The position numbers were made by a program, and so were the translations under genes. From a virus: 64,000 nucleotides of DNA. The stretch covers positions 60,328 through 124,327 of IMG/VR virus record IMGVR_UViG_3300009488_000018; one strand, written 5' to 3'. Positions 1 to 64,000 of the stretch are shown piece by piece (the stretch's first letter is position 1; each line of letters starts with the position of its first letter). The notes under the pieces are model-generated. The model was not told the origin of the DNA and did no database searches. It worked only from the letters and a program-made list of their open reading frames with translations.

Positions 1-1
1 G

Positions 2-199
2 ATAAAACGATCATTAAAAAGAAGAAATATCCCATATAAACAAATAAAATTGCACCACGATGGATGTATATTTCTAATTCAACAAGAAGACTTACACAAA
101 TTACCAAAAGATAAAGATGGTCCTTATCTCGGAAACAACCAAAGGGGTTTTTCTATTTACTCTATAACAGAAGAGATGATAGCGGACGTATTAAAATAA
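2..199 (+). CDS. 3' end of a truncated hypothetical gene
   Basis: An open frame enters from the left edge and ends at TAA, giving 65 C-terminal residues that end in EEMIADVLK. No start is visible, so the gene begins outside the window. No motif recognised. Confidence 0.55.
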   Translation: MKRSLKRRNIPYKQIKLHHDGCIFLIQQEDLHKLPKDKDGPYLGNNQRGFSIYSITEEMIADVLK

Positions 200-254
200 A
201 GGTAGTCCTTACTAAACCAAGTAGATAACAACTTTTGAAAGGAGATAGAAGACA

Positions 255-506
255 ATGAAGATTGGTGACAAAGTTTGGACATATAATCATTGGCATAGTT
301 TAATAGAGATAAAAATTTGGTCTATTATAAATGATGATAAGACATATGTAGTTAACGGAGAATTTCTATTAGACAACTGTTCTCTTACAAAGGAAGAAGC
401 AAGAGACAAGTTAATAGAACATATGTGTCGTCAAATAGAAATTAAGAAGAAGAATATTATTCACCTAGAAAAAGAGGTACAAAATATTCGGAAACTAATT
501 TTGTAA
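255..506 (+). CDS. small hypothetical protein
   Basis: 83 residues; ATG is preceded by GAAAGGAGAT. The first half is rich in Trp, Tyr and beta-type residues (KVWTYNHWHS); the last 35 residues are a charged helix with heptad-like spacing that could form a short coiled coil. Not recognised. It opens a run of tightly spaced plus-strand genes typical of phage accessory regions. Confidence 0.7.
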   Translation: MKIGDKVWTYNHWHSLIEIKIWSIINDDKTYVVNGEFLLDNCSLTKEEARDKLIEHMCRQIEIKKKNIIHLEKEVQNIRKLIL

Positions 507-539
507 ACTAAACACTAAACTAATAAACTGAGGAAATAA

Positions 540-776
540 ATGGGAAGAACTTTTATTGGATGGATAGAAGGAAAACTTCAGGATAAACGTAAACTTCGAA
601 AGTTAGGCGTTAAAGGAAGAATGAAATATAATCTAAATTTAAGATGTTTTGAGAACTGTGAGATCGATGAAGATATAGTAGACAACTTAAGAAAAGAACA
701 TCCTCCATTCTGGTCACCTGCTTTTACTGGTGTAAGTCTTAATGGAAGTCAAGAATTTTTGAATTTCAAAGTATAA
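540..776 (+). CDS. small hypothetical protein
   Basis: 78 residues; ATG follows a GAGGAAATAA ribosome site 33 bases after the previous stop. N-terminal half basic (GKLQDKRKLRKLG), C-terminal half acidic then aromatic (HPPFWSPAFTG). No known domain seen. Position suggests co-transcription with its neighbours. Confidence 0.65.
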   Translation: MGRTFIGWIEGKLQDKRKLRKLGVKGRMKYNLNLRCFENCEIDEDIVDNLRKEHPPFWSPAFTGVSLNGSQEFLNFKV

Positions 777-785
777 GGATTAGTC

Positions 786-1160
786 ATGGGAATAATAATG
801 TGGGACAAACCGAAAAAAATGATGACTGAAAAAACAAGACAAAAAAGATTTCAGTCAGACTGTGATATTCCTGGAACTTACTTTCCAAATATGAGTCTAG
901 AAGACAGGAAACGTTGGAAAGGTAAAGTTGTTGGAAAAACAACAGGTTCTCCACAAGTAGAAATAAGAAAAAATACATTTGTTATAATAGTTTCTTTAGG
1001 TGGTGGATACAAATACAAATATTATAGTAGAGACAAAACAAAAAGAACAAATATACATATTGGAGCTTCTGGACCGATCCAATTAACTTTTAAAGAATGG
1101 GAAGAGATGAAATATGTAGTAGATGAAGCAACACAGGTGTTAAGGGAGTTAAGTGATTAG
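786..1160 (+). CDS. hypothetical basic protein
   Basis: 124 residues, Lys/Arg-rich. A central Gly/Tyr beta stretch (VSLGGGYKYKYYSRDK) is followed by an acidic C-terminal helix. The first ATG has a weak AAGG; a second ATG four codons in is an alternative start. Stops at TAG just before tRNA-Pro, and the frame meets TAA six codons later. Function unknown. Confidence 0.65.
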   Translation: MGIIMWDKPKKMMTEKTRQKRFQSDCDIPGTYFPNMSLEDRKRWKGKVVGKTTGSPQVEIRKNTFVIIVSLGGGYKYKYYSRDKTKRTNIHIGASGPIQLTFKEWEEMKYVVDEATQVLRELSD

Positions 1161-1168
1161 AAACATAT

Positions 1169-1245
1169 CGGCGTGTAACTCAGCCTGGTAGAGGGCATGG
1201 TTTGGGACCATGCAGTCGGCGGTTCAAATCCGTCCACGCCGACCA
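1169..1245 (+). tRNA. tRNA-Pro (TGG)
   Basis: Cloverleaf with CGGCGTG/CACGCCG acceptor, anticodon loop TTTGGGA giving anticodon TGG, T loop TTCAAAT and an encoded ACCA end. Confidence 0.93.
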
Positions 1246-1262
1246 TTAAGAAAGGAGCGAAT

Positions 1263-1463
1263 ATGGGTTTACTTGGTGGAACAATAAAAGAAGGTTCTTG
1301 GTGGTTAAATAGCAAGTCAGATCCTAGATGGAACGTAGAAGGACGTTCATCATATGTGGGCGGACTTGTGATGCCATCTGACTGCGAATCTAAAATTGAA
1401 GAACTAAAAAAAGAACTTGGTGAGCCCCCAGACGATTTGGAATGGGGATACATGAAAGATTAA
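1263..1463 (+). CDS. small hypothetical protein
   Basis: 66 residues, Gly/Trp-rich (MGLLGGTIKEGSWWLNSKSD). I place the start here because AAGGAGCG lies just upstream; the frame is open further 5' but only by running through tRNA-Pro. The C-terminal 25 residues are an acidic helix. It ends 14 bases before the methyltransferase gene. Confidence 0.65.
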   Translation: MGLLGGTIKEGSWWLNSKSDPRWNVEGRSSYVGGLVMPSDCESKIEELKKELGEPPDDLEWGYMKD

Positions 1464-1477
1464 GAAAAGGAGAAAGA

Positions 1478-3931
1478 ATGGCAATAAAATATCCACCTTT
1501 ACCAGTAACATTTAATGTTGAGAAAGAAGTGGCTTTTTATTATTCGTCAGTTATTTCGCAAATACTAAATTGCAGTTTCAAAGCGAGATTTAATACAGAT
1601 GGTCTTTTTGAATCGTCTGAAATTAAACTCCTTGCCGAATATAAATGTGGTGTTTCACTAACTAAAAAAGGTTTAATTCAATGTGTTGTACAAAATTTAT
1701 TCTATATCAAAAGGATTGAGAAGGCAGGAGAATTATTACCAAATGTTATTTTTATTGGTAATGAAGAAAACTATTGTATCTTTGATTCTTCAAATTTAAA
1801 TGAGTATCTTAAATTAGACGTAAATTGGTTTGAAATATCTCCAAGTCAAGCTTTTATAAAACCACCAGAAGTACTTTATAACGCTATCGAAAAAAGTTTT
1901 ACTGTGCACCTATATTCATTATCTAATATACCAATTTTAGAACAAATTATTAATAATTTTAGGAATAATAATATAGGATTAAAGATGACAGTAAACAATG
2001 ATAATGTTGGAATGTTATTTGAAGAATTTATAACTTCAAATATTGTAGCGCAAAAATTAGAACCGCATGAAGTGGTAGCATTATTTGCTAGCATTCTCTT
2101 TGGTGAATGTTCTGATATTGTGAAAGATGAAAACAAAATAACAACACCCTTGTCAAACAAACAAATAGTAAAAATTTATCGAAAAAATTACGACTCATTT
2201 TTAAAGATTGTAAAAGAAGTTGGTGATATAAAAATAAAAGACGAGATAATGGCTCAATCAGATCGCCTAATCGAAGAAGTTTATCGACGATTCCACGGAG
2301 AATTCTACACACCAAAGATCTGGGTTAATGAAGCTCATAAAATGATTTGTGAAACAATTGACCCACATTGGTATGAAAATTATGTTGTCTGGGATACTTG
2401 TTGTGGTCTTGCAAATCTCACTAGAGATTATACATTTACAGAATTATATATGTCAACGTTACATCAAGAAGATATTGATATCATAAAACAGAGAGGATAT
2501 AATCCAGAGGCTAAAGCAATATTTCAATATGATTTTTTAAATGATGATGTTCTAGCAGATGAAAATGTACTACCAATGGTTCCAAACAATTATATTTCTA
2601 AACTAGAACAACTGGCTCCAGGTTTAATCGAAGCTTTTCAGGAGAACAAGAAGATCTTAATTATTATGAATCCACCATACGGAGCTGCAGGAGGAAGCAA
2701 GATCCTTTCAATTAGAAAAGAAAATATTTCGAACACTAAAATTAAAAATATTATGAAAAATCAAAAGTTAGCTCACGCATCTTTACAACTATTTTGTCAG
2801 TTTTTATTTAGAATTATTGGATTTAAGAAATACTATAACGAAACAAATATAAGTATAGCATCTTTTTCAACACCAATATTTTTAGCTGGTCCTTCATTTA
2901 AGAATTTTAGAAAGTTATACTTAAATGAATTTAGCTACATAAGAAGCATTTTTTTCAGATCAGATGAATTTGATTCTGTTTCTGGAATTTGGGGAATCTT
3001 ATTTAGTCTTTGGAATAGCGGTAAAACAATAATTCAAGACTCCTTTGTAACAACAATGGTTGACAAAGATACTACATTAAACAAAGTACTATACAATACT
3101 GACAATGTGGAACCAGCTACTAGTCACTTAAAAAGAACAGTTCCAGAAAAAAGTTGGATTGAATATCCGAACTTTAGTAGTGGATTGGTAGTTAAAGAGA
3201 CACATAACTTGTTTTTGAAAAATTCAATTGGTACATTTGTTACAGCAAGTAATGATGTGAATCAATCAATTTTTGTTACTGGCGTCCTAAGCGGTGCATC
3301 ATCAATTGGTGGAATTCCTATTACAAAAAACAATTTTTTAGATTTTGTTAGCTTATTTACTGCAAAAACAAGAGCTCCCAGACACTGGAGTACAATGCAT
3401 GACCAATTTTTAGTTCCTAATAAACAAATAGATGGATATCAACAATGGAATTATGATGCTATTGTATATACAATTTTTAAAGAGGCACAAGTATCTACGT
3501 CTGTTCGTAATATATTTTATAAAAATAAGCAATGGAATATCAAAAACGAATTCTTCTGGTTACCGAACCAATTTATGCAAGATTTAGCAAACCAGAACAA
3601 TTTTGAAGAGTTATACAGAGATGCAAATACATTTAATCAAGAAAGATTTGTATATCAAGAACTACAAAAAGTTAACTTAAGTCCAGATGCAAAAGAAGTA
3701 TTAGATAAAACTATTGAGTTAGTAATAAAAATATTTCCCTATAGAAAAAAGTGGCATGATCTACATCCAGATTGGCATTTACAAACTTGGGATGCAGGTT
3801 GGTATCAAACTAAGTTAATATTAAAGAATGAACCAGATTTGAAAAAAGACTTCGATGATTTTAAAGAGCTTTATAAAAAGTTTGAAGACAGAATGAGAGA
3901 AGGAGTGTATAAATTTGGATTTTTGAAGTAA
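1478..3931 (+). CDS. large N6-adenine DNA methyltransferase with possible nuclease domain
   Basis: 817 residues from the ATG with AAGGAG upstream. The SAM-binding motif lies near residue 305 (VVWDTCCGLANLT) and the catalytic NPPYG near residue 397, as in N6-adenine methylases; HGEFYTP near residue 271 resembles the entry segment of type I/IIG methylases. The first 110 residues contain LLAEYK, then a QCVVQNLFYI segment and a hydrophobic strand, the pattern of a PD-(D/E)xK nuclease core. The long C-terminal half could recognise the target. I infer a type IIG-like or self-protecting methylase; nuclease activity is unproven. An EVE-like/nuclease gene follows 450 bases downstream. Confidence 0.85.
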   Translation: MAIKYPPLPVTFNVEKEVAFYYSSVISQILNCSFKARFNTDGLFESSEIKLLAEYKCGVSLTKKGLIQCVVQNLFYIKRIEKAGELLPNVIFIGNEENYCIFDSSNLNEYLKLDVNWFEISPSQAFIKPPEVLYNAIEKSFTVHLYSLSNIPILEQIINNFRNNNIGLKMTVNNDNVGMLFEEFITSNIVAQKLEPHEVVALFASILFGECSDIVKDENKITTPLSNKQIVKIYRKNYDSFLKIVKEVGDIKIKDEIMAQSDRLIEEVYRRFHGEFYTPKIWVNEAHKMICETIDPHWYENYVVWDTCCGLANLTRDYTFTELYMSTLHQEDIDIIKQRGYNPEAKAIFQYDFLNDDVLADENVLPMVPNNYISKLEQLAPGLIEAFQENKKILIIMNPPYGAAGGSKILSIRKENISNTKIKNIMKNQKLAHASLQLFCQFLFRIIGFKKYYNETNISIASFSTPIFLAGPSFKNFRKLYLNEFSYIRSIFFRSDEFDSVSGIWGILFSLWNSGKTIIQDSFVTTMVDKDTTLNKVLYNTDNVEPATSHLKRTVPEKSWIEYPNFSSGLVVKETHNLFLKNSIGTFVTASNDVNQSIFVTGVLSGASSIGGIPITKNNFLDFVSLFTAKTRAPRHWSTMHDQFLVPNKQIDGYQQWNYDAIVYTIFKEAQVSTSVRNIFYKNKQWNIKNEFFWLPNQFMQDLANQNNFEELYRDANTFNQERFVYQELQKVNLSPDAKEVLDKTIELVIKIFPYRKKWHDLHPDWHLQTWDAGWYQTKLILKNEPDLKKDFDDFKELYKKFEDRMREGVYKFGFLK

Positions 3932-3945
3932 TAAAGGAGAATAAA

Positions 3946-4128
3946 ATGAACGAAGAAACAGTAGAACTAACATTTGATGACATTGAACCTTTACAAAAGG
4001 CTTTAAATGAAATGAACCCCAGTTCGGGTGGTCTTGAATATAAAGGTTTCTTTTGGGACTGGAGGATGGCTCAAAATGCTTTAGAAGATTTGAAGGAAAG
4101 GCAAGAACATTTACAAGAGGAAGAGTAA
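3946..4128 (+). CDS. small acidic hypothetical protein
   Basis: 60 residues; ATG behind AAAGGAGAATAAA, 14 bases after the methyltransferase. Acidic and mostly helical, ending in a Glu-rich helix (ERQEHLQEEE). No domain recognised; one base separates it from the next gene, so the two are probably translated together. Confidence 0.65.
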   Translation: MNEETVELTFDDIEPLQKALNEMNPSSGGLEYKGFFWDWRMAQNALEDLKERQEHLQEEE

Positions 4129-4129
4129 A

Positions 4130-4345
4130 ATGAAAAAGATACTAATAATGTTGTTATTCCTTGGTGGATGCGTAACAACTCCAGCAACATATAATCCAGT
4201 AGCAGAAAGACAGTTAGAACGTCACTATGACTCACGAGGAAGATACAGTGGTTATACTCAAATAAAGATATATAAAGATGGAAGTGTTGTTAAAGAACAT
4301 TTTGATAAGAAAGGAAAATACATAGGACGTTCTCGTATAAATTAA
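4130..4345 (+). CDS. small lipoprotein
   Basis: 71 residues. MKKILIMLLFLGGCVTTP is a lipoprotein signal with lipobox LGGC, so Cys14 would be lipidated and the protein anchored in a Gram-negative envelope. The mature part has two repeats of the type YDSRGRYSGYTQ / FDKKGKYIGRSR, reminiscent of short beta-hairpin (MORN-like) units. Function unknown. Confidence 0.75.
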   Translation: MKKILIMLLFLGGCVTTPATYNPVAERQLERHYDSRGRYSGYTQIKIYKDGSVVKEHFDKKGKYIGRSRIN

Positions 4346-4377
4346 ATGAATACTAGAACTTAGAAAGGAGAGTAAGA

Positions 4378-5499
4378 GTGAAATATTTTTATCAAATATA
4401 TAGAATAACAACTTACGAAATTTTTATGAACAGTGACAGAACAATAACTGGAGTTACAATTCGTTCGCAAAATCTATGTGATAAGGTTGAAGTCGGTGAT
4501 AGATTTATATGTTATTTATCAGGTATTAGTAGATGGTTTGGAGTTTTAGAGGTAGAGTCAAAAAGTCACTTAGACAAAGAAAAGAAAATATTCTACGAGA
4601 AAGATCCTTTCGTTATTCACTTTAAAGTGAAACCATTAGTATTGTTAGATATTGAAAACTCAATTCCACGTTCTGACCCGTCTCTCGCTTCTACTTATTT
4701 TTCGTCACATGACAGATCTGTTAATATTAAATTATGGCGATCAATTGGTCCATTAGATCCTTCTGACGGTTCTATTTTAGAGAAAGAACTAACTTTCCAA
4801 TCTTCCTCTAAAAAAGTTTTTCCATTGCAAAAAAATATAGTAGAAAATTGCAGATCATTTGATAGACGAGAACTAGAAAAGAAAGGATATTGTACACTAA
4901 GTGAAAATCAAATAACAACCTCCAAGGAGTTATCTGAGCCAGACAAAGAAGAGAACGAAGAAGATATCAATCAAGGAACTAGAGAATCATTAAAGATTCA
5001 AGCTCTCCTTGCCAAAATTGGAGAGACAATGGGATTCAAAATTTGGATACCAACACAAGACAGAAATAGAGTCATCAAAGAGTGTCAAATTAATGAAGAA
5101 TCTGTTCTGTCTACTTTACCTTTTAATTACAATAATATCACAACAAAAACTATTGAACAAATTGATATTATCTGGGTTCAAAAAAGTTATATCGTTCGAG
5201 CTTTTGAAGTAGAAGACACAACTTCAATATACTCTGGTTTATTAAGAATGTCAGATTTAATTTCTTTACAGTCAAACTTAGATATTAAATTACATATTGT
5301 TGCTCCAGATTCTCGAAGAGAAAAAGTTCTCGGCGAGATTAAACGACCTACTTTCGACAGTCTTCCAAAGCCACTACCTGATATATGTAGTTATTTATCA
5401 TATGACAGTATCGTCGAGATATCTAGAAATAGACATCTTAATAGACTAAAAGATAGTATCTTAGACGATTATGAAGAAATAGTAGATCCATTACTATAA
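4378..5499 (+). CDS. EVE-like domain fused to a PD-(D/E)xK nuclease-like domain
   Basis: 373 residues with a GTG start behind GAAAGGAGAG. The N-terminal third (VGDRFICYLSGISRWFGVLEV, split by a loop) looks like an EVE/PUA-type fold, a module that reads modified bases. After an acidic linker, the C-terminal third has an IDIIW strand near residue 261 and FEVEDTTSIYSGLLRMSDL near 275, the D...ExE pattern seen in restriction-type endonucleases. Known EVE-nuclease fusions cut modified DNA; that role here is inference. The nearby methyltransferase makes a restriction or anti-competitor function plausible. Confidence 0.7.
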   Translation: MKYFYQIYRITTYEIFMNSDRTITGVTIRSQNLCDKVEVGDRFICYLSGISRWFGVLEVESKSHLDKEKKIFYEKDPFVIHFKVKPLVLLDIENSIPRSDPSLASTYFSSHDRSVNIKLWRSIGPLDPSDGSILEKELTFQSSSKKVFPLQKNIVENCRSFDRRELEKKGYCTLSENQITTSKELSEPDKEENEEDINQGTRESLKIQALLAKIGETMGFKIWIPTQDRNRVIKECQINEESVLSTLPFNYNNITTKTIEQIDIIWVQKSYIVRAFEVEDTTSIYSGLLRMSDLISLQSNLDIKLHIVAPDSRREKVLGEIKRPTFDSLPKPLPDICSYLSYDSIVEISRNRHLNRLKDSILDDYEEIVDPLL

Positions 5500-5559
5500 T
5501 AAGAAAATGCACATGGTATACAAAACTGGATATAATCACTTTCTAAAAAAGGTGAAGAA

Positions 5560-5769
5560 ATGAGAAAAATATTAAGTTTCGAAGAAGAAAACGGACTTTA
5601 TGTTTGTCAAATGCAATATAAAGAGGAAACTACAGGTGTAGCTTACCTTACTAAAGCAGAATTCTTTCGAGCAAAACTAGAAGAGAAACTTGAGACAATT
5701 GACCCTTCTTTAGTTAACGACTTAAATAAAGTTATTGATCTTACTATAGAAGAAGTAGAAAGTTGGTAG
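5560..5769 (+). CDS. small hypothetical protein
   Basis: 69 residues starting MRKILSFEEENGLY; ATG behind AAAGGTGAAG. Stops at TAG, and the next ORF is in the same frame only six bases later with no ribosome site of its own, so amber readthrough would give one protein of about 163 residues. No domain recognised. Confidence 0.6.
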   Translation: MRKILSFEEENGLYVCQMQYKEETTGVAYLTKAEFFRAKLEEKLETIDPSLVNDLNKVIDLTIEEVESW

Positions 5770-5775
5770 ATTAAA

Positions 5776-6051
5776 ATGAGAAAGTTAACACTTAAATTCA
5801 TAGATGCTTGGAAAATATACTCAGAAAAAGCACCAGTAAATTATCTTGGACCACAACTTAAAGCAAATCAAGCTTACAGAATTATTGAACCATATTTAAC
5901 TGGAGATGAAAAGTTCTTATTAAGCGTAGCTCGAAATCATTCTTCTATTGGAGAGGGACGAGAAGAATTTGACGATATTTGTAAACAAATCAGACAGAGG
6001 TTAAAGTTAGATGAGAAAACGAGCAGTAAAAGATACAGAAAAAGAAATTGA
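5776..6051 (+). CDS. hypothetical protein, possibly translated by TAG readthrough
   Basis: 91 residues, helical and Lys-rich with a FLLSVARNHSS segment. The ATG lacks a Shine-Dalgarno match and lies in frame with the preceding ORF across TAG-ATT-AAA. It could therefore be the C-terminal part of the upstream gene, reached by the amber-reading tRNA encoded near 20.1 kb, or be translated by coupling. It overlaps the next gene by 41 bases. Confidence 0.5.
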   Translation: MRKLTLKFIDAWKIYSEKAPVNYLGPQLKANQAYRIIEPYLTGDEKFLLSVARNHSSIGEGREEFDDICKQIRQRLKLDEKTSSKRYRKRN

Positions 6052-6304
6052 TGACGAACATGATTTAGACTTCTGGAGGAATAGAGGTTTATACTTCTGT
6101 ACTAAGTGCTTCCACTCTGCAAAAGAAGCATCAACATGTATCAAATGTAGAGAAGAAGCAGTATACCTAAATAGTCTACGAGTAAGACCTCCAAGACAGA
6201 AAGCATCTAAAATGAGATGGAGAGAATTTTTCGAAACATGGTTACCAAATATAGATTTTAGTAATGCGTGGGAAAGAAGAAAATTGTATCTAAAAAACAG
6301 GTAA
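6011..6304 (+). CDS. zinc-ribbon hypothetical protein
   Basis: 97 residues. CTKC and CIKC pairs 16 residues apart form a likely zinc ribbon in the middle; the tail is basic then aromatic (MRWREFFETWLPNIDF). The start overlaps the preceding gene by 41 bases. Many phage proteins of this size bind RNA or polymerase through such ribbons, but no specific role can be assigned. Confidence 0.6.
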   Translation: MRKRAVKDTEKEIDDEHDLDFWRNRGLYFCTKCFHSAKEASTCIKCREEAVYLNSLRVRPPRQKASKMRWREFFETWLPNIDFSNAWERRKLYLKNR

Positions 6305-6308
6305 AGAA

Positions 6309-6614
6309 ATGGGAGAAATAATCACATACATATCTGATAAAAGACATGAAGGCATTCTCCTCATTCTCTGGATTTCAATGGGTGGTATATCACTTATCTT
6401 CATGATAATCTTTGACTTTCTTAAAAACAACGGTAATATAATTGCTGATCTTGATGGTGATGACATGATAATTATCATAATGTTTATGATGTTAGGACCG
6501 ATGGGCGGTGCTTTCACAATAATAATTTACATGAAAGAATATAAAGAGTATAGAGAGAAAGCCAAGAAAGACGCACGATGGTGGGAACTAAGAGAATATG
6601 GAGGATGGAAATGA
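6309..6614 (+). CDS. two-helix membrane protein with GGWK tail
   Basis: 101 residues with two hydrophobic segments (around residues 15-35 and 50-75) and a basic tail ending WWELREYGGWK. The codons for GGWK contain the GGAGG ribosome site of the next gene, and the two genes overlap by ATGA. The same tail ends the next protein and the one encoded at 23426-23623. Confidence 0.65.
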   Translation: MGEIITYISDKRHEGILLILWISMGGISLIFMIIFDFLKNNGNIIADLDGDDMIIIIMFMMLGPMGGAFTIIIYMKEYKEYREKAKKDARWWELREYGGWK

Positions 6615-6922
6615 GAATATATCAATTACTTTCTACACTGAGTACAGATCCTAAAATCTATGTTATTATTTGGCTCTTATTACCTACTATAATGATCATG
6701 ACTCTTTTAACCATCGATTTATTCCGACGTGGTATTAAAGAATTTAAAAGAAAATATATAAACGGTTTTCCCTTTACGGGTTGTTTAATATTAATACTCT
6801 TTGGTCCAGCAAGTTGTGGAGTTTTAATAGTAGCTTACAAAAACGCAATAAAAAAAGAAAGAGAAAAAGCTGCAAGAATGTTTCCATGGTGGCAACTCAA
6901 AGAATATGGAGGATGGAAATGA
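6611..6922 (+). CDS. two-helix membrane protein with GGWK tail (paralog)
   Basis: 103 residues. I chose the ATG in the ATGA overlap because GGAGG lies seven bases upstream; the longer frame start has no site. Two hydrophobic helices (about residues 10-35 and 55-75), a basic helix, then PWWQLKEYGGWK. Same layout as the preceding gene, so the two are tandem paralogs. Its own end again supplies GGAGG and ATGA for the following gene. Confidence 0.65.
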   Translation: MRIYQLLSTLSTDPKIYVIIWLLLPTIMIMTLLTIDLFRRGIKEFKRKYINGFPFTGCLILILFGPASCGVLIVAYKNAIKKEREKAARMFPWWQLKEYGGWK

Positions 6923-7119
6923 AAAGTACATTAATAATTTGGTTTTCAATTTCTATCATTACTATGATTTTAGGTACTTGTATTAATATCAAAAAAAGAG
7001 GTTTTAAAAATGCTTCAAAACAAATACTTTACTATTACCCACAGTTTATAATACTACTTTGTCTTGGACCAGTTACTCCTCTCATGTTTATACATAGATA
7101 CATACAAACAAAACTTTAA
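6919..7119 (+). CDS. small membrane protein
   Basis: 66 residues starting MKSTLIIWFSISI, translationally coupled to the previous gene by ATGA. Two hydrophobic segments flank a basic loop (KKRGFKNASK); the pattern matches the two genes before it but the WW...GGWK tail is missing, so this looks like a shortened third member. Confidence 0.6.
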   Translation: MKSTLIIWFSISIITMILGTCINIKKRGFKNASKQILYYYPQFIILLCLGPVTPLMFIHRYIQTKL

Positions 7120-7134
7120 TAAGAGGAAGATAAA

Positions 7135-7350
7135 ATGGAAGCATGGAAATTAATTATAACTTTGATTTTATCGACAATAGTTGCAACATCATTTGGAGTA
7201 CTAATAATTCCTCCAGAATGTAGATCATTATATATGATATTATCTATAGGAATACCTGTATTAATAATTGGAACAATCTGTTACTTTATCATATATATAA
7301 CAGATAAGAAATTACGTAGAAGAAAAACTAAAACTGGTCGAGTGATGTAA
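7135..7350 (+). CDS. two-helix membrane protein overlapping a tRNA
   Basis: 71 residues with two transmembrane segments (about 6-24 and 32-54) and a Lys/Arg tail. AGAGGAAGATAAA precedes the ATG. The last codons and the TAA lie inside the first 15 bases of tRNA-Leu(TAA), so the mRNA and tRNA share sequence. Confidence 0.6.
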   Translation: MEAWKLIITLILSTIVATSFGVLIIPPECRSLYMILSIGIPVLIIGTICYFIIYITDKKLRRRKTKTGRVM

Positions 7351-7420
7351 CTGGCAGGCATATCGGACTTAAAATCCGGTGGGGTTTATCCTCGTGGGGG
7401 TTCAACTCCCCCCTCGACCA
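7336..7420 (+). tRNA. tRNA-Leu (TAA)
   Basis: Class II tRNA: acceptor GGTCGAG/CTCGACC, anticodon loop CTTAAAA (TAA), long variable arm, T arm GGGGG-TTCAACT-CCCCC, discriminator A, CCA not encoded. Its first 15 bases overlap the preceding coding sequence. Confidence 0.92.
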
Positions 7421-7433
7421 CTAAGGAGAATAT

Positions 7434-7562
7434 ATGAAGTTTATACTATACAAAATCGAAAGATTTCTTATACGAATTGAACTTTTCTTCACCGGACACT
7501 GGACATATTGTGATGGTTGTAAAAGGTTCAGTCCACAATATTATTGTCCTTATTGTAGATAG
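7434..7562 (+). CDS. 42-residue zinc-finger peptide
   Basis: ATG follows TAAGGAGAAT directly after tRNA-Leu. A helix-forming N-terminus (MKFILYKIERFLIRI) is followed by CDGC and CPYC, a compact four-Cys zinc site. Ends at TAG. Too short to assign a role. Confidence 0.55.
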   Translation: MKFILYKIERFLIRIELFFTGHWTYCDGCKRFSPQYYCPYCR

Positions 7563-7579
7563 CCTAAAGGAGAACTGAC

Positions 7580-7765
7580 ATGAAAGTATTTCTGACTAAG
7601 GCATTTGATGTTACTATCTTCAGAGCATTTACTCCGTCGCCAGCAGGATTTGTACATGAGAAAGTTGCTAAAGAGTACTGTAAAACATGTAACGATGCTC
7701 ATCCAGATATAGTTTATGCTTACGAGGAAGTAGAAATCTCTGAAGCAAATAGTTTAAAACCCTAG
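7580..7765 (+). CDS. small hypothetical protein
   Basis: 61 residues; ATG behind AAAGGAGAACTGAC. The middle reads HEKVAKEYCKTCNDAHPD, giving a possible metal-binding CKTC. The TAG stop shares its last base with tRNA-Leu(TAG). Small proteins with this layout are common in phage genomes; function unknown. Confidence 0.65.
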   Translation: MKVFLTKAFDVTIFRAFTPSPAGFVHEKVAKEYCKTCNDAHPDIVYAYEEVEISEANSLKP

Positions 7766-7848
7766 CCTGAGTGGTGGAATTGGTATACACGCACGGTTTA
7801 GGCCCGTGTGTCTTTGACATGGAGGTTCGAGTCCTCTCTCAGGCACCA
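7765..7848 (+). tRNA. tRNA-Leu (TAG)
   Basis: Acceptor GCCTGAG/CTCAGGC, anticodon loop TTTAGGC (TAG), long variable arm, T loop TTCGAGT, ACCA encoded. Confidence 0.93.
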
Positions 7849-7867
7849 AACATTAAAAGGAGGTAAC

Positions 7868-8035
7868 ATGACTAGTTACAAAAAGGCTCTCAAAAAGTAT
7901 CAAGAGTCTTTCGGAGACGATCTAAGTTTTTTTAATAAACTAACAATATTTCTTACTAAAGACACTCCGACTTACGTACTGTTTTGCCTTGGATTAGTTT
8001 TAATCGTGGGAGTAATTATGTTTATTTCAAGTTAA
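7868..8035 (+). CDS. small single-pass membrane protein
   Basis: 55 residues starting MTSYKKALKKYQ; ATG preceded by AGGAGGTAAC. A soluble amphipathic N-terminal half is followed by one hydrophobic helix (residues 34-54) ending at the C-terminus, as in tail-anchored proteins. The upstream open frame runs through the tRNA and is not used. Confidence 0.65.
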   Translation: MTSYKKALKKYQESFGDDLSFFNKLTIFLTKDTPTYVLFCLGLVLIVGVIMFISS

Positions 8036-8050
8036 CCATATAGTAATCAG

Positions 8051-8134
8051 GTCTGAGTGGTGGAATTTGGTAGACACGCTTGATTCAAACTTAAGTGTTC
8101 TTAGAACGTGGGGGTTCGAGTCCCTCCTCAGACA
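8051..8134 (+). tRNA. tRNA-Leu (CAA)
   Basis: Acceptor GTCTGAG/CTCAGAC, anticodon loop TTCAAAC (CAA), long variable arm, T arm with TTCGAGT. Third leucine tRNA within 0.8 kb; D arm and acceptor resemble the TAG isoacceptor. Confidence 0.93.
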
Positions 8135-8159
8135 CTAACTTAGAAAGGAGATTTTCAGA

Positions 8160-8909
8160 ATGAAGTCCGAACTATCATTAACGTTCGATAACGAATTTCA
8201 GTTATGTTTCAAAAGTTTTACACCAAGAGGAGAGTGGAAACTTACACCAATCAAATATGGTTGTCAAATCGTTGGTTTTGGGGGTGAAATAGCAATCGTT
8301 GTTCAATATGTTACTCGTCAGAGTGGTTACGCTGATGCAATGATCTCAGTTACCGAAGTTGATGGAGAAATTTTCTTAATGAAAGAACATGTTAAAACTG
8401 ATAAACTTATTGATACGATTAACAACATGATTAATACAATGTTACCACATGAACCTGGTGAAATACCTGGAGAAAGTAAATCCCATTCTCGTAAAAAAAG
8501 AGATCCTGAAATGAATAAAGAAATATATAATATTGCCTTAACAGAAAAACAAGTAACTGGTCTTCATATTGAACCCAGAACTATTGAGAGAGTTATTGAC
8601 AACATTACCAAACAAGCTACAGATCAGGGATATATTCCCGTTAGAAAAATAATCAGCAAGAGACTTACCGAGATCAAGACTGACCTTGAAAATCTTATTT
8701 CTGAAGCAGATGGAATTCTCGAAGAAACTGATCCCGAATTACATAAAGCCGCTGCTAAAAAGGGTATGGGCTGGATAAATATTATAACAGCTTCACTCAG
8801 TCCCGAGGAAATGAACGTCTTCAGTGAATCAATGATTTACATGGAAGATACTATTCATGTTTTAGAAGGTTCGGTAGACCGTGGACTTGGTTTACATGGC
8901 CGAGGTTAA
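8160..8909 (+). CDS. hypothetical protein, two-part
   Basis: 249 residues; ATG behind GAAAGGAGATTTT. The first 95 residues look like a beta-sandwich (FGGEIAIVVQYVTRQSGY); after a Ser/Lys-rich linker (ESKSHSRKKRD) the rest is helical. It has no membrane segment or signal. I do not recognise the family. It is the largest unknown protein in the tRNA-rich stretch. Confidence 0.7.
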   Translation: MKSELSLTFDNEFQLCFKSFTPRGEWKLTPIKYGCQIVGFGGEIAIVVQYVTRQSGYADAMISVTEVDGEIFLMKEHVKTDKLIDTINNMINTMLPHEPGEIPGESKSHSRKKRDPEMNKEIYNIALTEKQVTGLHIEPRTIERVIDNITKQATDQGYIPVRKIISKRLTEIKTDLENLISEADGILEETDPELHKAAAKKGMGWINIITASLSPEEMNVFSESMIYMEDTIHVLEGSVDRGLGLHGRG

Positions 8910-8952
8910 ATACACTGTAAGGAGTTAATTGGTAGAAAGAGGAGAAGAAAAA

Positions 8953-9057
8953 ATGTTAAATTACATAAGAAAGGCAGTTATCTGGTTACAGTGGTATTGG
9001 GTCAAGAAAACAAGATGGAGGAAGTACGATACCACCTTACCAAAACAAGGAGAATGA
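8953..9057 (+). CDS. 34-residue Trp-rich basic peptide
   Basis: ATG preceded by AGAGGAGAAGAAAA. The peptide MLNYIRKAVIWLQWYWVKK continues with a basic tail and could sit at the membrane surface as an amphipathic helix. It ends at TGA one base before the next ATG and supplies that gene's AAGGAG site. Confidence 0.5.
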   Translation: MLNYIRKAVIWLQWYWVKKTRWRKYDTTLPKQGE

Positions 9058-9058
9058 T

Positions 9059-9250
9059 ATGAAAAAGAAAGAAAAAACATATCTTGTAGTACAGTTAACA
9101 GAAACCGACGGTGAAATTGTAGTCAAAAGAATGACAGGAGAAGAAATAAGGTCACTGACTCAGGATAGTTCTGAACAAATAGGTATGACTATTATTGAAG
9201 GTAACTTAATAAAAGGACCTGATTCTGTTATAGATCTTAAACATTTATAA
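9059..9250 (+). CDS. small hypothetical protein
   Basis: 63 residues; ATG behind AAGGAGAATGAT. Short beta-rich protein (KTYLVVQLTETDGEIVVKRM) with an acidic second half. TAA abuts tRNA-Thr. No family recognised. Confidence 0.6.
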   Translation: MKKKEKTYLVVQLTETDGEIVVKRMTGEEIRSLTQDSSEQIGMTIIEGNLIKGPDSVIDLKHL

Positions 9251-9324
9251 GCCGGTGTAGCTCAGATGGCCAGAGCTGGGGTTTTGTAAACCTCATGCCG
9301 GGGGTTCGACTCCCTCCGCCGGCC
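9251..9324 (+). tRNA. tRNA-Thr (TGT)
   Basis: Acceptor GCCGGTG/CGCCGGC with one G-T pair, anticodon loop TTTGTAA (TGT), T arm with TTCGACT. A second, different Thr(TGT) lies on the minus strand near 23.4 kb. Confidence 0.9.
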
Positions 9325-9341
9325 CATTCAAAAGGAGTAAA

Positions 9342-9653
9342 ATGTATAAAGTAACACTTGTGACATTAGAAGGTGGTAAAAATCTACGCACTAAAACAGT
9401 TAAAGGGATAACTAATAAGTTACCCAAAATAAACGAAAGATTTTTCATGGTAAGTAGCGCTTTAGAAAAAGGAAAAAGTATCAGAACAATAGATACGAGT
9501 CCTGTAGAAAGTATTGAATATAGCGACGAAAAGAATACAAGAGTATTTAAAACGAAATATTCTAGATACAAAATTACTCACGAAAAAATAAAAGAGGTGA
9601 ACTATGGACGTACTTTTAATAATATCGTCAATAATAGCAGGACTTGCCACTGA
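9342..9653 (+). CDS. hypothetical protein
   Basis: 103 residues; ATG behind AAAGGAGTAAA. Basic, beta-type protein. Its last 50 bases overlap the next gene in another frame; the C-terminal residues there (NYGRTFNNIVNNSRTCH) are low-complexity and may simply reflect the overlap. Unknown function. Confidence 0.6.
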   Translation: MYKVTLVTLEGGKNLRTKTVKGITNKLPKINERFFMVSSALEKGKSIRTIDTSPVESIEYSDEKNTRVFKTKYSRYKITHEKIKEVNYGRTFNNIVNNSRTCH

Positions 9654-9861
9654 TATTATTATTATAATGTTTTGTTTAATAGTATTAACATCTGTTATAT
9701 GTTACTGGAAAGAAATCGAAACCAAATTTGAGAACAAACGTTATAAAAGAATATTTTGGTTAAGTTTTGTTATCATAGCTACTATTATGATAATAATAAG
9801 CTACTCAATAAAAACACCTGGTGAACATCTATGTAAATTTTTAGTCAGCGCAATAAATTAA
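9604..9861 (+). CDS. two-helix membrane protein
   Basis: 85 residues with two hydrophobic segments (residues 4-30 and 50-68) separated by a charged loop (WKEIETKFENKRYKR). AAAGAGGTGAAC precedes the ATG inside the preceding gene. TAA abuts tRNA-Gln. Confidence 0.65.
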   Translation: MDVLLIISSIIAGLATDIIIIMFCLIVLTSVICYWKEIETKFENKRYKRIFWLSFVIIATIMIIISYSIKTPGEHLCKFLVSAIN

Positions 9862-9934
9862 TCGCGGGTCGATCAGTGGTTTAGGTCACAGGGCTTTGAA
9901 CCCTGCAACGGAGGTTCGAATCCTCTCCCGTGAG
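9862..9934 (+). tRNA. tRNA-Gln (TTG)
   Basis: Acceptor TCGCGGG/CCCGTGA, anticodon loop CTTTGAA (TTG), T loop TTCGAAT, discriminator G. The T1-A72 pair is shared with the amber-reading tRNA at 20134. Confidence 0.9.
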
Positions 9935-9942
9935 TAAAAATT

Positions 9943-10017
9943 GGGGGTATGGTCTAGTTGGTCAAGGACGTCTGCCTGTCACGCAGAAGGTCTCGGGTTC
10001 AAATCCCGATACTCCCG
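9943..10017 (+). tRNA. tRNA-Asp (GTC)
   Basis: Acceptor GGGGGTA/TACTCCC, anticodon loop CTGTCAC (GTC), T loop TTCAAAT, discriminator G. Confidence 0.93.
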
Positions 10018-10039
10018 TCAAAAAAGAAAGGAAAATTTC

Positions 10040-10285
10040 GTGGATCTGAATAATCAAACAACAATACAAATAATTAAGTGTGTAAAAGATTATCCGATGG
10101 TTGGGGGCTTTGTTAAAAAAGATACAATATTAACAGAAGATTTAGAAACCACAAAAAACGAATTTGATGGTACAGTATTCATTTCTAAAGAAGGAACTGA
10201 ATATCACTTCAACAATAGTGAAATAGTTTTTTCAACAGATTTCCAAAAATCATTTAAGTTACTCTGCAGAAGAAATATTAGCTAA
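10040..10285 (+). CDS. hypothetical protein
   Basis: 81 residues with a GTG start behind GAAAGGAAAATTTC; the frame upstream runs through tRNA-Asp, so it is not the start. Beta-rich sequence around GGFVKKDTILTEDL and VFISKEGTEYHF suggests a small barrel or SH3-like fold. Not recognised. Confidence 0.55.
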   Translation: MDLNNQTTIQIIKCVKDYPMVGGFVKKDTILTEDLETTKNEFDGTVFISKEGTEYHFNNSEIVFSTDFQKSFKLLCRRNIS

Positions 10286-10410
10286 ATTATAAAGGATAGG
10301 AGAGAATAAACAAGAAAAAGACTACTATTAAGAGACAGCATGTTCGCTCAAAGAAAACATGAAATGATCGATAAAATATTAACATTGTTAGATTTTAGGA
10401 GGTAATAAAA

Positions 10411-10611
10411 TTGACAAAGGTATTGATAATCGAGAGCGAAGCTGGTTGGGGGCGAAAAGTTGAAAAAGAAAAAGAGTTCGATAGTCGGGAAGAAGCCATA
10501 CAGTATTGTAAGGATTATAACAACGAATATAATCCGGCTGACAAACCTACCCCAGTATGGTATATGTATGCTCGATTGGAAGATCAGGTTGAATATGGAA
10601 TGTTGCGTTAA
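10411..10611 (+). CDS. small hypothetical protein (TTG start)
   Basis: 66 residues. TTG is chosen because AGGAGG stands nine bases upstream and the product MTKVLIIESEAGWGRKVEKE has a coherent hydrophobic start. Charged, alpha/beta. The 200 bases after it hold no convincing gene, only a weak 43-codon frame. Confidence 0.55.
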   Translation: MTKVLIIESEAGWGRKVEKEKEFDSREEAIQYCKDYNNEYNPADKPTPVWYMYARLEDQVEYGMLR

Positions 10612-10812
10612 AAATCTAACCAACATATCGAGCAGGCCAGCTAACGCTAGCAGCTCATGTAAGACTGTTAGAGAAGTCAAAAAACTCACAAATAGCAAGA
10701 TCTTTAAGGAAGAGGTCTGGAACTGAACTAGTTAAGATTTATCGTAGAGAAAAGGCTAAGAGAGGAATAACATCAAGTTTAAATAGAATATCAACCAAAA
10801 CAAGGGAAATAA

Positions 10813-11427
10813 ATGAATCCATTTGGAAAGATCATAGAAAAAAAAGATGGTACCCTGGATGCTATAATGACTCGCCAACTTACACAAAATGAATTGGAAG
10901 GGACAACAGTAGTAAATTTGAGACATATGTGTATTCGCTACTATAACATTCCAGGTATGACCCATAAAAGAAAAAATGTGATTATCGATGCTATCCTTAA
11001 AAAATATAAGACATTAGATAAAATAAAATATCAACTATTTATTTCTGAAAAACAAGCTAGAGTAATCACATCTGCTCTTGACTTGTTTTCTAGGATAGGA
11101 ATTGGTCAACTCGAAGAAATTTTGAGACATCCACAATATGCAAATGTAATTTTCAACAACAATGCCACTTACAAAGTTTGCAAAGAATTATTAGATGAAA
11201 CAAAAAAGCTTCTTACGAATTTTCCTCCTAATGCATCTTATGGCATAGGAAATCCTGAAGTACATAGCGATTGTACTATATCTTACGATCTTATGCAAGT
11301 TATTAGACATAGACTTGCATGGGATAATAATCCTGAAGGAGGATTACAAGTCAGCTTTGGTAAACCAATGCGCTTTTCTAATGAAGAAGAATTAGCAAAG
11401 ATCAAACAGAAGACAACTAAATTTTAG
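10813..11427 (+). CDS. SAP-like domain protein
   Basis: 204 residues; ATG behind AAGGGAAATAA. Residues ~38-67 (LRHMCIRYYNIPG, THKRKNVIIDAILKKY) fit a SAP-type DNA-binding helix-extended-loop-helix. A helical middle (ISEKQARVITSALDLFSRIG) precedes a C-terminal region with DCTISYDLMQVIRHRLAWD. I infer a DNA-associated phage protein; the C-terminal function is unknown. The TAG stop shares its last base with tRNA-Arg. Confidence 0.65.
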   Translation: MNPFGKIIEKKDGTLDAIMTRQLTQNELEGTTVVNLRHMCIRYYNIPGMTHKRKNVIIDAILKKYKTLDKIKYQLFISEKQARVITSALDLFSRIGIGQLEEILRHPQYANVIFNNNATYKVCKELLDETKKLLTNFPPNASYGIGNPEVHSDCTISYDLMQVIRHRLAWDNNPEGGLQVSFGKPMRFSNEEELAKIKQKTTKF

Positions 11428-11501
11428 CGCCTGTAGCTCAGTGGATACAGAGCACCAGGCTACGAACTTGGGGGTCGGGGGTTCGAATCCCCCCAGGCGT
11501 T
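11427..11501 (+). tRNA. tRNA-Arg (ACG)
   Basis: Acceptor GCGCCTG/CAGGCGT closed by a G-T pair, anticodon loop CTACGAA (ACG), T arm GGGGG-TTCGAAT. A collapsed copy lies 210 bases downstream. Confidence 0.9.
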
Positions 11502-11534
11502 TCACAAACTAGAACAAATCTGAAGAGGTTAAAA

Positions 11535-11711
11535 ATGTTTCCAGAATTATTAGTACATCCACTAACTTGGATAATATTAGCTTTTAATACAGCAATATTA
11601 GCACTTATAATATGTATTCTTATGGGAATACTTATAATAATAATCCTATTGTTTTTTCCAGAAAGATCAAAATTAAGACAACGACTTGTAGACTTTGCAA
11701 GCCAAGAATAA
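11535..11711 (+). CDS. small single-pass membrane protein
   Basis: 58 residues; ATG after AAGAGGTTAAAA. A hydrophobic stretch of about 40 residues rich in Ile and Leu is followed by a basic tail (ERSKLRQRLVDFASQE). Lies between the full and the collapsed tRNA-Arg copies. Function unknown. Confidence 0.6.
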   Translation: MFPELLVHPLTWIILAFNTAILALIICILMGILIIIILLFFPERSKLRQRLVDFASQE

Positions 11712-11766
11712 ACGCCTGTAGCTAGAGCACCAGGCTACGAACTTGGGGTTCGAATCCCCAGGCGTT
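11712..11766 (+). pseudogene. collapsed tRNA-Arg (ACG) copy
   Basis: About 55 bases keep the acceptor ACGCCTG/CAGGCGT, the full anticodon arm CCAGG-CTACGAA-CTTGG and a T loop TTCGAAT of the tRNA at 11427, but the D arm and variable region are deleted. The retained arms are base-perfect. It may be a pseudogene, an armless mini-tRNA or a decoy. Confidence 0.8.
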
Positions 11767-11777
11767 CTATAGAGAAG

Positions 11778-12221
11778 ATGTATAAAGAGAAATATAAGAT
11801 GATAAACAAAATATATAAAATAGCTGAAATTAATGATCCTTTTTATAGTAAACTAATTCAAGAAACATGTACAGAACTACAAATTAATCTACATAAAAGG
11901 GACGAGAAGAATCAATCATTTATTGCTGGAAAAGACATTTTCTTAGGTAAGTATGAAGACGAAGAACTAATGATTATCTCATTCTTTCATGAAGTGGGAC
12001 ATATTTTAGTCAAATGGAAATACAAAAAAAGAACAAGACTTAACACTCTAATGATCGAACTAAAGGCATGGGACTTAGGTATTCAATATGCATTAAATAA
12101 AGGGTTATTATTTTCCGACAATGCTCTCAAGTGGGGTTACGAACGGGCGATAGGATACGCAGGGCATGATAAAAGAGAACGTGTAGGATGGAAATTTAAT
12201 AAACATGCTTTAGATGTTTAG
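11778..12221 (+). CDS. HExxH zinc-metallopeptidase-like protein
   Basis: 147 residues. FFHEVGHIL is a classic HExxH zinc site near residue 74, and ELKAWDLG about 27 residues later can supply the third ligand, as in ImmA/IrrE-type and related small peptidases. The start has only AGAGAAG directly upstream; an ATG seven codons in is an alternative. Target unknown. TAG stop. Confidence 0.65.
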   Translation: MYKEKYKMINKIYKIAEINDPFYSKLIQETCTELQINLHKRDEKNQSFIAGKDIFLGKYEDEELMIISFFHEVGHILVKWKYKKRTRLNTLMIELKAWDLGIQYALNKGLLFSDNALKWGYERAIGYAGHDKRERVGWKFNKHALDV

Positions 12222-12252
12222 AGTACCAAAATTAGAAAGGAAATAAAATATA

Positions 12253-12495
12253 ATGGCAGGAATAGATAAAATTTATGGAAATAAAGCGCAGTATAGTGAA
12301 CTTCGTTCTTGGTGTGAGAGAAATAAACCAGAGGCATTATTATATTTCTATCCTTGGGAAGGTGAATGGTTGACGGACAATGAACAACATCCCATTACTA
12401 ATTTCCCAGAAAAAATTGATAAGTGGCTCTTAAAAAACTGTACTCTCAGTTGGGTAGTTAAATACATCAAAGAGCAGTATGGTAACAGATTATAA
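12253..12495 (+). CDS. small hypothetical protein
   Basis: 80 residues; ATG behind GAAAGGAAATAA. Sequence MAGIDKIYGNKAQYSELRSW and FYPWEGEW resemble a small conserved phage family I know only as hypothetical. Aromatic, acidic, soluble. TAA abuts tRNA-Val. Confidence 0.65.
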   Translation: MAGIDKIYGNKAQYSELRSWCERNKPEALLYFYPWEGEWLTDNEQHPITNFPEKIDKWLLKNCTLSWVVKYIKEQYGNRL

Positions 12496-12569
12496 ACGCC
12501 TGTAGCTCAGTCTGGGAGAGCGTCGGTCCTACAAACCGACAGTCATAGGTTCAAACCCTATCAGGCGTA
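12496..12569 (+). tRNA. tRNA-Val (TAC)
   Basis: Acceptor ACGCCTG/CAGGCGT, anticodon loop CCTACAA (TAC), T loop TTCAAAC, discriminator A. Confidence 0.93.
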
Positions 12570-12576
12570 TAATTAT

Positions 12577-12650
12577 AGTACTGTAGCTCAGCGGTCCAGA
12601 GCACGCGACTTATAATCGTGAGGCCGATGGTTCGAATCCATCCAGTACTA
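12577..12650 (+). tRNA. tRNA-Ile (TAT)
   Basis: Acceptor AGTACTG/CAGTACT, anticodon loop CTTATAA (TAT) reading AUA, useful in an AT-rich genome. Last tRNA before the cassette-like block. Confidence 0.9.
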
Positions 12651-12703
12651 CTAAAACTTAGTGGACATAAAGTAGAGACGGGGAACTTTACAAAGGAGGT
12701 AGA

Positions 12704-13051
12704 ATGAGACCAGGCGATAGAAAACAAAGATGGCAGAGTACATGTACCATTGAGGGAATAATATTATTCCTGATTGGGTTGTTTTTTGCCTACTCTGGAT
12801 TGATGGCTCCAAGAAACGGTTGGATCGTTTTATTAATAGCCTTGGGTGCATTATGGGGGTCAATGAAATCTTTTACTGATGCAAAACGCGGATGGAAGAT
12901 GACGGATAAGCGCCCGCCTTGGGCTGATAGGCATGACGCTATAGACAGGGGCGATTTAACATTATATAAAAGATACCCTCATTGGCGACCTAATATACAA
13001 TCTAACAAAGTACTCAACTCCAAACCAACTAAAGCTGGCGGGGTTAATTAA
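12704..13051 (+). CDS. cassette protein 1: membrane protein
   Basis: 115 residues; ATG behind AAGGAGGTAGA. Two hydrophobic segments (residues 18-36 and 43-60) precede a basic soluble tail. The gene ends inside the attC-like site at 13000, as integron cassette genes commonly do. Its last residues (NSKPTKAGGVN) are encoded by that site. Confidence 0.7.
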   Translation: MRPGDRKQRWQSTCTIEGIILFLIGLFFAYSGLMAPRNGWIVLLIALGALWGSMKSFTDAKRGWKMTDKRPPWADRHDAIDRGDLTLYKRYPHWRPNIQSNKVLNSKPTKAGGVN

Positions 13052-13060
13052 TTGTTAAGG
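13000..13060 (+). other. attC-like recombination site 1
   Basis: Begins ATCTAAC (fits RYYYAAC) and ends GTTAAGG (GTTRRRY-like). Between them CTCAAC and GGGGTTAA give imperfect inverted complementarity around a CCAAC/GCTGG core. Layout and length (61 bases) match integron attC sites; a gene ends within it and the next starts nine bases later. Confidence 0.75.
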
Positions 13061-13068
13061 AGAGTCTT

Positions 13069-13398
13069 ATGATTACACCATCAGAGAGAATTCAGGCAGT
13101 TAAAGAATGGAACGAGTCAGGGTTTCATGAGTTAACGTGTGGAATTGATTCCAACCATCCTCCACTCGTAGCGGCAGAAACTCCATTTGGCGTGTATCTC
13201 TTCTGTACAGCGAATAAATGTGGATATACTCAGCCATTTTGGAAAGTCCCAGCTGTGGTATGGTTATCGTTTTTTGAGCGACACGCCTCCCCACAAGTCA
13301 CTCAAGATGAAGTAGACTCACCATGGTTTTGTATTGAATGTAAACATGATGGCAATACAGGCCCAAAGTGTGACAATTGCCTTATGCCACGCCGATGA
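13069..13398 (+). CDS. cassette protein 2: zinc-ribbon protein
   Basis: 109 residues; the ribosome site AAGGAG lies in the end of attC-like site 1. Cys pairs CTANKC and CIEC...CDNC suggest two zinc sites, the last of RanBP2-like or ribbon type (FCIECKHDGNTGPKCDNC). No attC-like site follows directly, so it may share a cassette with the next two ORFs. Confidence 0.65.
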   Translation: MITPSERIQAVKEWNESGFHELTCGIDSNHPPLVAAETPFGVYLFCTANKCGYTQPFWKVPAVVWLSFFERHASPQVTQDEVDSPWFCIECKHDGNTGPKCDNCLMPRR

Positions 13399-13419
13399 TC
13401 TTAATTTGGGAGGCTGACA

Positions 13420-13668
13420 ATGAAAAAAGCTATATGCAATCGTGTAGATCTTAAACATAAGAAATGCCAAATAACTTCATGTTATCATTATAGCATACAT
13501 GAATCAATAGGATGTGAAAAATGGCACGAATGTCATTACTACAAAGTGCCAGTTAGATGCTTTTATGTCTCCAGAAGAATATGGAGTGAAGAGAGAAGAC
13601 TAGAGCAGCTTAGTTCAAATATTAGGACGAATTCTAAAGGAGACATTTATGAGTTTATATTATGCTGA
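13420..13668 (+). CDS. Cys/His-rich small protein
   Basis: 82 residues; ATG behind GGGAGGCTGACA. CNRVDLKHKKC, CYHYSIHESIGC and HECHYY give many possible metal ligands. Overlaps the next ORF by 20 bases. Not recognised. Confidence 0.55.
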   Translation: MKKAICNRVDLKHKKCQITSCYHYSIHESIGCEKWHECHYYKVPVRCFYVSRRIWSEERRLEQLSSNIRTNSKGDIYEFILC

Positions 13669-13852
13669 AACAGGTCTTGGTTGTTGTATTAGAGAAGCAA
13701 CCAGTTTAAAAAATGCAAGAAATATAATTCTTAGAGAGGTTGGTACATATAATGGTCCCAAAATTGTTCGTAAGGCCAGTAAAGATGATATAAATTGGGT
13801 TAATAGTATGGGTGGATATGTACCAAAAATTCACCCCCAACCAAGTACTTAA
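13649..13852 (+). CDS. small hypothetical cassette protein
   Basis: 67 residues; AAAGGAGACATTT precedes the ATG. A GCCIREATSLKNARNIILRE helix and a short C-terminal beta part are visible. TAA lies inside attC-like site 2, so the last codons come from the site. Function unknown. Confidence 0.6.
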   Translation: MSLYYAETGLGCCIREATSLKNARNIILREVGTYNGPKIVRKASKDDINWVNSMGGYVPKIHPQPST

Positions 13853-13890
13853 CTCCAAACCAGCCAAAGCTGATTAGTTTTTCGTTATGT
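13835..13890 (+). other. attC-like recombination site 2
   Basis: Left half is nearly identical to site 1 (AAGTACT-AACTCCAAACCA). Ends GTTATGT, the usual right-end core; the left core CCCCAAC has one mismatch to RYYYAAC. 56 bases. Confidence 0.75.
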
Positions 13891-13905
13891 TTCAAGGAGG
13901 ATAAA

Positions 13906-14052
13906 ATGAATGAACAACTTTATGAGCAAGCATCAGAGGCTATAGAAAAATTGTTCTCTGATAAATCTGTATCACAAGAACAGGCAAGGGAAAATTTGGA
14001 ATCACTCATTGGTGAAATCGAAATAATGCTTGAAAGTATGGAGGAAACCTAA
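13906..14052 (+). CDS. 48-residue acidic helical cassette protein
   Basis: ATG behind AAGGAGGATAAA. Entirely helical and acidic (MNEQLYEQASEAIEKLF start, ending ESMEET). The TAA lies in the left core of attC-like site 3. Small acidic helical proteins of this kind occur in cassette arrays, mostly without known function. Confidence 0.6.
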   Translation: MNEQLYEQASEAIEKLFSDKSVSQEQARENLESLIGEIEIMLESMEET

Positions 14053-14154
14053 CAACGCGCTCAACTCACTGTTAGGATTCAAACCAAATAACAATAACGC
14101 AGTATCTTAAGTGTAGACAATCCAGTAGTTGTGAGGGTTAGCTCCACGTTAGAT
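14047..14154 (+). other. attC-like recombination site 3 (long)
   Basis: ACCTAAC at the left and GTTAGAT at the right both fit the core consensus exactly. GCTCAACTCAC on the left is partly complementary to GTGAGGGTTAGC on the right, and GGATT/AATCC pair further in. 108 bases, within the usual attC size range. Confidence 0.75.
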
Positions 14155-14173
14155 TGCTCTTTAAGGAGTTATT

Positions 14174-14374
14174 ATGAGTTGTAAAGAAGGATATAGGGGC
14201 GAATGTTGCTGTGAGTGTGAACATCAACTTAAAATCCATGTTTGCACTTGTGGAATCTGCCCCACCATAGAAGGATATATCTGTATTTTATCCCATGTCA
14301 TAGATCATAACTATCATTGTACCTATAAGACGAATAAGCATGGTGCGTGTGAGTGTTTTATGTTGAGAAAGTAA
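14174..14374 (+). CDS. cysteine-rich cassette protein
   Basis: 66 residues with 13 cysteines, several in CCCECEH, CTCGICP and CECF clusters. ATG behind TTTAAGGAGTTATT. A metal-binding protein is likely; no family recognised. The stop codon ends where attC-like site 4 starts. Confidence 0.65.
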   Translation: MSCKEGYRGECCCECEHQLKIHVCTCGICPTIEGYICILSHVIDHNYHCTYKTNKHGACECFMLRK

Positions 14375-14431
14375 TCGAACAAAACACTCAACCCAGACCC
14401 ATAAATATCAAGCTGATGAGTTTTGTTATAC
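14374..14431 (+). other. attC-like recombination site 4
   Basis: AACAAAACACTCAACC at the left is complementary in blocks to GAGTTTTGTTATAC at the right; right core GTTATAC, left core ATCGAAC with one mismatch. 58 bases. Confidence 0.75.
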
Positions 14432-14449
14432 AGAAAGGAGGAAAGAGAT

Positions 14450-14692
14450 ATGAGTTACTTTTGGTTTTCATTTTCTAAGAATGGGAAAAATCAGGGATGT
14501 ATTAATGTTGAAGCTGATACATCAGAAATAGCAATGAAAAATGCGATAGAATTAAATATCGTACCAAAACATGACGATGTCGAAACATACAAAATCGATG
14601 AACCAGAGATACCCATTAATGTTTTAGTGTCTCCAGAAGAAATGAAGCAGATGGAGTATGATTCAGTAAAATATAAAAAAAACTCAACCTAA
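14450..14692 (+). CDS. small hypothetical cassette protein
   Basis: 80 residues; the ATG after AAAGGAGGAAAGAGAT is preferred over an upstream ATG inside the attC-like site. Starts MSYFWFSFSKNGKNQGCINV; alpha/beta, acidic C-terminus with PEEMKQMEYD. TAA lies within site 5. Function unknown. Confidence 0.65.
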   Translation: MSYFWFSFSKNGKNQGCINVEADTSEIAMKNAIELNIVPKHDDVETYKIDEPEIPINVLVSPEEMKQMEYDSVKYKKNST

Positions 14693-14718
14693 ACCCATAA
14701 ATATCAATTTTGTTATGC
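14670..14718 (+). other. attC-like recombination site 5 (degenerate)
   Basis: Shares CTCAACC and ACCCATAAATATCA with site 4 and ends TTTTGTTATGC, but its left core has decayed and the part equivalent to GCTGATGAG is deleted. It reads as a worn relative of site 4. Confidence 0.6.
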
Positions 14719-14809
14719 CGCTATGTATGGTGCAAGATCATACTCATCGGGGGCAGTAAACCTACGGGCTGCTGGCTGTCTATGGTGCCTGAGATGGAAC
14801 CAGCTAGCG
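14719..14809 (+). other. gene-less cassette segment
   Basis: The stretch between the right core of site 5 and the left core of site 6 has no credible plus-strand ORF. A minus-strand open frame exists but lacks a ribosome site. A promoter or RNA cassette is possible; nothing decisive is seen. Confidence 0.4.
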
Positions 14810-14944
14810 GCATAACAAATCGCTGAAGTCGGAATCGGGAATGCTATGGAGTAAGTGAAGAACCCGAGTGCACTTGGGTTGCAGGTGACCGAGCCTGACG
14901 TTCCCGAATTTTCCTTAGCCCAACTGATTAGTTTAATGTTATAC
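14810..14944 (+). other. attC-like recombination site 6 (long)
   Basis: Left core GCATAAC, right core GTTATAC. TCGGGAATG and CGTTCCCGA form a clear internal stem, and the right arm AACTGATTAGTTTAAT resembles site 2. 135 bases, near the upper end of attC lengths. Confidence 0.65.
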
Positions 14945-14957
14945 AAAAGGAGGAAAG

Positions 14958-15344
14958 ATGAAGAAATGGCCAGAGGATGGTTCTACGGTACAGTTTGCAG
15001 AAATAGTTGAGTCCGTCAGAAAGGCAATACTCTTTGCATATAATATTAAAAGGAAAAACAGGAATAGAAGCATACCTTGGGATGGACTTGATATTGGAAA
15101 TGATTCAAAAGCGACTTGCTTTTCTCCAGAGGAACAACTTCAACTAGAACATTTGCGTTATTCTGAAAATGATCAAGGACGGGATGCTCTAGATGAAATA
15201 CTAAGTATAGCTGTCCGATTAGGGATTGAACAAGGACAGAGGATTTTTAAAAAAGGTACAGAATATCAAATGATGAAAATACGGTTGAACTTAATAGAAA
15301 ATCTAACAAATCACTCAGTCCAACCGAACAGACCAACTGGTTAG
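14958..15344 (+). CDS. hypothetical cassette protein
   Basis: 128 residues; ATG behind AAAAGGAGGAAAG right after site 6. Helical, with a Lys/Arg-rich segment (NIKRKNRNRS) and an acidic middle. The last codons (PNRPTG, TAG) are encoded by attC-like site 7. Not recognised. Confidence 0.65.
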   Translation: MKKWPEDGSTVQFAEIVESVRKAILFAYNIKRKNRNRSIPWDGLDIGNDSKATCFSPEEQLQLEHLRYSENDQGRDALDEILSIAVRLGIEQGQRIFKKGTEYQMMKIRLNLIENLTNHSVQPNRPTG

Positions 15345-15358
15345 TTTAACCGTTAACA
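15301..15358 (+). other. attC-like recombination site 7
   Basis: Left core ATCTAAC fits exactly; AACAAATCACTCAG matches the left arms of other sites; right arm GGTTAGTTTAACCGTTAACA. 58 bases. The upstream gene ends inside it. Confidence 0.7.
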
Positions 15359-15379
15359 ATCCTTCTTCAGGAGATTAAT

Positions 15380-15547
15380 ATGCAAATATGTAAATTTTGT
15401 CAAAAGTCCTATGATGTAAAAGAAACCAAAAGGGTTTTCGGTGATATGTGGTGGATATACATTTATTGCTCTGCACAATGTTATACAAAAGATCAGGTTG
15501 TTAACAAAACACCTAACTCAGACCATGCTAACCGTCCGTCCGGATGA
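15380..15547 (+). CDS. 55-residue zinc-binding cassette protein
   Basis: ATG behind CAGGAGATTAAT. CKFC at residues 4-7 and CSAQC near 31 form a probable zinc ribbon with aromatic residues between (DMWWIYIYC). Its last third is encoded by attC-like sequence. Confidence 0.6.
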   Translation: MQICKFCQKSYDVKETKRVFGDMWWIYIYCSAQCYTKDQVVNKTPNSDHANRPSG

Positions 15548-15564
15548 ACTCAGCTGCGTAAAAC
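15499..15564 (+). other. attC-like site 8, left part
   Basis: TGTTAACAAAACACCTAACTC matches left arms of sites 4 and 7, but no right core follows before the 27-base inverted repeat begins. The right part appears to resume at 16209. Confidence 0.5.
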
Positions 15565-16208
15565 TCTATATAAAATGTAAGTGAAACTGCGGGCCAGGCT
15601 TTAAAAGAAAGGAGATAAAGGCCATGCGAATAATTAAATCCAAAAGATTAATGTTACTACTCATTAGTTTCGCTTCGATCTTTGCTCTTGTAACGACCTC
15701 TCTTGCACAGGAGAAGATTAAGCTCGCGGGGAAGCGATACGGGGTCAGAACTAAAGCGGAAGTGATTAAGCTTGATGACACCAAGGGGCACATCCTTATC
15801 CTCTCGGAGTCAAAGGGCACCGATGCCACTACTGGTGCCCAGTTTGTTAGCACTGCATTCGGTGATTATATTAAGGGAAATGGACCACATTGGGGCTACG
15901 GAAAAGCTATAGACCCAGATGGCGATGTCACTTTTAGTACATTTAAATCAAAGTTTACCACCACCCTTTCCCCCGAAGGCAAACCGATCACTACATTTGA
16001 AGGGACTTGGTCTTTCACAAAAGGAACTGGTAAGTATGAGAACGCCCAGGGGGGCGGCACCTTCAAGGGAAAGGTTATAGGACCAGGAATATTCACATAT
16101 GATTGGGAAGGCGAATACTCTATTAAGAAGTAAGAGACAGCCTTCTCTTACAACCCCTAGTATTACAATCTTTTGCTAGTTCGCAGTTTCACTTACATTT
16201 TATATAGA
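15565..16208. mobile_element. 644-base element with 27-base perfect inverted ends
   Basis: TCTATATAAAATGTAAGTG... at 15565-15591 is repeated perfectly in inverse orientation at 16182-16208. Between them is one exported-protein gene, richer in G+C than its surroundings. No transposase. It resembles a MITE-like or other non-autonomous mobile unit and appears to split an attC-like site. Confidence 0.65.
15624..16133 (+). CDS. exported beta-rich protein
   Basis: 169 residues; ATG behind AAAGGAGATAAAGGCC. Signal peptide (KRLMLLLISFASIFALVTT, cleavage likely after LAQ). The mature part is beta-rich with FEGTWSFTKGTGKYENAQGG, as in small periplasmic or secreted barrel proteins of bacteria. Codon choice is less AT-rich than neighbouring genes, so it was probably acquired from a bacterium. 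Flanked by perfect 27-base inverted repeats. Confidence 0.75.
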   Translation: MRIIKSKRLMLLLISFASIFALVTTSLAQEKIKLAGKRYGVRTKAEVIKLDDTKGHILILSESKGTDATTGAQFVSTAFGDYIKGNGPHWGYGKAIDPDGDVTFSTFKSKFTTTLSPEGKPITTFEGTWSFTKGTGKYENAQGGGTFKGKVIGPGIFTYDWEGEYSIKK

Positions 16209-16235
16209 ACATAACTAATTAGTTTTTCATTGGGC
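16209..16235 (+). other. attC-like site 8, right part
   Basis: ACTAATTAGTTTTTCATTGGGC resembles the right arm of site 2 (GATTAGTTTTTCGTTATGT); ATTGGGC is one base from a GTTRRRY core. Directly follows the inverted-repeat element. Confidence 0.45.
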
Positions 16236-16258
16236 GGTTTCGTCCAGAAAGGAAAATC

Positions 16259-16432
16259 ATGAGCGAGAAATTAACTGATGAACAAATTAAGAACTGGCGC
16301 GAAGTTCTTGTCGGAATGATTGGACCATACGCTCTAATAATGCCAAGGGAAGAAATCCAGGCATTTCGTGACAAAACGCAAAATGCCGTCCAACAAGTCG
16401 CTCAACCAAATCTGGATAAACCGGCAGCTTAA
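16259..16432 (+). CDS. 57-residue cassette protein
   Basis: ATG behind AGAAAGGAAAATC. Starts MSEKLTDEQIKNWREVLVGM, helical, with a Pro/Ala-rich end (PNLDKPAA) encoded by attC-like site 9. Resembles small soluble proteins common as unknown cargo; function unknown. Confidence 0.6.
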   Translation: MSEKLTDEQIKNWREVLVGMIGPYALIMPREEIQAFRDKTQNAVQQVAQPNLDKPAA

Positions 16433-16446
16433 TTCTGTCGTTAGAC
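16388..16446 (+). other. attC-like recombination site 9
   Basis: GTCCAAC and GTTAGAC both match the core consensus. GCTCAACC / GGCAGCTTAATTC and a CCAAATCTGG core complete the imperfect hairpin. 59 bases; with sites 1, 3 and 7 the best example. Confidence 0.78.
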
Positions 16447-16462
16447 TATACAGGAGATCATA

Positions 16463-16663
16463 ATGATAGAACTAAAACGATACACCATAATGTCAAGTGC
16501 TAAGGGTCCAAATCGTGATACTATTGAAGATCCAGATGGACAATGGATCTTCGATCCAGGTCATAAGATAAATTTAGATAAATCCAACGATCGTCGTTGT
16601 GAATATTGTGGTGCTGAGAAGGATCCAACAATAAAAACTTTGTGTGGCAAATGCCGTATGTAA
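16463..16663 (+). CDS. zinc-ribbon protein
   Basis: 66 residues; ATG behind CAGGAGATCATA, 17 bases after site 9. C-terminal CEYC...CGKC zinc ribbon; N-terminal part contains DPDGQWIFDPGH. No attC-like site follows, so this is either the last cassette or outside the array. Confidence 0.65.
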   Translation: MIELKRYTIMSSAKGPNRDTIEDPDGQWIFDPGHKINLDKSNDRRCEYCGAEKDPTIKTLCGKCRM

Positions 16664-16699
16664 GAGGATGTTAAACCAAAGAAATAACAGGAGGTAAAA

Positions 16700-17683
16700 A
16701 TGAAGACCGTAACTTCACAAGCTGAATTTGAAGAGAAGCTAAAAGAAGGTTTGAGATCTTTTAAATTTAAGGGTTTCAGTGGTGTATTGAAGGGAGATAC
16801 TCATATTCATCTTTATGGTAATTCTCAAGCCTATCTACTGGGAAACTCTCACACTACATTACATCAAAGCGCTTTTGCTGCATTATGGGGAAACTGTCAT
16901 GCTAGGCTTCATGACAGTTCTCATGCCGTGTTACGAGGTAACTCTTCTGCTGAGCTACATGGAACCCCTTATTCTTCCCCCCATGTTTCACTTCAGGACA
17001 ATTCTTATGTCATACTACGCGGACATTCTCATGCTGATTTATGGGGGCATTCTTTTGCTGAGATACGGGAAAGTTCTCATGCTATACTACGGGGATATTC
17101 CCAAGCTATATTATGGGGACATTCTCATGCTGATTTACGTGATGATTCTTTTGCTGAGCTATGGGGAAGTTCTTCCGTTATCTTACAAGGGAGATCTCGT
17201 GCTATGCTACGGGATTTCTCGATAGGTTATCTAAGGAGCAAGAGAGCAAAGGCTAAAGCTGGAAAACGTGCAACCATAATTGAAATGATCTACCCTGAAG
17301 ATATCAAACAATGGGCAGCACTGAAAAGGGTGTGTATTAGACGAAACAGAATAATGCTTTGGAAAGCTGTGAGACAAAATGGTACTGACTTCTATACTGG
17401 TCAAGTTAATTATGATACTAAGAAAGAAATTACCGCACCAGACTGGGATTCGAAATATTCTCAAGAATGTGGTTTTGGTTTGCACCTTGCCGATTCTCCT
17501 AGTGCTGCACGACTATTTTGTTCAAGAGATCAGCGTAAAACTGCCCGGTTATTCCGAGTGTCAGTTAATATAAATGATTGTATCTGCTTTCCAGGCATGC
17601 CACATTATCCAATGAAATTACGAGCACGAGCATGTCGGAAAGTGAAAGAATATCCAATTAGTTATAACCTTTGGGAGGAGTAA
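16700..17683 (+). CDS. beta-helix-like repeat protein with C-terminal conserved domain
   Basis: 327 residues; ATG behind CAGGAGGTAAAA. Residues ~30-195 are some twenty imperfect eight-residue repeats of the form SHAxLxGx (SHADLWGH, SHAVLRGN, SFAELWGS), which should stack as a beta-helix; the DNA is repetitive too. Residues ~205-320 hold CGFGLHLADSPSAARLF and ARLFRVSVNI, resembling a phage-associated domain also hinted at in the protein at 19387. Function unknown; binding or decoy roles are guesses. Confidence 0.7.
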   Translation: MKTVTSQAEFEEKLKEGLRSFKFKGFSGVLKGDTHIHLYGNSQAYLLGNSHTTLHQSAFAALWGNCHARLHDSSHAVLRGNSSAELHGTPYSSPHVSLQDNSYVILRGHSHADLWGHSFAEIRESSHAILRGYSQAILWGHSHADLRDDSFAELWGSSSVILQGRSRAMLRDFSIGYLRSKRAKAKAGKRATIIEMIYPEDIKQWAALKRVCIRRNRIMLWKAVRQNGTDFYTGQVNYDTKKEITAPDWDSKYSQECGFGLHLADSPSAARLFCSRDQRKTARLFRVSVNINDCICFPGMPHYPMKLRARACRKVKEYPISYNLWEE

Positions 17684-17721
17684 TATTAGACTAAATACTT
17701 CAGAGAGGAGGTGAATAAGGA

Positions 17722-17799
17722 GTGTGGGGAGCCACAGCAATTATAGTAGGTTTCGTTATACTTTGGATTATAGCTATCAAGCTTATAACGAATAGGTAG
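17722..17799 (+). CDS. 25-residue membrane peptide
   Basis: GTG start with AGAGGAGGTGAATAAGGA upstream; the peptide is one hydrophobic helix (ATAIIVGFVILWIIAIK). Ends at TAG. The strong ribosome site supports translation, but the size keeps confidence low. Confidence 0.45.
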   Translation: MWGATAIIVGFVILWIIAIKLITNR

Positions 17800-17829
17800 A
17801 AACCTTAAAGAGAAAGAGAGGTAGTTAAG

Positions 17830-18189
17830 ATGAAAAAAGGAGAAATAAAATTACTTAGCTGGGGTTTCGTGATTGGCGCAATTGTAATGCTTATTTTCAT
17901 TTTCGCGTCAGGATGGGCAGTGACAAGAGGCTCTGCCAAAGCTAAAGGTGAGGAAATGGCCAAACAGGCTGTTATAGACCAACTGGCACCGATCTGTGTC
18001 GAGCAGTTTTTACAGGATCCAAACAGGGAAGAGCTATTTAAGAAGTTGGAAAAAGAAAGCTCCTGGAGACGGGGTGATACTGTAAAAGAAGCAGGTTGGG
18101 CGGCAATGCCTGGCGCCAAATCTCCTGCTCCTGGTGTTGCCGATGAATGTGCAAAACGGCTCATAGAGCTCAAGAAGACCAAGAAATAA
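17830..18189 (+). CDS. membrane-anchored periplasmic protein
   Basis: 119 residues. One N-terminal transmembrane helix (residues 9-33), then a soluble region with IDQLAPICVEQF, KESSWRRGDTVKEAGWA and a second Cys, a pattern I know from widespread small proteobacterial proteins of unknown function. Less AT-rich than its neighbours, suggesting bacterial origin. ATG behind AGAGAGGTAGTTAAG. Confidence 0.7.
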   Translation: MKKGEIKLLSWGFVIGAIVMLIFIFASGWAVTRGSAKAKGEEMAKQAVIDQLAPICVEQFLQDPNREELFKKLEKESSWRRGDTVKEAGWAAMPGAKSPAPGVADECAKRLIELKKTKK

Positions 18190-18214
18190 GTGATATGAGC
18201 TAGGTGGTAGCAAG

Positions 18215-18297
18215 ACATGAGAAGTATTCGGGCAATGGGCAAGTGACTGCAGGCATGACCCTAATCTTGAATGATTAATCCGTAACGCTTCTCATGT
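18215..18297 (+). ncRNA. possible structured RNA or recombination site
   Basis: ACATGAGAAG and CTTCTCATGT form a perfect 10-base stem around 63 bases in a gene-free gap. Followed by TTTTGTTAATT. Could be a small RNA, terminator remnant or decayed attC-like site. Confidence 0.35.
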
Positions 18298-18324
18298 TTT
18301 GTTAATTTGGCCACTTAAAACTAA

Positions 18325-18399
18325 GCGCCTGTAGCTCAGTGGACATAGAGCACAAGATTTCTACTCTTGGTGTCGTGGGTTCGAATCCCTCCAGGCGTT
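18325..18399 (+). tRNA. tRNA-Arg (TCT)
   Basis: Acceptor GCGCCTG/CAGGCGT as in tRNA-Arg(ACG), anticodon loop TTTCTAC (TCT), T loop TTCGAAT. Confidence 0.92.
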
Positions 18400-18402
18400 T
18401 AA

Positions 18403-18477
18403 GCGTTCGTAGCTCAGCCCGGTAGAGCGGGAGGGTGAAGTCCTCCGTCGTCAGAGGTTCAAATCCTTTCGAGCGCA
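18403..18477 (+). tRNA. tRNA-Phe (GAA)
   Basis: Acceptor GCGTTCG/CGAGCGC, anticodon loop GTGAAGT (GAA), T loop TTCAAAT, discriminator A. Confidence 0.92.
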
Positions 18478-18485
18478 CTTTTCAT

Positions 18486-18558
18486 GCGTCCGTAACTCAG
18501 TTGGTAGAGTACAGGACTTTTAATCCTGGAGTCGCAGGTTCAATCCCTGCCGGACGTA
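18486..18558 (+). tRNA. tRNA-Lys (TTT)
   Basis: Acceptor GCGTCCG/CGGACGT, anticodon loop CTTTTAA (TTT), T loop TTCAATC, discriminator A. Confidence 0.92.
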
Positions 18559-18569
18559 TTAACAACAGT

Positions 18570-18614
18570 TTCTAACAAACATTTATAGAACAAATAAATG
18601 TATAAATGTTAGAT
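18570..18614 (+). repeat. attC-like inverted repeat
   Basis: TTCTAACAAACATTTATA is complementary, with a small bulge, to TATAAATGTTAGAT. The right end GTTAGAT fits an attC core and the left TTCTAAC is one base off. Only 45 bases, so an ordinary hairpin is possible. Confidence 0.4.
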
Positions 18615-18653
18615 CGTAATAACATTATCTACCAGAAGAAAGAGAGGCAAAAA

Positions 18654-18787
18654 ATGAAAGAAACTGAGTATTAGATAAAAATCCCTCCATAGGCTCAGCC
18701 AAGAGGTCCTCCGAACTTTTAAACTTTTAAGGAAATTTTGTCAAAACGTCAAAAAAGTTTAAAACTTCAAAAGTTCAAAAGGAGGAC
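18654..18787 (+). promoter_or_regulatory. leader with TAG-interrupted mini-ORF and SD-hiding hairpin
   Basis: ATG at 18654 (AGAGAGG upstream) opens MKETEY, then TAG, IKIPP, a second in-frame TAG, and AQPRGPPNF to TAA at 18722. Its last codons contain GTCCTCCGAACTTTT, complementary to AAAAGTTC and GGAGGAC at 18771-18787, the ribosome site of the next gene. A ribosome reading through both TAGs would cover the 5' arm and expose that site. The link to the amber-reading tRNA is inference. Confidence 0.55.
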
Positions 18788-18792
18788 TTGTC

Positions 18793-19098
18793 ATGCATCC
18801 ATTAACAGAAATCAAAAACCAACAAAAAGAAAGAGGGTTTACAATACGTAAACTCAAAAAAGAAAGAAAAGGAATCAAAACCGAAGACGAATTTTCCAAT
18901 ACATTATGGAGCTTATACAAACTTCGGATCGAGTTCAGACATACTCATATTGCTTATTGTGAAGTAAGAGGAAAAACTAGAGAACAGATTGAAATACCCA
19001 GAGAAGATAATCAACCCAATGAAGACAAAATTAGTAAGGTTAAAGAGGAAATTATTGGGAGGATTAGAGAACATGAAACTCTACGTAATAGTTCGTAA
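18793..19098 (+). CDS. hypothetical basic protein under leader control
   Basis: 101 residues; AAGGAGGACTTGTC precedes the ATG and lies in the hairpin described above. Basic N-terminal half (KERGFTIRKLKKERKG) and helical C-terminus. Overlaps the PTH2-like gene by 26 bases, so the two are probably coupled. Not recognised; no GGQ motif, so not an obvious release factor. Confidence 0.65.
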   Translation: MHPLTEIKNQQKERGFTIRKLKKERKGIKTEDEFSNTLWSLYKLRIEFRHTHIAYCEVRGKTREQIEIPREDNQPNEDKISKVKEEIIGRIREHETLRNSS

Positions 19099-19366
19099 AG
19101 ATCTTACTTCATCGCAACAAGCAGTTCAAGCTGGACATGCACTTGCAGAATATTTACTTAGAAGATCATGGAGTTCTGATTGGAATAACGGAACTTTAGT
19201 TTATCTCGGAGCAAAAAATAAACTCGAACTAGAGAAACTAATGTACAAGCTTGAAATGAGAAATATAAAGTGGGTTAGTTTTATTGAACCAGACTTAAAC
19301 AATGAAGTTACTGCTATAGCAACAGAATATGATGGTAGTTTAATATCTGGACTAGACTTGTTGTAA
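19073..19366 (+). CDS. peptidyl-tRNA hydrolase 2-like protein
   Basis: 97 residues from the ATG after GGGAGGATTAGAGAAC. KLYVIVRKDLTSSQQAVQAG followed by HALAEYL matches the start of PTH2-type hydrolases (VVRxDL...AAQxxHA), with EL and NE segments later as in that fold; size is near the family's ~115. PTH2 releases tRNA from stalled peptidyl-tRNA, which would fit a phage with many tRNAs. The usual length is slightly longer, so activity is not certain. Confidence 0.7.
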   Translation: MKLYVIVRKDLTSSQQAVQAGHALAEYLLRRSWSSDWNNGTLVYLGAKNKLELEKLMYKLEMRNIKWVSFIEPDLNNEVTAIATEYDGSLISGLDLL

Positions 19367-19386
19367 ATAGTGAAATGGAGGATATT

Positions 19387-20118
19387 ATGTGTCTCGACTG
19401 TATCGACTGTAATATAGAACCCCATGATGAAGGTTTCAAAATTCTGCAGAGACTAACGTCAGGAATATTTACACCGATCTATTTCCCTAAAACGCAATAT
19501 ACATTTAGAAAATGGTTTAATGCCAAAACCTTCGATAAAGATAATGAAATCAAAATAGTTAAAACTTCAGATGGAAAACCTTATCCAGCTGGATTTCATT
19601 ATTATCTAAATCTTGAAGACGCTATATCACATGCTGCAAGAAACAGAATAGTTGCTCGAATTAAAATTAAGAATATTCTTGTAACTGGTCTTCAAGACGA
19701 GAAACAAGCCGGAGTTTCAGAATATATAATGTTAATGAAAATAGTTAAAGATACTATACCAGTTGAGAAGTATAGAATTAATCCACAAATAAATGATATC
19801 ATAACTGAATCTCTGAAACCCTTACTAAATATACTAAGACATAGTCACGGAAAAGTTAGTGACAAAACAGTACAAAAAATAGGAGAGTTAGTTTCAGAAA
19901 CAGATGAAAACTTCGTTGATTATGTCACAATTGTAGACAATCTAAGAAGACAAGGAGAAGCATTTAAAACTGCCACTACAATACACTATAGAGCTTTAAA
20001 GTTAGTACCGAGATATTTAGACTATCATACTAGAATAATGTCATCAGACTCATCTCTTCTAGACAAATTATCTTCTCGTAAAAATGAGCTTTTCGACCAG
20101 GGGTATCGAGACTTGTAA
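19387..20118 (+). CDS. hypothetical protein with phage-associated N-terminal domain
   Basis: 243 residues from the ATG preceded by GGAGGATATT; a start four codons upstream would bury that site. CLDCIDC at the N-terminus may bind metal. GKPYPAGFHYYLNLEDAISHA and RIVARIKIKNILVTG resemble the C-terminal domain of the repeat protein at 16700 (CGFGLHLADSPSAA, ARLFRVSVNI). The rest is helical. Function unknown. Confidence 0.6.
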   Translation: MCLDCIDCNIEPHDEGFKILQRLTSGIFTPIYFPKTQYTFRKWFNAKTFDKDNEIKIVKTSDGKPYPAGFHYYLNLEDAISHAARNRIVARIKIKNILVTGLQDEKQAGVSEYIMLMKIVKDTIPVEKYRINPQINDIITESLKPLLNILRHSHGKVSDKTVQKIGELVSETDENFVDYVTIVDNLRRQGEAFKTATTIHYRALKLVPRYLDYHTRIMSSDSSLLDKLSSRKNELFDQGYRDL

Positions 20119-20133
20119 CTATACTTTACAAAT

Positions 20134-20208
20134 TCCCCTGTAGCTTAGTCAGGTCAAAAGCAGAGGTCTCTAAAACCTTGGACGTGGGTTCAAATCCCAC
20201 CAGGGGAT
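20134..20208 (+). tRNA. tRNA with anticodon CTA (amber suppressor)
   Basis: Full cloverleaf: acceptor TCCCCTG/CAGGGGA, D stem GCTT/AAGC, anticodon arm GAGGT-CTCTAAA-ACCTT with T33 and anticodon CTA at 20170-20172, T arm GTGGG-TTCAAAT-CCCAC. CTA reads UAG. T1-A72 is shared with the tRNA-Gln here, but discriminator is T, so the amino acid is not certain. Confidence 0.9.
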
Positions 20209-20230
20209 TTCATAAATAGAACATAAATAC

Positions 20231-20243
20231 TATATATATTAAT
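20231..20243 (+). promoter_or_regulatory. phage promoter box
   Basis: TATATATATTAAT, one of 13 exact copies in intergenic regions. Faces the structured RNA region. Confidence 0.7.
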
Positions 20244-20251
20244 TACTGTTA

Positions 20252-20298
20252 AGGAATAAGGTATGGTTGTTGACTTGTAGCCGAGTCCCCTTATTCCT
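20252..20298 (+). terminator. hairpin at start of RNA region
   Basis: AGGAATAAGG and CCTTATTCCT pair perfectly around 27 bases, then CTTTTATT. May be an attenuator, a processing hairpin or part of the downstream RNA. Confidence 0.5.
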
Positions 20299-20311
20299 CT
20301 TTTATTAGTTT

Positions 20312-20648
20312 GAGAAAAACAGAGTTGGTCGCTTGTAGTGACTCTTCAACCTTGCAGTGTATATGTAACGATCGCAAGAAATACCTGACGTTGGGGCATA
20401 TATACTGTTTGAGAGAGAAACACCAATAAACAGTGATACCGGCTATGTTGTTAGCCCTAAACTGGCCGACGGCTGCTCGTGAATCCCAAAACCGGGACAC
20501 GAACCGGGTCACTGCCAACAGGAGACTATCCTAGAACATTGTATTCGGACGTTCATCTTCGGACGAATATTTGGTCGGTGTTTGAAATAGTAAACGGTAG
20601 GTTTCTCTACTAACCAAAGTAGGGGGAAATCCGTTCTCTGTTTTTCTC
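20312..20648 (+). ncRNA. large structured non-coding RNA candidate
   Basis: GAGAAAAACAGAG at 20312 pairs perfectly with CTCTGTTTTTCTC at 20636, closing a 337-base gene-free domain. Inside are TATTCG/CGAATA, GGTTTC-CTACT/AGTAG-GAAATCC and GTCGC/GTGAC stems. A promoter box lies 70 bases upstream and tRNAs flank it, as with the large ornate phage RNAs (ROOL, GOLLD), though I see no direct match. Confidence 0.65.
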
Positions 20649-20686
20649 ATTCATTTTGATTCAGTTAACCTAAACGGAGGAGTATA

Positions 20687-21307
20687 ATGAAAAAAATACT
20701 CATAGTTACTTTAGTCTTAAGTTTTATTATGGCTCTGTCAGTTCCTACTCTGGCAATCTCTGGTTCACCTCCAAGCCCTGGTGAGTGGACAGGGAATATC
20801 AATGCTTTTCTAGGGATGAAGTATCTTGATGAAGGTGATTGGGAACCCCTTGACGAGCAAGAAGAATTCGGCATAAAGGTTGACTTTAAGCAGCAAGGCT
20901 GGCCGGTGAGCATTGCTATTGACTATTTATCCTCAAGCGATGATGGAACTATGCTGATGTATCATCCAAGGTTTGGAACTGTTCCATTCAATTTTGAGGG
21001 GGAGACATCGGAGTTATGCTTTGGAGTCCGAAAAATCTGGGACTACTTCCCAACCATGCGACCCTTTATTGGTGGCGGTATAGCGTTTATTAACGCTGAA
21101 ATAGAGGGACGTGCGTTAGGAAAAAGACTCTCTGTTGATGATGACGCAGTAGGAATATGGGTCAATGGTGGAATATACTGGACTCTAGCTGAACATTTCA
21201 ACATAGGGTTTGACTTGAGATGGTCCAAAGCTGAGGTCACGTTACTCGGTATAAAAGGTGAAGCTGGAGGTACCCACGCTGGGGTATTAGTAGGCTATCA
21301 TTGGTAA
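20687..21307 (+). CDS. outer-membrane beta-barrel protein
   Basis: 206 residues; ATG behind AACGGAGGAGTATA. Signal peptide MKKILIVTLVLSFIMALSV with cleavage near LAIS. The mature part is alternating-residue beta strands with RPFIGGGIAF, GGIYWTLAEHFNIGFDL and a terminal aromatic (GVLVGYHW), typical of small (eight-strand, OmpW/OmpA-like) barrels. G+C higher than neighbours. Probably a bacterial-derived gene that changes the host surface, e.g. superinfection exclusion; that role is inference. Confidence 0.75.
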   Translation: MKKILIVTLVLSFIMALSVPTLAISGSPPSPGEWTGNINAFLGMKYLDEGDWEPLDEQEEFGIKVDFKQQGWPVSIAIDYLSSSDDGTMLMYHPRFGTVPFNFEGETSELCFGVRKIWDYFPTMRPFIGGGIAFINAEIEGRALGKRLSVDDDAVGIWVNGGIYWTLAEHFNIGFDLRWSKAEVTLLGIKGEAGGTHAGVLVGYHW

Positions 21308-21342
21308 TTAGATTTTCTTGACTCTACTTTAGAGACTAATAG

Positions 21343-21431
21343 TTTTGCAGGATAAAAGATACCCTAAGTCCAAGACAGCATCATGCTTGAGGCAGCTATC
21401 TGCGGGTCCATGACTGACCCATCCTGCAAAA
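21343..21431 (+). ncRNA. small structured RNA candidate
   Basis: TTTTGCAGGAT and ATCCTGCAAAA form a perfect 11-base closing stem 89 bases end to end; GGGTC-CATGACT-GACCC is an internal hairpin. Sits between the barrel gene and tRNA-Ser. No poly-T follows, so not a simple terminator. Confidence 0.5.
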
Positions 21432-21473
21432 CCCGATAAGTATTGAAGTTTAACTTTTATTATTTTTTTGTAA

Positions 21474-21562
21474 GGCGAGTTGTCCGAGTGGCTTTAAGGA
21501 GGCAGTTTGCTAAACTGTTGAGTGTAACAGCTCCCCGGGTTCGAATCCCGGACTCGCCGCCA
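21474..21562 (+). tRNA. tRNA-Ser (GCT)
   Basis: Class II tRNA: acceptor GGCGAGT/ACTCGCC, anticodon loop TTGCTAA (GCT), long variable arm, T arm CCGGG-TTCGAAT, discriminator G, CCA encoded. Confidence 0.93.
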
Positions 21563-21565
21563 CTA

Positions 21566-22240
21566 TTAATATATTAATTTCGGTACATCACTCATTAACC
21601 CCTTTCTTGGGTCCCAACTCCAATTTCTTTTTTCTATCATTTTCATAATATTATCTATACTTCTATGTTTAGAATATGCCTCAAGAAACACATTTATTCT
21701 TTCTTTTTCTCTAACACGTTTCAATAATATTTGTACTACTGAATCATCAGAATTCAAATTAGTTTTTAACCTATCATGATCAACAATATACACTTTCTTA
21801 TCTTTAGTCCAAACAGCATTCGTACTACTAAACTCTGCATTCGTTAAAAACCTTTTACTTACCGGGTCTTTAACAAGATTAAGCCTTCCAACTAAATCTC
21901 CCGATTTCATAAAAACTTCTGCTATATTCCAAACTCTAACTAACATAACACCATCTATCCATTCACTAAACTTATGTTTTCCATCAACAAAAACAACTTT
22001 CGGAAACTCAATATCATTTTTGACTGCTACATTCTGAAGTTTCATTATTCTAGAGTCAAACTTCAGATCAAGTCTTAAAGACGAACTACCTCGAATATCA
22101 ACTTTATATGTTTTTACTCCTCTATTAGTATATATCTTAGTAACACTAGTAACTGTTCGTCCTAGTTTTCTCTTTACAATATTCTCTGTATATTTTAATA
22201 ACTTTCCTTTAACTGGCGCAACTTTAAATAGTTGTTCCAT
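21566..22240 (-). CDS. aminoglycoside-phosphotransferase-like small kinase
   Basis: 224 residues. FSEWIDGVML near residue 92, then SSTNAVWTKDKKVYIVDHDRL near 140 with Asn and Asp-x-Asp placed as in the catalytic and metal loops of APH/choline-kinase folds. The nucleotide loop is weak and the N-lobe is short. Substrate unknown; a sugar or lipid acceptor is possible. It follows a methyltransferase gene by 14 bases on the minus strand. Confidence 0.55.
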   Translation of the reverse strand: MEQLFKVAPVKGKLLKYTENIVKRKLGRTVTSVTKIYTNRGVKTYKVDIRGSSSLRLDLKFDSRIMKLQNVAVKNDIEFPKVVFVDGKHKFSEWIDGVMLVRVWNIAEVFMKSGDLVGRLNLVKDPVSKRFLTNAEFSSTNAVWTKDKKVYIVDHDRLKTNLNSDDSVVQILLKRVREKERINVFLEAYSKHRSIDNIMKMIEKRNWSWDPRKGLMSDVPKLIY

Positions 22241-22254
22241 GCTACCTCCAAATC

Positions 22255-22893
22255 TTATCTTTCATATAAAATCAAAGTTCTTTTTCCCTCAGGTATAATC
22301 TTAGACGGAGTAAACCCTAAACTTTTAAAAATACTATTGTAATATTCAGGAGTCTTATTTTTTCCAGTTCTTGCTCTTACAACAAACTTATTTGTAATTT
22401 TTGACAAAAGAGAAATCATATTTTTTTGTTCTTTAATTGTTTTAGGAGTCCCTTTACCATATTTATGCTTACCAATATGGTATAAAATCGCTAGCGCAAA
22501 AATACAGTCAAACTTTCCAAATTTGTCAAAATCTACATCTAATATATCCTTATTTATATACGTAATATCTAACTTCTTATTCCATAACTGCTCATAAAAA
22601 TCTTTTAGAAATATAGCCTGTCTAAAGAAGACCTTAGTTAACTCAATACCAACAACTTTAGCTCCTTGATTTGCTGCCATAATCGAGTAGAAACCTGCAT
22701 TACAACCTAAGTCTAAAATATTTAACCCTTCAAAATTACTACCAAGAAGATTTAATATTTTTTTCCATGTTGTTTCAGCACTCTCTATACCAGAATAAGG
22801 ACCACCTTTTGTAGTTATAATACCATCTATATTTATCTTCTGATACCAAGGTCTTAACTGTTTTATCTTAGACTTCAGTTCTTGACTTTCCAT
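22255..22893 (-). CDS. class I SAM-dependent methyltransferase
   Basis: 212 residues. LDLGCNAGFYSIMAANQGAK is motif I, VVGIELT the acidic end of beta 2, FDCIFALAILYHI motif IV region. The LYHI segment and N-terminal layout resemble the CmoB/DUF1698 group that modifies tRNA wobble uridine, and tRNAs lie nearby, but small-molecule targets are equally possible. Operon with the kinase-like gene. Confidence 0.75.
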   Translation of the reverse strand: MESQELKSKIKQLRPWYQKINIDGIITTKGGPYSGIESAETTWKKILNLLGSNFEGLNILDLGCNAGFYSIMAANQGAKVVGIELTKVFFRQAIFLKDFYEQLWNKKLDITYINKDILDVDFDKFGKFDCIFALAILYHIGKHKYGKGTPKTIKEQKNMISLLSKITNKFVVRARTGKNKTPEYYNSIFKSLGFTPSKIIPEGKRTLILYER

Positions 22894-22915
22894 AAGTTAC
22901 TTCCATCCCTTTATA

Positions 22916-22989
22916 AGGTGGAGGTGGGACTCGAACCCACATATCACGGGTTAACGGCCCGTTGCTCAAAACCATTAAGCTACACCACC
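22916..22989 (-). tRNA. tRNA-Asn (GTT)
   Basis: On the minus strand: acceptor GGTGGTG/CTCCACC (one mismatch), anticodon loop CCGTTAA (GTT), T arm GTGGG-TTCGAGT. Confidence 0.88.
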
Positions 22990-23008
22990 AAAACAGGTCA
23001 TTCTTTAT

Positions 23009-23224
23009 TTAAAACTCCTTATAAACCTCATCAAACTTGTCTCTTGCTTCCTTCTTGTTCTTAAAAGAGCTCTTCTTTATGACCTCTCCATCCTTGTATA
23101 CTAAAACCCTATTGTCTGACCAAAGTTCGACTTTGAGATTATCATCACCTTTCTTCGAGTCTATTACCTTAACTTTCTCTTTTGCCTCTAGTTCGTCTAA
23201 AAATTTTTGAATTAGTTGAGTCAT
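23009..23224 (-). CDS. small hypothetical protein
   Basis: 71 residues, Lys-rich alpha/beta (VELWSDNRVLVYKDGEVIKK). ATG has AAGGAAGAGAAG upstream. Lies between tRNA-Asn and tRNA-Trp. Not recognised. Confidence 0.65.
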   Translation of the reverse strand: MTQLIQKFLDELEAKEKVKVIDSKKGDDNLKVELWSDNRVLVYKDGEVIKKSSFKNKKEARDKFDEVYKEF

Positions 23225-23259
23225 CTTCTCTTCCTTTTTAATTAAGATATACTACTAAA

Positions 23260-23331
23260 CAGGCCGCCGAGGAATTGAACCCCGAGTCCATGATTTGGAG
23301 TCATGTGGTTTACCAGTTAACCGAGCGACCC
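23260..23331 (-). tRNA. tRNA-Trp (CCA)
   Basis: Minus strand: acceptor GGGTCGC/GCGGCCT closed by G-T, anticodon loop CTCCAAA (CCA), T loop TTCAATT, discriminator G. Confidence 0.9.
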
Positions 23332-23341
23332 AATATTTATG

Positions 23342-23416
23342 ATGGACTGAAGGAGAATCGAACTCCCAACTTCCTACTTACAATGTAGGGCTTTCCTACT
23401 TTAAGCTACCAGTCCA
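23342..23416 (-). tRNA. tRNA-Thr (TGT), second copy
   Basis: Minus strand: acceptor TGGACTG/CAGTCCA, anticodon arm CCTAC-ATTGTAA-GTAGG (TGT). Sequence differs widely from tRNA-Thr at 9251, so it is not a recent duplicate. Confidence 0.88.
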
Positions 23417-23425
23417 TCTTTTATT

Positions 23426-23623
23426 TTACTTCCACCCACCATGTTCCTTCAACTGCCACCATGGAGTATGTGGCGCATGTAAGGGACATCCATCATTAAC
23501 CCAAAAACAAGTTTCTTTATATGGTAATCCCTCTCCATGATAGTTATCTAAAACTGGACATGTACAACCTTGTTTAACAGCCTCATCTGAACCGGGGTTG
23601 GGAATTTTTTCTTTCTTATCCAT
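23426..23623 (-). CDS. conserved small phage-type protein with GGWK tail
   Basis: 65 residues. NPGSDEAVKQGCTCPVLDN and CFWVNDGCPLH match a conserved small protein found in many phages and bacteria, with Cys/His residues that may bind metal. Unusually, it ends PWWQLKEHGGWK, the same tail as the membrane proteins at 6309 and 6611. Function unknown. Confidence 0.75.
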   Translation of the reverse strand: MDKKEKIPNPGSDEAVKQGCTCPVLDNYHGEGLPYKETCFWVNDGCPLHAPHTPWWQLKEHGGWK

Positions 23624-23625
23624 AA

Positions 23626-24054
23626 TTAAATATGTGGTAAAGTCTGTATTATACTAAATAACTCCTGTTTACAACTAGCATGAACCATAAAGTCTCCCCA
23701 GAGAGAACTACAAAAACATTTATCCCAGTAAGCAAGAACAGCTACTCCCTCAACACAACCCCGTTTAACTTTATCATAATGACTAATAACTTTATCACTT
23801 AATAACCCACAAAAGTTCCTCTGTGACTGAATATCGTTTTTTATCAAACCTGCTCTTATACATTCATCAATACACTCATAAACAACTTGATCTAGGTCCG
23901 ACAACGATACATCACATATTAAGGAGATAAACAAGGGCCAACCAAATGCCTGATATTTTCTTACTATCAAGGGTGAGTAATTCTTCTCTAATAAACGAGT
24001 AGCTGTTTTACTGTCATCCACTTCTATTCTCTTTACTTTCTCTTCTTTCGCCAT
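23626..24054 (-). CDS. hypothetical protein
   Basis: 142 residues, Cys-rich in the second half (RNFCGLL, GCVEGV, CFCSSLW, HASCK) and helical. ATG behind GGAGAAATGTA. Ends two bases before the next minus-strand gene. No family recognised. Confidence 0.65.
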   Translation of the reverse strand: MAKEEKVKRIEVDDSKTATRLLEKNYSPLIVRKYQAFGWPLFISLICDVSLSDLDQVVYECIDECIRAGLIKNDIQSQRNFCGLLSDKVISHYDKVKRGCVEGVAVLAYWDKCFCSSLWGDFMVHASCKQELFSIIQTLPHI

Positions 24055-24073
24055 TACATTTCTCCATTCTTTG

Positions 24074-24106
24074 TTTTTTGTTCTTACTAAAACAAATTCA
24101 ATCTTT
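24074..24106. repeat. 33-base direct repeat, copy 1
   Basis: Perfect copy of 24463-24495 (core TTGTTCTTACTAAAACAAAT). The pair flanks the gene at 24106-24447. Confidence 0.85.
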
Positions 24107-24447
24107 TAAACACCATCTATAATTTCACATGTTTCTGCTATTATCTCTACTTTATTATAATCAGAGAACTTTACAACAAATAAAATATTCCAATCTCCAA
24201 CTTTTATTTCACCACCATTTCCTCTATATATTCCTTCTTCTTTCACAGAAACTTCTTTCAATATAGGTAAATTTAAATATTCTGTTTTAGTAATTTTTCT
24301 ATGATTTCCATGCTTACTCTTTATCTTACTAAATTCGTCTCTTGTTATTTTACCAGACTCAATATCTTCTCTTGCTTGTTGAATAACTAGTTCGTTTTCG
24401 TTCAATTTACTTTTATCTATTTCATAATCAAAAATTCCTGTTTTCAT
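24106..24447 (-). CDS. hypothetical protein flanked by direct repeats
   Basis: 113 residues; ATG behind AAGGAGAATAAA. Mixed alpha/beta with a basic KIKSKHGNHRKI segment and a C-terminal strand pair (WNILFVVKF, VEIIAETCEII). Lies between two 33-base direct repeats, suggesting it arrived by recombination between them. Not recognised. Confidence 0.65.
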   Translation of the reverse strand: MKTGIFDYEIDKSKLNENELVIQQAREDIESGKITRDEFSKIKSKHGNHRKITKTEYLNLPILKEVSVKEEGIYRGNGGEIKVGDWNILFVVKFSDYNKVEIIAETCEIIDGV

Positions 24448-24462
24448 TTTATTCTCCTTCTA

Positions 24463-24495
24463 TTTTTTGTTCTTACTAAAACAAATTCAATCTTT
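24463..24495. repeat. 33-base direct repeat, copy 2
   Basis: Identical to 24074-24106; it includes the last codons and stop of the exonuclease gene. Confidence 0.85.
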
Positions 24496-25054
24496 CTCGA
24501 GCTCGTACCAAGGACTGGTAAAGTCTTCCAGCATCATTAAATGCTCGATGCTCCAATTGTTTTGGATTTCCAATTCCAGATAACTCAAGTAACATAGAAC
24601 TATCCCAAGCAGAATAGTGGAAAGGAAATTCTACACTCGAATCTTCAAATATCTTCTTCATAAACCAAAATTCAAACTGCGCATTATCAGAAAGTATTAT
24701 AACCTTTCTTTCTCCTTTATTATAAATAGAACATAATTCATAAAGTTGTTCTGCTATAATATGTGGTGGTTTTATACCTATTAATCTGTCTTCAGAGCTA
24801 CCAACTTCACAAGATATAACTAAAGCGTCAATCTTATGTGTTTTATAAGCATCAAGGTATTTCTCTGGCCACTGATCAGCGTTCTTCGTAATTTCTGTAA
24901 TTAACCCAGAAAATTTTATTAGAGACCTATAAGTTCCTAAAACATTAAAATTAGAGTCTGTAAACATACCTCCAATCTCAATCGGATAATCTTTCCTAAA
25001 GTCAAAACCGGTAGTTTCAAAATCACATATAAAAAAAGTCATATTTTTATCCAT
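24476..25054 (-). CDS. DEDDh 3'-5' exonuclease
   Basis: 192 residues. FFICDFETTGFDF (ExoI, D and E), an Asn-Ala-Gln-Phe segment (SDNAQFEFWF, ExoII-like) and HRAFNDAGRLYQ (ExoIII, H and D) give the DnaQ/RNase T fold. Likely cuts single-stranded DNA or RNA ends. Stops TAG immediately followed by TAA in frame. Overlaps the next upstream gene by eight bases. Confidence 0.8.
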   Translation of the reverse strand: MDKNMTFFICDFETTGFDFRKDYPIEIGGMFTDSNFNVLGTYRSLIKFSGLITEITKNADQWPEKYLDAYKTHKIDALVISCEVGSSEDRLIGIKPPHIIAEQLYELCSIYNKGERKVIILSDNAQFEFWFMKKIFEDSSVEFPFHYSAWDSSMLLELSGIGNPKQLEHRAFNDAGRLYQSLVRARERLNLF

Positions 25055-25229
25055 TACTTTTCTCCTCTTCTTCGATAAACTCTCTTACCTTTTGAGCACA
25101 ACTGATGGGAATAATAAAAGTTTTTCGTATTATTCCATACGACCTTCTCATAGGGAACTTATTAGCAATTCTAATTTCTTCCTCTTCAGTCTCAGGAGTG
25201 ACCAATAGAACTTCCTCGGTCCGGAACAT
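25047..25229 (-). CDS. small hypothetical protein
   Basis: 60 residues from the ATG behind GGAGGGTTATAAAG; an upstream ATG lacks a site. Acidic strand-turn (LLVTPETEEEEI) then basic strand (RKTFIIPIS) and an acidic helix. Overlaps both neighbours. Confidence 0.6.
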   Translation of the reverse strand: MFRTEEVLLVTPETEEEEIRIANKFPMRRSYGIIRKTFIIPISCAQKVREFIEEEEKSNG

Positions 25230-25563
25230 CTTTATAACCCTCCTTATCTTCGTCATGTTCATGTTCCAAATAAAATCCCATCTTTAACCATATAATATAA
25301 AGATACGTAGTAGCTTTTAAAATATCCTTTTCACGAAGTGTGTTTGAAAATCTTCCTAAATATTTTATGATAGTTCCAATTACCCAATCAACTCCAGTCT
25401 TACCAGGAACTAACTCACAAACAAGATCTGTCATCTCCTTATCTTCTGTTAACTGATATTTCTTCTCTCCAGCAAACTCAAACTGACTAGAAATTAACTT
25501 CACAAAAGCAGGAAAATTTTCTCTTTTTGCTTTCAAACTTGTATTATAAATCTTCTGTTTCAT
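25192..25563 (-). CDS. hypothetical helical protein
   Basis: 123 residues, helical, with ATTYLYIIWLKMGFYLEHEH near the end, a His/Asp/Glu cluster that may bind metal. Overlaps both neighbours by short stretches, as in a coupled operon. Not recognised. Confidence 0.65.
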   Translation of the reverse strand: MKQKIYNTSLKAKRENFPAFVKLISSQFEFAGEKKYQLTEDKEMTDLVCELVPGKTGVDWVIGTIIKYLGRFSNTLREKDILKATTYLYIIWLKMGFYLEHEHDEDKEGYKDVPDRGSSIGHS

Positions 25564-25798
25564 TTTTTTCCTTTCTCCAAAAGGCTCGTTCTATAAGTTC
25601 TCGACCACTTACCTCTTTAGCACCCATGCTAATAGCTTTCTTTATCATTCTTTTTGTAGTCAAGTCATAATGAGGACGTTTAAAGTTAACACTTAACTGA
25701 AACCAACTACGTCTCAAACCTAACCACTCAGCAAACCTATGAAGCTCTTCAACATTATCTGTTGAAACCATATGTCCACTTTTGTCTATTAAAATCAT
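25544..25798 (-). CDS. DUF4031 family protein
   Basis: 84 residues. SGHMVSTDNVEELHRFAEWL, LRRSWFQ, HYDLTTKR and GAKEVSGRELIER match the small DUF4031 family found in phages and bacteria, biochemical role unknown. Coupled with the gene before it by ATGA. Confidence 0.8.
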   Translation of the reverse strand: MILIDKSGHMVSTDNVEELHRFAEWLGLRRSWFQLSVNFKRPHYDLTTKRMIKKAISMGAKEVSGRELIERAFWRKEKNETEDL

Positions 25799-26319
25799 AG
25801 CTTCCTCATAAAATTTTTATTAAGCCAAAACTCAACTCTAGGTTGACTTGCATGTTCCATATAATATTTAGAACAATACGGTGGTTTCTTCGAAACTTCC
25901 GCAGGAACACATCTTTTAACAAATGGCCAAATAGTATCATTAAATCTACCAAGGTCACCACTCTTTATCCACAAACAGTCCCTACGATACCAAAGCACAG
26001 CCATTATGAACTCACTAAAATCATACATATTGAATTTGTCTTGTTCATCATGGTCATCAAATATTATCAATGGTTGAACTGCTGGAGACGAATAAAGTAT
26101 TGATTCAATTATCCAATATGTATGTTGCCAATCCATCCCATCTACCCATACTTCAGCATAGTAACAATCATTAGGAACACCAGATCTAAACTTAGTAGGA
26201 TATGGCCAATTCTCTGAAGCTATATCAAAGTCATTCCTTGCTTGTTTAATCAACTCAACTGGTGCTAAAAGGTAGGTCGGGTGGACTGTTGTTGTATTAC
26301 AATCAATATATTCTTTCAT
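25795..26319 (-). CDS. hypothetical protein
   Basis: 174 residues starting MKEYIDCNTTTVHPTYLLAP; I prefer this ATG, with GGGGT upstream, over a TTG four codons earlier. Trp/Tyr/Asp-rich (VDGMDWQHTYWII, FDDHDEQDKFNMYDF). No clear catalytic motif. Member of a tight minus-strand operon. Confidence 0.65.
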   Translation of the reverse strand: MKEYIDCNTTTVHPTYLLAPVELIKQARNDFDIASENWPYPTKFRSGVPNDCYYAEVWVDGMDWQHTYWIIESILYSSPAVQPLIIFDDHDEQDKFNMYDFSEFIMAVLWYRRDCLWIKSGDLGRFNDTIWPFVKRCVPAEVSKKPPYCSKYYMEHASQPRVEFWLNKNFMRKL

Positions 26320-26331
26320 AATAGACCCCAA

Positions 26332-26499
26332 TTATAAAGGTTTAAGATTATAACGATTCGCTATTCTTTTATATTTCCCATAAATGTAATCTATATTCTT
26401 CAAATGGTCTCCATAATTATACAGAAAACATGTTGCAAGTCCAATGGTAAAACATAAGTAAACACGATATAATTCAACATAAATTCTAGCTATTCTCAT
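26332..26499 (-). CDS. small membrane protein
   Basis: 55 residues from the ATG after GGAGGCATGTAAT. Residues 8-30 are hydrophobic (ELYRVYLCFTIGLATCFLY); basic Tyr-rich tail. Function unknown. Confidence 0.55.
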   Translation of the reverse strand: MRIARIYVELYRVYLCFTIGLATCFLYNYGDHLKNIDYIYGKYKRIANRYNLKPL

Positions 26500-26537
26500 A
26501 TTACATGCCTCCACAACCACATAAACAAAAAGGTAAA

Positions 26538-27092
26538 TTAATATTTTCTACCATCTTCATATTCCCTTAAATGACCAAACACTCTACATTTTAAATTTGA
26601 ATTTCCAAGTAAATATTTTGAAGGGATATCATAAAAGGTTTTCTTTATAATAATTATCTCTTCAATTCCCGCATTTATAATTTCAGTCAAACAATCCTTA
26701 CAAGGAATTCCACAACTCATATATAACTTAGCATCTTTAGTTTTAATACTCTCTCTCGCTGCATTTATCAAAACGTTCCTCTCTGCATGCCCAGACACAC
26801 ACCATTCTAACCCTTCTCCTGATTTAAAGCCTAACACATATCTTGGACAAGTTGTATGATTTGAAACATCATCTGGATCTATGTTCTTTTCTATTAAAGC
26901 TTTTCTTAATTCTGAGTCAATATAATAACGTTCACCACAATGAGGAACTCCTCGTGGGGGTCCACAATATCCTGTACTAATAATCGACTTATCTTGGACT
27001 AAAATTGCTCCAATTTGTCTTGACAAACACTTACTATTACTAGCCACTGTTTCACATACTCGGTGATAATACTTATCCCATTCTATTGTCAT
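26538..27092 (-). CDS. dCMP deaminase
   Basis: 184 residues. HAE at 102-104 (GHAERNVLINAA) and PCxxC at 130-134 (CGIPCKDC) are the zinc and catalytic motifs of cytidine/deoxycytidylate deaminases. CPRYVLG and an extra HCGERY loop fit phage-type dCMP deaminases, which feed dUMP to thymidylate synthesis. Start supported by AGAGGAAAG. Overlaps the upstream zinc-ribbon gene by 20 bases. Confidence 0.88.
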   Translation of the reverse strand: MTIEWDKYYHRVCETVASNSKCLSRQIGAILVQDKSIISTGYCGPPRGVPHCGERYYIDSELRKALIEKNIDPDDVSNHTTCPRYVLGFKSGEGLEWCVSGHAERNVLINAARESIKTKDAKLYMSCGIPCKDCLTEIINAGIEEIIIIKKTFYDIPSKYLLGNSNLKCRVFGHLREYEDGRKY

Positions 27093-27327
27093 AAACTTTC
27101 CTCTCTTCTAAAAGTTGTTTATATTCTCTAAGACCCCCTGTTTCATGATAATTTTCATTCGAAAATTCCACTATCATTGGTTCGCCACAGTTTATACACT
27201 CAGTTTTTATAAGCCATTTATTTTCTATATAGACCGGACTTCCACATATCCATTCATGTTTACATGGTTTAACTTCGTCCATAAAAGAAAACGATAACTG
27301 TTCATATATCCCCACTATTTGACTCAT
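27073..27327 (-). CDS. zinc-ribbon protein downstream of QueC, in frame across TAG
   Basis: 84 residues with CKHEWIC and CINC as a zinc site. It lies in the same frame as the QueC gene, separated by TAG and four codons (RFCV), so readthrough would append it to QueC. It also has its own AGAGG, which overlaps that TAG, so separate translation is equally possible. Confidence 0.65.
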   Translation of the reverse strand: MSQIVGIYEQLSFSFMDEVKPCKHEWICGSPVYIENKWLIKTECINCGEPMIVEFSNENYHETGGLREYKQLLEERKVYDNRMG

Positions 27328-27339
27328 AACACAAAACCT

Positions 27340-27906
27340 CTATTTCCGGTCTGGTTTTTCGGCATACCCACTAAATAATTCTGACTCATTTATTTTAAAA
27401 ACTTTCTCTAATATTTCAAAAACGACCTCTTTCGACATTCCTAAAAGTGGCGCTTCAAGCTTCATTGGCTTACTTCCATTAATCTGAAGGAGTTCATTTA
27501 CTTTTACAACCCATTCTTGAGTACAATCTGGAAAAAGATCAAGCCGGTCTGAAAAATTTGCTCCGTACCAAATTGTATCAATTTCCCAACTTTCAGCAAT
27601 TGAACAAGCTAATGAAACAAATAATAAATTTCTAGAAGGAACATACCACTCTGATACATCTTCATATCTTCCTCTTTGATTATCACCAGTTAAAGCACTA
27701 TCTACAGACAAATCTTTAACAGTAACTATAGTCCCTACAACTCCAAGTTTTTCTAATTGGTTCTTAGCTACTTCTAACTCTTTGCGATGTTTTTGTCCAT
27801 AATTAACCAATAAACAATAAACATTCTTTTTCATCTTTAGTGCTAATTCTAACATTAACCTACTATCAGCACCACCACTATAAAGAATTAATATATCCTT
27901 ACTCAT
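27340..27906 (-). CDS. queC: QueC-like 7-cyano-7-deazaguanine synthase
   Basis: 188 residues. SGGADS PP-loop at residues 9-14, NYGQKHRKE, the YVPSRNLLF and IWYGANFSD segments are hallmarks of QueC, which makes preQ0 from carboxydeazaguanine. It is shorter than the usual ~220 residues and lacks the C-terminal CGxCxxC zinc site; a zinc-ribbon ORF follows in frame after the TAG. In phages preQ0 pathways serve tRNA or DNA base modification. Confidence 0.85.
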   Translation of the reverse strand: MSKDILILYSGGADSRLMLELALKMKKNVYCLLVNYGQKHRKELEVAKNQLEKLGVVGTIVTVKDLSVDSALTGDNQRGRYEDVSEWYVPSRNLLFVSLACSIAESWEIDTIWYGANFSDRLDLFPDCTQEWVVKVNELLQINGSKPMKLEAPLLGMSKEVVFEILEKVFKINESELFSGYAEKPDRK

Positions 27907-27990
27907 TCGTTACTCCTCTTTAATTTTGTTTTTTTGTTCCAATAAAAAGAAGAAATTTCCAGGTCTAAAACACTGTTCTGAACTGAGATT

Positions 27991-28005
27991 CTATATATAT
28001 AAATA
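27991..28005 (+). promoter_or_regulatory. variant phage promoter box
   Basis: CTATATATATAAATA, a diverged form of the TATATATATTAAT box, 26-40 bases before the plus-strand island encoding the PilX-like gene. Confidence 0.5.
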
Positions 28006-28030
28006 TTAGAATAAAGGAAAGGAGGTTTTT

Positions 28031-28708
28031 ATGTATATTCCCCAAGTACTAAACGAATCAAAGAAACGAGATAGAAGTTTACCACAAGGACAATCTTTTG
28101 AGTTCATTCTTGGAAACTTCTCAAAGATAGCGTCCAGATTCATAGCGATCCAAAAGACAAAAATAAACAAGAGTAGAGTTAAGAACGAACTAAAGAAAGT
28201 CCGGGCTAGGGAGTTAGAGTTTGAAAGAAGTCAAAAAGAACTTTCAAGAGCTGACAAAATGGAACTAAGAATAAGAAGAGAGGAAATTGAAAAAGTACTA
28301 ACAGGAGAAGTTTACTTCAAAGATGGAAGCCCAGTAATGACTGACCAACTCACTTATATAGCTCAAAAACATATTCTATTCAAGTCACTTAATTTCCTTA
28401 TTGGAGCTATCAGAATTGAAGTTAACGTCGTAGCTTACATCCTAAAGGAAACAATAGAAAAATCTCAGCCAATCATCTCCATGTATCTAAAAGAACGGGA
28501 ACGACGAAAAGAAGAGAAGCGACAAAAAGAAGAGAAACGAAAGGAAGAACAGGATGTAAGAAAAGAAGAGGAAAATGGTTCTATCATTCTTGATTCCAAA
28601 CAAGTACATGACCGTATACTTGAACTAAGTAAATCATTTAAAGAAAGAAAATGGAGACAACTTCCATTTTCTAAAAAACCAAAACCTAGAGGAGGACAAA
28701 AACAATGA
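28031..28708 (+). CDS. charged coiled-coil protein
   Basis: 225 residues; ATG behind AAAGGAGGTTTTT. Strongly helical, very rich in Lys, Arg and Glu, with a long heptad stretch in residues ~155-185 (EEKRQKEEKRKEEQD). No membrane segment. It precedes the PilX-like gene with an ATGA overlap, so a partner role in pilin handling or DNA/membrane scaffolding is conceivable but unproven. Confidence 0.7.
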   Translation: MYIPQVLNESKKRDRSLPQGQSFEFILGNFSKIASRFIAIQKTKINKSRVKNELKKVRARELEFERSQKELSRADKMELRIRREEIEKVLTGEVYFKDGSPVMTDQLTYIAQKHILFKSLNFLIGAIRIEVNVVAYILKETIEKSQPIISMYLKERERRKEEKRQKEEKRKEEQDVRKEEENGSIILDSKQVHDRILELSKSFKERKWRQLPFSKKPKPRGGQKQ

Positions 28709-29754
28709 GACAAACAACCAAAAATCTAAAAAACGAGAGGGGATCTGTGATGGTGCTAGTTTTAATGATACTAGCTGTGCTGACTGTAATCGGTATATCA
28801 GCAACAAAAACAACGCAGGTCGAACTGCAACTTGCAGGCAATCATAAACTTATAACCCAGTCTCTTTTCCATGCTGAGAGTGGAATAGCAGTTACTACAG
28901 CATTTAACTGTGATATTCCAGAGGAATACGGTGATTCTGATTTCCACTATGTTGATCCCAACTACTGTGTAAATGTATTCATAAAATTAGACGAGAACGG
29001 AGACGAGGTTCTAGTAAACGACTACCCAGAACTTATCGTCGAAAGTACGGGTTACGCCCCGAATAAGGACCACCCAAGTTGTGCTATTACGGTTATAGAA
29101 GCGACCTTTATAAGGATAAAGAGTGGCTGGGAACAACTGGAAGCTACATTATATGTTGGTGGTAATTTAACAGATAACGGAATTGCCCATGTTGCCGAAG
29201 GAGAGTACGGAACTAGTCAAAGTCAAGAAAACTGTGAAGCAAAGTGGGATATTATTACTACTGGAGACGCCGACGAGGGTTATGAAGCTTCTAACTGGAC
29301 TGGAGATTACGGAGACTACTCAGAGTTACATAACGACGAACCCCCATTCCCATTCGACCAGGTGTTCAACCTATACAAAAGTAGATCCACAACGATAGAA
29401 AAGGACGTATCTAATAACTTAGAAATTGGTAGCGAAGACGATGCAACTGAAGTTTACTACTACCAAGCAGACGAATTCAAAGTGAATAACATTACAGGTT
29501 GGGGAATTCTGCTAATTGACGGTGATATGGTCCTCGGTGGGAATATTGAGTGGCACGGAATAATTATGGTAACTGGTAATTCTTCCACATTTGATGGTGG
29601 CGGAAACCAAACCGTGTACGGTGCTTTCCTTGGTAAAGGAGACGTTACAATTAATGGGACACCCAGCTTCTTATGGGATTGTGATGTTATCAACGCTATT
29701 AAGGATAAACACTCAATATACAAAATGACTAGTTGGCAAAACAAAATAACGTAA
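28705..29754 (+). CDS. PilX-like pilus assembly protein
   Basis: 349 residues. After a short basic leader, GSVMVLVLMILAVLTVIGIS and TTQVELQLAGNHKLITQSLF then HAESGIA match the PilX N-terminal domain of type IV minor pilins, including the prepilin-like hydrophobic helix and the Glu after it. The rest is a beta-rich passenger with Gly/Asp repeats (GDMVLGGNIEWHGIIMVTGN). Such genes are bacterial; on a phage it may alter host pili. Coupled to the coiled-coil gene. Confidence 0.8.
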   Translation: MRQTTKNLKNERGSVMVLVLMILAVLTVIGISATKTTQVELQLAGNHKLITQSLFHAESGIAVTTAFNCDIPEEYGDSDFHYVDPNYCVNVFIKLDENGDEVLVNDYPELIVESTGYAPNKDHPSCAITVIEATFIRIKSGWEQLEATLYVGGNLTDNGIAHVAEGEYGTSQSQENCEAKWDIITTGDADEGYEASNWTGDYGDYSELHNDEPPFPFDQVFNLYKSRSTTIEKDVSNNLEIGSEDDATEVYYYQADEFKVNNITGWGILLIDGDMVLGGNIEWHGIIMVTGNSSTFDGGGNQTVYGAFLGKGDVTINGTPSFLWDCDVINAIKDKHSIYKMTSWQNKIT

Positions 29755-29774
29755 ACTTAAACAGGGAGGTAGAA

Positions 29775-30035
29775 GTGGACTTATATCAAGAAATCTTGAA
29801 TTTCCAAACAAATGACATTTTCAAAAATGAATCGCCAATACTCATAACAGACCGTGAGCTTCTATGCTACCAGAATGAGATGGTCAAGATTTATTTCTCA
29901 CGTCAGTTTAACAAAATGGGTATTCCTGGTAAGATACGTGCAATCTTAGACTGGTGTAAAGAAAACGACCGTATAGTGAGTGAAGAACAAGTCTACAGAA
30001 TAGCACAAAATCCAGTTTGGAAACTCATCGAGTGA
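29775..30035 (+). CDS. small hypothetical protein (GTG start)
   Basis: 86 residues. GTG chosen for GGGAGGTAGAA directly upstream; an earlier ATG lies inside the PilX-like gene. Helical, starting MDLYQEILNFQTNDIF. Last gene before a hairpin terminator. Confidence 0.6.
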   Translation: MDLYQEILNFQTNDIFKNESPILITDRELLCYQNEMVKIYFSRQFNKMGIPGKIRAILDWCKENDRIVSEEQVYRIAQNPVWKLIE

Positions 30036-30050
30036 GTTCATAACCTCACA

Positions 30051-30086
30051 AAAAAATCTTACTCCGTCAGACGGGTGAGATTTTTT
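30051..30086. terminator. bidirectional terminator
   Basis: AAAAAATCTTAC and GTGAGATTTTTT form a stem flanked by A and T runs between converging genes. Confidence 0.8.
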
Positions 30087-30088
30087 GT

Positions 30089-31099
30089 TTATTCCCATAA
30101 ATCCAAATTCATCTTACAAATAGTATCAAATGAAAGTCGATTAATAGAAAGCATATTATCTTCAAAATATTTTTTATAATTAGAAAGAGCTTGTTTTACT
30201 TTTTCTTCTAGAGTATTATCACTAAACTCAACAACTCCTATTTTCTTGTAATAATTTAAAAGTCTAGTTTGGTCTCTAATTAATAACGGAGTTCCACTAC
30301 ACAATATTTCAGTAGATGCTCGTGGACAACCATCCATGGAGTTGCTAGTAACAATACCAAACTTACTCTTGTTTATCAACTTGTTTAGATCCGGTCGTTT
30401 CACCCAACCCGCAAATTTAATATTAGTTACATTAAAGCGTCTACAAAGCTCTTCTCCAACTTCTGGTTTATTACCAACATGTACTATATGTAAACTTTTT
30501 AAGAAGCTAGATTTAGCAACAGTTGAAATAAAGAACTTTTGACCTTTATGGCGGATTTGAGTAAAATTGCAAATCCAAGATAAATCATATTTTTTTGTTT
30601 CAAAGTCTAATGACTTAAAGATTCTAGGATTAGCAGTTTTATAGAACGGAAAGCAATTATAAGATTTGTTAAAATCCCTTTCGTCTTCTAGTAAAATAAT
30701 ATCATATTTACCACCATATTGTGGAAAAAGTCTTCTTCCGGCTCCAAGATAGAGCTTTTTATTGAAGAGACTAGAGTTCTCTCTTACGACTTCGCCATAC
30801 TCTGGAAAACCCCCACGAAACAAAGAAATGTCTGGGCTTGAGTACTTGTAAACTTCTCTAAAAGACTTAACCCACCGTTGAATAAACTTCTTACCATTGA
30901 CGTCAAAAACAATATCTCTAGTCTTTCTCTTGGAGAGACGCCAAACAATCACTTCATCAAAAATATCATTTTTCAAATAATACAATAATATTAACAAATA
31001 AAAATCATGACAATTGTTTTCAAACGTCTCTAAGTCTCGGTACTTATGATAGTACTCTAGTTCTAAAATGTTACTTCGAAACAACCATATAGTTCTCAT
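30089..31099 (-). CDS. glycosyltransferase, GT-B fold
   Basis: 336 residues. The C-terminal half carries KFAGWVKRPDLNKLINKSKF, then DGCPRASTEILCSGTPLLI, the donor-binding layout of GT1/GT4-type enzymes (E in SxEILxxGxP). N-terminal half has an acceptor-type Rossmann core. Probably modifies cell-surface or phage glycans; donor unknown. Overlaps the upstream gene by ATGA. Confidence 0.75.
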   Translation of the reverse strand: MRTIWLFRSNILELEYYHKYRDLETFENNCHDFYLLILLYYLKNDIFDEVIVWRLSKRKTRDIVFDVNGKKFIQRWVKSFREVYKYSSPDISLFRGGFPEYGEVVRENSSLFNKKLYLGAGRRLFPQYGGKYDIILLEDERDFNKSYNCFPFYKTANPRIFKSLDFETKKYDLSWICNFTQIRHKGQKFFISTVAKSSFLKSLHIVHVGNKPEVGEELCRRFNVTNIKFAGWVKRPDLNKLINKSKFGIVTSNSMDGCPRASTEILCSGTPLLIRDQTRLLNYYKKIGVVEFSDNTLEEKVKQALSNYKKYFEDNMLSINRLSFDTICKMNLDLWE

Positions 31100-31401
31100 T
31101 TCACATACTTCTTCAACCTCTTATGTGTTGTGACACTTTTCTTTACTTCTTTAGGAGTTTTTCCTTTGCCTCGCCAGTAAGTACTCGCATGTGCTATATC
31201 TTTTACTGAAGCACAAAAACCTTCTGGATCTTTCATAGTTCCCTTCATCTTCTCAACGCACTTGTCAAAAAACTCTTTTTTTGTTGGGTCGATTGCTAAC
31301 GACTTCGCAAATTTAATTACACTACCCTTATCCCAACCTCTTGGAAATTTCTTCCAACCAGCTTCTTGTATCTTTGTTAAGTATCTTTCTAAAATAGTCA
31401 T
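31096..31401 (-). CDS. conserved Lys-rich hypothetical protein
   Basis: 101 residues with WDKGSVIKFAKSL, KDPEGFCASVKDIAH and TYWRGKGK segments, resembling a small Lys-rich phage family of unknown function. Soluble, very basic C-terminus. Shares ATGA with the glycosyltransferase. Confidence 0.7.
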   Translation of the reverse strand: MTILERYLTKIQEAGWKKFPRGWDKGSVIKFAKSLAIDPTKKEFFDKCVEKMKGTMKDPEGFCASVKDIAHASTYWRGKGKTPKEVKKSVTTHKRLKKYVK

Positions 31402-31435
31402 CTTACTTACCTCTAATTTTTTATTTTGTTCTTAC

Positions 31436-31448
31436 TATATATATTAAT
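31436..31448 (+). promoter_or_regulatory. phage promoter box
   Basis: TATATATATTAAT, 27 bases before the ATG of the next plus-strand gene, in a divergent intergenic region. Confidence 0.75.
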
Positions 31449-31474
31449 AACTGAACATTAATTGGAGGTTTATC

Positions 31475-31804
31475 ATGAGAGAAACTCAGATTTTTGGTCT
31501 CAGTGACATAGCAAGGGAATTCCTTGAAGAGAACGTAAAACATGTACCTTGTTCTCCATGTCCTCACTGTGGGAAAATGATGTCAACTCGAATGGATATG
31601 GAACAATACGAAGACGCTCGCCATGTTGGAATGTTCGACGATGGACCAATGCTCCATAAGTACACACTGAAAGACAACTCTACTGTTAAAGAAATAGTAC
31701 AAGCATCTCCATGGTCTAGTGGACCTTGTATCTTCTTATGTCTGGAGAGCAAAAGGGGAAAACGGATAGGAGAGTGGCTTGAAGAGGAAATCAACAAGGC
31801 CTAA
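31475..31804 (+). CDS. zinc-binding hypothetical protein
   Basis: 109 residues in a single-gene unit with its own promoter box and terminator. CSPCPHC near residue 28 and two later Cys may bind zinc. ATG behind GGAGGTTTATC. Function unknown. Confidence 0.7.
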   Translation: MRETQIFGLSDIAREFLEENVKHVPCSPCPHCGKMMSTRMDMEQYEDARHVGMFDDGPMLHKYTLKDNSTVKEIVQASPWSSGPCIFLCLESKRGKRIGEWLEEEINKA

Positions 31805-31809
31805 CAAAT

Positions 31810-31858
31810 CTCGTATACTTTTATACGAGTAAAAGGAGTTTCTAACTCCTTTTTTTTG
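31810..31858 (+). terminator. double hairpin terminator
   Basis: CTCGTATA/TATACGAG then AAGGAGTT/AACTCCTT followed by eight T. The second hairpin is a standard intrinsic terminator. Confidence 0.85.
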
Positions 31859-31867
31859 TTTTACTCC

Positions 31868-32893
31868 TTAATATTTAAAGTCAGGAATTTGTTCCAATCG
31901 ACAATCATACTCTGTAGGTTTCTTATCCGGTCTCAGTCTTTCAAAAGTAGGATTCGAAAACGTTACTGACATCCTGTTACCAATAAAAACATATCTTCCT
32001 TTAACAAACTTGTACGTTGGAGTAGGTGTAATCCTTACTCGATAGTATTTCATTTGTACAACGATTTTTGGACTAACAAGAAAGTCTCCTTTCTCTTCAT
32101 ATAATTTGTTACTCATAATATACTTGAAAAAATCTGCTCGTTTTTTATGAGTAAAACCAGTTCCGATCTTAGAACTACTTCGAAAATTTCCATCTTTATC
32201 AATAAACGAAGACATAAGATATGATATATGTTTCTTCGGCCAAGCAGGCATTCCAACATTACCAGCACCAATAATTGCTAAATCAACAGTTCCTGTCTCT
32301 TTAACTTTAATATTACGACCTTTAAGATCTCTTACTACAACTCCCTCAATCCCTGACTTATCTTTTACTTCAGCAAAAAGTCTCCTAAAAGCTCTCATAT
32401 CGCCATAAACTATCTTAGGAACATGGACATGTGGAAGACCAATCTTTCCATAGTTCTTCGCTATAAAAGTAATTGCCTCTTTAAAATTTAAACGTTTATT
32501 TCCAATTGAGTAAACGTCATAAACGTAATGGTGTACTAAATCTTGATGTTGAGGAAGATATGCCGTTTTTACAATAGACAAAGTTTGATTAAACGGAAGA
32601 ATTGTTCTAAACTTCTGAGCAACTAATTCACCAATCAAAATTATGTCTTTAATTCCAAGTTTCTTTAACCAACTAGCTTGTTCATATAAAACTGGAGCAT
32701 CACTCATTACTCCACCACCACTAAATTGAAATACAGGTGGTTTTCCTTCTCGATAAACTAAAGCACCAAGCATACCATCTACTTTTTCTAAAAGGTAAGT
32801 ATTCGACATACCATAGTATTTAGTCACAAAATCATCGTAAGATACTTCTTTAAAATTAACATGTTTCTTCCATAAATCAGCATAATTTTTCAT
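31868..32893 (-). CDS. ATP-dependent DNA ligase-like protein
   Basis: 341 residues. EKVDGMLG (Lys37 the expected AMP-carrying lysine), IILIGELVA (motif III), GIEGVVVRDL (motif IV) and KVKETGTVDLAIIG (motif V) give the nucleotidyltransferase core; the C-terminal part would be an OB fold. Seals nicks in DNA, or RNA less likely. Downstream of a primase-polymerase in the same operon, recalling split LigD end-joining systems. Confidence 0.8.
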   Translation of the reverse strand: MKNYADLWKKHVNFKEVSYDDFVTKYYGMSNTYLLEKVDGMLGALVYREGKPPVFQFSGGGVMSDAPVLYEQASWLKKLGIKDIILIGELVAQKFRTILPFNQTLSIVKTAYLPQHQDLVHHYVYDVYSIGNKRLNFKEAITFIAKNYGKIGLPHVHVPKIVYGDMRAFRRLFAEVKDKSGIEGVVVRDLKGRNIKVKETGTVDLAIIGAGNVGMPAWPKKHISYLMSSFIDKDGNFRSSSKIGTGFTHKKRADFFKYIMSNKLYEEKGDFLVSPKIVVQMKYYRVRITPTPTYKFVKGRYVFIGNRMSVTFSNPTFERLRPDKKPTEYDCRLEQIPDFKY

Positions 32894-32929
32894 ATCTTAG
32901 TAACCTCACCGAGGTTTTCTTTTCCCTCC

Positions 32930-33622
32930 TCAAGGTTGTCTCTTTCCGAACTTGGTTCTTCCAAGTAATTCTTTCCTTTTGTCTTTCGGAATTCTTCTTG
33001 TTCGTGGACGACTAACACTTGGTGTCAGTTTAAGTAACTGATCTCTAAATTCAATCGCATTTAATGAACAAAAACCATAAGCTTCGTCAAGTCTTGTAAA
33101 GAAACGATCTATAGGTTCTTTTATTGGCTTTCCAATAATAGACACTGAAAGTTTATAATTCGTAAAATACATTATAACTTGATGATTCATATCTTTCTGT
33201 TCTTTACTTAAAGACTTATCTCTTATATTCAAAACAAAATGAAAAATCTCATGAAAAAGAACTGTCAAAGCTAAATGTTTATCTTCTGGAGTTACCATAA
33301 CTTTTATATCTAACAAACTATGACTCTTTGTATAAGCTACACCAAGAAGATCATTAGCTCGTTCGTCTTTCCTTCCTACTACTAATATTGTAATTCGCCC
33401 TATTAAAGTCGTTAAGTCAATCCGACTAATCTCACACATCTTATCTAAATAATTATCAAAGCTATCTTCTAAGTAACTACTGTATTGGTCAAATCTTTCG
33501 AGAGAGTCTTCTAAAGTAGCCCTAATCTTCTTTTTCCTTCTATATTTTCTTATAACTCTTTCTTCGAACAACAATCCAATCGGAATTCCAGTAGTAGTAA
33601 TCTCTTTAGTCTTATAAATCAT
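32930..33622 (-). CDS. HExxH metallopeptidase-like protein
   Basis: 230 residues. LTVLFHEIFHFVLN is an HExxH zinc site near residue 130; basic N- and C-terminal tails (KYRRKKK, RRIPKDKRKELL). ATG follows the TAG of the primase gene with no gap and in the same frame, so readthrough would fuse them; an AAAGG upstream also allows separate initiation. Possibly a SprT- or WSS1-like enzyme acting on DNA-bound protein, which would fit the neighbouring repair genes; this is inference. Confidence 0.6.
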   Translation of the reverse strand: MIYKTKEITTTGIPIGLLFEERVIRKYRRKKKIRATLEDSLERFDQYSSYLEDSFDNYLDKMCEISRIDLTTLIGRITILVVGRKDERANDLLGVAYTKSHSLLDIKVMVTPEDKHLALTVLFHEIFHFVLNIRDKSLSKEQKDMNHQVIMYFTNYKLSVSIIGKPIKEPIDRFFTRLDEAYGFCSLNAIEFRDQLLKLTPSVSRPRTRRIPKDKRKELLGRTKFGKRQP

Positions 33623-34315
33623 CTAGGAAACCTTTACTGTCGCTTTAAAGGGAGTAAAACCCAAGACGTCACCATGGTCTACTTCCATACAACGAAGTCC
33701 CCATATTGACAAAGCATGTAAACATACAAAATTACCGCGGAATTTATTTGGAGCTAAGTCAAGATTAGGAATCCCTGATCGCCGTCTTCCAGCAATCGTA
33801 TATTTATCCCCTAACCCGCTTTCTCGTAAATGACTTGCTAATAAAACCCTTATAGCGTCAACACTAAATTTCTTTCCAAAAGTACAAAAAATATGGAAAC
33901 TTGTTTTCCCAGTATAACGTATCTGGACGTCTCTTACAAAAGGAGCTTTTATCATTGCTTCAAATGTGTCAGTTGTTGCTATCTTAGCTCGTTTCCAATC
34001 ATCTGCATCAATATCAATAATCCCAATTTCTTCATAACGTTTCATAGCCGAGTGGACGCTAATTGTCCTCCCAGTTATTACAGTATCATAGTTTGAATTA
34101 GTTAAACGAATGTAGATTGTCTCTTTTGCCCGTCTTCTCACAACTGGTTTATTGACATCTACCATAATAAAGAATAATAAGTCTCGACCAGGAACTTCTC
34201 GTAGGATAGGACTTTTCACACGCTGGTAATAATTCCATACATCTATTTCTTTTAAACCTTTTCTATAGAAACGATTTCTTAAAATAACAGTAGCAGGATG
34301 CTCTGGATATGACAT
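33623..34315 (-). CDS. LigD-type primase-polymerase
   Basis: 230 residues. IDIDADDW near residue 98 supplies the metal aspartates, TGKTSFHIFCTFGKKFS the SxH nucleotide segment, and SGIPNLDLAPNKFRGNFVCL a conserved arm of archaeo-eukaryotic primase-like PolDom proteins. In LigD these fill gaps during end joining. Ends at TAG directly abutting the next ATG in frame. Confidence 0.75.
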   Translation of the reverse strand: MSYPEHPATVILRNRFYRKGLKEIDVWNYYQRVKSPILREVPGRDLLFFIMVDVNKPVVRRRAKETIYIRLTNSNYDTVITGRTISVHSAMKRYEEIGIIDIDADDWKRAKIATTDTFEAMIKAPFVRDVQIRYTGKTSFHIFCTFGKKFSVDAIRVLLASHLRESGLGDKYTIAGRRRSGIPNLDLAPNKFRGNFVCLHALSIWGLRCMEVDHGDVLGFTPFKATVKVS

Positions 34316-34348
34316 ATCTTCTTTCTCCCTATTTTTATTTTGTTCTAC

Positions 34349-34361
34349 TATATATATTAAT
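34349..34361 (+). promoter_or_regulatory. phage promoter box
   Basis: TATATATATTAAT in a divergent region, 30 bases before the ATG at 34391. Confidence 0.75.
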
Positions 34362-34390
34362 AAATGAATCTAATTTTAGGAGGTAGTTTT

Positions 34391-34648
34391 ATGAGCGAAT
34401 TAACTATTGACTTTGTGATAGACATCCACGATCACATGAAGGTTAGGTACTCTTCGGACGGAGAAATAATTACTACGGCGTTCGTAACAAGAGGAGAAGG
34501 AAGTAGTGGACTTGTATATTACTTCATGCCTTGCCAAAGAACTGAAGTAAAATCTGTAGAAGTCCATGAACAAGAACATAACATTAACCATTTTGAAAAT
34601 GTATTACGAGACCTTCATGACAAACATGTTCGTTTTATCTACTTCTAA
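34391..34648 (+). CDS. small hypothetical protein
   Basis: 85 residues from the ATG behind AGGAGGTAGTTTT; an in-frame ATG nine codons upstream lacks a site. Asp/His-rich (DIHDHM, HEQEHNINHF) alpha/beta protein. Stand-alone unit with promoter box and terminator. Confidence 0.65.
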   Translation: MSELTIDFVIDIHDHMKVRYSSDGEIITTAFVTRGEGSSGLVYYFMPCQRTEVKSVEVHEQEHNINHFENVLRDLHDKHVRFIYF

Positions 34649-34672
34649 ATGTACTCAAACAGGAGTACTAAA

Positions 34673-34706
34673 AATATTAGAGAGTTCTACTTTCTAATAT
34701 TTTTTG
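34673..34706. terminator. terminator
   Basis: AATATTAGA/TCTAATATT stem followed by five T, between converging genes. Confidence 0.8.
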
Positions 34707-35582
34707 TTAATAGTCAGTTGTAATTGTTAAATGAAACGGGTTAGAACATTCTTTACGTCGTAACCAAAGCCATGAATCAATATCGGAAACTGTCCAACCA
34801 ACCAATATAGAAAGCAGTTTACTAACAATAATTGTCGCAGCTCTAATCTCACATTCTTCTAACGAGTGTTTTGGAATTAAAACATGATTACCAATCTTAT
34901 TCTTCAAGTCTTCAGAATATATAATACATTTGTAATGTTCTAACATCTTTGGAACTTGATAATCTGCTGGGATTGGTAAAGACTGAATTGATTCTGGATA
35001 CCAACCAAACCTTCTATTTAATTGAATAAAAAACAATGAAGCACGTTTTAGAAACATATCAGAAGCATAACCTGGAATTGTCCTAACAAGTGTTTCAAAA
35101 GGTTTATAAACAAACTCCTGGTCTTTAAGGATTTCTCGGATAACATCTGTTGAACTATCAGCAGCTTCAAGAAGATGTTTAGCCCTCTCTTCTAAAAGAG
35201 GAAATCTATATTCTGATAACAAACAAACATATTCGTCAATTACCTCTGTATCGGGAGTCTTTTCAGGAAACTTTTCGAAAGTTTCTTCTAATAATTTATA
35301 CATCATATTTGAATCTGAACCACTCGGTCTAATATTATATTTCCCGTACCAATAACAATAGTTTATTGAATTCCCCAACAACTCCATAAAAACTAACTTC
35401 TTAACTGCTTTGGGTTCAAGTTCAAGTGGGTCAACTTCTGTTCCAAAACCAAACTTATTAACTCCAGTATCTTTCATCACTTGAGCAACTTCAGGTATTG
35501 TATCATAATCAATTGTTACATGTTTTGGATCTTTTATAAACTCTTTCGAAATTTCAAATACTGAATTAATGATACTCATCAT
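34707..35582 (-). CDS. queuosine-salvage (DUF2419/Qng1)-like glycosylase
   Basis: 291 residues. LLGNSINYCYWYG, PLLEERAKHLLEAA, ADYQVPKMLEHYKCIIYS and SLEECEIRAATII match, in order, the conserved blocks of the DUF2419 family; its characterised members free queuine from queuosine 5'-phosphate. A role in 7-deazaguanine metabolism fits the QueC-like gene 7 kb away. Whether the phage version acts on nucleotides, tRNA or DNA bases is unknown. Confidence 0.7.
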   Translation of the reverse strand: MMSIINSVFEISKEFIKDPKHVTIDYDTIPEVAQVMKDTGVNKFGFGTEVDPLELEPKAVKKLVFMELLGNSINYCYWYGKYNIRPSGSDSNMMYKLLEETFEKFPEKTPDTEVIDEYVCLLSEYRFPLLEERAKHLLEAADSSTDVIREILKDQEFVYKPFETLVRTIPGYASDMFLKRASLFFIQLNRRFGWYPESIQSLPIPADYQVPKMLEHYKCIIYSEDLKNKIGNHVLIPKHSLEECEIRAATIIVSKLLSILVGWTVSDIDSWLWLRRKECSNPFHLTITTDY

Positions 35583-35629
35583 TCACACCTCCACTCCAAT
35601 TCAAAAATTTATTTATAGTATGTTCTATC

Positions 35630-35642
35630 TATATATATTAAT
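35630..35642 (+). promoter_or_regulatory. phage promoter box
   Basis: TATATATATTAAT facing the nicotinamidase-TerY-like region. Confidence 0.75.
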
Positions 35643-35700
35643 ATCTGAACGAGAAAGAGTAGATTGTAACTAAAAATCTCCAATAATGAAAGGAGGAAAC

Positions 35701-35742
35701 ATGATGATTTAGTTAAACTTCAGGCTAGAAAATAAATCCTAA
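35701..35742 (+). promoter_or_regulatory. leader mini-ORF with early TAG
   Basis: AAAGGAGGAAAC precedes ATG-ATG-ATT-TAG; if TAG is read through the frame continues ten codons (LNFRLENKS) to TAA. A very strong ribosome site in front of a three-codon ORF suggests a regulatory leader for the gene at 35780. Confidence 0.45.
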
Positions 35743-35779
35743 AATCTTTTTTTATTCAAGAAATTAACAAGGAGGAATT

Positions 35780-36616
35780 ATGAAAAAACTAGAGTTTTTA
35801 ATTATTGACCCACAGAACGACTTCTGTGATAAAAAAGGTTCCTTATCAGTTCCTAGAGCTGATGGGGATCTAGAACGACTGGCTGAAGTAATTAAGAGAC
35901 TCAGTAGGAAAATAACTGATATCCATGTAACTTTAGACAGCCACCACTATTTCGATATATCACATCCAGTTTTTTGGATCAATTCTGTAGGAGAACATCC
36001 CAGTCCAATCACAGTCATAACAAAGGATGACATGAAAAATGGTACCTGGAGAACAACAGTCCCAACATGCCAAAATCGGAAATCGATGGAATCTCATGGT
36101 CTAAACAGAGATGGAGCCAAAGAATATTTGGAAGCCCTCGAAACAGGAAACAGATATCCCCATTGTATCTGGCCTCCTCACTGTTTAATTGGTTCTTGGG
36201 GATTTTCGATTTTCCCCGTTCTTTATGAAGTTATATCCAACTGGGAGAAAGAAGTAAATGGCCGTTCAGTTAACTTCGTTACAAAAGGGTCAAATTTTAT
36301 GACTGAACATTTCTCCGGTATCATGGCTGAAGTTCCAGACCCTCAAGATCCTTCTACTCAACTAAATACAAAACTAATCGAAACATTACAAAATGCGGAT
36401 ATCATCGCTTTGTCAGGTCAAGCATTATCTCACTGCGTAGCTAATACTGTCAGAGACATAGCAAACAACTTTGGAGAAGAGAACATCAAAAAGTTTGTAT
36501 TAATAAAGGACACAACTTCTCCAGTCCAAGGATTCGAAAATGTTGGTGAAGACTTCGTAACAGAAATGGTTGGAAGAGGAATGCAAATATCGACCTCTAA
36601 AGAGTTCTTTGTATAA
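35780..36616 (+). CDS. nicotinamidase/isochorismatase-family hydrolase
   Basis: 278 residues; ATG behind AAGGAGGAATT. IIDPQNDFC at the N-terminus gives the catalytic Asp, WPPHCLIGSWG the metal/His region, and GQALSHCVANTVRDI near residue 218 the nucleophilic Cys with its preceding cis-peptide segment. Longer than typical (~200) nicotinamidases, as in pyrazinamidase-like enlarged forms. Would turn nicotinamide to nicotinic acid for NAD salvage. Confidence 0.8.
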   Translation: MKKLEFLIIDPQNDFCDKKGSLSVPRADGDLERLAEVIKRLSRKITDIHVTLDSHHYFDISHPVFWINSVGEHPSPITVITKDDMKNGTWRTTVPTCQNRKSMESHGLNRDGAKEYLEALETGNRYPHCIWPPHCLIGSWGFSIFPVLYEVISNWEKEVNGRSVNFVTKGSNFMTEHFSGIMAEVPDPQDPSTQLNTKLIETLQNADIIALSGQALSHCVANTVRDIANNFGEENIKKFVLIKDTTSPVQGFENVGEDFVTEMVGRGMQISTSKEFFV

Positions 36617-36627
36617 GGAGGTCCAGA

Positions 36628-37170
36628 ATGTTTATATTCTTTATAGGCCTCGTTTCTGGTTTAACTTCTTTATTCTTTCTCATGCTATATAAGTACAGTG
36701 ACCCAGAGCTTAGGAGTACGGATTCAATAGTTGCATCTAAAGTCTTTCTTATAATTTTCTTGCTTGTTTCTTTTGCTTCTATTTTTGCGACAGTCGATTA
36801 CTACGTAAGTCAAAGAAAAGATTTCGAAGAACTTAAGAAAGTAGAAAATGTAGAAATAATATACAAAAAGAAAGCTGTAGTACTCACTGAGTCTTTCACT
36901 GCTCACCTCTCAGGAGCATACCCCGACTTCGAAAAAGGAATATTTGAAGAAATTAAACCAAACAATGTTTCTGTTTACTTAGTAAAGTATCCAGAACTCA
37001 AATCTTCACAAACTCTTATGTTATTGGTCGAAAAAATTAACAAACTACAGGACGACAGATACGACCAACAAATTAATAAGGAGAAAATCCTAAAAAGACT
37101 AAGATTTCGTACAAAAAATATATGGTTCTGGACTTATTTCATTCCAAACATAAATGAACTACAAAAATGA
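36628..37170 (+). CDS. membrane protein with soluble C-terminal part
   Basis: 180 residues; ATG behind AAGGAGGTCCAG. Two transmembrane helices (about residues 1-22 and 36-58) then a charged soluble region with a Lys-rich coiled stretch. Between the nicotinamidase and vWA genes, separated by under 12 bases on each side, so one transcription unit. Not recognised. Confidence 0.65.
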   Translation: MFIFFIGLVSGLTSLFFLMLYKYSDPELRSTDSIVASKVFLIIFLLVSFASIFATVDYYVSQRKDFEELKKVENVEIIYKKKAVVLTESFTAHLSGAYPDFEKGIFEEIKPNNVSVYLVKYPELKSSQTLMLLVEKINKLQDDRYDQQINKEKILKRLRFRTKNIWFWTYFIPNINELQK

Positions 37171-37179
37171 GGAGGTTAC

Positions 37180-37938
37180 ATGACACAGAACTCAGAAAAC
37201 ATGCAAGTAATTAATATTCCTGGACAGGGAGGTTTTCACTTTTCAGCTGTTCGACCAGAACACTTAGGTGCGTCGGAATATACTTTAGTAAGTATAGTTG
37301 TTGACGTCACTGGTTCAGTAGCACCTTTTGCTGACGAACTTCTAAAAACAGTCAAGGCAATTATAGAGGCTTGTAAGAAAAGTCCTCGATCTGAAAACCT
37401 ACTAATTAGATTAGTGACTTTTTATACCCAGGTTGATGAGATTCATGGATTCAAGCTCCTTTCAGAAATTGATCCAAATAGTTATCAACCCTTCGATCCA
37501 GATGGAATGACTGCTCTTTACGATGCAACTTATTCGTCAATTGCTGCATCATTGTCATACGGGAAAACTTTAGTTGACCAGGACTTTGCTACAAACGCCG
37601 CAGTTTACGTCATAACTGATGGGCGAGACAATCAGTCACTAATGAAACCACACCATGTTGCAGACAAAATGAGACAAGCAAAAATGGGTGAAGAAGTTGA
37701 GTCACTAATCTCTATTCTGGTTGGACTGAAAGACCCCGCTCTTGGACAATTAGAATATGACAAAACAACAAAGGCACTAACTACATTTCAAGTAGAAGGT
37801 GAGTTAACTCAGTTTGTAGACGTTGGAGATGCTACTCCTCAACGACTAGCTAAACTAGCTAACTTTGTTAGTCAAAGTATTAGTAGTCAGAGTCAGTCAC
37901 TTAAACAGGGTGCGCCAAGTCAACCATTAACTTTTTAA
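37180..37938 (+). CDS. von Willebrand factor A (TerY-like) protein
   Basis: 252 residues; ATG behind GAGGAGGTTAC. IVVDVTGSVAPF (D42, T44, S46) is the MIDAS metal site and VYVITDGRDN the later Asp; DGMTALYDA supplies the Thr loop. Typical of TerY-type vWA proteins that form a triad with a PP2C phosphatase and a Ser/Thr kinase, both found downstream (40414 and 41714). Gln/Ser-rich tail. Confidence 0.8.
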   Translation: MTQNSENMQVINIPGQGGFHFSAVRPEHLGASEYTLVSIVVDVTGSVAPFADELLKTVKAIIEACKKSPRSENLLIRLVTFYTQVDEIHGFKLLSEIDPNSYQPFDPDGMTALYDATYSSIAASLSYGKTLVDQDFATNAAVYVITDGRDNQSLMKPHHVADKMRQAKMGEEVESLISILVGLKDPALGQLEYDKTTKALTTFQVEGELTQFVDVGDATPQRLAKLANFVSQSISSQSQSLKQGAPSQPLTF

Positions 37939-37987
37939 AACCAAACATTCTATTTGTTTTCCACCCCGATAGGATGTTTAGGTTAGT

Positions 37988-38069
37988 AGACATTGGGAAG
38001 GTGGATTTTACAATAGGTTTTGTTGTTTTCCTGCTGTAATAAAAGCCACCTCCAGCCTTCCCAATGTCT
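37988..38069 (+). ncRNA. long hairpin, possible attenuator or small RNA
   Basis: AGACATTGGGAAGG pairs perfectly with CCTTCCCAATGTCT over 14 bases, with GGTGG/CCACC continuing inside. No T-run follows, so not a plain terminator. Lies between the vWA gene and the next gene. Confidence 0.5.
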
Positions 38070-38112
38070 CAAACTTTAAAACTCTAAGAAAGGAAAGAAA
38101 GGAAAGAAAAGG

Positions 38113-39234
38113 ATGACAAAACCAAAACACATATCGAACAAACTGTCAAACATATTAGAACACCCGGCAGTAATAAATATTCTTGACAGATCAACTGAAA
38201 TAGAAGAAGCTACCCAGTGGGTACAAGATCTATGGGATTATGATTTATACTCACGAAGACCAGGTCCCGCTTACGCTGATGGTGTCTTTACTGGAACTGA
38301 TTTAGACTTAGCTGCTTTTCTATATGCTCTAGTCGACAGAAACGCAGTCATAAATCTTCCCACTTACCGGTCAATGAGACAAACAAAGTTCAAAACAGGA
38401 CAACGTTTAGTTTCTAACGCAAACCGACATGGTCAAGTCTTAGGGGTTACAGCAAACAAAGAAACATTCATATTCTCCGTTAGAATCAAGGATATGAACG
38501 TTATGAAAACAGATGAAGTAGGAGACTTTCGAAACTTCTCTCTTACTAAGTTTAATGGTGAATGGTATTCCGGTTGGAATAAAATCGAGTTTCTTCCAAC
38601 TGCTACAGAAAACAACTTTATTACAGAGAACAGACTATGGTCTGGGAACACCGTTTACTTCACAAACTTCGTACATCCTAATCGATGGACTAGTTTCTTT
38701 GGAGAACCATATTTCATAACAAAACTCCTTATCGACCGACTTACTGAAGAGGCTAAACACTATTTTGAAGAAGTTAAAATAATGTTAGAAGTTGGCATTG
38801 AATTTCCACCCAGTGACAAAGAGAAAGAACATACATACACTGACGAAAGTGTTGATACAGGAAAACAAGTCAAAGTCAGAGCTTTCGAAGTAGAAATTGA
38901 TATGCCAGAAAATAAAACAAAGTTTCGAAAACATAGAAGTACTCAACAGAATTTAGTTAAGTTATATAAACTCGGTAATCGATACAGATACTCAATCATT
39001 CCTAAATTAAGATTTATGACCAGGGCTACCGAACTCGCCCACCATAGGAGACCAGATTTATTTCCTTTCTGGATAAAAGATACTAAATGGGAAAGTGGAT
39101 TTAAATTAAAGGGGAAAAGGAAAGTCTGGGATCGTCTTGTATTATTTCAACCTGAACCCTTCCAACAAGGGGTTTCTATCAGGAAAAGAGAATTCGAAAA
39201 ATCAGAACGAGTTACTGAGACGTTCTTAGAATAA
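38113..39234 (+). CDS. hypothetical protein in the TerY-like region
   Basis: 373 residues; ATG after GAAAGAAAAGG. Soluble, alpha/beta, with LDLAAFLYALVDRNAV early, a basic segment around residue 265-300 and a basic tail. Between the vWA and phosphatase genes, so possibly the effector or substrate of that system, but I see no domain I can name. Confidence 0.65.
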   Translation: MTKPKHISNKLSNILEHPAVINILDRSTEIEEATQWVQDLWDYDLYSRRPGPAYADGVFTGTDLDLAAFLYALVDRNAVINLPTYRSMRQTKFKTGQRLVSNANRHGQVLGVTANKETFIFSVRIKDMNVMKTDEVGDFRNFSLTKFNGEWYSGWNKIEFLPTATENNFITENRLWSGNTVYFTNFVHPNRWTSFFGEPYFITKLLIDRLTEEAKHYFEEVKIMLEVGIEFPPSDKEKEHTYTDESVDTGKQVKVRAFEVEIDMPENKTKFRKHRSTQQNLVKLYKLGNRYRYSIIPKLRFMTRATELAHHRRPDLFPFWIKDTKWESGFKLKGKRKVWDRLVLFQPEPFQQGVSIRKREFEKSERVTETFLE

Positions 39235-39256
39235 TGTTAAATTAAAGGAAAAAATT

Positions 39257-39589
39257 ATGGGATATTACATCAATCCGTTCACAAATATAAGTAAAGAAGA
39301 ATGGCTTGACAAATATGCAGAACAAGTTTCTCGCAACGAAATGGTTTGGGAAAAAATTCCAGAAGGTCACTTGCCAATAATTCTCGTCAACAATCCAGGA
39401 TTTACCGCAGCAGGAATAGCTTACAGTGAACAAGAACTTAAGACATTTCTAGAACCTGACGGAAGAGAAAGAAAATATTTTGTTGCTAAAATTTCAGATA
39501 TAAGTAACGCCTCTTCTGGAGAATTTCTAGCTCTTTGTAAAAAGAAAGGATGGATAAAAACAAAGGGTTTTCCCAAGAAAAAAACATAA
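39257..39589 (+). CDS. conserved hypothetical protein
   Basis: 110 residues starting MGYYINPFTNISKEEWLDKY, with LPIILVNNPGFTAAGIAY, a pattern of a small conserved family in phages and bacteria. Start has AAAGGAAAAAATT. Function unknown. Confidence 0.7.
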   Translation: MGYYINPFTNISKEEWLDKYAEQVSRNEMVWEKIPEGHLPIILVNNPGFTAAGIAYSEQELKTFLEPDGRERKYFVAKISDISNASSGEFLALCKKKGWIKTKGFPKKKT

Positions 39590-39606
39590 AGAGAACTTTC
39601 AAACTA

Positions 39607-39646
39607 GTCTTTACCTAACTTATAGTTTCTTAAGTTAGGTAAAGAC
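39607..39646 (+). terminator. perfect 16-base hairpin
   Basis: GTCTTTACCTAACTTA and its exact complement around an 8-base loop; no long T-run, so terminator or processing signal. Confidence 0.65.
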
Positions 39647-39709
39647 ATATTCATGTTATTATTAACTTACTCCAAACATACACCTTCTCAACCAATTAGG
39701 AGGATAAAA

Positions 39710-39967
39710 ATGTTATGTCCACATTGTAAGAATAAACTAATTGCCGAAGGAAATAAATATCGAGTTGTTAAAAGGTGTATAGATAAATGTTGTAGATATC
39801 AATTTACTTACACAACTAAACCTTATACTCCAAAAGGAGATATCTATGAAGGAAGTAAATGGACGAGTTTATCCGTTATGGAGCCAATTCGAAGACAGAA
39901 AAGAAGAATGGATAGGAGGAATACTCGAGGACTTCGGGGACAGTTTCGACAACCAACTGGGTTTTAA
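39710..39967 (+). CDS. zinc-ribbon protein with long overlap
   Basis: 85 residues from the ATG behind AGGAGGATAAAA. CPHC at 3-6 and CIDKCC near 30 form a zinc ribbon. The last 40 residues are Arg-rich and overlap the next gene by 122 bases in another frame, unusually long for this genome. The ribbon part alone (about 45 residues) is the secure piece. Confidence 0.55.
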   Translation: MLCPHCKNKLIAEGNKYRVVKRCIDKCCRYQFTYTTKPYTPKGDIYEGSKWTSLSVMEPIRRQKRRMDRRNTRGLRGQFRQPTGF

Positions 39968-40160
39968 AGGTGCTTTAACTGAAATTACAGATATTACTCT
40001 TGAACCAAATGGAAAAGAGTCAGCATTTTTCTCCGTAGAAGGTAAAGACTTTTCTTGCGGATTTGACGCTCAAGTTGGCGGTGTAATTGGCGGCGAAGAA
40101 GGTTGGATCACATTAAGTGGTTATGGAGGTCATACATGGAGAATCAAACAGAAGGAGTAA
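39846..40160 (+). CDS. conserved hypothetical protein
   Basis: 104 residues; ATG behind AAAGGAGATATCT. ITDITLEPNGKESAFFSVEG followed by GKDFSCGFDAQ resembles small conserved phage/bacterial proteins. Beta-rich. Overlaps both neighbours. Function unknown. Confidence 0.7.
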   Translation: MKEVNGRVYPLWSQFEDRKEEWIGGILEDFGDSFDNQLGFKGALTEITDITLEPNGKESAFFSVEGKDFSCGFDAQVGGVIGGEEGWITLSGYGGHTWRIKQKE

Positions 40161-40417
40161 AGTTACGAGTATGGTGGATCCCACAAGTTCCTGGAACACC
40201 ATTCCATGTAGAAGTAAAAGATATTGAACAAGCAATCTTTCTTATGAGAGTTTTAGCAGACTACGATAAGTTTCAATTTGAAAACAATATTAAACCTGAT
40301 TATTCTAACGCAGGAGGTCTTGAAATATTTAATGAAGAAGACCAAGAATGGGAAGATTGGTATGATAACGATGGAGAAGACATAGATCAATATTGTTATA
40401 GAGGGAAAAAATTATGA
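40136..40417 (+). CDS. conserved hypothetical protein
   Basis: 93 residues from the ATG with GGAGGTCATAC upstream. RVWWIPQVPGTPFHVEVKD and NNIKPDYSNAGGLEIF are characteristic of a small conserved phage family of unknown role. Very acidic C-terminus. Overlaps the phosphatase gene by ATGA. Confidence 0.75.
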   Translation: MENQTEGVKLRVWWIPQVPGTPFHVEVKDIEQAIFLMRVLADYDKFQFENNIKPDYSNAGGLEIFNEEDQEWEDWYDNDGEDIDQYCYRGKKL

Positions 40418-41244
40418 TTAACATTGATACATTTACAGAAATTGGCAAAATACACAAAATTTGTGAGGATTATATCATTTCTGGATTCGACCCAGTTCCT
40501 TACATAATTCTGTCAGACGGATGTTCAAGTTCAAAACATACTGACACTGGCGCTAGAATTTTAGCTCATCTAGCAAAAAAATATCTTAAAGACGAAGCTA
40601 ATATAATGGGGTTAGAAAGTTTAGTAGACATAGACTATAAAGAAATGGGAACTTCCATTATTTCTCAGGCTTTGCTACTTGCTGAGTACTTGGACCTCAA
40701 CTTGTCTAACTTAGATGCAACCTTAATAGTTTCTTTCTTTATCAACAATTCTATTAGAATTTATGTTTATGGAGACGGTTTTATAATCTGGATAGACAAA
40801 AACGGAAACGTAAGATATATCGAAATATCTTTTAGTAGTAATGCACCCTTCTACTTAACATACTTAGTTGATAAAGAAAAAAACTCAATATATAAAGAAG
40901 CAAATTTACATAGGATTGAAAGATTTTCAAGCTCACCAAATTTACCAAATAACCTCGAGTCAGTTATAGAAACTCCATATGATCAAGAAACTCTTCGCAT
41001 ATTCAATACTAACAAATTTCCAACAATTCTAATTGCGTCTGATGGAATTTCTTCATTCATACATAAAGACAACGATATAACAGTAACAACTAACTCAATA
41101 GTAACAGAGTTTACAAGATTTAAAACCATGAAAGGAGAATTTATAACAAGAAGAAGTAAGAAAGCTATTCAAGATATAAAAACAAATGATATATTCCACT
41201 TAGATGATATAACTATTGGAGGATATCATTTAGAGGAGGAATAA
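40414..41244 (+). CDS. PP2C-like protein phosphatase
   Basis: 276 residues. CEDYI near residue 16, IILSDGCSSSKHTDTGARIL near 32, YGDGFIIWID near 115 and LIASDGISSF near 207 are the metal-binding aspartates and strands of the PP2C fold. Matches the phosphatase partner of TerY-P triads. Translationally coupled to the upstream gene. Confidence 0.78.
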   Translation: MINIDTFTEIGKIHKICEDYIISGFDPVPYIILSDGCSSSKHTDTGARILAHLAKKYLKDEANIMGLESLVDIDYKEMGTSIISQALLLAEYLDLNLSNLDATLIVSFFINNSIRIYVYGDGFIIWIDKNGNVRYIEISFSSNAPFYLTYLVDKEKNSIYKEANLHRIERFSSSPNLPNNLESVIETPYDQETLRIFNTNKFPTILIASDGISSFIHKDNDITVTTNSIVTEFTRFKTMKGEFITRRSKKAIQDIKTNDIFHLDDITIGGYHLEEE

Positions 41245-41246
41245 AT

Positions 41247-41453
41247 ATGAAAACAGAAGAACTAATTACCAAAATTGAAGCAACAAAAGAAGTAATTACC
41301 GAAGAACATAACAAATGGAGAGAATTATATGAATCCAGACCTTTGGATCCAAAAGATAATAATTTTCTTGGTTATGGAATTGAGGGGTTAGAAGATAGTT
41401 TTATTGAGATTGAGAATGCTATAGATTATTTTCTATTTTCGATAAAAGGATAA
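41247..41453 (+). CDS. small acidic helical protein
   Basis: 68 residues; ATG behind AGAGGAGGAATAAAT two bases after the phosphatase. Helical and acidic with a Tyr-Glu-rich centre. Function unknown. Confidence 0.65.
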   Translation: MKTEELITKIEATKEVITEEHNKWRELYESRPLDPKDNNFLGYGIEGLEDSFIEIENAIDYFLFSIKG

Positions 41454-41497
41454 AAGCTATCCAAGATATAAATATTCCGTTCAGAGGAGGAGTAAAT

Positions 41498-41704
41498 ATG
41501 AAAATAAGAATAAAAAATCTAATTATTAGCATAATTATTGGAATCGCATTCGTTATGTGTTCCTTCTTTCTACAAAATGTATATTACAAAATCTCCTTAA
41601 AACATGAAATCAAGGAAGAAATAAGAAACGAACTTCCAAAAATCCAACAAGAGCGGATGGAAAAGCTTCGTAAACAGCTTAAATACAACCAAAGAAAATG
41701 TTAG
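41498..41704 (+). CDS. membrane anchor protein in frame with the kinase
   Basis: 68 residues; ATG behind AGAGGAGGAGTAAAT. One transmembrane helix (residues 6-29), then a basic cytoplasmic helix (EIRNELPKIQQERMEKLRKQ). Its TAG stop is followed in frame by AGG-TTT-ATC-ATG of the kinase gene, so amber readthrough would tether the kinase to the membrane. The TAG also forms part of the kinase's AGAGG site. Confidence 0.65.
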   Translation: MKIRIKNLIISIIIGIAFVMCSFFLQNVYYKISLKHEIKEEIRNELPKIQQERMEKLRKQLKYNQRKC

Positions 41705-41713
41705 AGGTTTATC

Positions 41714-43426
41714 ATGAACTATCATATTAGAGGCAAAGGAACAGTTACTTTAACACAAAATGATTTTATTGCCAAAGGAGGAGAAGGTTCCGTCTACGGA
41801 AAAGGAAAAATTATATATAAAGTTTATCATTCCAAACAAAAGATGATTCCTCCAGGTAAAATTAACGAGTTACAAGTACTAACAGAAGCAAACATCTTAA
41901 ACCCAATTGATATATTACTAGACAAAAACAATACACCCATTGGATTTACTATGGACTGGATCAAAAATGTAGAGGCTTTGCCAAAACTATTCTCAACTGA
42001 CTTTCGGAAACGAACAAATATCGATAATAAATCAACTGTCGAACTAATTGAGAACTTGAAAAAAACCACACAGTTGATACATAACGCAAACTGTTTAATA
42101 GTCGATGGAAATGAATTTAACTACTTAGTTGATACATATAAATTTGTTGTACCATATTTCATCGACGTCGACTCATATCAAACACCCCATTTTCCCGCTA
42201 CTGCCATCATGATGTCAATTCGTGACTGGCATACAAAAGGTTTCTCAGAACTAAGCGATTGGTTTTCTTTTGCAATTATTGCTTTCCAACTATTTGTAGG
42301 AATCCACCCGTATAAAGGTGGTCACCCAGGATACAAGAAAAACGACTTCGAGAAACGAATGAGAGACAACATATCAGTGCTTAACCCAAAAACATCTACT
42401 CCACCCTCTGTTAGAGACTTCAGCTGTATTCCATCAGAATACTTTTCTTGGTTTACTGATCTATTCGAAAAAGGTAAGAGATACAATCCCCCGTTACTTC
42501 CAGGAACAATCTCAATTCTTCCAATAAAGAAAATAACTATTCAGAGTACTGATAACTTCGAAATAACTTTCGTTAGAGAGTTTAACAACGACATTTTATA
42601 TCATGGAACATGCTATGGAATATCAATAACCAAAACAGAAGGGAAACCAAATTTATTTATTAACAGGACTGGTTATCATGTTTCGCATAAAACAGAAGTT
42701 TTATTTTCCCCTAAAACTCTTACGCCAGTTCTAATTAGAATTGAAAGTGCTAATAGAATAAAGTTCATGTCCTTAAATAAAAGTCAAGAAGTAAAAAACC
42801 TTGACCTCCAATGTACTGACAAAATGATTATTAACAATACATTATTTGTAATAAACGAAGGAAACTTAATCGAAATAAAACTTCAAGAGCTTAACACTAC
42901 TATCTCACCCTTGGTTTATAGTACATGGAACATTATGCCACTATCGAGTAAAATGCTCAGCGGACTAATTTATCAGGATGTTCTAGGAAAACCATATGTT
43001 GTAATTCCAGTTCCAAAAGAAGATAGCGCTTGTTCTTGTATAATTAAACCAATTCCAGAGTTAGAGGGTTATCGAATCATCGACGCAAAACATGACTCAG
43101 GAGTTTGTATCTTTATAGGAAGTAAAGGAAGTGACTACAAAAGGTTCATACTCAGATTCGATAAAAACTATAACACTTACGACTGTAGGATACTTGATAT
43201 AGTAGACTACAATGAAATTAACTTCATCACTTTAGATAATAATGTTGTCGTTTCAATAATAGAAGACAAAGTTCTTGAAATATTTTCCAGAGATCCAAAA
43301 TCAAAAACAATCAAAGAAATCAGGGACCCAGATATAAACCCTTTAATGAAATTATGTAAAGACGGAATAAGAACTATGTTCTTTAGACAAAACAAACTAT
43401 ACGCTATCAGATTAAAAAACAATTGA
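41714..43426 (+). CDS. protein kinase-like protein (TerY-P type)
   Basis: 570 residues. AKGGEGSVYGKG is the glycine loop near residue 24, KVYH the ATP lysine, VDGNEFNYLV the catalytic loop variant and IDVDSY the metal Asp, as in the kinases linked to vWA/PP2C genes. SDWFSFAIIAFQLFVGIHPY is the conserved C-lobe helix. The last ~280 residues are beta-rich, possibly a propeller-type sensor. Last gene of the operon. Confidence 0.78.
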   Translation: MNYHIRGKGTVTLTQNDFIAKGGEGSVYGKGKIIYKVYHSKQKMIPPGKINELQVLTEANILNPIDILLDKNNTPIGFTMDWIKNVEALPKLFSTDFRKRTNIDNKSTVELIENLKKTTQLIHNANCLIVDGNEFNYLVDTYKFVVPYFIDVDSYQTPHFPATAIMMSIRDWHTKGFSELSDWFSFAIIAFQLFVGIHPYKGGHPGYKKNDFEKRMRDNISVLNPKTSTPPSVRDFSCIPSEYFSWFTDLFEKGKRYNPPLLPGTISILPIKKITIQSTDNFEITFVREFNNDILYHGTCYGISITKTEGKPNLFINRTGYHVSHKTEVLFSPKTLTPVLIRIESANRIKFMSLNKSQEVKNLDLQCTDKMIINNTLFVINEGNLIEIKLQELNTTISPLVYSTWNIMPLSSKMLSGLIYQDVLGKPYVVIPVPKEDSACSCIIKPIPELEGYRIIDAKHDSGVCIFIGSKGSDYKRFILRFDKNYNTYDCRILDIVDYNEINFITLDNNVVVSIIEDKVLEIFSRDPKSKTIKEIRDPDINPLMKLCKDGIRTMFFRQNKLYAIRLKNN

Positions 43427-43438
43427 TTTATAATGTCT

Positions 43439-43514
43439 ACTCACTTGTCTCTTTATAGGATTGGGATTTTTGACTCTTCCTTCCTGTTCTGTTAGAGACA
43501 AGTGAGTTATTTTT
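43439..43514. terminator. long hairpin terminator between converging genes
   Basis: ACTCACTTGTCTCT pairs perfectly with AGAGACAAGTGAGT, followed by a T-run on the plus side; the stop of wecB lies at its edge. Confidence 0.8.
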
Positions 43515-44571
43515 TTGTAAAATTTTCATATAATATCTTAACAATCCTTTCTGAAGCTCGTCCATCGAACCATTGACCACCATTTATAAGTGCCCATTTC
43601 TGATTACCAGAAATTACTTTAAAAGTTTCTTCAATAATCTTATCTTTATTACGACCAACAAGGAGGTTAGTTCCTTTTTCAACAGTATATGGTCGTTCTG
43701 TATTTTCCCTTAATGTAATACAAGGAACATTTAACGCCGTTGTTTCTACTTGCATTCCTCCCGAATCAGTAACGACTGCTTTAGATTTTATCATAAATGC
43801 TAAGAAATCTAAGTATCTCATTGGTTCTACTATTTGAACTTCTCGTATATACTTACCCAGTTCAAAACTTCTAATCATTTTCTCTGTTCTTGGATGAATA
43901 GGAAAAATAACTTTAATCTTCTTTGACAACTCACTAGTTGCTTGTAAAATTGGCTTTAGATTTTCTTTTACATCTACATTAGAAGGTCTGTGTAAAGTTA
44001 GTAGTATATAAGGTCCCTCTGGAGTCTGGATATTTCGAGTTAGAGGCAAATTATATTGTAAATTGTCAATCATTATATCACCAACATGGAATATCTTTGT
44101 TCTATCTACACCTTCTTTTAACAAATTATCAATATCATACTGTGTAGCTACAAACAGAAAATCTGACAAGACGTCAGTAACTATTCGATTAATCTCTTCT
44201 GGCATAGTCCGGTCAAACGAACGCATTCCAGCTTCAACATGTGCTAACTTATAACCAGCTTTTGAAGCTGCTATCGCAGTATACATTGTTGAGTCAACGT
44301 CTCCAAATACAACTACAACATCTGGTTTCTTTGACATAAATACATTACTTACTAAATCAATAATTGTAGTTTTAGTTGATTTGACTCCTAAATTCACATC
44401 CGGTTCTGGTATCTCCAAATCTTCAAAAAAGACATCAGACATATTAGTACTATAATGTTGACCAGTATGTACCAACGTATATTCTATATCAGGATATTTT
44501 TTTATCTCTCGAATTACGGGCGCTACTTTCATAAGATTAGGTCTCGCACCTACAACTAAACATATTTTCAT
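43507..44571 (-). CDS. wecB: UDP-N-acetylglucosamine 2-epimerase
   Basis: 354 residues. VGARPNLMKVAPVIRE, HTGQHYSTNM, VVVFGDVDSTM, AHVEAGMRSFDR and TDSGGMQVET are the signature blocks of non-hydrolysing UDP-GlcNAc 2-epimerases; length is normal. Makes UDP-ManNAc for surface polysaccharide. ATG behind AAGGAGGTATA. Confidence 0.92.
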   Translation of the reverse strand: MKICLVVGARPNLMKVAPVIREIKKYPDIEYTLVHTGQHYSTNMSDVFFEDLEIPEPDVNLGVKSTKTTIIDLVSNVFMSKKPDVVVVFGDVDSTMYTAIAASKAGYKLAHVEAGMRSFDRTMPEEINRIVTDVLSDFLFVATQYDIDNLLKEGVDRTKIFHVGDIMIDNLQYNLPLTRNIQTPEGPYILLTLHRPSNVDVKENLKPILQATSELSKKIKVIFPIHPRTEKMIRSFELGKYIREVQIVEPMRYLDFLAFMIKSKAVVTDSGGMQVETTALNVPCITLRENTERPYTVEKGTNLLVGRNKDKIIEETFKVISGNQKWALINGGQWFDGRASERIVKILYENFTKK

Positions 44572-44653
44572 TATACCTCCTTCAAGTTTACAAAAAAAAT
44601 AATTCTCGAAAAAAGAAGTTCATAAGAACTCCTTTTCTTCTACTTTGGATCTC

Positions 44654-44785
44654 CTAACTTATGTTGGCGTACCTGATATCCTTCTTACGAAGGTCCATCT
44701 GATAACTCTTCTCATGACGTTTCAGAAGACTCATCAATTTAAGCCCAACAATACAAATCACTATGATAGTAATTAAAACTTCCAT
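44654..44785 (-). CDS. 43-residue membrane peptide
   Basis: Minus-strand ATG behind GGGAGGTTATT. One N-terminal hydrophobic helix (EVLITIIVICIVGLKLM) and a basic tail. Ends at TAG. A promoter box lies just upstream. Confidence 0.6.
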   Translation of the reverse strand: MEVLITIIVICIVGLKLMSLLKRHEKSYQMDLRKKDIRYANIS

Positions 44786-44826
44786 AATAACCTCCCTACA
44801 ATATTAACAATACTTCCTATCCAGTA

Positions 44827-44839
44827 ATTAATATATATA
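44827..44839 (-). promoter_or_regulatory. phage promoter box (minus strand)
   Basis: TATATATATTAAT on the minus strand, ahead of the small membrane peptide and wecB. Confidence 0.75.
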
Positions 44840-44899
44840 AGTATACTCATATATAATGATTTTTTTAAACAAAAAAACTTCTTCTAGAACTATACTATG

Positions 44900-44959
44900 G
44901 GCCTACACCAGAAAGCTTAAAGGGACCGGGGAATATGTCCTCACTAACCGGTGTAAGCC
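44900..44959 (-). ncRNA. small structured RNA or terminator
   Basis: GGCTTACACC and GGTGTAGGCC pair (one G-T) around 40 bases with an inner CCGG/CCGG. On the minus strand a run of seven T follows at 44878-44872, so it may end transcription from the genes upstream. Rest of 44840-45034 shows nothing further. Confidence 0.5.
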
Positions 44960-45034
44960 ACAAACGATAAACAATACTTACTCCACCAAAAATCGAAGTA
45001 GCGTCTTCAACTAACTTCCTCTCCTTCTTATATA

Positions 45035-45511
45035 TTAATCCCACCAACATCTCACATATTTAACAAGTAAATGAAATAGATATTCTAAATCTTGTTTAGC
45101 CAAATAATCTTCATGTTCATGACATTTAAAATTTTCCTTCCTTTCTAATTCTTTATTTTCTGGAGTGACGTTTGGTCTGTATATATTCAAAATTCTATCT
45201 GGTTTAAAATCCATCTGAATCTCACCCCATTTCTCATCATGTTTTTTAAACGCCATTTCAGAATAATCTTGTTCTAAGATTCGATCTATTAATCGTATAC
45301 ATTTTTTAATATTATCGGCGTCTCTTTCTCCATAAAGACTCCATGCATCTTCTCCTCTAAAGAATTTTTCCATACTTTGTAATTTATGACGAAGTAAAAC
45401 AAATAAGAAATGGTGGTCCCAATTTCTGTCTTTCCATATAATCGGAAACCAGTAAAGCAAATTCATAATACCATTATGAATTGTTCTTAAAAATCTAAAC
45501 GGAAGACGCAT
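45035..45511 (-). CDS. conserved phage hypothetical protein
   Basis: 158 residues. NGIMNLLYWFPIIWKDRNWD and LRHKLQSMEKFFR match a family seen across many phages, function unknown. Helical, aromatic. Confidence 0.75.
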   Translation of the reverse strand: MRLPFRFLRTIHNGIMNLLYWFPIIWKDRNWDHHFLFVLLRHKLQSMEKFFRGEDAWSLYGERDADNIKKCIRLIDRILEQDYSEMAFKKHDEKWGEIQMDFKPDRILNIYRPNVTPENKELERKENFKCHEHEDYLAKQDLEYLFHLLVKYVRCWWD

Positions 45512-45563
45512 ATTAAAAACCCCTTATTTTGTTGAATGTTCTAGACATTATTTTGTTCATATA

Positions 45564-45758
45564 CTAATAGGAATCTACATAACACACTTGCATAATATAC
45601 TTGTTTGGCTTATATTTCTTTCTAGCTTGTTTCTGTGTTTTTCCACAGAACGGACAGTAGGACTCATTATCTCTTGCATTCTGTAAGATTCCAACAAACT
45701 CACTAAAAATACCACAAAATATACACTGTTCGAAAGTTCCAATTCTAACTCTTTTCAT
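45564..45758 (-). CDS. zinc-ribbon protein
   Basis: 64 residues from the ATG with GGAGAAGA upstream (an ATG four codons earlier has no site). CIFC and CPFC pairs about 23 residues apart make a ribbon; basic C-terminus. Follows the radical SAM gene. Confidence 0.65.
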   Translation of the reverse strand: MKRVRIGTFEQCIFCGIFSEFVGILQNARDNESYCPFCGKTQKQARKKYKPNKYIMQVCYVDSY

Positions 45759-45770
45759 CTTCTTCTCCAT

Positions 45771-46484
45771 TTAAAGTTCTGTTAAACTCTTTTTCAAGTA
45801 GTAATCAGCACCCAATGAATCGAGTAAAGAGCGGACGTTCTCTCTGAAGTCTACCCAGTTTACATCCAGATTTTTATAATTCAATTTACCAACTTTCCAA
45901 TGGCCGACTATCGGATACAACTGTAAAATGACCTCTAGTGCCTGGTAGGGATCTATCACAGGCTCAAGACTTACCCATGTCGGTATTCCCCTACTGAATG
46001 CTTCACTTATAGCCTCAACCCTATTCTCAATAGTAGGGGCATTAGGCTCCCAGTCATTAGCATACTGTTGGTTCCAAAAAATCAATGTTGTGCCAAATCG
46101 AGCTTTATCATACCCCCTCAGAAGATCAAAATCTCTTACTGCTCTCGTTCCACCCTTAGTAAGGACAGTAAAAGGTAAATCATGCTCTATCAGAATTTTT
46201 ATTGCCTGTCTTGTCAACCCCAGATTCATTTCTTCATGTTGGTAAACATCACCCGTAAAACTCAATAAAATTTCGGGGCAGTTACTACTTAGCTTACCAG
46301 CATCTTTTCTGAGTTTTTCAATTACATCCTTTTTGGGATTCGCAGCCTCGTGATACTTCTCAGCTGTCCAAGGAATTTTTGCACAATAACAGTATTTACA
46401 ACCATGAGTACAACCTTTGTAAATATTGATGGCTAAATCGGCGTATTCCTTTGCCTTTCCAGTTGGTTTGTAGATGATGTCCAT
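45771..46484 (-). CDS. radical SAM protein, SPL-like
   Basis: 237 residues. C25-x3-C29-x2-C32 (GCTHGCKYCYC) binds the 4Fe-4S cluster; LLSFTGDVYQ, FTVLTKGG and VSLEPVID match SplB-type/DUF5131-like radical SAM proteins. Some relatives repair spore photoproduct, others are uncharacterised phage or bacterial proteins. No late Cys like that of true SplB is obvious, so repair activity is uncertain. Confidence 0.8.
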   Translation of the reverse strand: MDIIYKPTGKAKEYADLAINIYKGCTHGCKYCYCAKIPWTAEKYHEAANPKKDVIEKLRKDAGKLSSNCPEILLSFTGDVYQHEEMNLGLTRQAIKILIEHDLPFTVLTKGGTRAVRDFDLLRGYDKARFGTTLIFWNQQYANDWEPNAPTIENRVEAISEAFSRGIPTWVSLEPVIDPYQALEVILQLYPIVGHWKVGKLNYKNLDVNWVDFRENVRSLLDSLGADYYLKKSLTEL

Positions 46485-46495
46485 TTTCCCCTCCT

Positions 46496-46930
46496 TTATT
46501 CCTTATTGTATTTTCTAACTTCCATTAATATTCTCCCTAACCAGTTCTCACCTTTTCCTCTGTATATTCCCCAAAAATCATCTCTCCTATTATTGCCTTC
46601 TTCTAATACTTCATCGCCAGTTAAGATTAGCTTGTCCATTAAGTACCGGTTTTGTTCAAATTTACATGTAACTACGTGTCTCATAACACCTACTCTAATA
46701 CCTTTCCAACTCGATCGAATCTTTATTTCCCTACCTCTCCTTCTCGCTTTACCCGGAGTCGAAGCTTCCTGAATATACTTTCTATCTTCTTCATTAGTAG
46801 CTTTCATAGCTTGATATGCATGTTCAGCGCTTTTGTAAACTATACCATAAACTTTTACATTACATAAATAAAAGTTTGAAAGGAATCGATATCTTCCTTG
46901 AAATTCTCTTACAGTCATTCTTCCACTCAT
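46496..46930 (-). CDS. NADAR family (YbiA-like) protein
   Basis: 144 residues. REFQGRYRFLSNFY, YKSAEHAYQAMKA, GRRGREIKIRSSW and DDFWGIYRGKGENWLGRIL define the NADAR fold. Family members act on ADP-ribosylated guanine or riboflavin intermediates; phage copies can undo ADP-ribosylation defences. Overlaps the next minus gene by ATGA. Confidence 0.85.
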   Translation of the reverse strand: MSGRMTVREFQGRYRFLSNFYLCNVKVYGIVYKSAEHAYQAMKATNEEDRKYIQEASTPGKARRRGREIKIRSSWKGIRVGVMRHVVTCKFEQNRYLMDKLILTGDEVLEEGNNRRDDFWGIYRGKGENWLGRILMEVRKYNKE

Positions 46931-47229
46931 TCCTTACTGAAGACATGAAGTTCACGGTTAACATTCCATAACTTCCCAATAGGAGTAAGAACCTCTTTTA
47001 TAATGTCACTAGTACGGTCGTCCCAAATCCTTATTTTAACACCAAATCTCTCTTTCTCCCTTATAGGTTCCACTTTATAAAATATCTTTGGAAAAATCTT
47101 GTTTAACTCTCGGTCGATTCGTCTCATCAAACTTTCGGACATAAAACAGTGATGACTAATAATTATATTAGTATTAATACAACCATCAAATTTCAATTTT
47201 TTAGACTTACATATAATTACATGTTTCAT
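46927..47229 (-). CDS. member of the FPKIF/VPKLF small paralog family
   Basis: 100 residues. SLMRRIDRELNKIFPKIFYK and VKIRIWDD follow the same order as in the genes at 47233, 47484, 61072, 61430, 63092 and 63490: helix, PK[LMI]F, strand, second strand. Function unknown. Confidence 0.65.
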   Translation of the reverse strand: MKHVIICKSKKLKFDGCINTNIIISHHCFMSESLMRRIDRELNKIFPKIFYKVEPIREKERFGVKIRIWDDRTSDIIKEVLTPIGKLWNVNRELHVFSKE

Positions 47230-47232
47230 AAC

Positions 47233-47481
47233 TTATTCTCCTATTACTCTAATGTTAGCACAGTGGAAGTAATCACCTACAATTATATACATAGGTAGAC
47301 ACCTAACAGTTAACTCTTGACTTACATAATATTTTTCTGACTTTGAAACATATATAGATATGTTATTATCTTCTATTTCTACTCTGAAAAATAACTTTGG
47401 AATTATCCGATTTATAATATTGTAAACATCATCTAAACATTCAATTAAACTTACTCCAGCTCCTCGCAGATCTATTACCAC
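47233..47481 (-). CDS. VPKLF-family small paralog
   Basis: 82 residues with VYNIINRIIPKLFFRVEIE and ISIYVSKSEKYYVSQ. Tandem with two relatives, two to three bases apart; ends in VIGE like the next one. Unknown role. Confidence 0.65.
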   Translation of the reverse strand: MVIDLRGAGVSLIECLDDVYNIINRIIPKLFFRVEIEDNNISIYVSKSEKYYVSQELTVRCLPMYIIVGDYFHCANIRVIGE

Positions 47482-47483
47482 TT

Positions 47484-47732
47484 TTATTCTCCTATTACTT
47501 CTACTATAGTAATTGGTCTTTGTTCTCCTGGATTAAAGTCAGACATAAGTATATCACTATTCAAAGCCCTTATCACATCCAAAGCTAGCCGCTCCGGAAC
47601 ATATATATTCATACATAAGTCAACTAATTCAATACTAGAAAACATTCTCGGAACTATTCTATCAACAACCCTACGAATCTCTGTGCCTAGACTATCTCTA
47701 AACCAAAATTCAAACCTAAACTTAATAGTCAT
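47484..47732 (-). CDS. VPKLF-family small paralog
   Basis: 82 residues with VVDRIVPRMFSSIELVD and MNIYVPERLALDVI. First gene of the minus-strand operon behind a promoter box. ATG behind AGGAGAATAGAAA. Confidence 0.65.
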   Translation of the reverse strand: MTIKFRFEFWFRDSLGTEIRRVVDRIVPRMFSSIELVDLCMNIYVPERLALDVIRALNSDILMSDFNPGEQRPITIVEVIGE

Positions 47733-47781
47733 TTTTCTATTCTCCTATTACTTTTATTAGAAACAACTTTTCCCTCTAGTA

Positions 47782-47794
47782 ATTAATATATATA
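47782..47794 (-). promoter_or_regulatory. phage promoter box (minus strand)
   Basis: TATATATATTAAT on the minus strand, 50 bases before the ATG at 47732. Confidence 0.78.
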
Positions 47795-47867
47795 GATAAT
47801 AAATAGACAAACTCGAAAGAGTAATGTAATTACTCATTTTATATATATTGTAAAACCAACATATATC

Positions 47868-47880
47868 TATATATATTAAT
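47868..47880 (+). promoter_or_regulatory. phage promoter box
   Basis: TATATATATTAAT, 13 bases before the closing stem of the RNA candidate at 47893. Confidence 0.78.
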
Positions 47881-47892
47881 TGGTATTAAAGG

Positions 47893-48098
47893 TAGGGTTT
47901 GATGGTTGATACAACGGGATTAATTATGTACCTATGAGCGAGTCGAGGGGGACTCAAATGCTCAGGCCGATTAGTTAGTATTAGTATATGGGTGGAGCCT
48001 TAAGCCAGGGCTTTGAAGCCAGTATATTTTACGCTAGCAGACACCGTATCGATGACACTTAATATCGAGGCTGTCAAACCCTATTCTTCAATTTTTTT
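47893..48098 (+). ncRNA. structured non-coding RNA candidate
   Basis: TAGGGTTTGA at 47893 pairs perfectly with TCAAACCCTA at 48074, then a seven-T run. Inside, GAGC/GCTC with GAGTC/GACTC, and AAGCC/GGCTT hairpins. No ORF. With its own promoter box it looks like a stand-alone RNA of about 200 bases. Family unknown. The rest of the 47733-48135 gap holds only two promoter boxes. Confidence 0.7.
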
Positions 48099-48135
48099 AG
48101 AAGACTAAACAAAGATAGAGGAAGGAGAACATGTT

Positions 48136-48426
48136 ATGAGCGACAAACGAAAAATCAAATTTGGAACTCCGTATGGAGTGGTTATCCGCATTGACTTTGA
48201 CGAACGCAGTTTTATGCCAAAATATGCTTGTTTCATGGCATCTGGGAAAGGCGTTACTCAATTGTTCCAAAAGTCCATAGACATTGGATATCTTGTAAGT
48301 CTAATGTATCTCTACCAAATAGACCTCCAAAAGATCCAGTCAATGTCTGATCAACGTCATACACCTATAGTATTAGTTTACTCTGACGGTCTTGAAGACG
48401 TTATAGTAGAATATACTTATGATTAG
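48136..48426 (+). CDS. small hypothetical protein
   Basis: 96 residues; ATG behind GGAAGGAGAACATGTT. Alpha/beta with IRIDFDERSFMPKYACFMA and IVLVYSDGLEDVIV. Its transcript likely shares the promoter of the upstream RNA. Not recognised. Confidence 0.68.
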   Translation: MSDKRKIKFGTPYGVVIRIDFDERSFMPKYACFMASGKGVTQLFQKSIDIGYLVSLMYLYQIDLQKIQSMSDQRHTPIVLVYSDGLEDVIVEYTYD

Positions 48427-48442
48427 TTATAGATAATAAAGA

Positions 48443-48508
48443 AATGGGAGAGTCCGTAGATTTGGACTTCCAGGATACTACTGTTTAATCCTGTCTCCCC
48501 TTTTTTTG
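48443..48508. terminator. terminator between converging genes
   Basis: GGGAGA/TCTCCC outer stem with GT CC/GGAC and AGGAT/ATCCT inside, then seven T. The stop of the minus-strand gene lies within it. Confidence 0.75.
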
Positions 48509-48745
48509 TTCAGGATTATTTAAACCATAAAGCTCATCTATCATCTCTTTTACAACGTCATTAGAGTCTAATTCAAGTTTTAGATGCTCTGTAAATATAG
48601 CAGCAATTTCATCTTTTATATGAGTATTATGAAACGCTTTTAAATCCTGTTCTATATTGATAGTCCAATTCGCTTTAATAGTTCTTTTAACAATAACTTC
48701 ATCGTTCTCATCCAAAAAACATAAACCCAGTTTTATATTCTTCAT
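48485..48745 (-). CDS. small hypothetical protein
   Basis: 86 residues; strand-rich start (LGLCFLDENDEVIVKRTI) then an amphipathic helix. Coupled to the upstream zinc protein by ATGA. Resembles unnamed small phage proteins. Confidence 0.65.
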   Translation of the reverse strand: MKNIKLGLCFLDENDEVIVKRTIKANWTINIEQDLKAFHNTHIKDEIAAIFTEHLKLELDSNDVVKEMIDELYGLNNPEQKKGRQD

Positions 48746-48924
48746 TTTCTCTCCTTCTCTTTAATAGTTAGAAGACGTCCACACCACGGACAATATTTAA
48801 AACTCTTACCTGTATAACCTTCCTTACTTCCCCAAGCCATGTTAGTCTGTATTAGAATCATACCATCTATTATTTTAATGTTTGGTTTCCAGTCTGGACA
48901 ATCACATCCCCGTTCTTCTCCCAT
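48742..48924 (-). CDS. zinc-binding small protein
   Basis: 60 residues with CDCPDW at the N-terminus and CPWCGRLL at the C-terminus, a zinc ribbon split by a beta stretch. ATG behind AGAGAGGTAAGGA. Confidence 0.68.
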   Translation of the reverse strand: MGEERGCDCPDWKPNIKIIDGMILIQTNMAWGSKEGYTGKSFKYCPWCGRLLTIKEKERK

Positions 48925-48990
48925 TCCTTACCTCTCTTTAGTAGTTAATAGTTTCTTATTGTTTGTTCTACCTATATCTAATAGAATCGC

Positions 48991-49003
48991 TATATATATT
49001 AAT
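48991..49003 (+). promoter_or_regulatory. phage promoter box
   Basis: TATATATATTAAT then TAGTAGAAGATA, a leader shared with the boxes at 50493, 53316 and 53748. Confidence 0.8.
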
Positions 49004-49063
49004 TAGTAGAAGATAATTAAGTTTGATTAGTTCACAACATTTTAAAGAAGGGAGAATTAAGAA

Positions 49064-49216
49064 ATGAGAACAGAGAAGAAACAAATAGAACATAAACATC
49101 CCACATATCGATGTGAAATCTGTAACAAGTGTATGAGTATCATTGATTACATAATTAGCAACATTTGTGGGAAATGTACTGATAAGCAGGTGGAGCTTAT
49201 CAGTATCAATCGTTAA
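49064..49216 (+). CDS. 50-residue zinc-finger protein
   Basis: ATG behind GGGAGAATTAAGAA. CEICNKC and CGKC form a zinc site. First gene of the first look-alike unit. Unknown role. Confidence 0.6.
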   Translation: MRTEKKQIEHKHPTYRCEICNKCMSIIDYIISNICGKCTDKQVELISINR

Positions 49217-49236
49217 CCTTAATTGGGGTGGAATAA

Positions 49237-49776
49237 ATGAGAAGGATATTTATTTTCATTACGCTATTATTAGCGTTAATCATTTCTTCTAATGCCATTG
49301 CCATGGAGTATTCTATTTTAGGTGTTAATACAAAATGGCTAAAGGAAAGAGATTGGAAGAAGGTAGTATTAGGAGCAGCCACTTCGATGGCTGTTCATAT
49401 TGCAGGCCATTTGCTCTATCTAGAATGGCAGGGAAAAGATTGGCACATGGAGGATCCATTCACTGAGGTTTGTGAGGATCCCCTGACCCCTAATGAAGCA
49501 AGATGGTTTGGTCGGGCTGGATTCGTGGCTCGAGTAGGTACAGCTCTTGTCCTATCTTTAACTATGAAAGATTCAGACTTTACTAGAGGGTTTTGTGCTC
49601 TCACTACTGTCGGAACTGTTACTTATCCGTTCCTACAGGATTCGTCAGAGATGCCTGGAGATTTCGCAGTGATAGACAAACATGGTGGTAATTGGAAATT
49701 TGAGTATGCTTTGTATTCAGTTGGTTCTATAACCAGTTTGGTTTTATCAATGAAAGAAGAGGAAGAAGAGATATAG
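49237..49776 (+). CDS. exported/membrane protein
   Basis: 179 residues with a signal peptide (FIFITLLLALIISSNAIA). Mature part has two or three hydrophobic helices (VVLGAATSMAVHIAGHLLYL, ARVGTALVLSLTM, YALYSVGSITSLVLSM). ATG behind TTGGGGTGGAATAA. Probably inner or outer membrane of the host; function unknown. Confidence 0.68.
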   Translation: MRRIFIFITLLLALIISSNAIAMEYSILGVNTKWLKERDWKKVVLGAATSMAVHIAGHLLYLEWQGKDWHMEDPFTEVCEDPLTPNEARWFGRAGFVARVGTALVLSLTMKDSDFTRGFCALTTVGTVTYPFLQDSSEMPGDFAVIDKHGGNWKFEYALYSVGSITSLVLSMKEEEEEI

Positions 49777-49806
49777 AGAGTAGAAATATAGAAGAGGAGG
49801 TAAGTC

Positions 49807-49941
49807 ATGCGTGAAACGGAGATGTCAAAAAAATGGATTGTACTCTATTGTATTCCAGCTATCGTTCTTGGAATAGGCTTCTGGGGTACAGTCCTTTATC
49901 TAGGCTGGCATTTCGTTACAAAACTCTGGTTTCCGGAGTAG
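49807..49941 (+). CDS. 44-residue membrane protein
   Basis: ATG behind GGAGGTAAGTC. One helix (VLYCIPAIVLGIGFWGTVLY) and Trp-rich tail. Ends TAG immediately followed by in-frame TAA. Confidence 0.58.
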   Translation: MRETEMSKKWIVLYCIPAIVLGIGFWGTVLYLGWHFVTKLWFPE

Positions 49942-49985
49942 TAAACTTTATTTCAACTATTAATAAGTAGAAAAGAAAAGATCGC

Positions 49986-49998
49986 TATATATATTAAT
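49986..49998 (+). promoter_or_regulatory. phage promoter box
   Basis: TATATATATTAAT then AACTCGAAAGGTTTATTA, a second leader type shared with 54423. Confidence 0.8.
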
Positions 49999-50049
49999 AA
50001 CTCGAAAGGTTTATTATTCAAGACTAATTTAAAGGAAAGGAGAGACAAA

Positions 50050-50391
50050 ATGAAAACAGTTACAAAAATAAAAGCTAGAATTATCATATATCCAATCTTG
50101 CTAATTACAGCAATTGTACTGTATCATTTCATATGTATAGATAGTATTGGACTGAAGTCGCAGGAATACCTTGCAGAGCATAACACTTCTTTTTCAATTA
50201 ACTACATTACCAATACTGTTACTGTACATAATGTCATCGGCGAAAGAATCATACCATCAAGGGTCTATAGCTTCTCCGAAAAGCTACTTAGTAATGTATT
50301 GAATAAAGCTTACCTTTCTAAAAGATATAGTAGGTATGATGTATACACTCGTATCATACCAATCCGCGTAGAGTTTAGTTTAGATAGTTAG
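50050..50391 (+). CDS. signal-anchored hypothetical protein
   Basis: 113 residues with an N-terminal membrane helix (residues 11-32) and an external beta/alpha part. ATG behind AAAGGAGAGACAAA. TAG stop; a conserved terminator follows. Confidence 0.65.
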   Translation: MKTVTKIKARIIIYPILLITAIVLYHFICIDSIGLKSQEYLAEHNTSFSINYITNTVTVHNVIGERIIPSRVYSFSEKLLSNVLNKAYLSKRYSRYDVYTRIIPIRVEFSLDS

Positions 50392-50420
50392 AGTGATGGA
50401 GGCCCTTGGTACATATGGGG

Positions 50421-50464
50421 AAATTGGTTGGGATTGATCAATAATCTCCCAACCAATTTTTTGT
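50421..50464 (+). terminator. conserved unit terminator
   Basis: AAATTGGTTGGGA/TCCCAACCAATTT then T-run; one of six near-identical hairpins in this region. Confidence 0.88.
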
Positions 50465-50492
50465 TACAATAATAGGAATAAGAAAAGTTCGC

Positions 50493-50505
50493 TATATATA
50501 TTAAT
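50493..50505 (+). promoter_or_regulatory. phage promoter box
   Basis: TATATATATTAAT followed by the TAGTAGAAGATAG leader and ACATTTAAAGAAGGAG before the ATG. Confidence 0.8.
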
Positions 50506-50560
50506 TAGTAGAAGATAGAGTTTGATTATTTTACAACATTTAAAGAAGGAGAATTAAGAA

Positions 50561-51370
50561 ATGAGATATACTGATTTAGAAACACAATTTAGAGATCATC
50601 AATGGGGAAGTCGCAAAAGTCTAATAGAAGATACGTTCCTTAAAGAAGGACATGATTTTACCAAAAGGAGTCATGTTATAATATATAAAGATACGATCAT
50701 AGGAGAGGAATCAGATGTACATCTTTATTTTACTCCAAAGAGTAAGATGTTATATAAAGCAGTAGTATCTATGATAAATATCTCATCATATAAAGCAATG
50801 CAAAAAGTACAAAACATATTAGTAGCTAAATATGGGTTACCCGAACCTCGATGGTTCAATGAAAATGGCGGAGTTTTTCGAGATTGGGACTTTGATAAAT
50901 ATCTGATCCGAACGAGCATTCTCTTTCATCCTAGTAATTCTTATAGCTTTGGTGTGACCTATATATCTAAGCATTATTATAATATTTATAAACTAGAAGA
51001 ACTAAAAAAAAGAAAGGAAGTAAGAAAAATGACAAATACAAATAATGAAAAAACAGTTCTTTGTAAGTGGTGTGACGAACCCACTTCTATGTTAGGTACT
51101 GAAGAATGTAATAGATGCTGGGAAGTAACATCTCGTCTGAGCAGCTTTCTGAGATCTCAGAAGGCTAGAGATTTTGTAAGACAGATTTTGTTAAGTCGTG
51201 AAGAGACAATATACTTTCGATATATACGGGATCCATTCGCTACAGAATCTAAAGAGAAAGTGGAGAAACAATATAAGGATTATTATGAAAGGATTCGGGA
51301 TCAAGACCAAGAACCGCTCAGTTTTGACGAATGGTGTGATACAGTAGAATATATACCAGTGAAGAGGTAG
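50561..51370 (+). CDS. WG-family domain fused to a zinc-ribbon protein
   Basis: 269 residues. The first ~150 (FRDHQWGS, FTPKSKMLYKAVVS, LVAKYGLPEP) match the family at 54499, 55579 and 57394 but lack a signal peptide. The remainder starts MTNTNNEKTVLCKWC with CNRC, a zinc ribbon plus helical tail. An internal ATG with AAAGGAAG upstream sits at the joint, so two proteins may be made. TAG stop. Confidence 0.65.
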   Translation: MRYTDLETQFRDHQWGSRKSLIEDTFLKEGHDFTKRSHVIIYKDTIIGEESDVHLYFTPKSKMLYKAVVSMINISSYKAMQKVQNILVAKYGLPEPRWFNENGGVFRDWDFDKYLIRTSILFHPSNSYSFGVTYISKHYYNIYKLEELKKRKEVRKMTNTNNEKTVLCKWCDEPTSMLGTEECNRCWEVTSRLSSFLRSQKARDFVRQILLSREETIYFRYIRDPFATESKEKVEKQYKDYYERIRDQDQEPLSFDEWCDTVEYIPVKR

Positions 51371-51413
51371 ATAGATTCTAATTCTAATATTATCTAAAGA
51401 AGGAGGACTAAAG

Positions 51414-51668
51414 ATGAAGAAGTTAATTATTTTAATGATTGCAACTCTGTTTCTTGCAAGTTGCATTACTCCACATTCGCCGAGAGGCCACCACAATAGA
51501 GGTGATGGTGAGGGTTCTACTGTTTCCTCTATTGATGGAGCACGTCCTGGTTACGGATATGGGGACGAAAACCACGACCATTATGGGCCTCCTGGTCAAG
51601 ACAAAGGTGAGGGTAACAATGGTGAAGGTCATGGACATGGTCATGGCTACGGTCATGGTAAAAAATAA
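51414..51668 (+). CDS. Gly/His-rich lipoprotein
   Basis: 84 residues. Lipoprotein signal with LASC lipobox. Mature part is low-complexity Gly, His, Asp, Asn, ending in GHGHGHGYGHGKK, a possible metal-binding tail. ATG behind GAAGGAGGACTAAAG. Small host-envelope protein of unknown function. Confidence 0.72.
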   Translation: MKKLIILMIATLFLASCITPHSPRGHHNRGDGEGSTVSSIDGARPGYGYGDENHDHYGPPGQDKGEGNNGEGHGHGHGYGHGKK

Positions 51669-51690
51669 CCGTCTTATAAAGAGGGAGAAA

Positions 51691-51873
51691 ATGAGTGAAT
51701 ATTCCAAAGGACAAGCAGAGGGATTACAAAGAAATCTGGATCTGATTAGAAAATATGGGACAGATAAAGACAAAGATTGTTTGAGAGGCTCAGGAATGGC
51801 AGGTAATAAGCCACTATCCAAAACCTTTTACAGACGACTTTATAAGGCTACTGGACTCAAACATTTACCATAA
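51691..51873 (+). CDS. small basic protein
   Basis: 60 residues from the ATG behind AGAGGGAGAAA; upstream frame runs through the lipoprotein. Basic, with NKPLSKTFYRRLYKATG. Unknown. Confidence 0.55.
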   Translation: MSEYSKGQAEGLQRNLDLIRKYGTDKDKDCLRGSGMAGNKPLSKTFYRRLYKATGLKHLP

Positions 51874-51917
51874 AGAGAGGAGAAAGCAATAACGATAATG
51901 TTCTCTTGGTAGCAACG

Positions 51918-51929
51918 ATCCCGAGATGG
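51918..51929. repeat. 12-base inverted repeat, left
   Basis: ATCCCGAGATGG, inverse copy at 52318-52329; the pair brackets the gene at 51952. Confidence 0.6.
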
Positions 51930-51951
51930 ATACATGAATGGAGGATATATT

Positions 51952-52308
51952 ATGAAACCAGAAAAGATACTTAATCCAGCAATCAAAAAAGAGAGTATTG
52001 CTTGGATATTAAGTCATCTGGATATGTACCCAGAAGTATCTGTCAAAGTTAACGATACTGTTGACAGAATCGATATTAACTTTCACAGTGATGTTTGTGA
52101 ATCATGGTTTTTTCAATGGAAAAATATCCGTAAACGGTGGATTGGTTACATCAAAGTCGATAGAATCACATTTTCGATGATACGGGAATTTATGCCAAAT
52201 TTCCAAGGTTCACGAGCATCATGTAATCTTATGTCTACTATAGATGCAACAAAGTTCGTTGCATCATACATAACTCGTATGAGTCTGTGTGCTAACCGAA
52301 GGAAATAA
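51952..52308 (+). CDS. hypothetical protein
   Basis: 118 residues from the ATG behind GGAGGATATATT. Alpha/beta with Trp-rich WFFQWKNIRKRWIGYIKV and a Cys near the end. Bracketed by 12-base inverted repeats. Not recognised. Confidence 0.65.
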   Translation: MKPEKILNPAIKKESIAWILSHLDMYPEVSVKVNDTVDRIDINFHSDVCESWFFQWKNIRKRWIGYIKVDRITFSMIREFMPNFQGSRASCNLMSTIDATKFVASYITRMSLCANRRK

Positions 52309-52317
52309 TTTAATCTA

Positions 52318-52329
52318 CCATCTCGGGAT
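52318..52329. repeat. 12-base inverted repeat, right
   Basis: CCATCTCGGGAT, inverse of 51918-51929. Confidence 0.6.
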
Positions 52330-52366
52330 TATTTGTATTCTATATACTAAAGAAAGGAGAGTTAAA

Positions 52367-52579
52367 ATGAGATCTGACTATCGATGTCGGCGCTTTAGTG
52401 GTGGTTATGAAGGTAGCTACTATGAGATCTCTTGGGTAAAGAATGGACGTAAGATCGTGTTAAACGTGAATAAGAAAAAAGCTACTCAGTTTTGTAAAAA
52501 GTGGGGTATCAAAATCTACGACCCAGAAGATAGGTTGACACCTGGGTATTATGGCAATAGCAACATGCATTTGAGATGA
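52367..52579 (+). CDS. small basic protein
   Basis: 70 residues from the ATG behind AAAGGAGAGTTAAA. CRRFSGGYEGSYYEISWVKN then a basic helix (NKKKATQFCKKWG); may be a small RNA/DNA-binding fold. Unknown. Confidence 0.62.
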   Translation: MRSDYRCRRFSGGYEGSYYEISWVKNGRKIVLNVNKKKATQFCKKWGIKIYDPEDRLTPGYYGNSNMHLR

Positions 52580-52604
52580 AAGGAGAGGAGGACGTTATAA
52601 TACT

Positions 52605-52787
52605 ATGGAACTAGACATAAAAGTAAACGTACCAGATAAGATATTCAATAGAATAGTAGAAAACACAACAAAAGAATATCCTCAACATAGTAAAGAACAT
52701 ATCATACAGGCGTCGAAAACAGCGGTTAGAATACTTGCTAGAATAGCTGCTGAAGAAGCAATTTGGAAAGGGAAAGTCAGGTTGTAG
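52605..52787 (+). CDS. small helical protein ending at TAG
   Basis: 60 residues starting MELDIKVNVPDKIFNRIVEN, helical, basic end. Stops at TAG; next ORF begins two codons later in the same frame without a ribosome site, so an 86-residue readthrough product is likely if the amber tRNA is active. Start behind GGAGAGGAGGACG. Confidence 0.6.
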   Translation: MELDIKVNVPDKIFNRIVENTTKEYPQHSKEHIIQASKTAVRILARIAAEEAIWKGKVRL

Positions 52788-52790
52788 ACA

Positions 52791-52865
52791 ATGGATCTAA
52801 AAAAAGAAGTATTAGAAGCGAAAAAAGATTTACAGGATAACATTAAGAAAGAGGAGAAAGAATGA
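52791..52865 (+). CDS. 24-codon extension ORF
   Basis: MDLKKEVLEAKKDLQDNIKK and acidic end: one charged helix. In frame with the gene before it across TAG-ACA, no Shine-Dalgarno sequence. Best read as a readthrough tail; its 3' end provides GAGGAG for the next gene and overlaps it by ATGA. Confidence 0.45.
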   Translation: MDLKKEVLEAKKDLQDNIKKEEKE

Positions 52866-53002
52866 CAAAATGGGTAAGAAAGATAGAGATGATTGCCGAA
52901 GTCAAGATGTTATTTTCACAGTATCGTAATGGAACTATCACTCGTACGAAACTGGAATTTGAGATTATATCGATACTTGGTGCAATTGAGACTGACGACT
53001 AG
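52862..53002 (+). CDS. 46-residue hypothetical protein
   Basis: ATG in an ATGA overlap with AGAGGAGAAAGA upstream. Helical (MTKWVRKIEMIAEVKMLFSQ). Ends TAG followed at once by in-frame TAA. Confidence 0.58.
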   Translation: MTKWVRKIEMIAEVKMLFSQYRNGTITRTKLEFEIISILGAIETDD

Positions 53003-53039
53003 TAAGTATTAATTAGAAGAAAGGAGGGAAAGATTAAGA

Positions 53040-53237
53040 ATGAAGGTAACTCGTGATATTGTAGAAATAAAAATAGACTCTCGTGAAGAGGACCAACAAT
53101 TACAACGATTGTTAGAAGAGCACGGAATACCACAAATTTGGTGGCCGTCAGGAGGTTGGATACCTTATCCAATAAAGTATACATTGTCCGAAGACGAGTT
53201 TAAGAAAATTGAGGGAGCCGAAATTTTGCAACAGTAA
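53040..53237 (+). CDS. small hypothetical protein
   Basis: 65 residues; ATG behind AAAGGAGGGAAAGATTAAGA. Ile-Trp-Trp-Pro and YPIKYTLSEDEFKKI segments. Last gene before a unit terminator. Unknown. Confidence 0.62.
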   Translation: MKVTRDIVEIKIDSREEDQQLQRLLEEHGIPQIWWPSGGWIPYPIKYTLSEDEFKKIEGAEILQQ

Positions 53238-53245
53238 TTTTTAAG

Positions 53246-53286
53246 TTGGTTGGGAGTCTAATACATTCTTCCAACCAATTTTTTTG
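53246..53286 (+). terminator. conserved unit terminator
   Basis: TTGGTTGGGAG/CTTCCAACCAA then T-run, close match to the hairpin at 50421. Confidence 0.85.
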
Positions 53287-53315
53287 TTACAATAATAAGA
53301 TAAGGAAAAGATTGT

Positions 53316-53328
53316 TATATATATTAAT
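53316..53328 (+). promoter_or_regulatory. phage promoter box
   Basis: TATATATATTAAT with the TAGTAGAAGATAG leader. Confidence 0.8.
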
Positions 53329-53384
53329 TAGTAGAAGATAGGCTTTAGTTAATTTTATAACACTTTAAAGAAGGAGAATTAAGA

Positions 53385-53480
53385 ATGAGAAAATTATTCA
53401 TACTATCGGCCATAGTGGCTTTCCTGAAAAAAGTATGGAACTGGGTACGTTCAATCCACCACCCGGTTGGAACCAAGTAA
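53385..53480 (+). CDS. 31-residue remnant of a lipoprotein signal
   Basis: MRKLFILSAIVAFL matches the signal peptide of the lipoproteins at 53817 and 55096, but the sequence then switches to KKVWNWVRSIHH and stops before any lipobox. Likely a deleted paralog; may still be translated (AAGGAGAATTAAGA upstream). Confidence 0.55.
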   Translation: MRKLFILSAIVAFLKKVWNWVRSIHHPVGTK

Positions 53481-53505
53481 ATAATCTCGATAAAAGGAGA
53501 ATAAA

Positions 53506-53670
53506 ATGACCAGTCCAAGAACAATTAAAGTAAACCCTTGGGACCTAGACAAACACCCCTCCTGGAGAAAATTCCTTGAAGAGAAGGATGAAAGACTTAA
53601 GAAAAGGAAAAGGCAAGCCCAGGATAGGGGTAATAGGAGTAGAGGTCATGGTCGTAGTCGTGGTAGATAA
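53506..53670 (+). CDS. Arg/Lys-rich small protein
   Basis: 54 residues; ATG behind AAAGGAGAATAAA. NPWDLDKHPSWRKF start, then a very basic tail ending RGHGRSRGR. Possibly nucleic-acid binding. Unknown. Confidence 0.58.
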   Translation: MTSPRTIKVNPWDLDKHPSWRKFLEEKDERLKKRKRQAQDRGNRSRGHGRSRGR

Positions 53671-53674
53671 ACAG

Positions 53675-53718
53675 AATTGGTTGGGAGAGTGTATAGTAGT
53701 CTTCCAGCCAATTTTTTT
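53675..53718 (+). terminator. conserved unit terminator
   Basis: AATTGGTTGGGAGA / TCTTCCAGCCAATT then T-run. Confidence 0.85.
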
Positions 53719-53747
53719 GTAACAATGGTGGGAATAGAAGAGATCGC

Positions 53748-53760
53748 TATATATATTAAT
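53748..53760 (+). promoter_or_regulatory. phage promoter box
   Basis: TATATATATTAAT with the TAGTAGAAGG leader. Confidence 0.8.
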
Positions 53761-53816
53761 TAGTAGAAGGATTAAGACTTAGTTAATTTAATAACATTTA
53801 AAGAGGAGAATTAAGA

Positions 53817-54281
53817 ATGAGAAAATTATTTGTACTATCGGCTATGGTGATTTTCCTGATGGCAGGATGTGCTGCGACTTATAAACCACCGGTTACATCT
53901 TCACATAATATTGTGGAGGGAATCCAAGGCTTAAAGTCGGATTTATTTAAGGCGTCAAAGCAAGTTCTTGTAACGGAAGGTTATCAGATTCTTAGCTCTG
54001 ATGAAAAGTCGGGTACGATCTCGACAACGCCTAAACGATTAAATCTAGATGAAACGTCTTGTGACTGTGGGACAACAATGGGTTTACCTTATATCAAGGA
54101 CAAAAGGACTGTTACGACTGTCTCTCTAGGTCTGTTGATTACCGCCAATAAGATAATCATTAAGGCAACTATTGATGGTGAGTATCTTAAAGGTGACATA
54201 GTTCATGGTGTGAGTATGGTTTGTGTTTCAACAGGAAAGATAGAGAGAGATCTAATACGGAAGATCAAAATGCAGCTGTAA
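53817..54281 (+). CDS. lipoprotein
   Basis: 154 residues. MRKLFVLSAMVIFLMAGCAA: lipobox MAGC, lipidated Cys18. Mature domain is alpha/beta with VLVTEGYQILSSDEKSGTIS, common in small bacterial envelope lipoproteins, and a CDCG pair. Sole gene between promoter box and terminator. Likely exposed in the host envelope; role unknown. Confidence 0.75.
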   Translation: MRKLFVLSAMVIFLMAGCAATYKPPVTSSHNIVEGIQGLKSDLFKASKQVLVTEGYQILSSDEKSGTISTTPKRLNLDETSCDCGTTMGLPYIKDKRTVTTVSLGLLITANKIIIKATIDGEYLKGDIVHGVSMVCVSTGKIERDLIRKIKMQL

Positions 54282-54351
54282 TCGTTCTCGATGATATTAT
54301 GTACCTGGAACGAATATTGAGAGTCACTAAATATTATTAACATCTGTATAG

Positions 54352-54392
54352 AATTGGTTGGGAGTATGTAGTAATCTTCCAACCAATTTTTT
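54352..54392 (+). terminator. conserved unit terminator
   Basis: GAATTGGTTGGGAG / CTTCCAACCAATTTT then T-run. Confidence 0.86.
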
Positions 54393-54422
54393 GTAACAAC
54401 AGTGGGAATAGGAGAAGTTCGC

Positions 54423-54435
54423 TATATATATTAAT
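54423..54435 (+). promoter_or_regulatory. phage promoter box
   Basis: TATATATATTAAT with a GAAAGGTTTATTACTCAAGA leader like that at 49986. Confidence 0.8.
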
Positions 54436-54498
54436 ATTAGATTAGAAAGGTTTATTACTCAAGATTAATTATAAGAACTTAAAGAAAGGAGAGATAGA

Positions 54499-55074
54499 AT
54501 GAAAAGAGTAATAAAAATGCAGATCGTGTTTGCAGTAATAACGTTGGTACTCATGGCGTTATTCATAGTATTTGGAGTAAACCCGAGGAGGGCGAACGCT
54601 ACTGAGATACAACCACAATTTGAAGATTATAAGTGGGGCAGTACTTTCGATGAAGTAAAAGAAATGATAATTTCAAAGGGACATCACATGGATCCCAGAT
54701 TTACTCAACCTGATCTCGGCACTATGATTTCTTCAGATAAAATTCTGGGCTGGGAGGTTAAGGTTTACTTTCACTTTACCCCAAAAACACAAAAGTTATA
54801 TCAGGTATCTTTGTCCTGGGACGAGCTTGGAACGGTAATAGTATATGACTCCTTGCTTCGAATATTAACTAAAAAATATGGTCCTCCCGAGATAGATAAA
54901 AAAGATGAAAAACTATATTGGCAAAGAGAATCTGTGTCATTATGCCTATCCCTTACTCGTACCAAAAAGAAACTTCACTTAATGTATCTCTCAGAAAAAT
55001 ATTCTAAACTAAATATGCAAGAATGCAGTGAAATAGCAGAAACCCAAGAGAAAGAAGCTGAAGATAAACTTTAA
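54499..55074 (+). CDS. exported WG-family protein
   Basis: 191 residues. Signal or anchor helix (residues 7-27), cleavage possible near ANAT. Core: QFEDYKWGSTFDEVKEMI, SKGHH, VYFHFTPKTQKLYQVSLSW, LTKKYGPPE. Same blocks in the genes at 50561, 55579 and 57394. Resembles bacterial periplasmic proteins with WGxSxxEV; function unknown. Confidence 0.72.
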   Translation: MKRVIKMQIVFAVITLVLMALFIVFGVNPRRANATEIQPQFEDYKWGSTFDEVKEMIISKGHHMDPRFTQPDLGTMISSDKILGWEVKVYFHFTPKTQKLYQVSLSWDELGTVIVYDSLLRILTKKYGPPEIDKKDEKLYWQRESVSLCLSLTRTKKKLHLMYLSEKYSKLNMQECSEIAETQEKEAEDKL

Positions 55075-55095
55075 TTAAGAAAGGAGAATTAAGAA

Positions 55096-55566
55096 ATGAG
55101 AAAACTATTTGTATTATTAACTATGACGGTTTTTTTGATGGTAGGATGTGCTGTATCTCCTGAATCTCCTACCAGATTGAATCCAGTTATAGACCAAGGA
55201 AAAATTCAGGAGTTAACCGACGGTCAGGTGTTGGGTCTGTATCTTTACAATGTCAAATATAAAAATTTGGAACGTGCAGCAAAGATCCTTATGGACGTAG
55301 AGAGGAGAAAGCTCTTTCCACTTGAAGAACGACATTTAATACTTAGTCAGACTCTCAAGGTTGGTATGTCCGAAAGAGGGATGTGGCTAGCTATGGGACG
55401 AAAGTGGAATCATATTAACAGATCTGTAGGGTCTTATGGTATACATAAACAATACGTTTACAAATATAGACATGGATGTAGCAGATACGAATATGGTTAT
55501 AGTGGTTATTGTAAACGAGTTTATGTCTATGTTGAGAATGGTAAAGTAACGGGATGGCAAAACTAG
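55096..55566 (+). CDS. BamE/SmpA-like lipoprotein
   Basis: 156 residues. MRKLFVLLTMTVFLMVGCAV with lipobox MVGC. The C-terminal part, LKVGMSERGMWLAMGRKWN to YVYVENGKVTGWQN, follows the small SmpA/OmlA fold (GMS...V, then vyvxnGkVxxW). Stop TAG overlaps the next gene's GGAGG site and is in frame with it. Confidence 0.7.
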   Translation: MRKLFVLLTMTVFLMVGCAVSPESPTRLNPVIDQGKIQELTDGQVLGLYLYNVKYKNLERAAKILMDVERRKLFPLEERHLILSQTLKVGMSERGMWLAMGRKWNHINRSVGSYGIHKQYVYKYRHGCSRYEYGYSGYCKRVYVYVENGKVTGWQN

Positions 55567-55578
55567 GGAGGACTAAAA

Positions 55579-56064
55579 ATGAAAAAATCAGTACTAGCAT
55601 TAGTTATGGCGATTTTTCTAACATTTGTCTTGTCACTTACTATACCTACGCAATCGTATGCAGACTCTAAAATACAATTCGAGAATTATAAGTGGGGTAG
55701 TAGTATCGATGAAGTAGAGGGAATAATACTCTCAGGCGGTTTTGGAGCTAGACGACTCGCAGGTTGCATTCCGGGAGTTAGTTATTTAAATAAAGTTTTT
55801 GACGAGGAAGCTTACATACGATTTTTCTTCACTCCGAAAACGAAAAAATTACATATGATAAATGTTGAGTGGGATAACAAACCTGGATGGGAGAATGTCT
55901 ATCTAGTAAATTCGATACTCAAGACGTTAACTAAAAAGTATGGCAAACCACGAGATTTGAGTAAGTCCAAAGAAGGTTATATGTGGCTGGGAGAGAACGC
56001 GGAGCTGAGATTAATTGTGTCCAGTTTTAAAACTCGATTGATTTATTGCTCTTTACTCTGGTGA
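55579..56064 (+). CDS. exported WG-family protein
   Basis: 161 residues with a signal peptide (SVLALVMAIFLTFVLSL, cleavage near SYADS). Core IQFENYKWGSSIDEVEGII, FFFTPKTKKLHMINVEW, LTKKYGKP as in the family. ATG behind AGGGAGGACTAAAA. In frame with the lipoprotein across its TAG, but with a strong site and own signal, so independent. Confidence 0.72.
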   Translation: MKKSVLALVMAIFLTFVLSLTIPTQSYADSKIQFENYKWGSSIDEVEGIILSGGFGARRLAGCIPGVSYLNKVFDEEAYIRFFFTPKTKKLHMINVEWDNKPGWENVYLVNSILKTLTKKYGKPRDLSKSKEGYMWLGENAELRLIVSSFKTRLIYCSLLW

Positions 56065-56079
56065 ACGGTATGAGAGAGG

Positions 56080-56118
56080 TTGGTTGGGAGTCTGATAGTC
56101 TTCCAGCCAATTCTTTTC
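56080..56118 (+). terminator. conserved unit terminator
   Basis: TTGGTTGGGAGTC / GTCTTCCAGCCAATT, weaker T-run (TCTTTTC). Confidence 0.75.
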
Positions 56119-56167
56119 ATTCGGGATCACTCGTATTCTGTAAACTAAAGAAAGGAGGAAACGAAAA

Positions 56168-56842
56168 ATGGACAAGGATTTCGAACATATAGAGCATTCT
56201 ATTAAATTATACACTAATTTATACTTGAACACGGGAAATTCAAAAATTCCAGTAGATTTTCATAAATTATATGATGCATTATTTTTCTTCTATGACCAGC
56301 ATCTCCAACATATAGAAACAAAAAACATCCCCCCAATAGAGATAATTCTTGACCCGAAGGCAGCTTCCAACTCATCAGAGGATCTTCAAATGAACTGTTC
56401 AGGTTGGTTCTCCCTAAAAACTGGGGACTCACGAGTAGTAGAAATTCTAATCTCAACAAGATATATATTGATTCCAGGAGGTGCAGGAGAGATAAGAGAC
56501 GAGAAACGATCTCTTGATTCACCTTTGGAAGCTCTATTTACGACTATTCTTCATGAGACTTACCATCTAGTTTCTTTCTTAACTAACTATAGTGATATAA
56601 ACAGAAAAAGAAAGATCACAATGGAAGACTACTTTAAGGAGATTTATGGTAAGAAAATGAAATTTGCTGATAGAATCTCTCAGAAGTATAAGTTTATTTA
56701 CGGTGAGAAGATAGCTCTTATGTACCATAAATCGGAAATAGAAGCTGCGAGATTTGCTTATTCTAATTTAAGTTACTTTGAAAACCTATATAATAAAAGT
56801 TGCCAGTTCTATACCTCGTTTACAAAGTGTGTAAACGATTGA
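56168..56842 (+). CDS. HExxH metallopeptidase-like protein
   Basis: 224 residues; ATG behind AAAGGAGGAAACGAAA. TTILHETYHLVSF near residue 137 is an HExxH zinc site, with IEAARFAYS about 60 residues later as a possible Glu ligand. No signal peptide. Third protein of this type in the window, unrelated in sequence to the other two. Confidence 0.65.
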   Translation: MDKDFEHIEHSIKLYTNLYLNTGNSKIPVDFHKLYDALFFFYDQHLQHIETKNIPPIEIILDPKAASNSSEDLQMNCSGWFSLKTGDSRVVEILISTRYILIPGGAGEIRDEKRSLDSPLEALFTTILHETYHLVSFLTNYSDINRKRKITMEDYFKEIYGKKMKFADRISQKYKFIYGEKIALMYHKSEIEAARFAYSNLSYFENLYNKSCQFYTSFTKCVND

Positions 56843-56870
56843 AAATTACTTAACTTTGTTTTTGGTTGGG

Positions 56871-56910
56871 AGTCTATCAATACACCTCGATAGTCTTCCG
56901 GCCAATTTTT
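56871..56910 (+). terminator. conserved unit terminator
   Basis: TTTGGTTGGGAGTC / GTCTTCCGGCCAATT then T-run, with CTATC/GATAG in the loop region. Confidence 0.83.
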
Positions 56911-56935
56911 TATTGAAAAGAAAGGAGGAGGAAGA

Positions 56936-57370
56936 GTGAGACGACCAAAAACAATTAGTTTAATTCTTGCAGCTATCGCAGGAATTCTGATGGGGCTTGC
57001 TTTAAGTACAATGAAGGCAAGTGGAGAAGCCGAAATTATGCCAGCAATCAAGGTACAAATAGACTTAATAAATACGGCACTATACAAAGGACATTCAGTT
57101 AAAGAAGCAATGTACATAAAATCAAGGTACCATTCTAAAATTTATTACATAGGTGCGATTGTTCGTACTAAAGATAAAGGAGATGTATTAACATTATGGG
57201 CTACTAATGTATTCTACGATAGACCAGTTGGATTACTATTTTCTGTAAATGAATTAGCTTATGAATTATCTGGTATGGGAAAAGGAAAGAATACAAAAGC
57301 TAGAGTTTGGAGAAATGATCCAGAAGCTCGTGCGTTGAGAAACTATTTTAATGTAGAATGGGATTATTAA
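56936..57370 (+). CDS. signal-anchored hypothetical protein (GTG start)
   Basis: 144 residues; GTG behind AAAGGAGGAGGAAGA. N-terminal helix (ISLILAAIAGILMGLALST) then a soluble part with FYDRPVGLLFSVNELAYEL and a basic end. Probably periplasmic. Not recognised. Confidence 0.65.
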   Translation: MRRPKTISLILAAIAGILMGLALSTMKASGEAEIMPAIKVQIDLINTALYKGHSVKEAMYIKSRYHSKIYYIGAIVRTKDKGDVLTLWATNVFYDRPVGLLFSVNELAYELSGMGKGKNTKARVWRNDPEARALRNYFNVEWDY

Positions 57371-57393
57371 AAAAAGAAGAAAGGAGAGACAAG

Positions 57394-57861
57394 ATGGAAA
57401 GAATTAATATCGGACACCCAAGATTCGAAAACTATGAGTGGGGGGCTCATATAACTACGGTAAAAAATATGGTAATCGCAAAAGGACATGAACTGATTGA
57501 TGATGGTGACAAGTCAGGTATAGTAGAGTATGAAGATAAGATTCTAGATAAGGAAGTTAATATAAAACTTTGCTTCACTTTCGAATCGCGAAAGCTGTAT
57601 TTAATATCCTTGCTCTGGTATGATAGTCCGATACGTAAGGCACTGTTTAAAATATTAACTAGTAAATATGGTGAGCCTCAATCGATGGGTAAAATGGGTT
57701 GGTATAAATGGAAGCGTGATCGATATCTATTGGATATTATTAACGCCTCCTTTGAAGATAAAGGTGTTGTCCGGATGCATTATCAATCTGATGATTATTG
57801 TTTTATTCATATAAAGGAAGCAACCAGAGCAGAGTATGGCGAAGATGTAGACAGGTTCTGA
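57394..57861 (+). CDS. cytoplasmic WG-family protein
   Basis: 155 residues from the ATG behind AAAGGAGAGACAAG. PRFENYEWGAHITTVKNMV, AKGHEL, LCFTFESRKLYLISLLW, LTSKYGEPQ: same core as the exported relatives but no signal peptide, like 50561. Function unknown. Confidence 0.7.
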   Translation: MERINIGHPRFENYEWGAHITTVKNMVIAKGHELIDDGDKSGIVEYEDKILDKEVNIKLCFTFESRKLYLISLLWYDSPIRKALFKILTSKYGEPQSMGKMGWYKWKRDRYLLDIINASFEDKGVVRMHYQSDDYCFIHIKEATRAEYGEDVDRF

Positions 57862-57882
57862 TCTTGGCTTGAATAGAGAATA

Positions 57883-57918
57883 GAGACTGGATGGATTTTT
57901 TCTAGTCTTTATTTTTTG
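57883..57918 (+). terminator. terminator
   Basis: AGACTGGA / TCTAGTCT with T-run; sequence differs from the unit terminators. The 240 bases after it hold no convincing gene. Confidence 0.7.
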
Positions 57919-58168
57919 TAACAATAAAATTCGCTATACATTTGAAAAAAATTGATCTGGTAATGAAGACGGTATCCACGTTCAGTCACTAGATCTAGAC
58001 ATTCCCAATTTGTTTTTCCGATTTTCTGTCACTCGTATCCTACTAGAATCAAAAAGTTTCTGCGCACAATATCTCAGAAAATGTCAAAGAGACCGTCTTT
58101 TCGACCAAAACTCCCAATCTAACCAAAAGTCAAGTTATCAGTCAATCGCCGTATTAACACCAAATCTA

Positions 58169-58522
58169 CTAACAATTAGGTTTTCGATCCCCCTCACTAT
58201 CATAAGGAGCGGGCCAGATATGATAGTGTCTTCTATTCATTGATAGTTTGTCTTCAACAGTAGATACATTAAGCCCTTCTAAGTTATATTCCTCTGTTAA
58301 AAACTTAGATGGAATATCTGGATTGTGTATAAAGACATATTCCATAGTATGGTCTATTCTTTTATAACTCTCATCGCTTACATATATACCTATAACCTTC
58401 TCTTCAACAACACTACTAGCCCCCATATACACTGGTAATACTTCATTATTAAAACCAACTATATGTGTTGGATAGAACTCAGATGTATAATCGACTTTAT
58501 CATCCATTATTAACCAAGCCAT
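58169..58522 (-). CDS. hypothetical protein
   Basis: 117 residues, acidic, beta-rich start (PTHIVGFNNEVLPVYMG) and HYHIWPAPYDSEG near the end. ATG behind AAAGGAGAAGAT. TAG stop. Not recognised. Confidence 0.65.
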   Translation of the reverse strand: MAWLIMDDKVDYTSEFYPTHIVGFNNEVLPVYMGASSVVEEKVIGIYVSDESYKRIDHTMEYVFIHNPDIPSKFLTEEYNLEGLNVSTVEDKLSMNRRHYHIWPAPYDSEGDRKPNC

Positions 58523-58621
58523 ATCTTCTCCTTTCTTACAGTTCAGAACTCAAACGTTAATTCTATGTGGTTTCGAGTGGTGTAGACAGAACTTTTGATA
58601 GAGTCAATTATAAGATCCGTT

Positions 58622-59554
58622 CTATAACCCGTTTATATTGTGTTTGACTATATCAATGAACTCACCTACACGTCTCTTACAGCTATGATACTTCCTGACA
58701 AACTTCATTCCCTGTCTCGCTATATGTTCCCTCTCGCTATCATGTTTGAGATAATATTGTATCTTATCTCGTAAGTCGTTTATATCCTTATATAAAACCA
58801 AATGCTTCCCGTCTATATAACCAAACCTATCAAAGTCTTCTGGCTTGTCAGCTAGGAGAAACCCACCACAAGATAATACTTCCGTATATCTCATACTGAG
58901 AGAGTTGTATATGTTGTTACTAGTTATTGTTATCTTAGACGCACTGATAGCTTTAATGAATTTCATCTGGGATACACTCTTAGTAAGAGTCCTTAAACCT
59001 TTCATACCCTTTAACATTCGATGTACTTTACTTCTATTTGGATACACGTCGTCTCTCACAGTAAAAGCTGCTAGCACATCTATAACCTTAGTGGTGTCGG
59101 GAATCTGTTTATAGATGTTAGTGTCTACTGAGAATGGAAGGAGAAAGATTTTATCGCAGATATTATTCTGTTTGAGATTCTCTACTACAAGAGAAGTGAC
59201 GCCGAATACTATAGCTGGTTTTAACCGTTCAAAGAACTCACCCTGAGGCAAGATTGTTCCCTTGAAGCTACCCTTCTTCCCTACATAATCAACGGCTATA
59301 TGGACTCTGGGAATGTTAACCCTATCAAATCCTTGGAATGGTCGAGAATAGCGCCACCCGTACGTTAGTAGTACATCCGGAGACGACACATAGAACTTCC
59401 TTATTATTTGAGATACACTTAGGTTCGGATCCCACCCCTTATATCCCTCTCCATAATACACAACTTCATGTTCCTTCCCTATCTCATTCCGAAATAACTG
59501 GTGACCCCAATTATATCTCGCTATCTGATTTGGACTTAAAAGTAGTATACGCAC
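58622..59554 (-). CDS. glycosyltransferase, GT-B fold
   Basis: 310 residues. N-terminal acceptor domain (MRILLLSPNQIARYNWG), then C-terminal RYTEVLSCGGFLLADKPEDF and LVLYKDINDLRDKIQYYL, the donor-site Glu and following helix of CgeB-like/GT4-type enzymes. Likely part of surface-sugar modification with the genes at 30089, 43507 and 62320. Confidence 0.75.
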   Translation of the reverse strand: MRILLLSPNQIARYNWGHQLFRNEIGKEHEVVYYGEGYKGWDPNLSVSQIIRKFYVSSPDVLLTYGWRYSRPFQGFDRVNIPRVHIAVDYVGKKGSFKGTILPQGEFFERLKPAIVFGVTSLVVENLKQNNICDKIFLLPFSVDTNIYKQIPDTTKVIDVLAAFTVRDDVYPNRSKVHRMLKGMKGLRTLTKSVSQMKFIKAISASKITITSNNIYNSLSMRYTEVLSCGGFLLADKPEDFDRFGYIDGKHLVLYKDINDLRDKIQYYLKHDSEREHIARQGMKFVRKYHSCKRRVGEFIDIVKHNINGL

Positions 59555-59602
59555 CGATCTATTTCACCCTCCATTTTCGACATAGTTAAGATATTTCACC
59601 TT

Positions 59603-59929
59603 TCAGATCTGATCTATATAGACTTTACTAGGATATACCCTTCCATTCATTTTTCTACCCCCATCAATAACAAATTGTAAACCAATATATCTAACTACTG
59701 TTCTCTCTGTTATTTCTTTTACTCTATCTCCATATTCAACAGGTACTACTACAAAAAATACACCTCTATTATCCATCTCATAATGATAAAGTATTTTTGA
59801 AACAACACGTGATATAAGAAGATCCAGACCTTCTATATCTGGAACTATTGTTGATATATGTTCATAAGATAGACCCGGATCATTCGTTTTAGTAATTACT
59901 TTAATTCTTATAAAATCCACTTTTTCCAC
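59603..59929 (-). CDS. small hypothetical protein, distant VPKLF relative
   Basis: 108 residues: LLISRVVSKILYHYEMD and VFFVVVPVEYGDRVKEI match the order helix - K[IL]xY - strand - VP of the paralog family, but less clearly. Its 3' end is partly repeated 800 bases upstream at 60405. Confidence 0.58.
   Translation of the reverse strand: MEKVDFIRIKVITKTNDPGLSYEHISTIVPDIEGLDLLISRVVSKILYHYEMDNRGVFFVVVPVEYGDRVKEITERTVVRYIGLQFVIDGGRKMNGRVYPSKVYIDQI
59605..59633. repeat. 29-base direct repeat, copy 1
   Basis: AGATCTGATCTATATAGACT and nine more bases, 26 of 29 identical to 60405-60433. Covers the 3' end of the gene at 59603. Confidence 0.75.
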
Positions 59930-60142
59930 TCAGTCCCTCCTTTCTTTCGTTTCATATCTCTTACTTACCATTTCTACTAACGATTTATCCTTCTCAACTA
60001 TCCTTTCTAACAAAGTCTTCGATTTCAATAAATAAGATAAAGCTATAACATTAACCAACCACTCTTCCCTCTCTTCTTCTGACAACTTTATTTGTAGAGA
60101 TATAGAGCCATCATCAAATTCAGTCTTCCCTAGTATATCCAT
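59930..60142 (-). CDS. small helical protein
   Basis: 70 residues; strand-rich start (GSISLQIKLSEEEREEW) then helices. TGA abuts the next gene's start. Unknown. Confidence 0.62.
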   Translation of the reverse strand: MDILGKTEFDDGSISLQIKLSEEEREEWLVNVIALSYLLKSKTLLERIVEKDKSLVEMVSKRYETKERRD

Positions 60143-60166
60143 TCTATTCTCCTAAAGTTTTCATTA

Positions 60167-60358
60167 CTAGAATGCTGCAATCCGTTCATTCAAAATCTTG
60201 GAATATTCCTTCATAACTACTAACTGTCGTTGCATCCGTTCTTGCTCTTCACTTGGTAATGTTTTAAACGTTTCTCCATCCAGAAACACAATTAGTAAGT
60301 AGAGTTTACGATCTAACTCTGACTTCTCATTTACTACTCGCTGTTGATATTCTTCCAT
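60167..60358 (-). CDS. small coiled-coil protein
   Basis: 63 residues, charged helices (MEEYQQRVVNEKSELDRKL; EEQERMQRQLVVMKEY) resembling small phage proteins with the same LVFLDGETF-type centre. ATG behind GAGGTAAGAAATC. Ends TAG directly followed by TAA. Confidence 0.65.
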   Translation of the reverse strand: MEEYQQRVVNEKSELDRKLYLLIVFLDGETFKTLPSEEQERMQRQLVVMKEYSKILNERIAAF

Positions 60359-60404
60359 GATTTCTTACCTCCTCTTATTCTCAAGGTTTATATTACTCCT
60401 ATAT

Positions 60405-60433
60405 AGATCTGATCTATACAGACTCCACTAGGA
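60405..60433. repeat. 29-base direct repeat, copy 2
   Basis: Non-coding remnant of the 3' end of a gene like 59603, exactly 800 bases from copy 1. Confidence 0.75.
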
Positions 60434-60438
60434 CAATC

Positions 60439-60606
60439 TCACTTATACCTTCTTATCTTATCCAATTGTATCCTTATTTCATGTAACTCATCTCTCATGT
60501 CTACTAAAACCTCAATTAATAACCTTTCAAACCTCTCTAATATAGGACCTACATCACCCCCGATTTTAGCTACTTCCATTATCTCTTCTTTAGTTCTTGA
60601 TTCCAT
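60439..60606 (-). CDS. small helical protein
   Basis: 55 residues from the ATG behind GGAGGATAGAGAAG; the earlier ATG has no site. Coiled-coil type (ERFERLLIEVLVDMRDELHE, IRIQLDKIRRYK). Unknown. Confidence 0.6.
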   Translation of the reverse strand: MESRTKEEIMEVAKIGGDVGPILERFERLLIEVLVDMRDELHEIRIQLDKIRRYK

Positions 60607-60625
60607 CTTCTCTATCCTCCTATTC

Positions 60626-61042
60626 TCATACCATAAAACCACCCTCTGATACTTTTGTTTCTGGTATATCAGCTACACGTTTCACTGGCGGAGCTAACTC
60701 TACTAGTTCGTATCTAACAATATTACTTAATATCTTATTCCAAGTCTTTTCAGTAAATGGACCATTTGTTATATCGTTTCCTCTCATCCAATCTTCTCCA
60801 GCAAGCGGTTTTCTAGCCGTCCCTGAACAACCTAAATAACTTCTACCTCTTCCCCTATCAATTGCTGTAATATGATATCTGTTATGGTCTGTATAAAAAT
60901 TAATAATTCTCTTATGTTTAAAATCTGCTTTGGGTAAACCTTCCACTGGAGAGCTATCATATTCCACTTTGATATACTCGGTTTCTTTACTAGGACAAAC
61001 GTCTTTTAACCATTGGTCCAACATTTCCATTTTGTTTTTCAT
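60626..61042 (-). CDS. conserved hypothetical protein
   Basis: 138 residues. GRSYLGCSGTARKPLAGEDW and WNKILSNIVRYELVEL match a conserved phage/bacterial protein family of unknown function. Well-defined ATG with AAGGAGAAGAAAA. Confidence 0.75.
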   Translation of the reverse strand: MKNKMEMLDQWLKDVCPSKETEYIKVEYDSSPVEGLPKADFKHKRIINFYTDHNRYHITAIDRGRGRSYLGCSGTARKPLAGEDWMRGNDITNGPFTEKTWNKILSNIVRYELVELAPPVKRVADIPETKVSEGGFMV

Positions 61043-61071
61043 TTTTCTTCTCCTTCTAATTGTTAGGTTAT

Positions 61072-61443
61072 TTACGTTACTCTATTATAGTTTCTCCTAT
61101 CCATTTCGAGTACTCTACTATAAGTAGAATAATCCTTCTCACCTATTCTATACAACCATTCAATTTCGTTTTTCTTCTTATCATGACTTAACTTGTAAAT
61201 CTTTCCAATCAATGGAAAACTTATAATATAGACTTTTATATCCCTTACTGGAGTTCTCGTTGATATTTCAAATAACATCAAAGGTATAATGCCGCTTATA
61301 CTTGGTATTTCTATTTCAACTGACTCTTCTTTTATATTGATTATATAAAACATTTTAGGGTAAAGAATATTTAACGAATAGTCTATCTCTTCTATTATAC
61401 TCTTACTTACAGCTTCTGGGAGTTCGATACTAATAGTCTCCAT
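61072..61443 (-). CDS. VPKLF-family paralog
   Basis: 123 residues: EEIDYSLNILYPKMFYIINI, VEIEIPSISG. Overlaps the upstream family member by 14 bases. Unknown role. Confidence 0.65.
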   Translation of the reverse strand: METISIELPEAVSKSIIEEIDYSLNILYPKMFYIINIKEESVEIEIPSISGIIPLMLFEISTRTPVRDIKVYIISFPLIGKIYKLSHDKKKNEIEWLYRIGEKDYSTYSRVLEMDRRNYNRVT

Positions 61444-61693
61444 TTGACTTCACCACTATTGTTGTTACTTCACCACTTATTAAATCTCTAATCTCTCCTT
61501 TCACTTTTTTTCTTACTTCATCTACTAATTCTTTTGGAACCAAAATATATACTTCTTCCAGTGATTTATATTGAATATCATAAAACATTTTTGGCATAAA
61601 TGAGTTGAGGTACGCCTCTAAACTTTCATAAAAAGGCATATGACTTAGATCAACTTCTTTCGTATAAACTCCCGGTTTTATCCATTTTGCCAT
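61430..61693 (-). CDS. VPKLF-family paralog
   Basis: 87 residues: LEAYLNSFMPKMFYDIQYKS, VYILVPKELVDEVRKKV. Starts MAKWIKPGVY; the next gene starts MTKWIKSEYS, another link between them. Confidence 0.68.
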   Translation of the reverse strand: MAKWIKPGVYTKEVDLSHMPFYESLEAYLNSFMPKMFYDIQYKSLEEVYILVPKELVDEVRKKVKGEIRDLISGEVTTIVVKSNGDY

Positions 61694-61712
61694 CTTAAAT
61701 ATACCTCTTCAA

Positions 61713-62132
61713 TTACAGGCTCAAAACGTAATCGTCCTGTGGTCTTTCAACTCTATTAGATATGATAGACTTCGCAAGGTGATCTAAAAACTTCTCGACA
61801 TCACATTTAGGCATTCGAATATACAACATATCCTTCCTAGGAACATAAACCACTCCATGATAAAGGTTGAGAGGAAACAATTTACTTTTATCTACAGGTG
61901 ATTTACTATTATCTATAAACTCATTAAGCCAGTCTTCTAATCTCTTACAATCATCATATGCTAAACCTACTCTTATGGAAAGATAGAAACCAACTTCTTC
62001 TGGAGACTTTCTATCAGTAGGCATCATAAGATTAAAGTCCGGAGGATGCTCAATTAAAAATCTAATCATCACTCCAAGTCCTATACTGTCACCATTACTA
62101 TAACTATATTCTGATTTTATCCATTTTGTCAT
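61713..62132 (-). CDS. hypothetical protein related to VPKLF family
   Basis: 139 residues starting MTKWIKSEYSYSNG. DWLNEFIDNSKSPVDKSKLF then LYIRMPKCDVEKFLDHL keep the helix/strand/P-x-x-D order of the family with an extended N-terminus. Unknown role. Confidence 0.6.
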   Translation of the reverse strand: MTKWIKSEYSYSNGDSIGLGVMIRFLIEHPPDFNLMMPTDRKSPEEVGFYLSIRVGLAYDDCKRLEDWLNEFIDNSKSPVDKSKLFPLNLYHGVVYVPRKDMLYIRMPKCDVEKFLDHLAKSIISNRVERPQDDYVLSL

Positions 62133-62145
62133 TCTAGATACCTCC

Positions 62146-62301
62146 TTATTTCAACTCATCTAACACATCTTTAGAACAGTAATTCAATAATTCACCACAT
62201 CCTTCACATCGTTTCCAAGGTCCGTTTGGGAGTTCTCCTATATATTCAGGAACCCTACATTTTGGACAGTACTCATACCACTTATAATCATTACTAGTCA
62301 T
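62146..62301 (-). CDS. 51-residue zinc-ribbon protein
   Basis: Minus-strand ATG behind GGAGGTAGCT. CPKC and CEGCG pairs around a Gly-Pro-Trp turn form a ribbon. Soluble, acidic end. Unknown. Confidence 0.65.
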   Translation of the reverse strand: MTSNDYKWYEYCPKCRVPEYIGELPNGPWKRCEGCGELLNYCSKDVLDELK

Positions 62302-62319
62302 AGCTACCTCCTATAAAAC

Positions 62320-62883
62320 TCATTCTACTTTCCTTATATGATGTGCTGGATTCCCTCTAACAATCCAACCATCCCTTACATCATTCAAGACAACACTCCC
62401 CATCCCAACCAGTGCATTCTCACCTATTGTAATATCAGATCCGATAAGACTACCTGCCCCGATACTTGCTCCTTTTTTAACAAGCGTTTGACTATAGATC
62501 TTCGCCTCCCTTAGTCTAACCTTAGGATATTTCATATTTGTAAAAATAACTCCAGGACCTATGAAAACACGATCTTCTATCGTTATCCCTTCAGGTATAA
62601 AGACGTAACTTTGTATCCTTACATTTTTACCTATCTTAACAGGACCAGTAATGTTCACCCCAAAACCTATAACTGTACCTTTTCCTATTTGAACGAAGGG
62701 ACTAATTGAGCAATGACTCCAGACAGTAACCCCATGTACTACAGAAGGAAGATGGAATGGGTACTCAGACTTAATTCCCTTAATAATATTCATAGCAGTA
62801 TCAAACTTAATATCTTGCTCGTCCATATACTTCTCAAATTTCTCTTTTGTCCATTCTTCGGTTTTAGACCAATCTTCTTTCAT
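62320..62883 (-). CDS. hexapeptide-repeat acyltransferase
   Basis: 187 residues. Left-handed beta-helix repeats from residue ~55 (IGKGTVIGFGVNI, IGKNVRIQSYVFI, IEDRVFIGPGVIFTN, ASIGAGSLIGSDITIGENAL) and the C-terminal GNPAHHI typical of sugar O/N-acetyltransferases such as WbpD/WlaRB types. Helical N-terminal extension of ~45 residues is extra. Probably acts on a nucleotide sugar or glycan. Confidence 0.85.
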   Translation of the reverse strand: MKEDWSKTEEWTKEKFEKYMDEQDIKFDTAMNIIKGIKSEYPFHLPSVVHGVTVWSHCSISPFVQIGKGTVIGFGVNITGPVKIGKNVRIQSYVFIPEGITIEDRVFIGPGVIFTNMKYPKVRLREAKIYSQTLVKKGASIGAGSLIGSDITIGENALVGMGSVVLNDVRDGWIVRGNPAHHIRKVE

Positions 62884-62885
62884 AA

Positions 62886-63098
62886 CTATCTCCTATAGAA
62901 CTTAAATTCCTTCTCCACTTCTTCCTTGGGAAAGAACTTACCAGATAGTTTATTCTTATCAAAAAACAGTTGATAAGCTAACTGACCATTAGGACCTTTA
63001 CCCAACTCACCAACGATTGCTATAACTTTAGGGTTCTTCTTACTTCTAATCTCATCGCCCATTTGGAATATAAAATCCTGACTCTGATTTTCTACCAT
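62886..63098 (-). CDS. small hypothetical protein
   Basis: 70 residues: DEIRSKKNPKVIAIVGELG then FFDKNKLSGKFFPKEEVEKE, SH3-like beta pattern. TAG stop. Overlaps the upstream family gene by seven bases. Confidence 0.62.
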   Translation of the reverse strand: MVENQSQDFIFQMGDEIRSKKNPKVIAIVGELGKGPNGQLAYQLFFDKNKLSGKFFPKEEVEKEFKFYRR

Positions 63099-63484
63099 CT
63101 CACTTCCTCTACTACAGGTTCTAATTCGTTTCCTACAAAGTGGTATTCTATTTCTTTATTATACTCTGATACTTCATTTATCTCTACTTTTACACAACCT
63201 ATTCTTACCCCTTTTCGTTCGTCCATTACTATTACTGTTAAATCATTTAAAACTCTATCTACTTCTTTTACTGCCTCTTTTGGGACGTAAACATATAGTG
63301 TCTTCTTATCTATACACTCTTCTATCCTAGTAAATAATTTTGGTACTACATTACTAACTATATTGTCAATATCGTTTATCGTTACTTTGACACTACCAGT
63401 ACTATCAAGGAATTCGCCGTTATACTCATAGTCAAATACTGTTTTATCAATACCCTTAGTAATAGAACCAAATAACCTTCTCAT
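63092..63484 (-). CDS. VPKLF-family paralog
   Basis: 130 residues: IDNIVSNVVPKLFTRIEE, LYVYVPKEAVKEVDRVL, with an N-terminal extension and an acidic tail. Best example of the core. TAG stop. Confidence 0.68.
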   Translation of the reverse strand: MRRLFGSITKGIDKTVFDYEYNGEFLDSTGSVKVTINDIDNIVSNVVPKLFTRIEECIDKKTLYVYVPKEAVKEVDRVLNDLTVIVMDERKGVRIGCVKVEINEVSEYNKEIEYHFVGNELEPVVEEVRW

Positions 63485-63489
63485 CTTCT

Positions 63490-63741
63490 CTACTCTATAC
63501 CAGGAAATGCCCTTACTTCAAATTTTATATTTTCATAGTGTTTGCTTCTAAAATAGGGCCAATTAGTTACTCGTCTTTTTACTTGTGATACATGTCTTCT
63601 TGGAACACGAACTAAGAACAGAACGTCCTCTTCTCTTTCTATACATTCGATCGAAGTAAAAAGTTTAGGAACATATTTTACTAGATGATTAGATAAAAAG
63701 TTAGATATGGTACCAAGTAGAAGAGGACTGTATTTATCCAT
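63490..63741 (-). CDS. VPKLF-family paralog
   Basis: 83 residues: LSNHLVKYVPKLFTSIECIE, FLVRVPRRHVSQVKRRV. Five bases upstream of the previous member. TAG stop. Confidence 0.68.
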   Translation of the reverse strand: MDKYSPLLLGTISNFLSNHLVKYVPKLFTSIECIEREEDVLFLVRVPRRHVSQVKRRVTNWPYFRSKHYENIKFEVRAFPGIE

Positions 63742-63743
63742 AA

Positions 63744-63980
63744 CTAGTATATTCCCGATTCTATGAGGCCAAACTGCCTATAACGATACCTTGGTTTAGT
63801 CCTATCAGGGTTCTCTTTTATAAAATGAAATAGATCTTCATAAAAAATCCATCCTTCAAGATTAGTTACATACTTAAAATTAGGTATCCTAAATGAGTCA
63901 GTTCTCGGCTCATAATCAACTGCTAAAACAGAATGGAAGCCATATATCTTATGCCAAACTACCATCTCTAGAGGTAACAA
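63744..63980 (-). CDS. hypothetical protein (TTG start)
   Basis: 78 residues from TTG behind AGAGGAAGTCA; an ATG five codons in is the alternative. Aromatic and basic (WHKIYGFHSVLAVDY, KPRYRYRQFGL). TAG stop. Near the window edge. Confidence 0.58.
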   Translation of the reverse strand: MLPLEMVVWHKIYGFHSVLAVDYEPRTDSFRIPNFKYVTNLEGWIFYEDLFHFIKENPDRTKPRYRYRQFGLIESGIY

Positions 63981-64000
63981 TGACTTCCTCTTTTTTATTA

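What the first reader, a model, noticed from the sequence alone, without database searches (positions are those of the whole stretch)
1478..5499. Methyltransferase with nuclease-like front and an EVE-nuclease neighbour
The 817-residue methylase has an N-terminal ExK pattern, and an EVE-like/PD-(D/E)xK protein lies 450 bases away. Together they could form a restriction system attacking competing or modified DNA while protecting the phage.
Basis: partly seen in the sequence, partly recalled or inferred. Interest (0 to 1): 0.65.

Follow-up and report, generated by a model that had tools for sequence, protein, structure and literature searches.

The report
Phage restriction enzyme with swappable targeting
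A large uncultured virus record carries one gene that looks like a complete cut-and-protect DNA enzyme and, nearby, a second predicted DNA-cutting enzyme for chemically marked DNA; relatives of the first are common in other large phages, where near-identical phages carry completely different DNA-targeting segments.

Summary
In detail: 1478-3931 encodes an intact 817-aa protein and 4378-5499 an intact 373-aa protein, 446 bases apart. The first is a three-part Type IIG-like restriction-modification enzyme: N-terminal PD-(D/E)XK nuclease (D41, E54-x-K56, Q72), gamma-type adenine methyltransferase (GEFYTP, NPPY) and C-terminal target-recognition region. E54, K56 and Q72 are identical in 36 of 36 relatives; the best structural matches are the Type IIG enzymes DrdV and BpuSI. 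The second is an EVE domain plus a D-E-x-E nuclease domain, a predicted modification-dependent (Type IV-like) endonuclease with full-length relatives in dozens of bacterial species. One joint system is not supported: they were not found together elsewhere, and each family stands alone. The methyltransferase family has no Pfam, NCBIfam or PADLOC model above cut-off and no match among 50,697 GenBank phage records, yet 40 IMG/VR loci carry it. In one clade, phages sharing 73-98% of the N-terminal part and 76-100% of the C-terminal part differ almost completely in a cassette running from NPPY through the recognition domain; fused and split (RM + S) gene forms both occur there. Cleavage, methylation and targets are inferred, not shown.

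The parts
1478..3931 (+). P0001, 817-aa Type IIG-like restriction-modification enzyme (nuclease + gamma N6-adenine methyltransferase + target recognition)
1520..1972 (+). N-terminal PD-(D/E)XK nuclease domain, residues ~15-165; E15, D41, E54-Y-K56, Q72
   Evidence: alignment; predicted a-b-b-a-b (H15-30, E42-45, E50-55, H63-82, E90-94)
2285..3013 (+). methyltransferase core, residues ~270-512: GEFYTP (274-279), motif I WDTCCGLANL, motif IV NPPY (398-401)
2669..3547 (+). segment equivalent to the exchangeable cassette of relatives (residues ~398-690); contains the position (~512-535) where relatives are split into RM and S genes. Exchange is not shown for this phage itself
3548..3928 (+). conserved C-terminal helices, residues ~691-817
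3946..4128 (+). small gene of unknown function, 60 aa, between the two
4130..4345 (+). small lipoprotein-like gene, 71 aa, between the two
4378..5499 (+). P0002, 373-aa EVE + PD-(D/E)XK-like (D-E-x-E) predicted modification-dependent endonuclease
4378..4812 (+). EVE domain, residues 1-145
4957..5487 (+). nuclease domain, residues ~194-370; Q208, D263, E277-V-E279, T282, S286-G287, R290

Best explanation
Two independent DNA-targeting enzymes carried by one large phage. (1) P0001 is a single-chain Type IIG-like restriction-modification enzyme: its recognition region binds a target site, its methyltransferase puts N6-methyladenine on that site in phage DNA, and its N-terminal PD-(D/E)XK nuclease cuts unmethylated DNA near the site. 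(2) P0002 is a Type IV-like endonuclease: the EVE domain flips out and senses a modified base and the D-E-x-E domain cuts nearby. Together they would cover unmethylated and modified rival DNA (other phages, plasmids, perhaps the host chromosome), but as separate enzymes, not subunits. Shown here: gene integrity, domain architecture, conserved active-site residues, predicted folds, and specificity-cassette replacement in phage relatives of P0001. Inferred: methylation, cleavage, sites, the modified base, and the benefit to the phage.
For: Full-length homologues in plasmids and 40 viral loci, single chain or split RM + S. E54, K56, Q72 in 36/36; N398-P-P in 40/40. Models of mean pLDDT 86.8 and 83.6. 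P0001: DrdV Z 17.8 and BpuSI Z 15.7, aligned from residue 2-3 to ~645, though with rmsd of 12-14 A, so the relative domain placement differs. P0002: EVE proteins PH1033 Z 16.0, VcaM4I Z 12.0; D263, E277, E279 in 86/86 relatives. Specificity exchange: phages L029 and L043 are 94-98% identical in DNA over most of 18 kb, but the protein drops to 40% only in residues ~402-690. EVE-PD(D/E)XK proteins are predicted Type IV enzymes (PMC7641849), and Type IIC/IV genes co-localise in prokaryotes (PMC4176335).
Against: No biochemistry. No solved-structure match by sequence to the P0001 nuclease domain; the best match by sequence is to Type I methyltransferase subunits only. The structure hits for P0002 cover only residues 1-147, so its nuclease fold rests on topology and motif. 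P0002 departs from its family at two near-invariant positions: D280 where 85 of 86 have H, and A104 where W is usual; it could be weakened. No close relative of this phage was found, so exchange cannot be shown for this gene.
Confidence: 0.72

Rival explanations
1. P0001 and P0002 form one two-gene restriction system: the methylase marks the phage and the EVE nuclease cuts the rest or the marked DNA.
For: Same strand, 446 bases apart, both of low GC (29.5 and 31.5% against 34.8% for the window). Phage contigs L063 and L065 do have a relative of the P0002 nuclease domain (without EVE) directly followed by a Dam-like methyltransferase gene.
Against: No P0002-type gene near 40 further P0001-type viral loci nor in the contig of L003. 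80 bacterial P0002-type loci show no recurring methyltransferase partner. P0001 has its own nuclease with an intact active site. Two unrelated small genes lie between. An enzyme that cut m6A made by P0001 would attack its own phage.
Confidence: 0.08
2. P0001 serves in practice only as a protective methyltransferase against host restriction; its nuclease is silent or rarely used.
For: Most phage R-M genes are solitary methyltransferases (PMC4176335). Changing specificity cassettes would also help to match changing host enzymes.
Against: E54, K56, Q72 kept in 36/36 relatives, including 30 or so phage copies; a silent nuclease should decay.
Confidence: 0.17
3. The nucleases digest host DNA for nucleotides or shut down the host, rather than fight rivals.
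For: Chromosomal DNA would lack the phage's methylation; the record carries nucleotide-metabolism genes such as a dCMP-deaminase-like gene.
Against: A sequence-specific enzyme with frequently replaced specificity is an odd tool for bulk digestion; P0002 would cut host DNA only if it bears the sensed base.
Confidence: 0.15

Closest known systems
Type IIG (IIC) restriction-modification enzymes: DrdV (7lo5), BpuSI (3s1s), Eco57I, MmeI
   Same: N-terminal PD-(D/E)XK domain, gamma N6-adenine methyltransferase, C-terminal recognition domain in one chain; best structural matches (definition in PMC3874165)
   Different: 817 aa, shorter than the 997 aa of Eco57I; no sequence-level family match; found in large phages and small plasmids
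Type IIB RM + S enzymes: BcgI, BsaXI
   Same: In several phage relatives the gene is split into a ~500-aa RM gene and a ~300-aa S gene; BsaXI is among the structure hits
   Different: In the window the chain is fused; the S part aligns to one recognition region, whereas Type IIB S subunits have a tandemly repeated organisation; stoichiometry unknown
EVE-PD(D/E)XK predicted Type IV endonucleases (Bell, Wolf and Koonin 2020, PMC7641849)
   Same: EVE sensor fused to a PD-(D/E)XK-type nuclease
   Different: Catalytic motif reads D-E-x-E rather than D-E-x-K; carried by a phage; H280 replaced by D
VcaM4I (EVE-HNH, PMC7897488) and HHPV4I (archaeal virus, SRA-wH-HNH, PMC10101028)
   Same: Modification-sensing domain plus nuclease; HHPV4I is a viral modification-dependent enzyme
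   Different: Different nuclease folds; HHPV4I has no EVE domain
Specificity change by domain movement or TRD exchange in Helicobacter pylori and in Type I hsdS genes (PMC3077401, PMC3983042)
   Same: Recognition domains replaced in a conserved framework
   Different: Here between phages, and the exchanged block starts inside the methyltransferase at NPPY and spans the M/S junction

Membership tests
Type IIG (IIC) R-M enzyme | gamma-class N6-adenine methyltransferase (motif I before NPPY, recognition domain C-terminal) | tested here: met
   motifs; structure hits M.TaqI, M.BseCI, CamA, HsdM
Type IIG (IIC) R-M enzyme | N-terminal PD-(D/E)XK nuclease domain in the same chain, with kept catalytic residues | tested here: met
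   E54/K56/Q72 36 of 36; b-strand pair and helices in the model; DrdV and BpuSI aligned from residue 2-3
Type IIG (IIC) R-M enzyme | cleaves at a fixed distance from its site and methylates the site | not testable with these tools
   needs enzyme assay or methylome
Type IIB (BcgI-like) RM + S enzyme | separate RM and S subunits | tested here: not met
   fused in the window; met only in relatives such as L029, L035, L043
EVE modification-dependent endonuclease (Type IV-like) | EVE domain | tested here: met
   profile E 3e-7 to PH1033; Z 16; single-sequence Pfam EVE hit only 12.8 bits, under the cut-off of 23
EVE modification-dependent endonuclease (Type IV-like) | nuclease domain with kept catalytic residues | tested here: met
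   D263, E277, E279 in 86/86; PADLOC REase_II 9e-12; topology. H280 replaced by D in the window protein
EVE modification-dependent endonuclease (Type IV-like) | cleavage requires a modified base | not testable with these tools
   needs assays with modified DNA
P0001 + P0002 as one R-M system | the two genes recur together | tested here: not met
   0 of 40 further viral loci; contig of L003 lacks it; no P0001-type neighbour cluster in 80 bacterial loci. One search lacks a positive control

The most novel reading that the evidence does not exclude
A previously unnamed Type IIG family is a common accessory of large phages, which swap its specificity as a cassette running from the NPPY motif across the M/S boundary, so that close relatives carry different restriction specificities and shut each other out of shared hosts; fused (Type IIG) and split (Type IIB-like) forms are interconverted by the cassette that is brought in.
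Probability: 0.35. Interest if true: 0.75.

Novelty: new variant of a known kind. Interest (0 to 1): 0.52.

Why it matters
Complete R-M systems were reported as rare in phages: nine in 831 genomes (PMC4176335). A family of self-contained restriction-modification enzymes in many large uncultured phages, with active-site residues kept and targeting replaced between near-identical genomes, would mean that phages use restriction against one another and diversify it. The pairs such as L029/L043 make this testable: same phage backbone, different predicted target. The window phage adds a second predicted nuclease, for modified DNA, so both unmarked and marked rivals could be covered.

Tried and rejected
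Single-sequence Pfam, PHROGs, NCBIfam, PADLOC and PDB searches of P0001: no meaningful match; relatives were needed. tblastn of both proteins against 50,697 phage records: none. Patterns from P0002 alone in viral contigs: none; the nuclease-domain alignment found five loci. Recurrent partner gene beside the P0001 family: only phage core genes of one clade, e.g. a sigma factor, in 5 of 32 loci. 7-deazaguanine DNA modification as the reason for the EVE enzyme: QueC is present, but no TGT, DpdA or QueD family match in the record, so left open. Relatives of the window phage to see the insertion or a cassette change: none found. Recoded stop codons in the window: no sign. Whether the P0002 nuclease domain has a solved counterpart: not settled, since the EVE domain filled the hit list.

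Full report
1. What is in the window. The two frames exist as described and are intact, each with a strong ribosome-binding site. They are separated by 446 bases with two small unrelated genes. Both are lower in GC (29.5%, 31.5%) than the window (34.8%), which fits accessory genes. The window is the last 64 kb of a 124,327-base virus record with 18 predicted tRNA genes. No relative was found in the phage collection (region), and two neighbouring genes found no relative in IMG/VR.

2. P0001. Single-sequence searches returned nothing useful. tblastn against plasmids gave 14 records, 11 of them covering at least 80% of the protein, among them Virgibacillus, Lactobacillus, Ligilactobacillus, Acinetobacter and Fluviibacter, annotated as hypothetical or not annotated. 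With an alignment of these, IMG/VR gave 40 loci, on contigs of up to 380 kb. Two of them repeat earlier or near-identical contigs, so the number of independent lineages is smaller: seven contigs share one identical protein.

3. Architecture and active sites. The alignment shows an N-terminal region E15...D41...E54-x-K56...Q72, GEFYTP and motif I, NPPY, and a C-terminal recognition region. E54, K56 and Q72 are identical in all 36 sequences that reach this part; D41 is aligned in 26, the other ten belonging to a divergent clade where an aspartate lies a few residues further on. An ExK triplet by itself means little, since the protein has nine [E/D]xK triplets. The model has mean pLDDT 86.8. The best matches are DrdV (Z 17.8) and BpuSI (Z 15.7), both Type IIG, aligned from residue 2-3 to about 645; rmsd is 12-14 A, so domains match but their relative placement does not. 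M.TaqI, M.BseCI, CamA, BsaXI, MmeI and Type I HsdM follow. This meets the published definition of Type IIG enzymes, gamma methyltransferases with an N-terminal cleavage domain (PMC3874165).

4. Fused and split forms. In L003, L029, L035 and its copies, L043, L044, L046, L048 and L050 the same protein is two genes, broken at the position of residues ~512-535 of P0001. The second gene starts with its own ATG after a stop, mostly in another frame, so this is not readthrough. Tree reconstruction needs at least two changes between states; L003 lies apart from the others.

5. Specificity cassette. Within one clade (L028, L029, L031, L033, L035, L043, L044, L046, L050), pairs share 73-98% of residues 23-395 and 76-100% of residues 700-817, but only 32-51% of residues 402-690. 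Excluded from the upper range of the last figure are identical copies (L035/L036). The clearest pair is L029/L043: 94-98% DNA identity over most of 18 kb, but no DNA match between about 9122 and 9972 of the gene; the left edge falls at the NPPY codons. The cassette includes the place where the gene is either fused or split, and both forms occur in this clade, so the state may travel with the cassette; this last step is inference. A different clade (L049, L051, L053) shows no such pattern, so exchange is not universal. P0001 itself has no close relative and cannot be tested.

6. P0002. The N-terminal 145 residues are an EVE domain: PH1033 at E 3e-7 by profile, Z 16.0 by structure; VcaM4I Z 12.0; YTH m6A readers Z 12-13. 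The C-terminal part (194-370) is predicted as a-b-b-b-a-b with D263 before the second and E277-V-E279 at the end of the third strand, the arrangement of PD-(D/E)XK nucleases with ExE in place of ExK; a second glutamate at that place is known from BamHI (my own knowledge). D263, E277 and E279 are kept in 86/86 relatives. P0002 alone has D280 where 85 of 86 have H, and A104 where 90% have W; activity may be altered.

7. Distribution of P0002. At least 129 bacterial or archaeal genomes encode a relative; the best 80 were kept, most of them full length. Two viral contigs hold the same two-domain protein at 41% identity. Neighbours in bacteria are mixed; Type I R-M genes recur in 6-9 of the loci. 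EVE-PD(D/E)XK proteins were already predicted as Type IV enzymes (PMC7641849).

8. One system or two. No P0002-type gene lies within 8 kb of the other viral P0001-type genes and none was found in the 331-kb contig of L003. P0001 has its own nuclease, and P0002-type genes have no regular methyltransferase partner. I conclude two separate enzymes. Type IIC and Type IV genes do co-localise in prokaryotes more than expected (PMC4176335), so their being neighbours is not strange. The 50-genome search for co-occurrence found nothing but had no positive control.

9. Function. Restriction of rivals is the best reading of a kept nuclease site plus replaced targeting. Pure self-protection would not keep the nuclease; host-DNA digestion would not call for replaced targeting. 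Complete R-M systems were reported as rare in phages (nine in 831 genomes, PMC4176335). One viral modification-dependent endonuclease, HHPV4I, is on record and was proposed to exclude other viruses (PMC10101028).

10. Verdict. Observation confirmed, interpretation partly supported. The window pair is a new phage occurrence of two known kinds of enzyme; the unnamed family behind P0001 and its cassette exchange among large phages are the interesting part.

Noticed in passing
L022 (IMG/VR 3300023256_000002, 70.8 kb), 8919-8921: An in-frame TGA stands where relatives have TGG (Trp) in methyltransferase motif I. With TGA read as Trp the longest frames grow from 498 to 897 codons, so this phage probably uses a recoded stop.
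   Followed up: partly
L029 and L043, about 9122-9972: Near-identical phages (94-98% DNA) differ completely in this stretch of the restriction-modification genes.
   Followed up: yes
L046 2255-3301, minus strand: A GIY-YIG-like gene lies antisense between the RM and S genes, possibly a homing endonuclease.
   Followed up: no
L029, L043, L050, L044 between RM and S genes: TATATTTG or TACCTTTG stands just before the S gene start, like the -7 element of Bacteroidota promoters; the hosts may be Bacteroidota and S separately transcribed.
   Followed up: no
L011, L013-L020: Plasmid genes sharing the P0002 nuclease domain, with a different N-terminal part, repeatedly sit beside copper or heavy-metal resistance genes.
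   Followed up: no
L063 6281-7896 and L065 7560-9185: A D-E-x-E nuclease gene without EVE is followed at once by a Dam-like methyltransferase gene, a plain R-M-like pair in phage contigs.
   Followed up: no
window 27340-27906 (-) and 34707-35582 (-): QueC and a queuosine-salvage-like protein; no TGT, DpdA or QueD match in the held record, so DNA 7-deazaguanine modification is not established.
   Followed up: partly
window 20134-20208 (+): ARAGORN calls a tRNA with anticodon CTA (labelled Pyl), which would read TAG; long frames show no sign of general TAG recoding.
   Followed up: partly
window 46496-46930 (-): A NADAR / riboflavin-intermediate N-glycosidase family protein, related to an anti-phage family, next to a radical SAM gene.
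   Followed up: no
L029 14523-16897: A phage contig with a phosphoenolpyruvate carboxykinase gene next to a DNA methyltransferase gene.
   Followed up: no

What the first reader, a model, noticed from the sequence alone, without database searches (positions are those of the whole stretch)
12704..16446. Integron-like gene-cassette array inside a phage-like, tRNA-rich genome
Seen: 8-10 small plus-strand genes without promoters, separated by 50-135 base imperfect palindromes that start with RYYYAAC-type cores (ATCTAAC, ACCTAAC, GTCCAAC) and end with GTTRRRY-type cores (GTTAGAT, GTTAGAC, GTTATAC). Genes end inside these sites and the next gene starts shortly after, as in integrons. Arms share AACAAA-N-ACTCAAC, typical of attC. 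The block sits exactly between two tRNA clusters. No integrase gene is in the window. Known: attC folding is recognised by IntI. Inference: cassettes were captured by, or are carried on, a phage genome.
Basis: partly seen in the sequence, partly recalled or inferred. Interest (0 to 1): 0.95.

Follow-up and report, generated by a model that had tools for sequence, protein, structure and literature searches.

The report
Integron cassette array in large phage
A large T4-like bacteriophage carries a row of small genes separated by genuine integron recombination sites but no integron integrase, so it most likely picked these genes up, and could pass them on, by borrowing the enzyme of a bacterial host; shorter examples in other phages are already published.

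Summary
Window 13000-16446 carries nine attC-type sites, S1-S9: seven clear, one degenerate (S5), one split by an inserted gene (S8). They lie on one strand, downstream of small plus-strand ORFs. A covariance model and a profile trained only on known attC sites rank S9, S6, S3 and S1 at or above background from 1.2-2.7 Mb of relatives' DNA. In leave-one-out tests each of the seven clear sites beats the background maximum. The end box of each cassette is complementary to the box at its own start (24 of 32 variable positions against 12.5 expected, exact p about 1e-4), as integrase-made cassettes should show. The host record is a 124-kb IMG/VR contig of a T4-like myovirus; the array sits inside its tRNA island, and related phages tested lack such arrays. 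No integron integrase was found in this phage or 22 relatives. It is therefore a CALIN (integrase-less attC cluster), probably filled by a host IntI acting in trans. CALINs in virulent phages are already published and partly assayed (Qi et al. 2023, PMC9892861), so this is a new member of a known kind. Less usual: the tRNA-island setting, a possible solo cassette at 10387-10673, and an inverted-repeat-bounded gene inside one attC. The donor is unidentified.

The parts
12704..13051 (+). 115-aa membrane-type ORF ending inside S1; 48% identical homolog in phage contig L211, which has no attC
13000..13060 (+). attC site S1 (ATCTAAC...GTTAAGG)
   Evidence: PWM 23.9 vs background maximum 23.5; CM 15.4 bits; leave-one-out 31.6 vs 23.3
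13069..13852 (+). three ORFs (13069-13398, 13420-13668, 13649-13852) with no attC between them; the first has partial homologs in phage contigs L020, L212, L213
13835..13890 (+). attC site S2 (CCCCAAC...GTTATGT), weak
   Evidence: leave-one-out 25.7 vs 24.0; 34-nt repeat 88% identical to S1
13906..14052 (+). 48-aa ORF, weak match to phrog_35790 (E 2.5e-5)
14047..14154 (+). attC site S3 (ACCTAAC...GTTAGAT)
   Evidence: PWM 29.0; CM 17.1 bits
14174..14374 (+). 66-aa Cys-rich ORF
14374..14431 (+). attC site S4 (ATCGAAC...GTTATAC)
   Evidence: PWM 20.8; leave-one-out 30.3 vs 23.9
14450..14692 (+). 80-aa ORF ending inside S5
14671..14718 (+). attC site S5, degenerate start box ATATAAA, end box GTTATGC; 31-nt repeat 90% identical to S4
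14719..14809 (+). ORF-less body of the cassette that ends in S6
14810..14944 (+). attC site S6 (GCATAAC...GTTATAC), 135 bp
   Evidence: PWM 28.7; CM 19.5 bits
14958..15344 (+). 128-aa ORF ending inside S7
15301..15358 (+). attC site S7 (ATCTAAC...GTTAACA)
   Evidence: leave-one-out 27.0 vs 23.5; CM filters-off 12.8 bits
15380..15547 (+). 55-aa Cys-containing ORF ending inside the 5' arm of S8
15499..16235 (+). attC site S8 (TGTTAAC...ATTGGGC) split by an insert at 15565-16208
   Evidence: 5' arm repeat 86% like S4, 3' arm repeat 82% like S2; start box 7/7 complementary to the S7 end box
15565..16208 (.). insert inside S8: perfect 27-bp inverted repeats (15565-15591, 16182-16208) around a secreted-type 169-aa gene (15624-16133)
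   Evidence: plasmid tblastn hit 27.6%
16259..16432 (+). 57-aa ORF of the last full cassette
16388..16446 (+). attC site S9 (GTCCAAC...GTTAGAC), best-scoring site
   Evidence: PWM 41.7; CM 28.7 bits, E 4e-4
10387..10673 (+). possible solo cassette: GTTAGAT 10387-10393, RBS, 66-aa ORF 10411-10611, attC-like hairpin S0 10614-10673 (ATCTAAC...GTTAGAG)
   Evidence: start box 7/7 complementary; 0.28 exact hits per genome expected in relatives; CM only 11.4 bits
12496..12651 (+). flanking tRNA-Val, tRNA-Ile (context)
18324..18559 (+). flanking tRNA-Arg, -Phe, -Lys (context)

Best explanation
This is a cluster of attC sites lacking an integrase (CALIN) in the tRNA island of a large T4-like, probably virulent phage. 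Shown: the sites have attC architecture and orientation, and successive boxes carry the complementarity that cassettes acquire when they exist as circles and are joined at G|TTRRRY. Inferred: an integron integrase encoded by a present or past host folded the bottom strands and recombined the cassettes. They either went singly into the phage DNA, attC by attC or at secondary sites, or a ready-made stretch of host array was copied in by phage recombination. The phage carries the cassettes as small accessory genes expressed by phage transcription and could hand them to a new host integron.
For: Independent CM and PWM hits. Leave-one-out family signal. End box n-1 against start box n: 24 of 32, exact p 1e-4, against 15 of 36 within sites; without the degenerate S5 start box p=4e-4. 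The same statistic is high in the control Vibrio phage array (24 of 28). ORFs run into the attC sites as in real cassettes. The array is flanked by phage tRNAs, and the phage-conserved block gene18793-PTH2-tRNA(CTA) lies 2.3 kb past its last site. Apart from one partial match of the 13069 ORF, no array gene has a homolog in 2.8 Mb of fetched DNA, most of it relatives. attC sites of other virulent phages are substrates of IntI1.
Against: No recombination assay and no second copy of the locus. The complementarity test loses power when S8 and S5 are removed (p=0.017, then 0.083). No matching box upstream of gene 12704, so that gene may be a native phage gene, and its homolog in L211 is a phage gene without attC. 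No donor integron or host identified. The record is incomplete (relatives reach 312 kb), so an integrase could lie in unsequenced parts.
Confidence: 0.8

Rival explanations
1. The palindromes are ordinary intrinsic terminators or phage intergenic hairpins that resemble attC by chance.
For: Most sites do not fold better than shuffles; the phage is AT-rich and has many intergenic spaces.
Against: No terminator-like feature at any site; independent attC models hit them but almost nothing else in more than 1 Mb; order-specific box complementarity.
Confidence: 0.04
2. A block of a host chromosomal integron array was copied into the phage by illegitimate or phage-driven recombination, with no integrase acting on phage DNA (a variant of the best explanation that differs in the last step).
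For: Several attC share sequence (S1/S2 88%, S4/S5 90% over 31-34 nt), as in sedentary arrays; T4-like phages recombine freely (established knowledge).
Against: A possible solo cassette 2 kb away points to more than one event; gene 12704 and the C-terminus of 13069 look phage-type.
Confidence: 0.35
3. The phage encodes its own integron integrase in the unsequenced part, making this a complete split integron.
For: Record is partial (124 kb; relatives reach 312 kb).
Against: No TIGR02249 match in 22 related records including several over 200 kb, and no PF00589 match in 11 records.
Confidence: 0.08
4. The contig is a chimera of phage and bacterial integron sequence.
For: Metagenomic assembly; the near-identical contig G001 does not cover the array.
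Against: Phage tRNAs and a phage-conserved gene block flank it; a single collinear contig with backbone genes on both sides.
Confidence: 0.05

Closest known systems
CALINs in virulent phages (Tetrasphaera phage TJE1, Polaribacter phage P12002L, Pseudoalteromonas phage PH101; Qi et al. 2023, PMC9892861)
   Same: Integrase-less clusters of attC with small cassette ORFs in a virulent-type phage; TJE1 sites score high with the same models (it was in the training set).
   Different: Here nine sites in a large T4-like phage inside a tRNA island, one site split by an inverted-repeat-bounded gene. TJE1 has 3 attC and 4 ORFs. No DNA methyltransferase cassette was found here.
Sedentary chromosomal integron of Vibrio captured in temperate phage Va_90-11-286_p16
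   Same: Same start box/end box logic and cross-complementarity.
   Different: That phage carries IntIA and near-uniform 126-bp attC sites; ours has no integrase and mostly 56-61-bp divergent sites.
Class 1 integron cassette arrays (aadA, cmlA1, blaVIM)
   Same: Short attC with the same 5'-arm spacing (AAC-N6-YTCAA) and L'-to-R' spacing of 6-7 nt.
   Different: No intI1, attI, Pc promoter or resistance genes.

Membership tests
attC site (integron cassette recombination site) | RYYYAAC start box and GTTRRRY end box with L boxes at fixed spacing | tested here: met
   S1, S3, S6, S9 by an independent PWM above all background; S4 and S7 weaker; S2, S5, S8 depart from consensus
attC site (integron cassette recombination site) | Match to a covariance model of known attC | tested here: met
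   S9 E 4e-4, S6 0.055, S3 0.2, S1 0.5 over 64 kb; in 1.15 Mb of other DNA only control integrons hit
attC site (integron cassette recombination site) | Bottom strand folds into an attC hairpin better than chance | tested here: inconclusive
   z -2.5 (S4), -1.4 (S1, S2), near 0 for the others
attC site (integron cassette recombination site) | Recombined by IntI | not testable with these tools
   needs an attC x attI assay
Integron gene cassette | Start box complementary to the cassette's own attC start box | tested here: met
   24 of 32, exact p 1e-4
Complete integron | intI gene with attI and Pc beside the array | tested here: not met
   no TIGR02249 or PF00589 match in the record
CALIN (at least two attC without integrase) | Cluster of two or more attC, same orientation, no intI nearby | tested here: met
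T4-like tailed phage | gp23 capsid, gp20 portal, PolB | tested here: met

The most novel reading that the evidence does not exclude
The tRNA island of this phage is a landing platform into which host integrases have repeatedly inserted single cassettes, seen at two separate places and partly carrying phage-type genes. The phage would then assemble and spread cassettes between host integrons without encoding any recombinase.
Probability: 0.25. Interest if true: 0.75.

Novelty: new member of a known kind. Interest (0 to 1): 0.5.

Why it matters
Integrons are the main capture system for bacterial accessory and resistance genes, and how cassettes cross between lineages is an open question. A multi-cassette array in a large, apparently virulent phage that lacks an integrase adds a concrete vehicle to the few published ones and offers sites for recombination assays. 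It also shows that phage-type small genes can sit next to attC sites.

Tried and rejected
Bottom-strand folding energy as a test: not discriminating. A simple box-plus-stem scanner: too many false hits. DNA pattern scans of 2.9 million viral contigs for this attC type gave 36 isolated chance-like hits and no array; the genome collection gave 58 hits, only one with several motifs (L159, Candidatus Endobugula sertula), not pursued. Flank proteins 10813-11424 and 19375-20115 found no relatives. Cassette protein 16259-16429 found nothing in 395 genomes of the phylum of a Smithella MAG, 399 of the phylum of an Ectothiorhodospiraceae MAG, or the phage collection. Pfam, PADLOC and NCBIfam gave no usable function for cassette ORFs. 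CM hit 10515-10613 lies inside an ORF and was set aside as chance. Possible attC sites at 17687-17761 (inside a small ORF) and 18570-18614 (AT-rich palindrome after tRNA-Lys) were not accepted.

Full report
The window is bases 60328-124327 of a 124,327-base IMG/VR virus record. The rest of the record was read. It encodes a gp23-type capsid protein, gp20-type portal, DnaB helicase, thymidylate synthase and a PolB fused to a uracil-DNA glycosylase, and 30 tRNAs. It is therefore a T4-like myovirus, far from isolated phages (capsid about 24% identical to the best-covering records). One IMG/VR contig (G001) is 99.99% identical over record positions 1-57863 and extends it by about 12 kb, but does not reach the array. 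Other capsid relatives are 66-77% identical, on contigs up to 312 kb.

The region 13000-16446 holds nine attC-type sites on the plus strand, each just after or overlapping the end of a small plus-strand ORF, except S6, which ends an ORF-less segment, and apart from the three-ORF stretch between S1 and S2. Known attC have a 5' arm RYYYAAC-N6-YTYAA and a 3' arm TTAA-N6/7-GTTRRRY. The best sites here keep this spacing, e.g. S9 GTCCAAC-AAGTCG-CTCAA ... CTTAA-TTCTGTC-GTTAGAC.

Two independent tests used only known sites for training. A profile from 28 known attC (class 1 plasmid arrays, Vibrio and Shewanella phages, Tetrasphaera phage TJE1) scored S9 41.7, S3 29.0, S6 28.7 and S1 23.9. The best score in 2.7 Mb of strand-bases of relatives' DNA was 23.5, and the known sites scored 13.5-44.7. 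A covariance model of 12 known attC gave S9 28.7 bits (E 4e-4), S6 19.5, S3 17.1 and S1 15.4 in the window. In 1.15 Mb of other DNA it hit only the two control records: 13 Vibrio sites never used in training of that model, 17-29 bits, and the TJE1 sites. A profile of the window's own seven clear sites, tested by leaving each out in turn, put every one above the maximum of the relatives' DNA.

The most telling test concerns how cassettes are made. Integron integrase cuts G|TTRRRY (established knowledge), so the end box that closes site n-1 and the start box of site n belonged to the same circular cassette and should be complementary. Over the eight successive pairs, 24 of 32 variable positions match against 12.5 expected over all orderings (exact p 1e-4); within sites only 15 of 36 match. 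Two pairs are perfect (GTTATGC/GCATAAC, GTTAACA/TGTTAAC). Caveat: the S5 start box was placed by alignment to S4, and S8 is split. Without the S5 start box p is 4e-4; also without S8 p is 0.017; also without the perfect S5-S6 pair p is 0.08. The same signature is seen in the Vibrio phage control.

No integron integrase (TIGR02249) occurs in the record or in 22 related records, and no tyrosine recombinase domain (PF00589) in 11 records tested. Relatives' DNA holds no attC cluster. The array is thus a CALIN specific to this phage among those examined. On the right, the phage-conserved block gene18793-PTH2-tRNA(CTA) lies 2.3 kb past the last site, which argues against a chimera.

Cassette content: small ORFs of 48-128 aa with no usable database function. 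Gene 12704, whose end lies in S1, has a 48% homolog in another phage contig without attC. Part of 13069 is found in phage contigs too, and 13906 weakly matches a phage family. No matching start box precedes gene 12704, so the left end of the array may be a phage gene next to which the first cassette was inserted. Site S8 is interrupted by 644 bp with perfect 27-bp inverted repeats around a gene for a secreted-type protein. Its two arms still resemble S4 and S2, so this looks like an insertion into an attC.

A second place, 10387-10673, has the layout of a solo cassette: GTTAGAT, ribosome-binding site, 66-aa ORF, and a hairpin starting with the exactly complementary ATCTAAC. Its CM score is weak (11.4 bits). 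It was found after the fact and is a lead only. The same scan gave three further exact hits elsewhere in the record with non-consensus boxes, not interpreted.

Mechanism. Shown: attC architecture, orientation, and order-specific box complementarity; absence of an integrase from the sequence held. Inferred: a host IntI acting in trans made the cassettes, and either inserted them into phage DNA or built a host array from which a stretch was copied into the phage. The data do not separate these two last steps well; the possible solo cassette and the phage-type genes at the left end lean towards insertion on phage DNA.

Literature: Qi et al. 2023 (PMC9892861) reported 17 CALINs in virulent, temperate and uncharacterised phages and showed that five of six attC sites tested from three virulent phages are recognised by IntI1. 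The finding is a new, well-supported member of that kind. The tRNA-island setting and the large-phage lineage are the new details I can document. I could not find the donor integron or host.

Noticed in passing
window 18793-20208; relatives L184-L210: A gene (101 aa), a PTH2-type peptidyl-tRNA hydrolase and a tRNA with anticodon CTA form a block. In all 14 relatives checked by ARAGORN the PTH2 hit is followed on the same strand by a CTA tRNA, usually within 1 kb (4 kb in one). ARAGORN calls it tRNA-Pyl; TAG still ends 31 of 141 ORFs of 100 aa or more in this record.
   Followed up: partly
window 15565-16208: Perfect 27-bp inverted repeats enclose a secreted-type 169-aa gene inside attC S8; no transposase, no clear target duplication, repeat not found in other fetched DNA.
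   Followed up: partly
window 16700-17683: 327-aa protein with many short degenerate repeats in its N-terminal half and a C-terminal domain shared with phage families (phrog_15773 1.7e-16) and mycobacteriophage hypothetical proteins.
   Followed up: partly
L190 11295-11680, L196 7554-7880, L197 8362-8757: ARAGORN reports tmRNA genes inside the tRNA islands of relatives; L190's tag ADDYYTDFAKAA looks real, the other two tags do not.
   Followed up: no
window 14709-14819: The ORF-less segment between S5 and S6 is bounded by a perfect 15-bp inverted repeat that extends beyond the 7-base cores.
   Followed up: no
L082, L083, L084, L088: Four viral contigs share a palindrome TTAACAAATCACTCAACATTAGGG...TTTGTTAAGAT that resembles a lone attC.
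   Followed up: no
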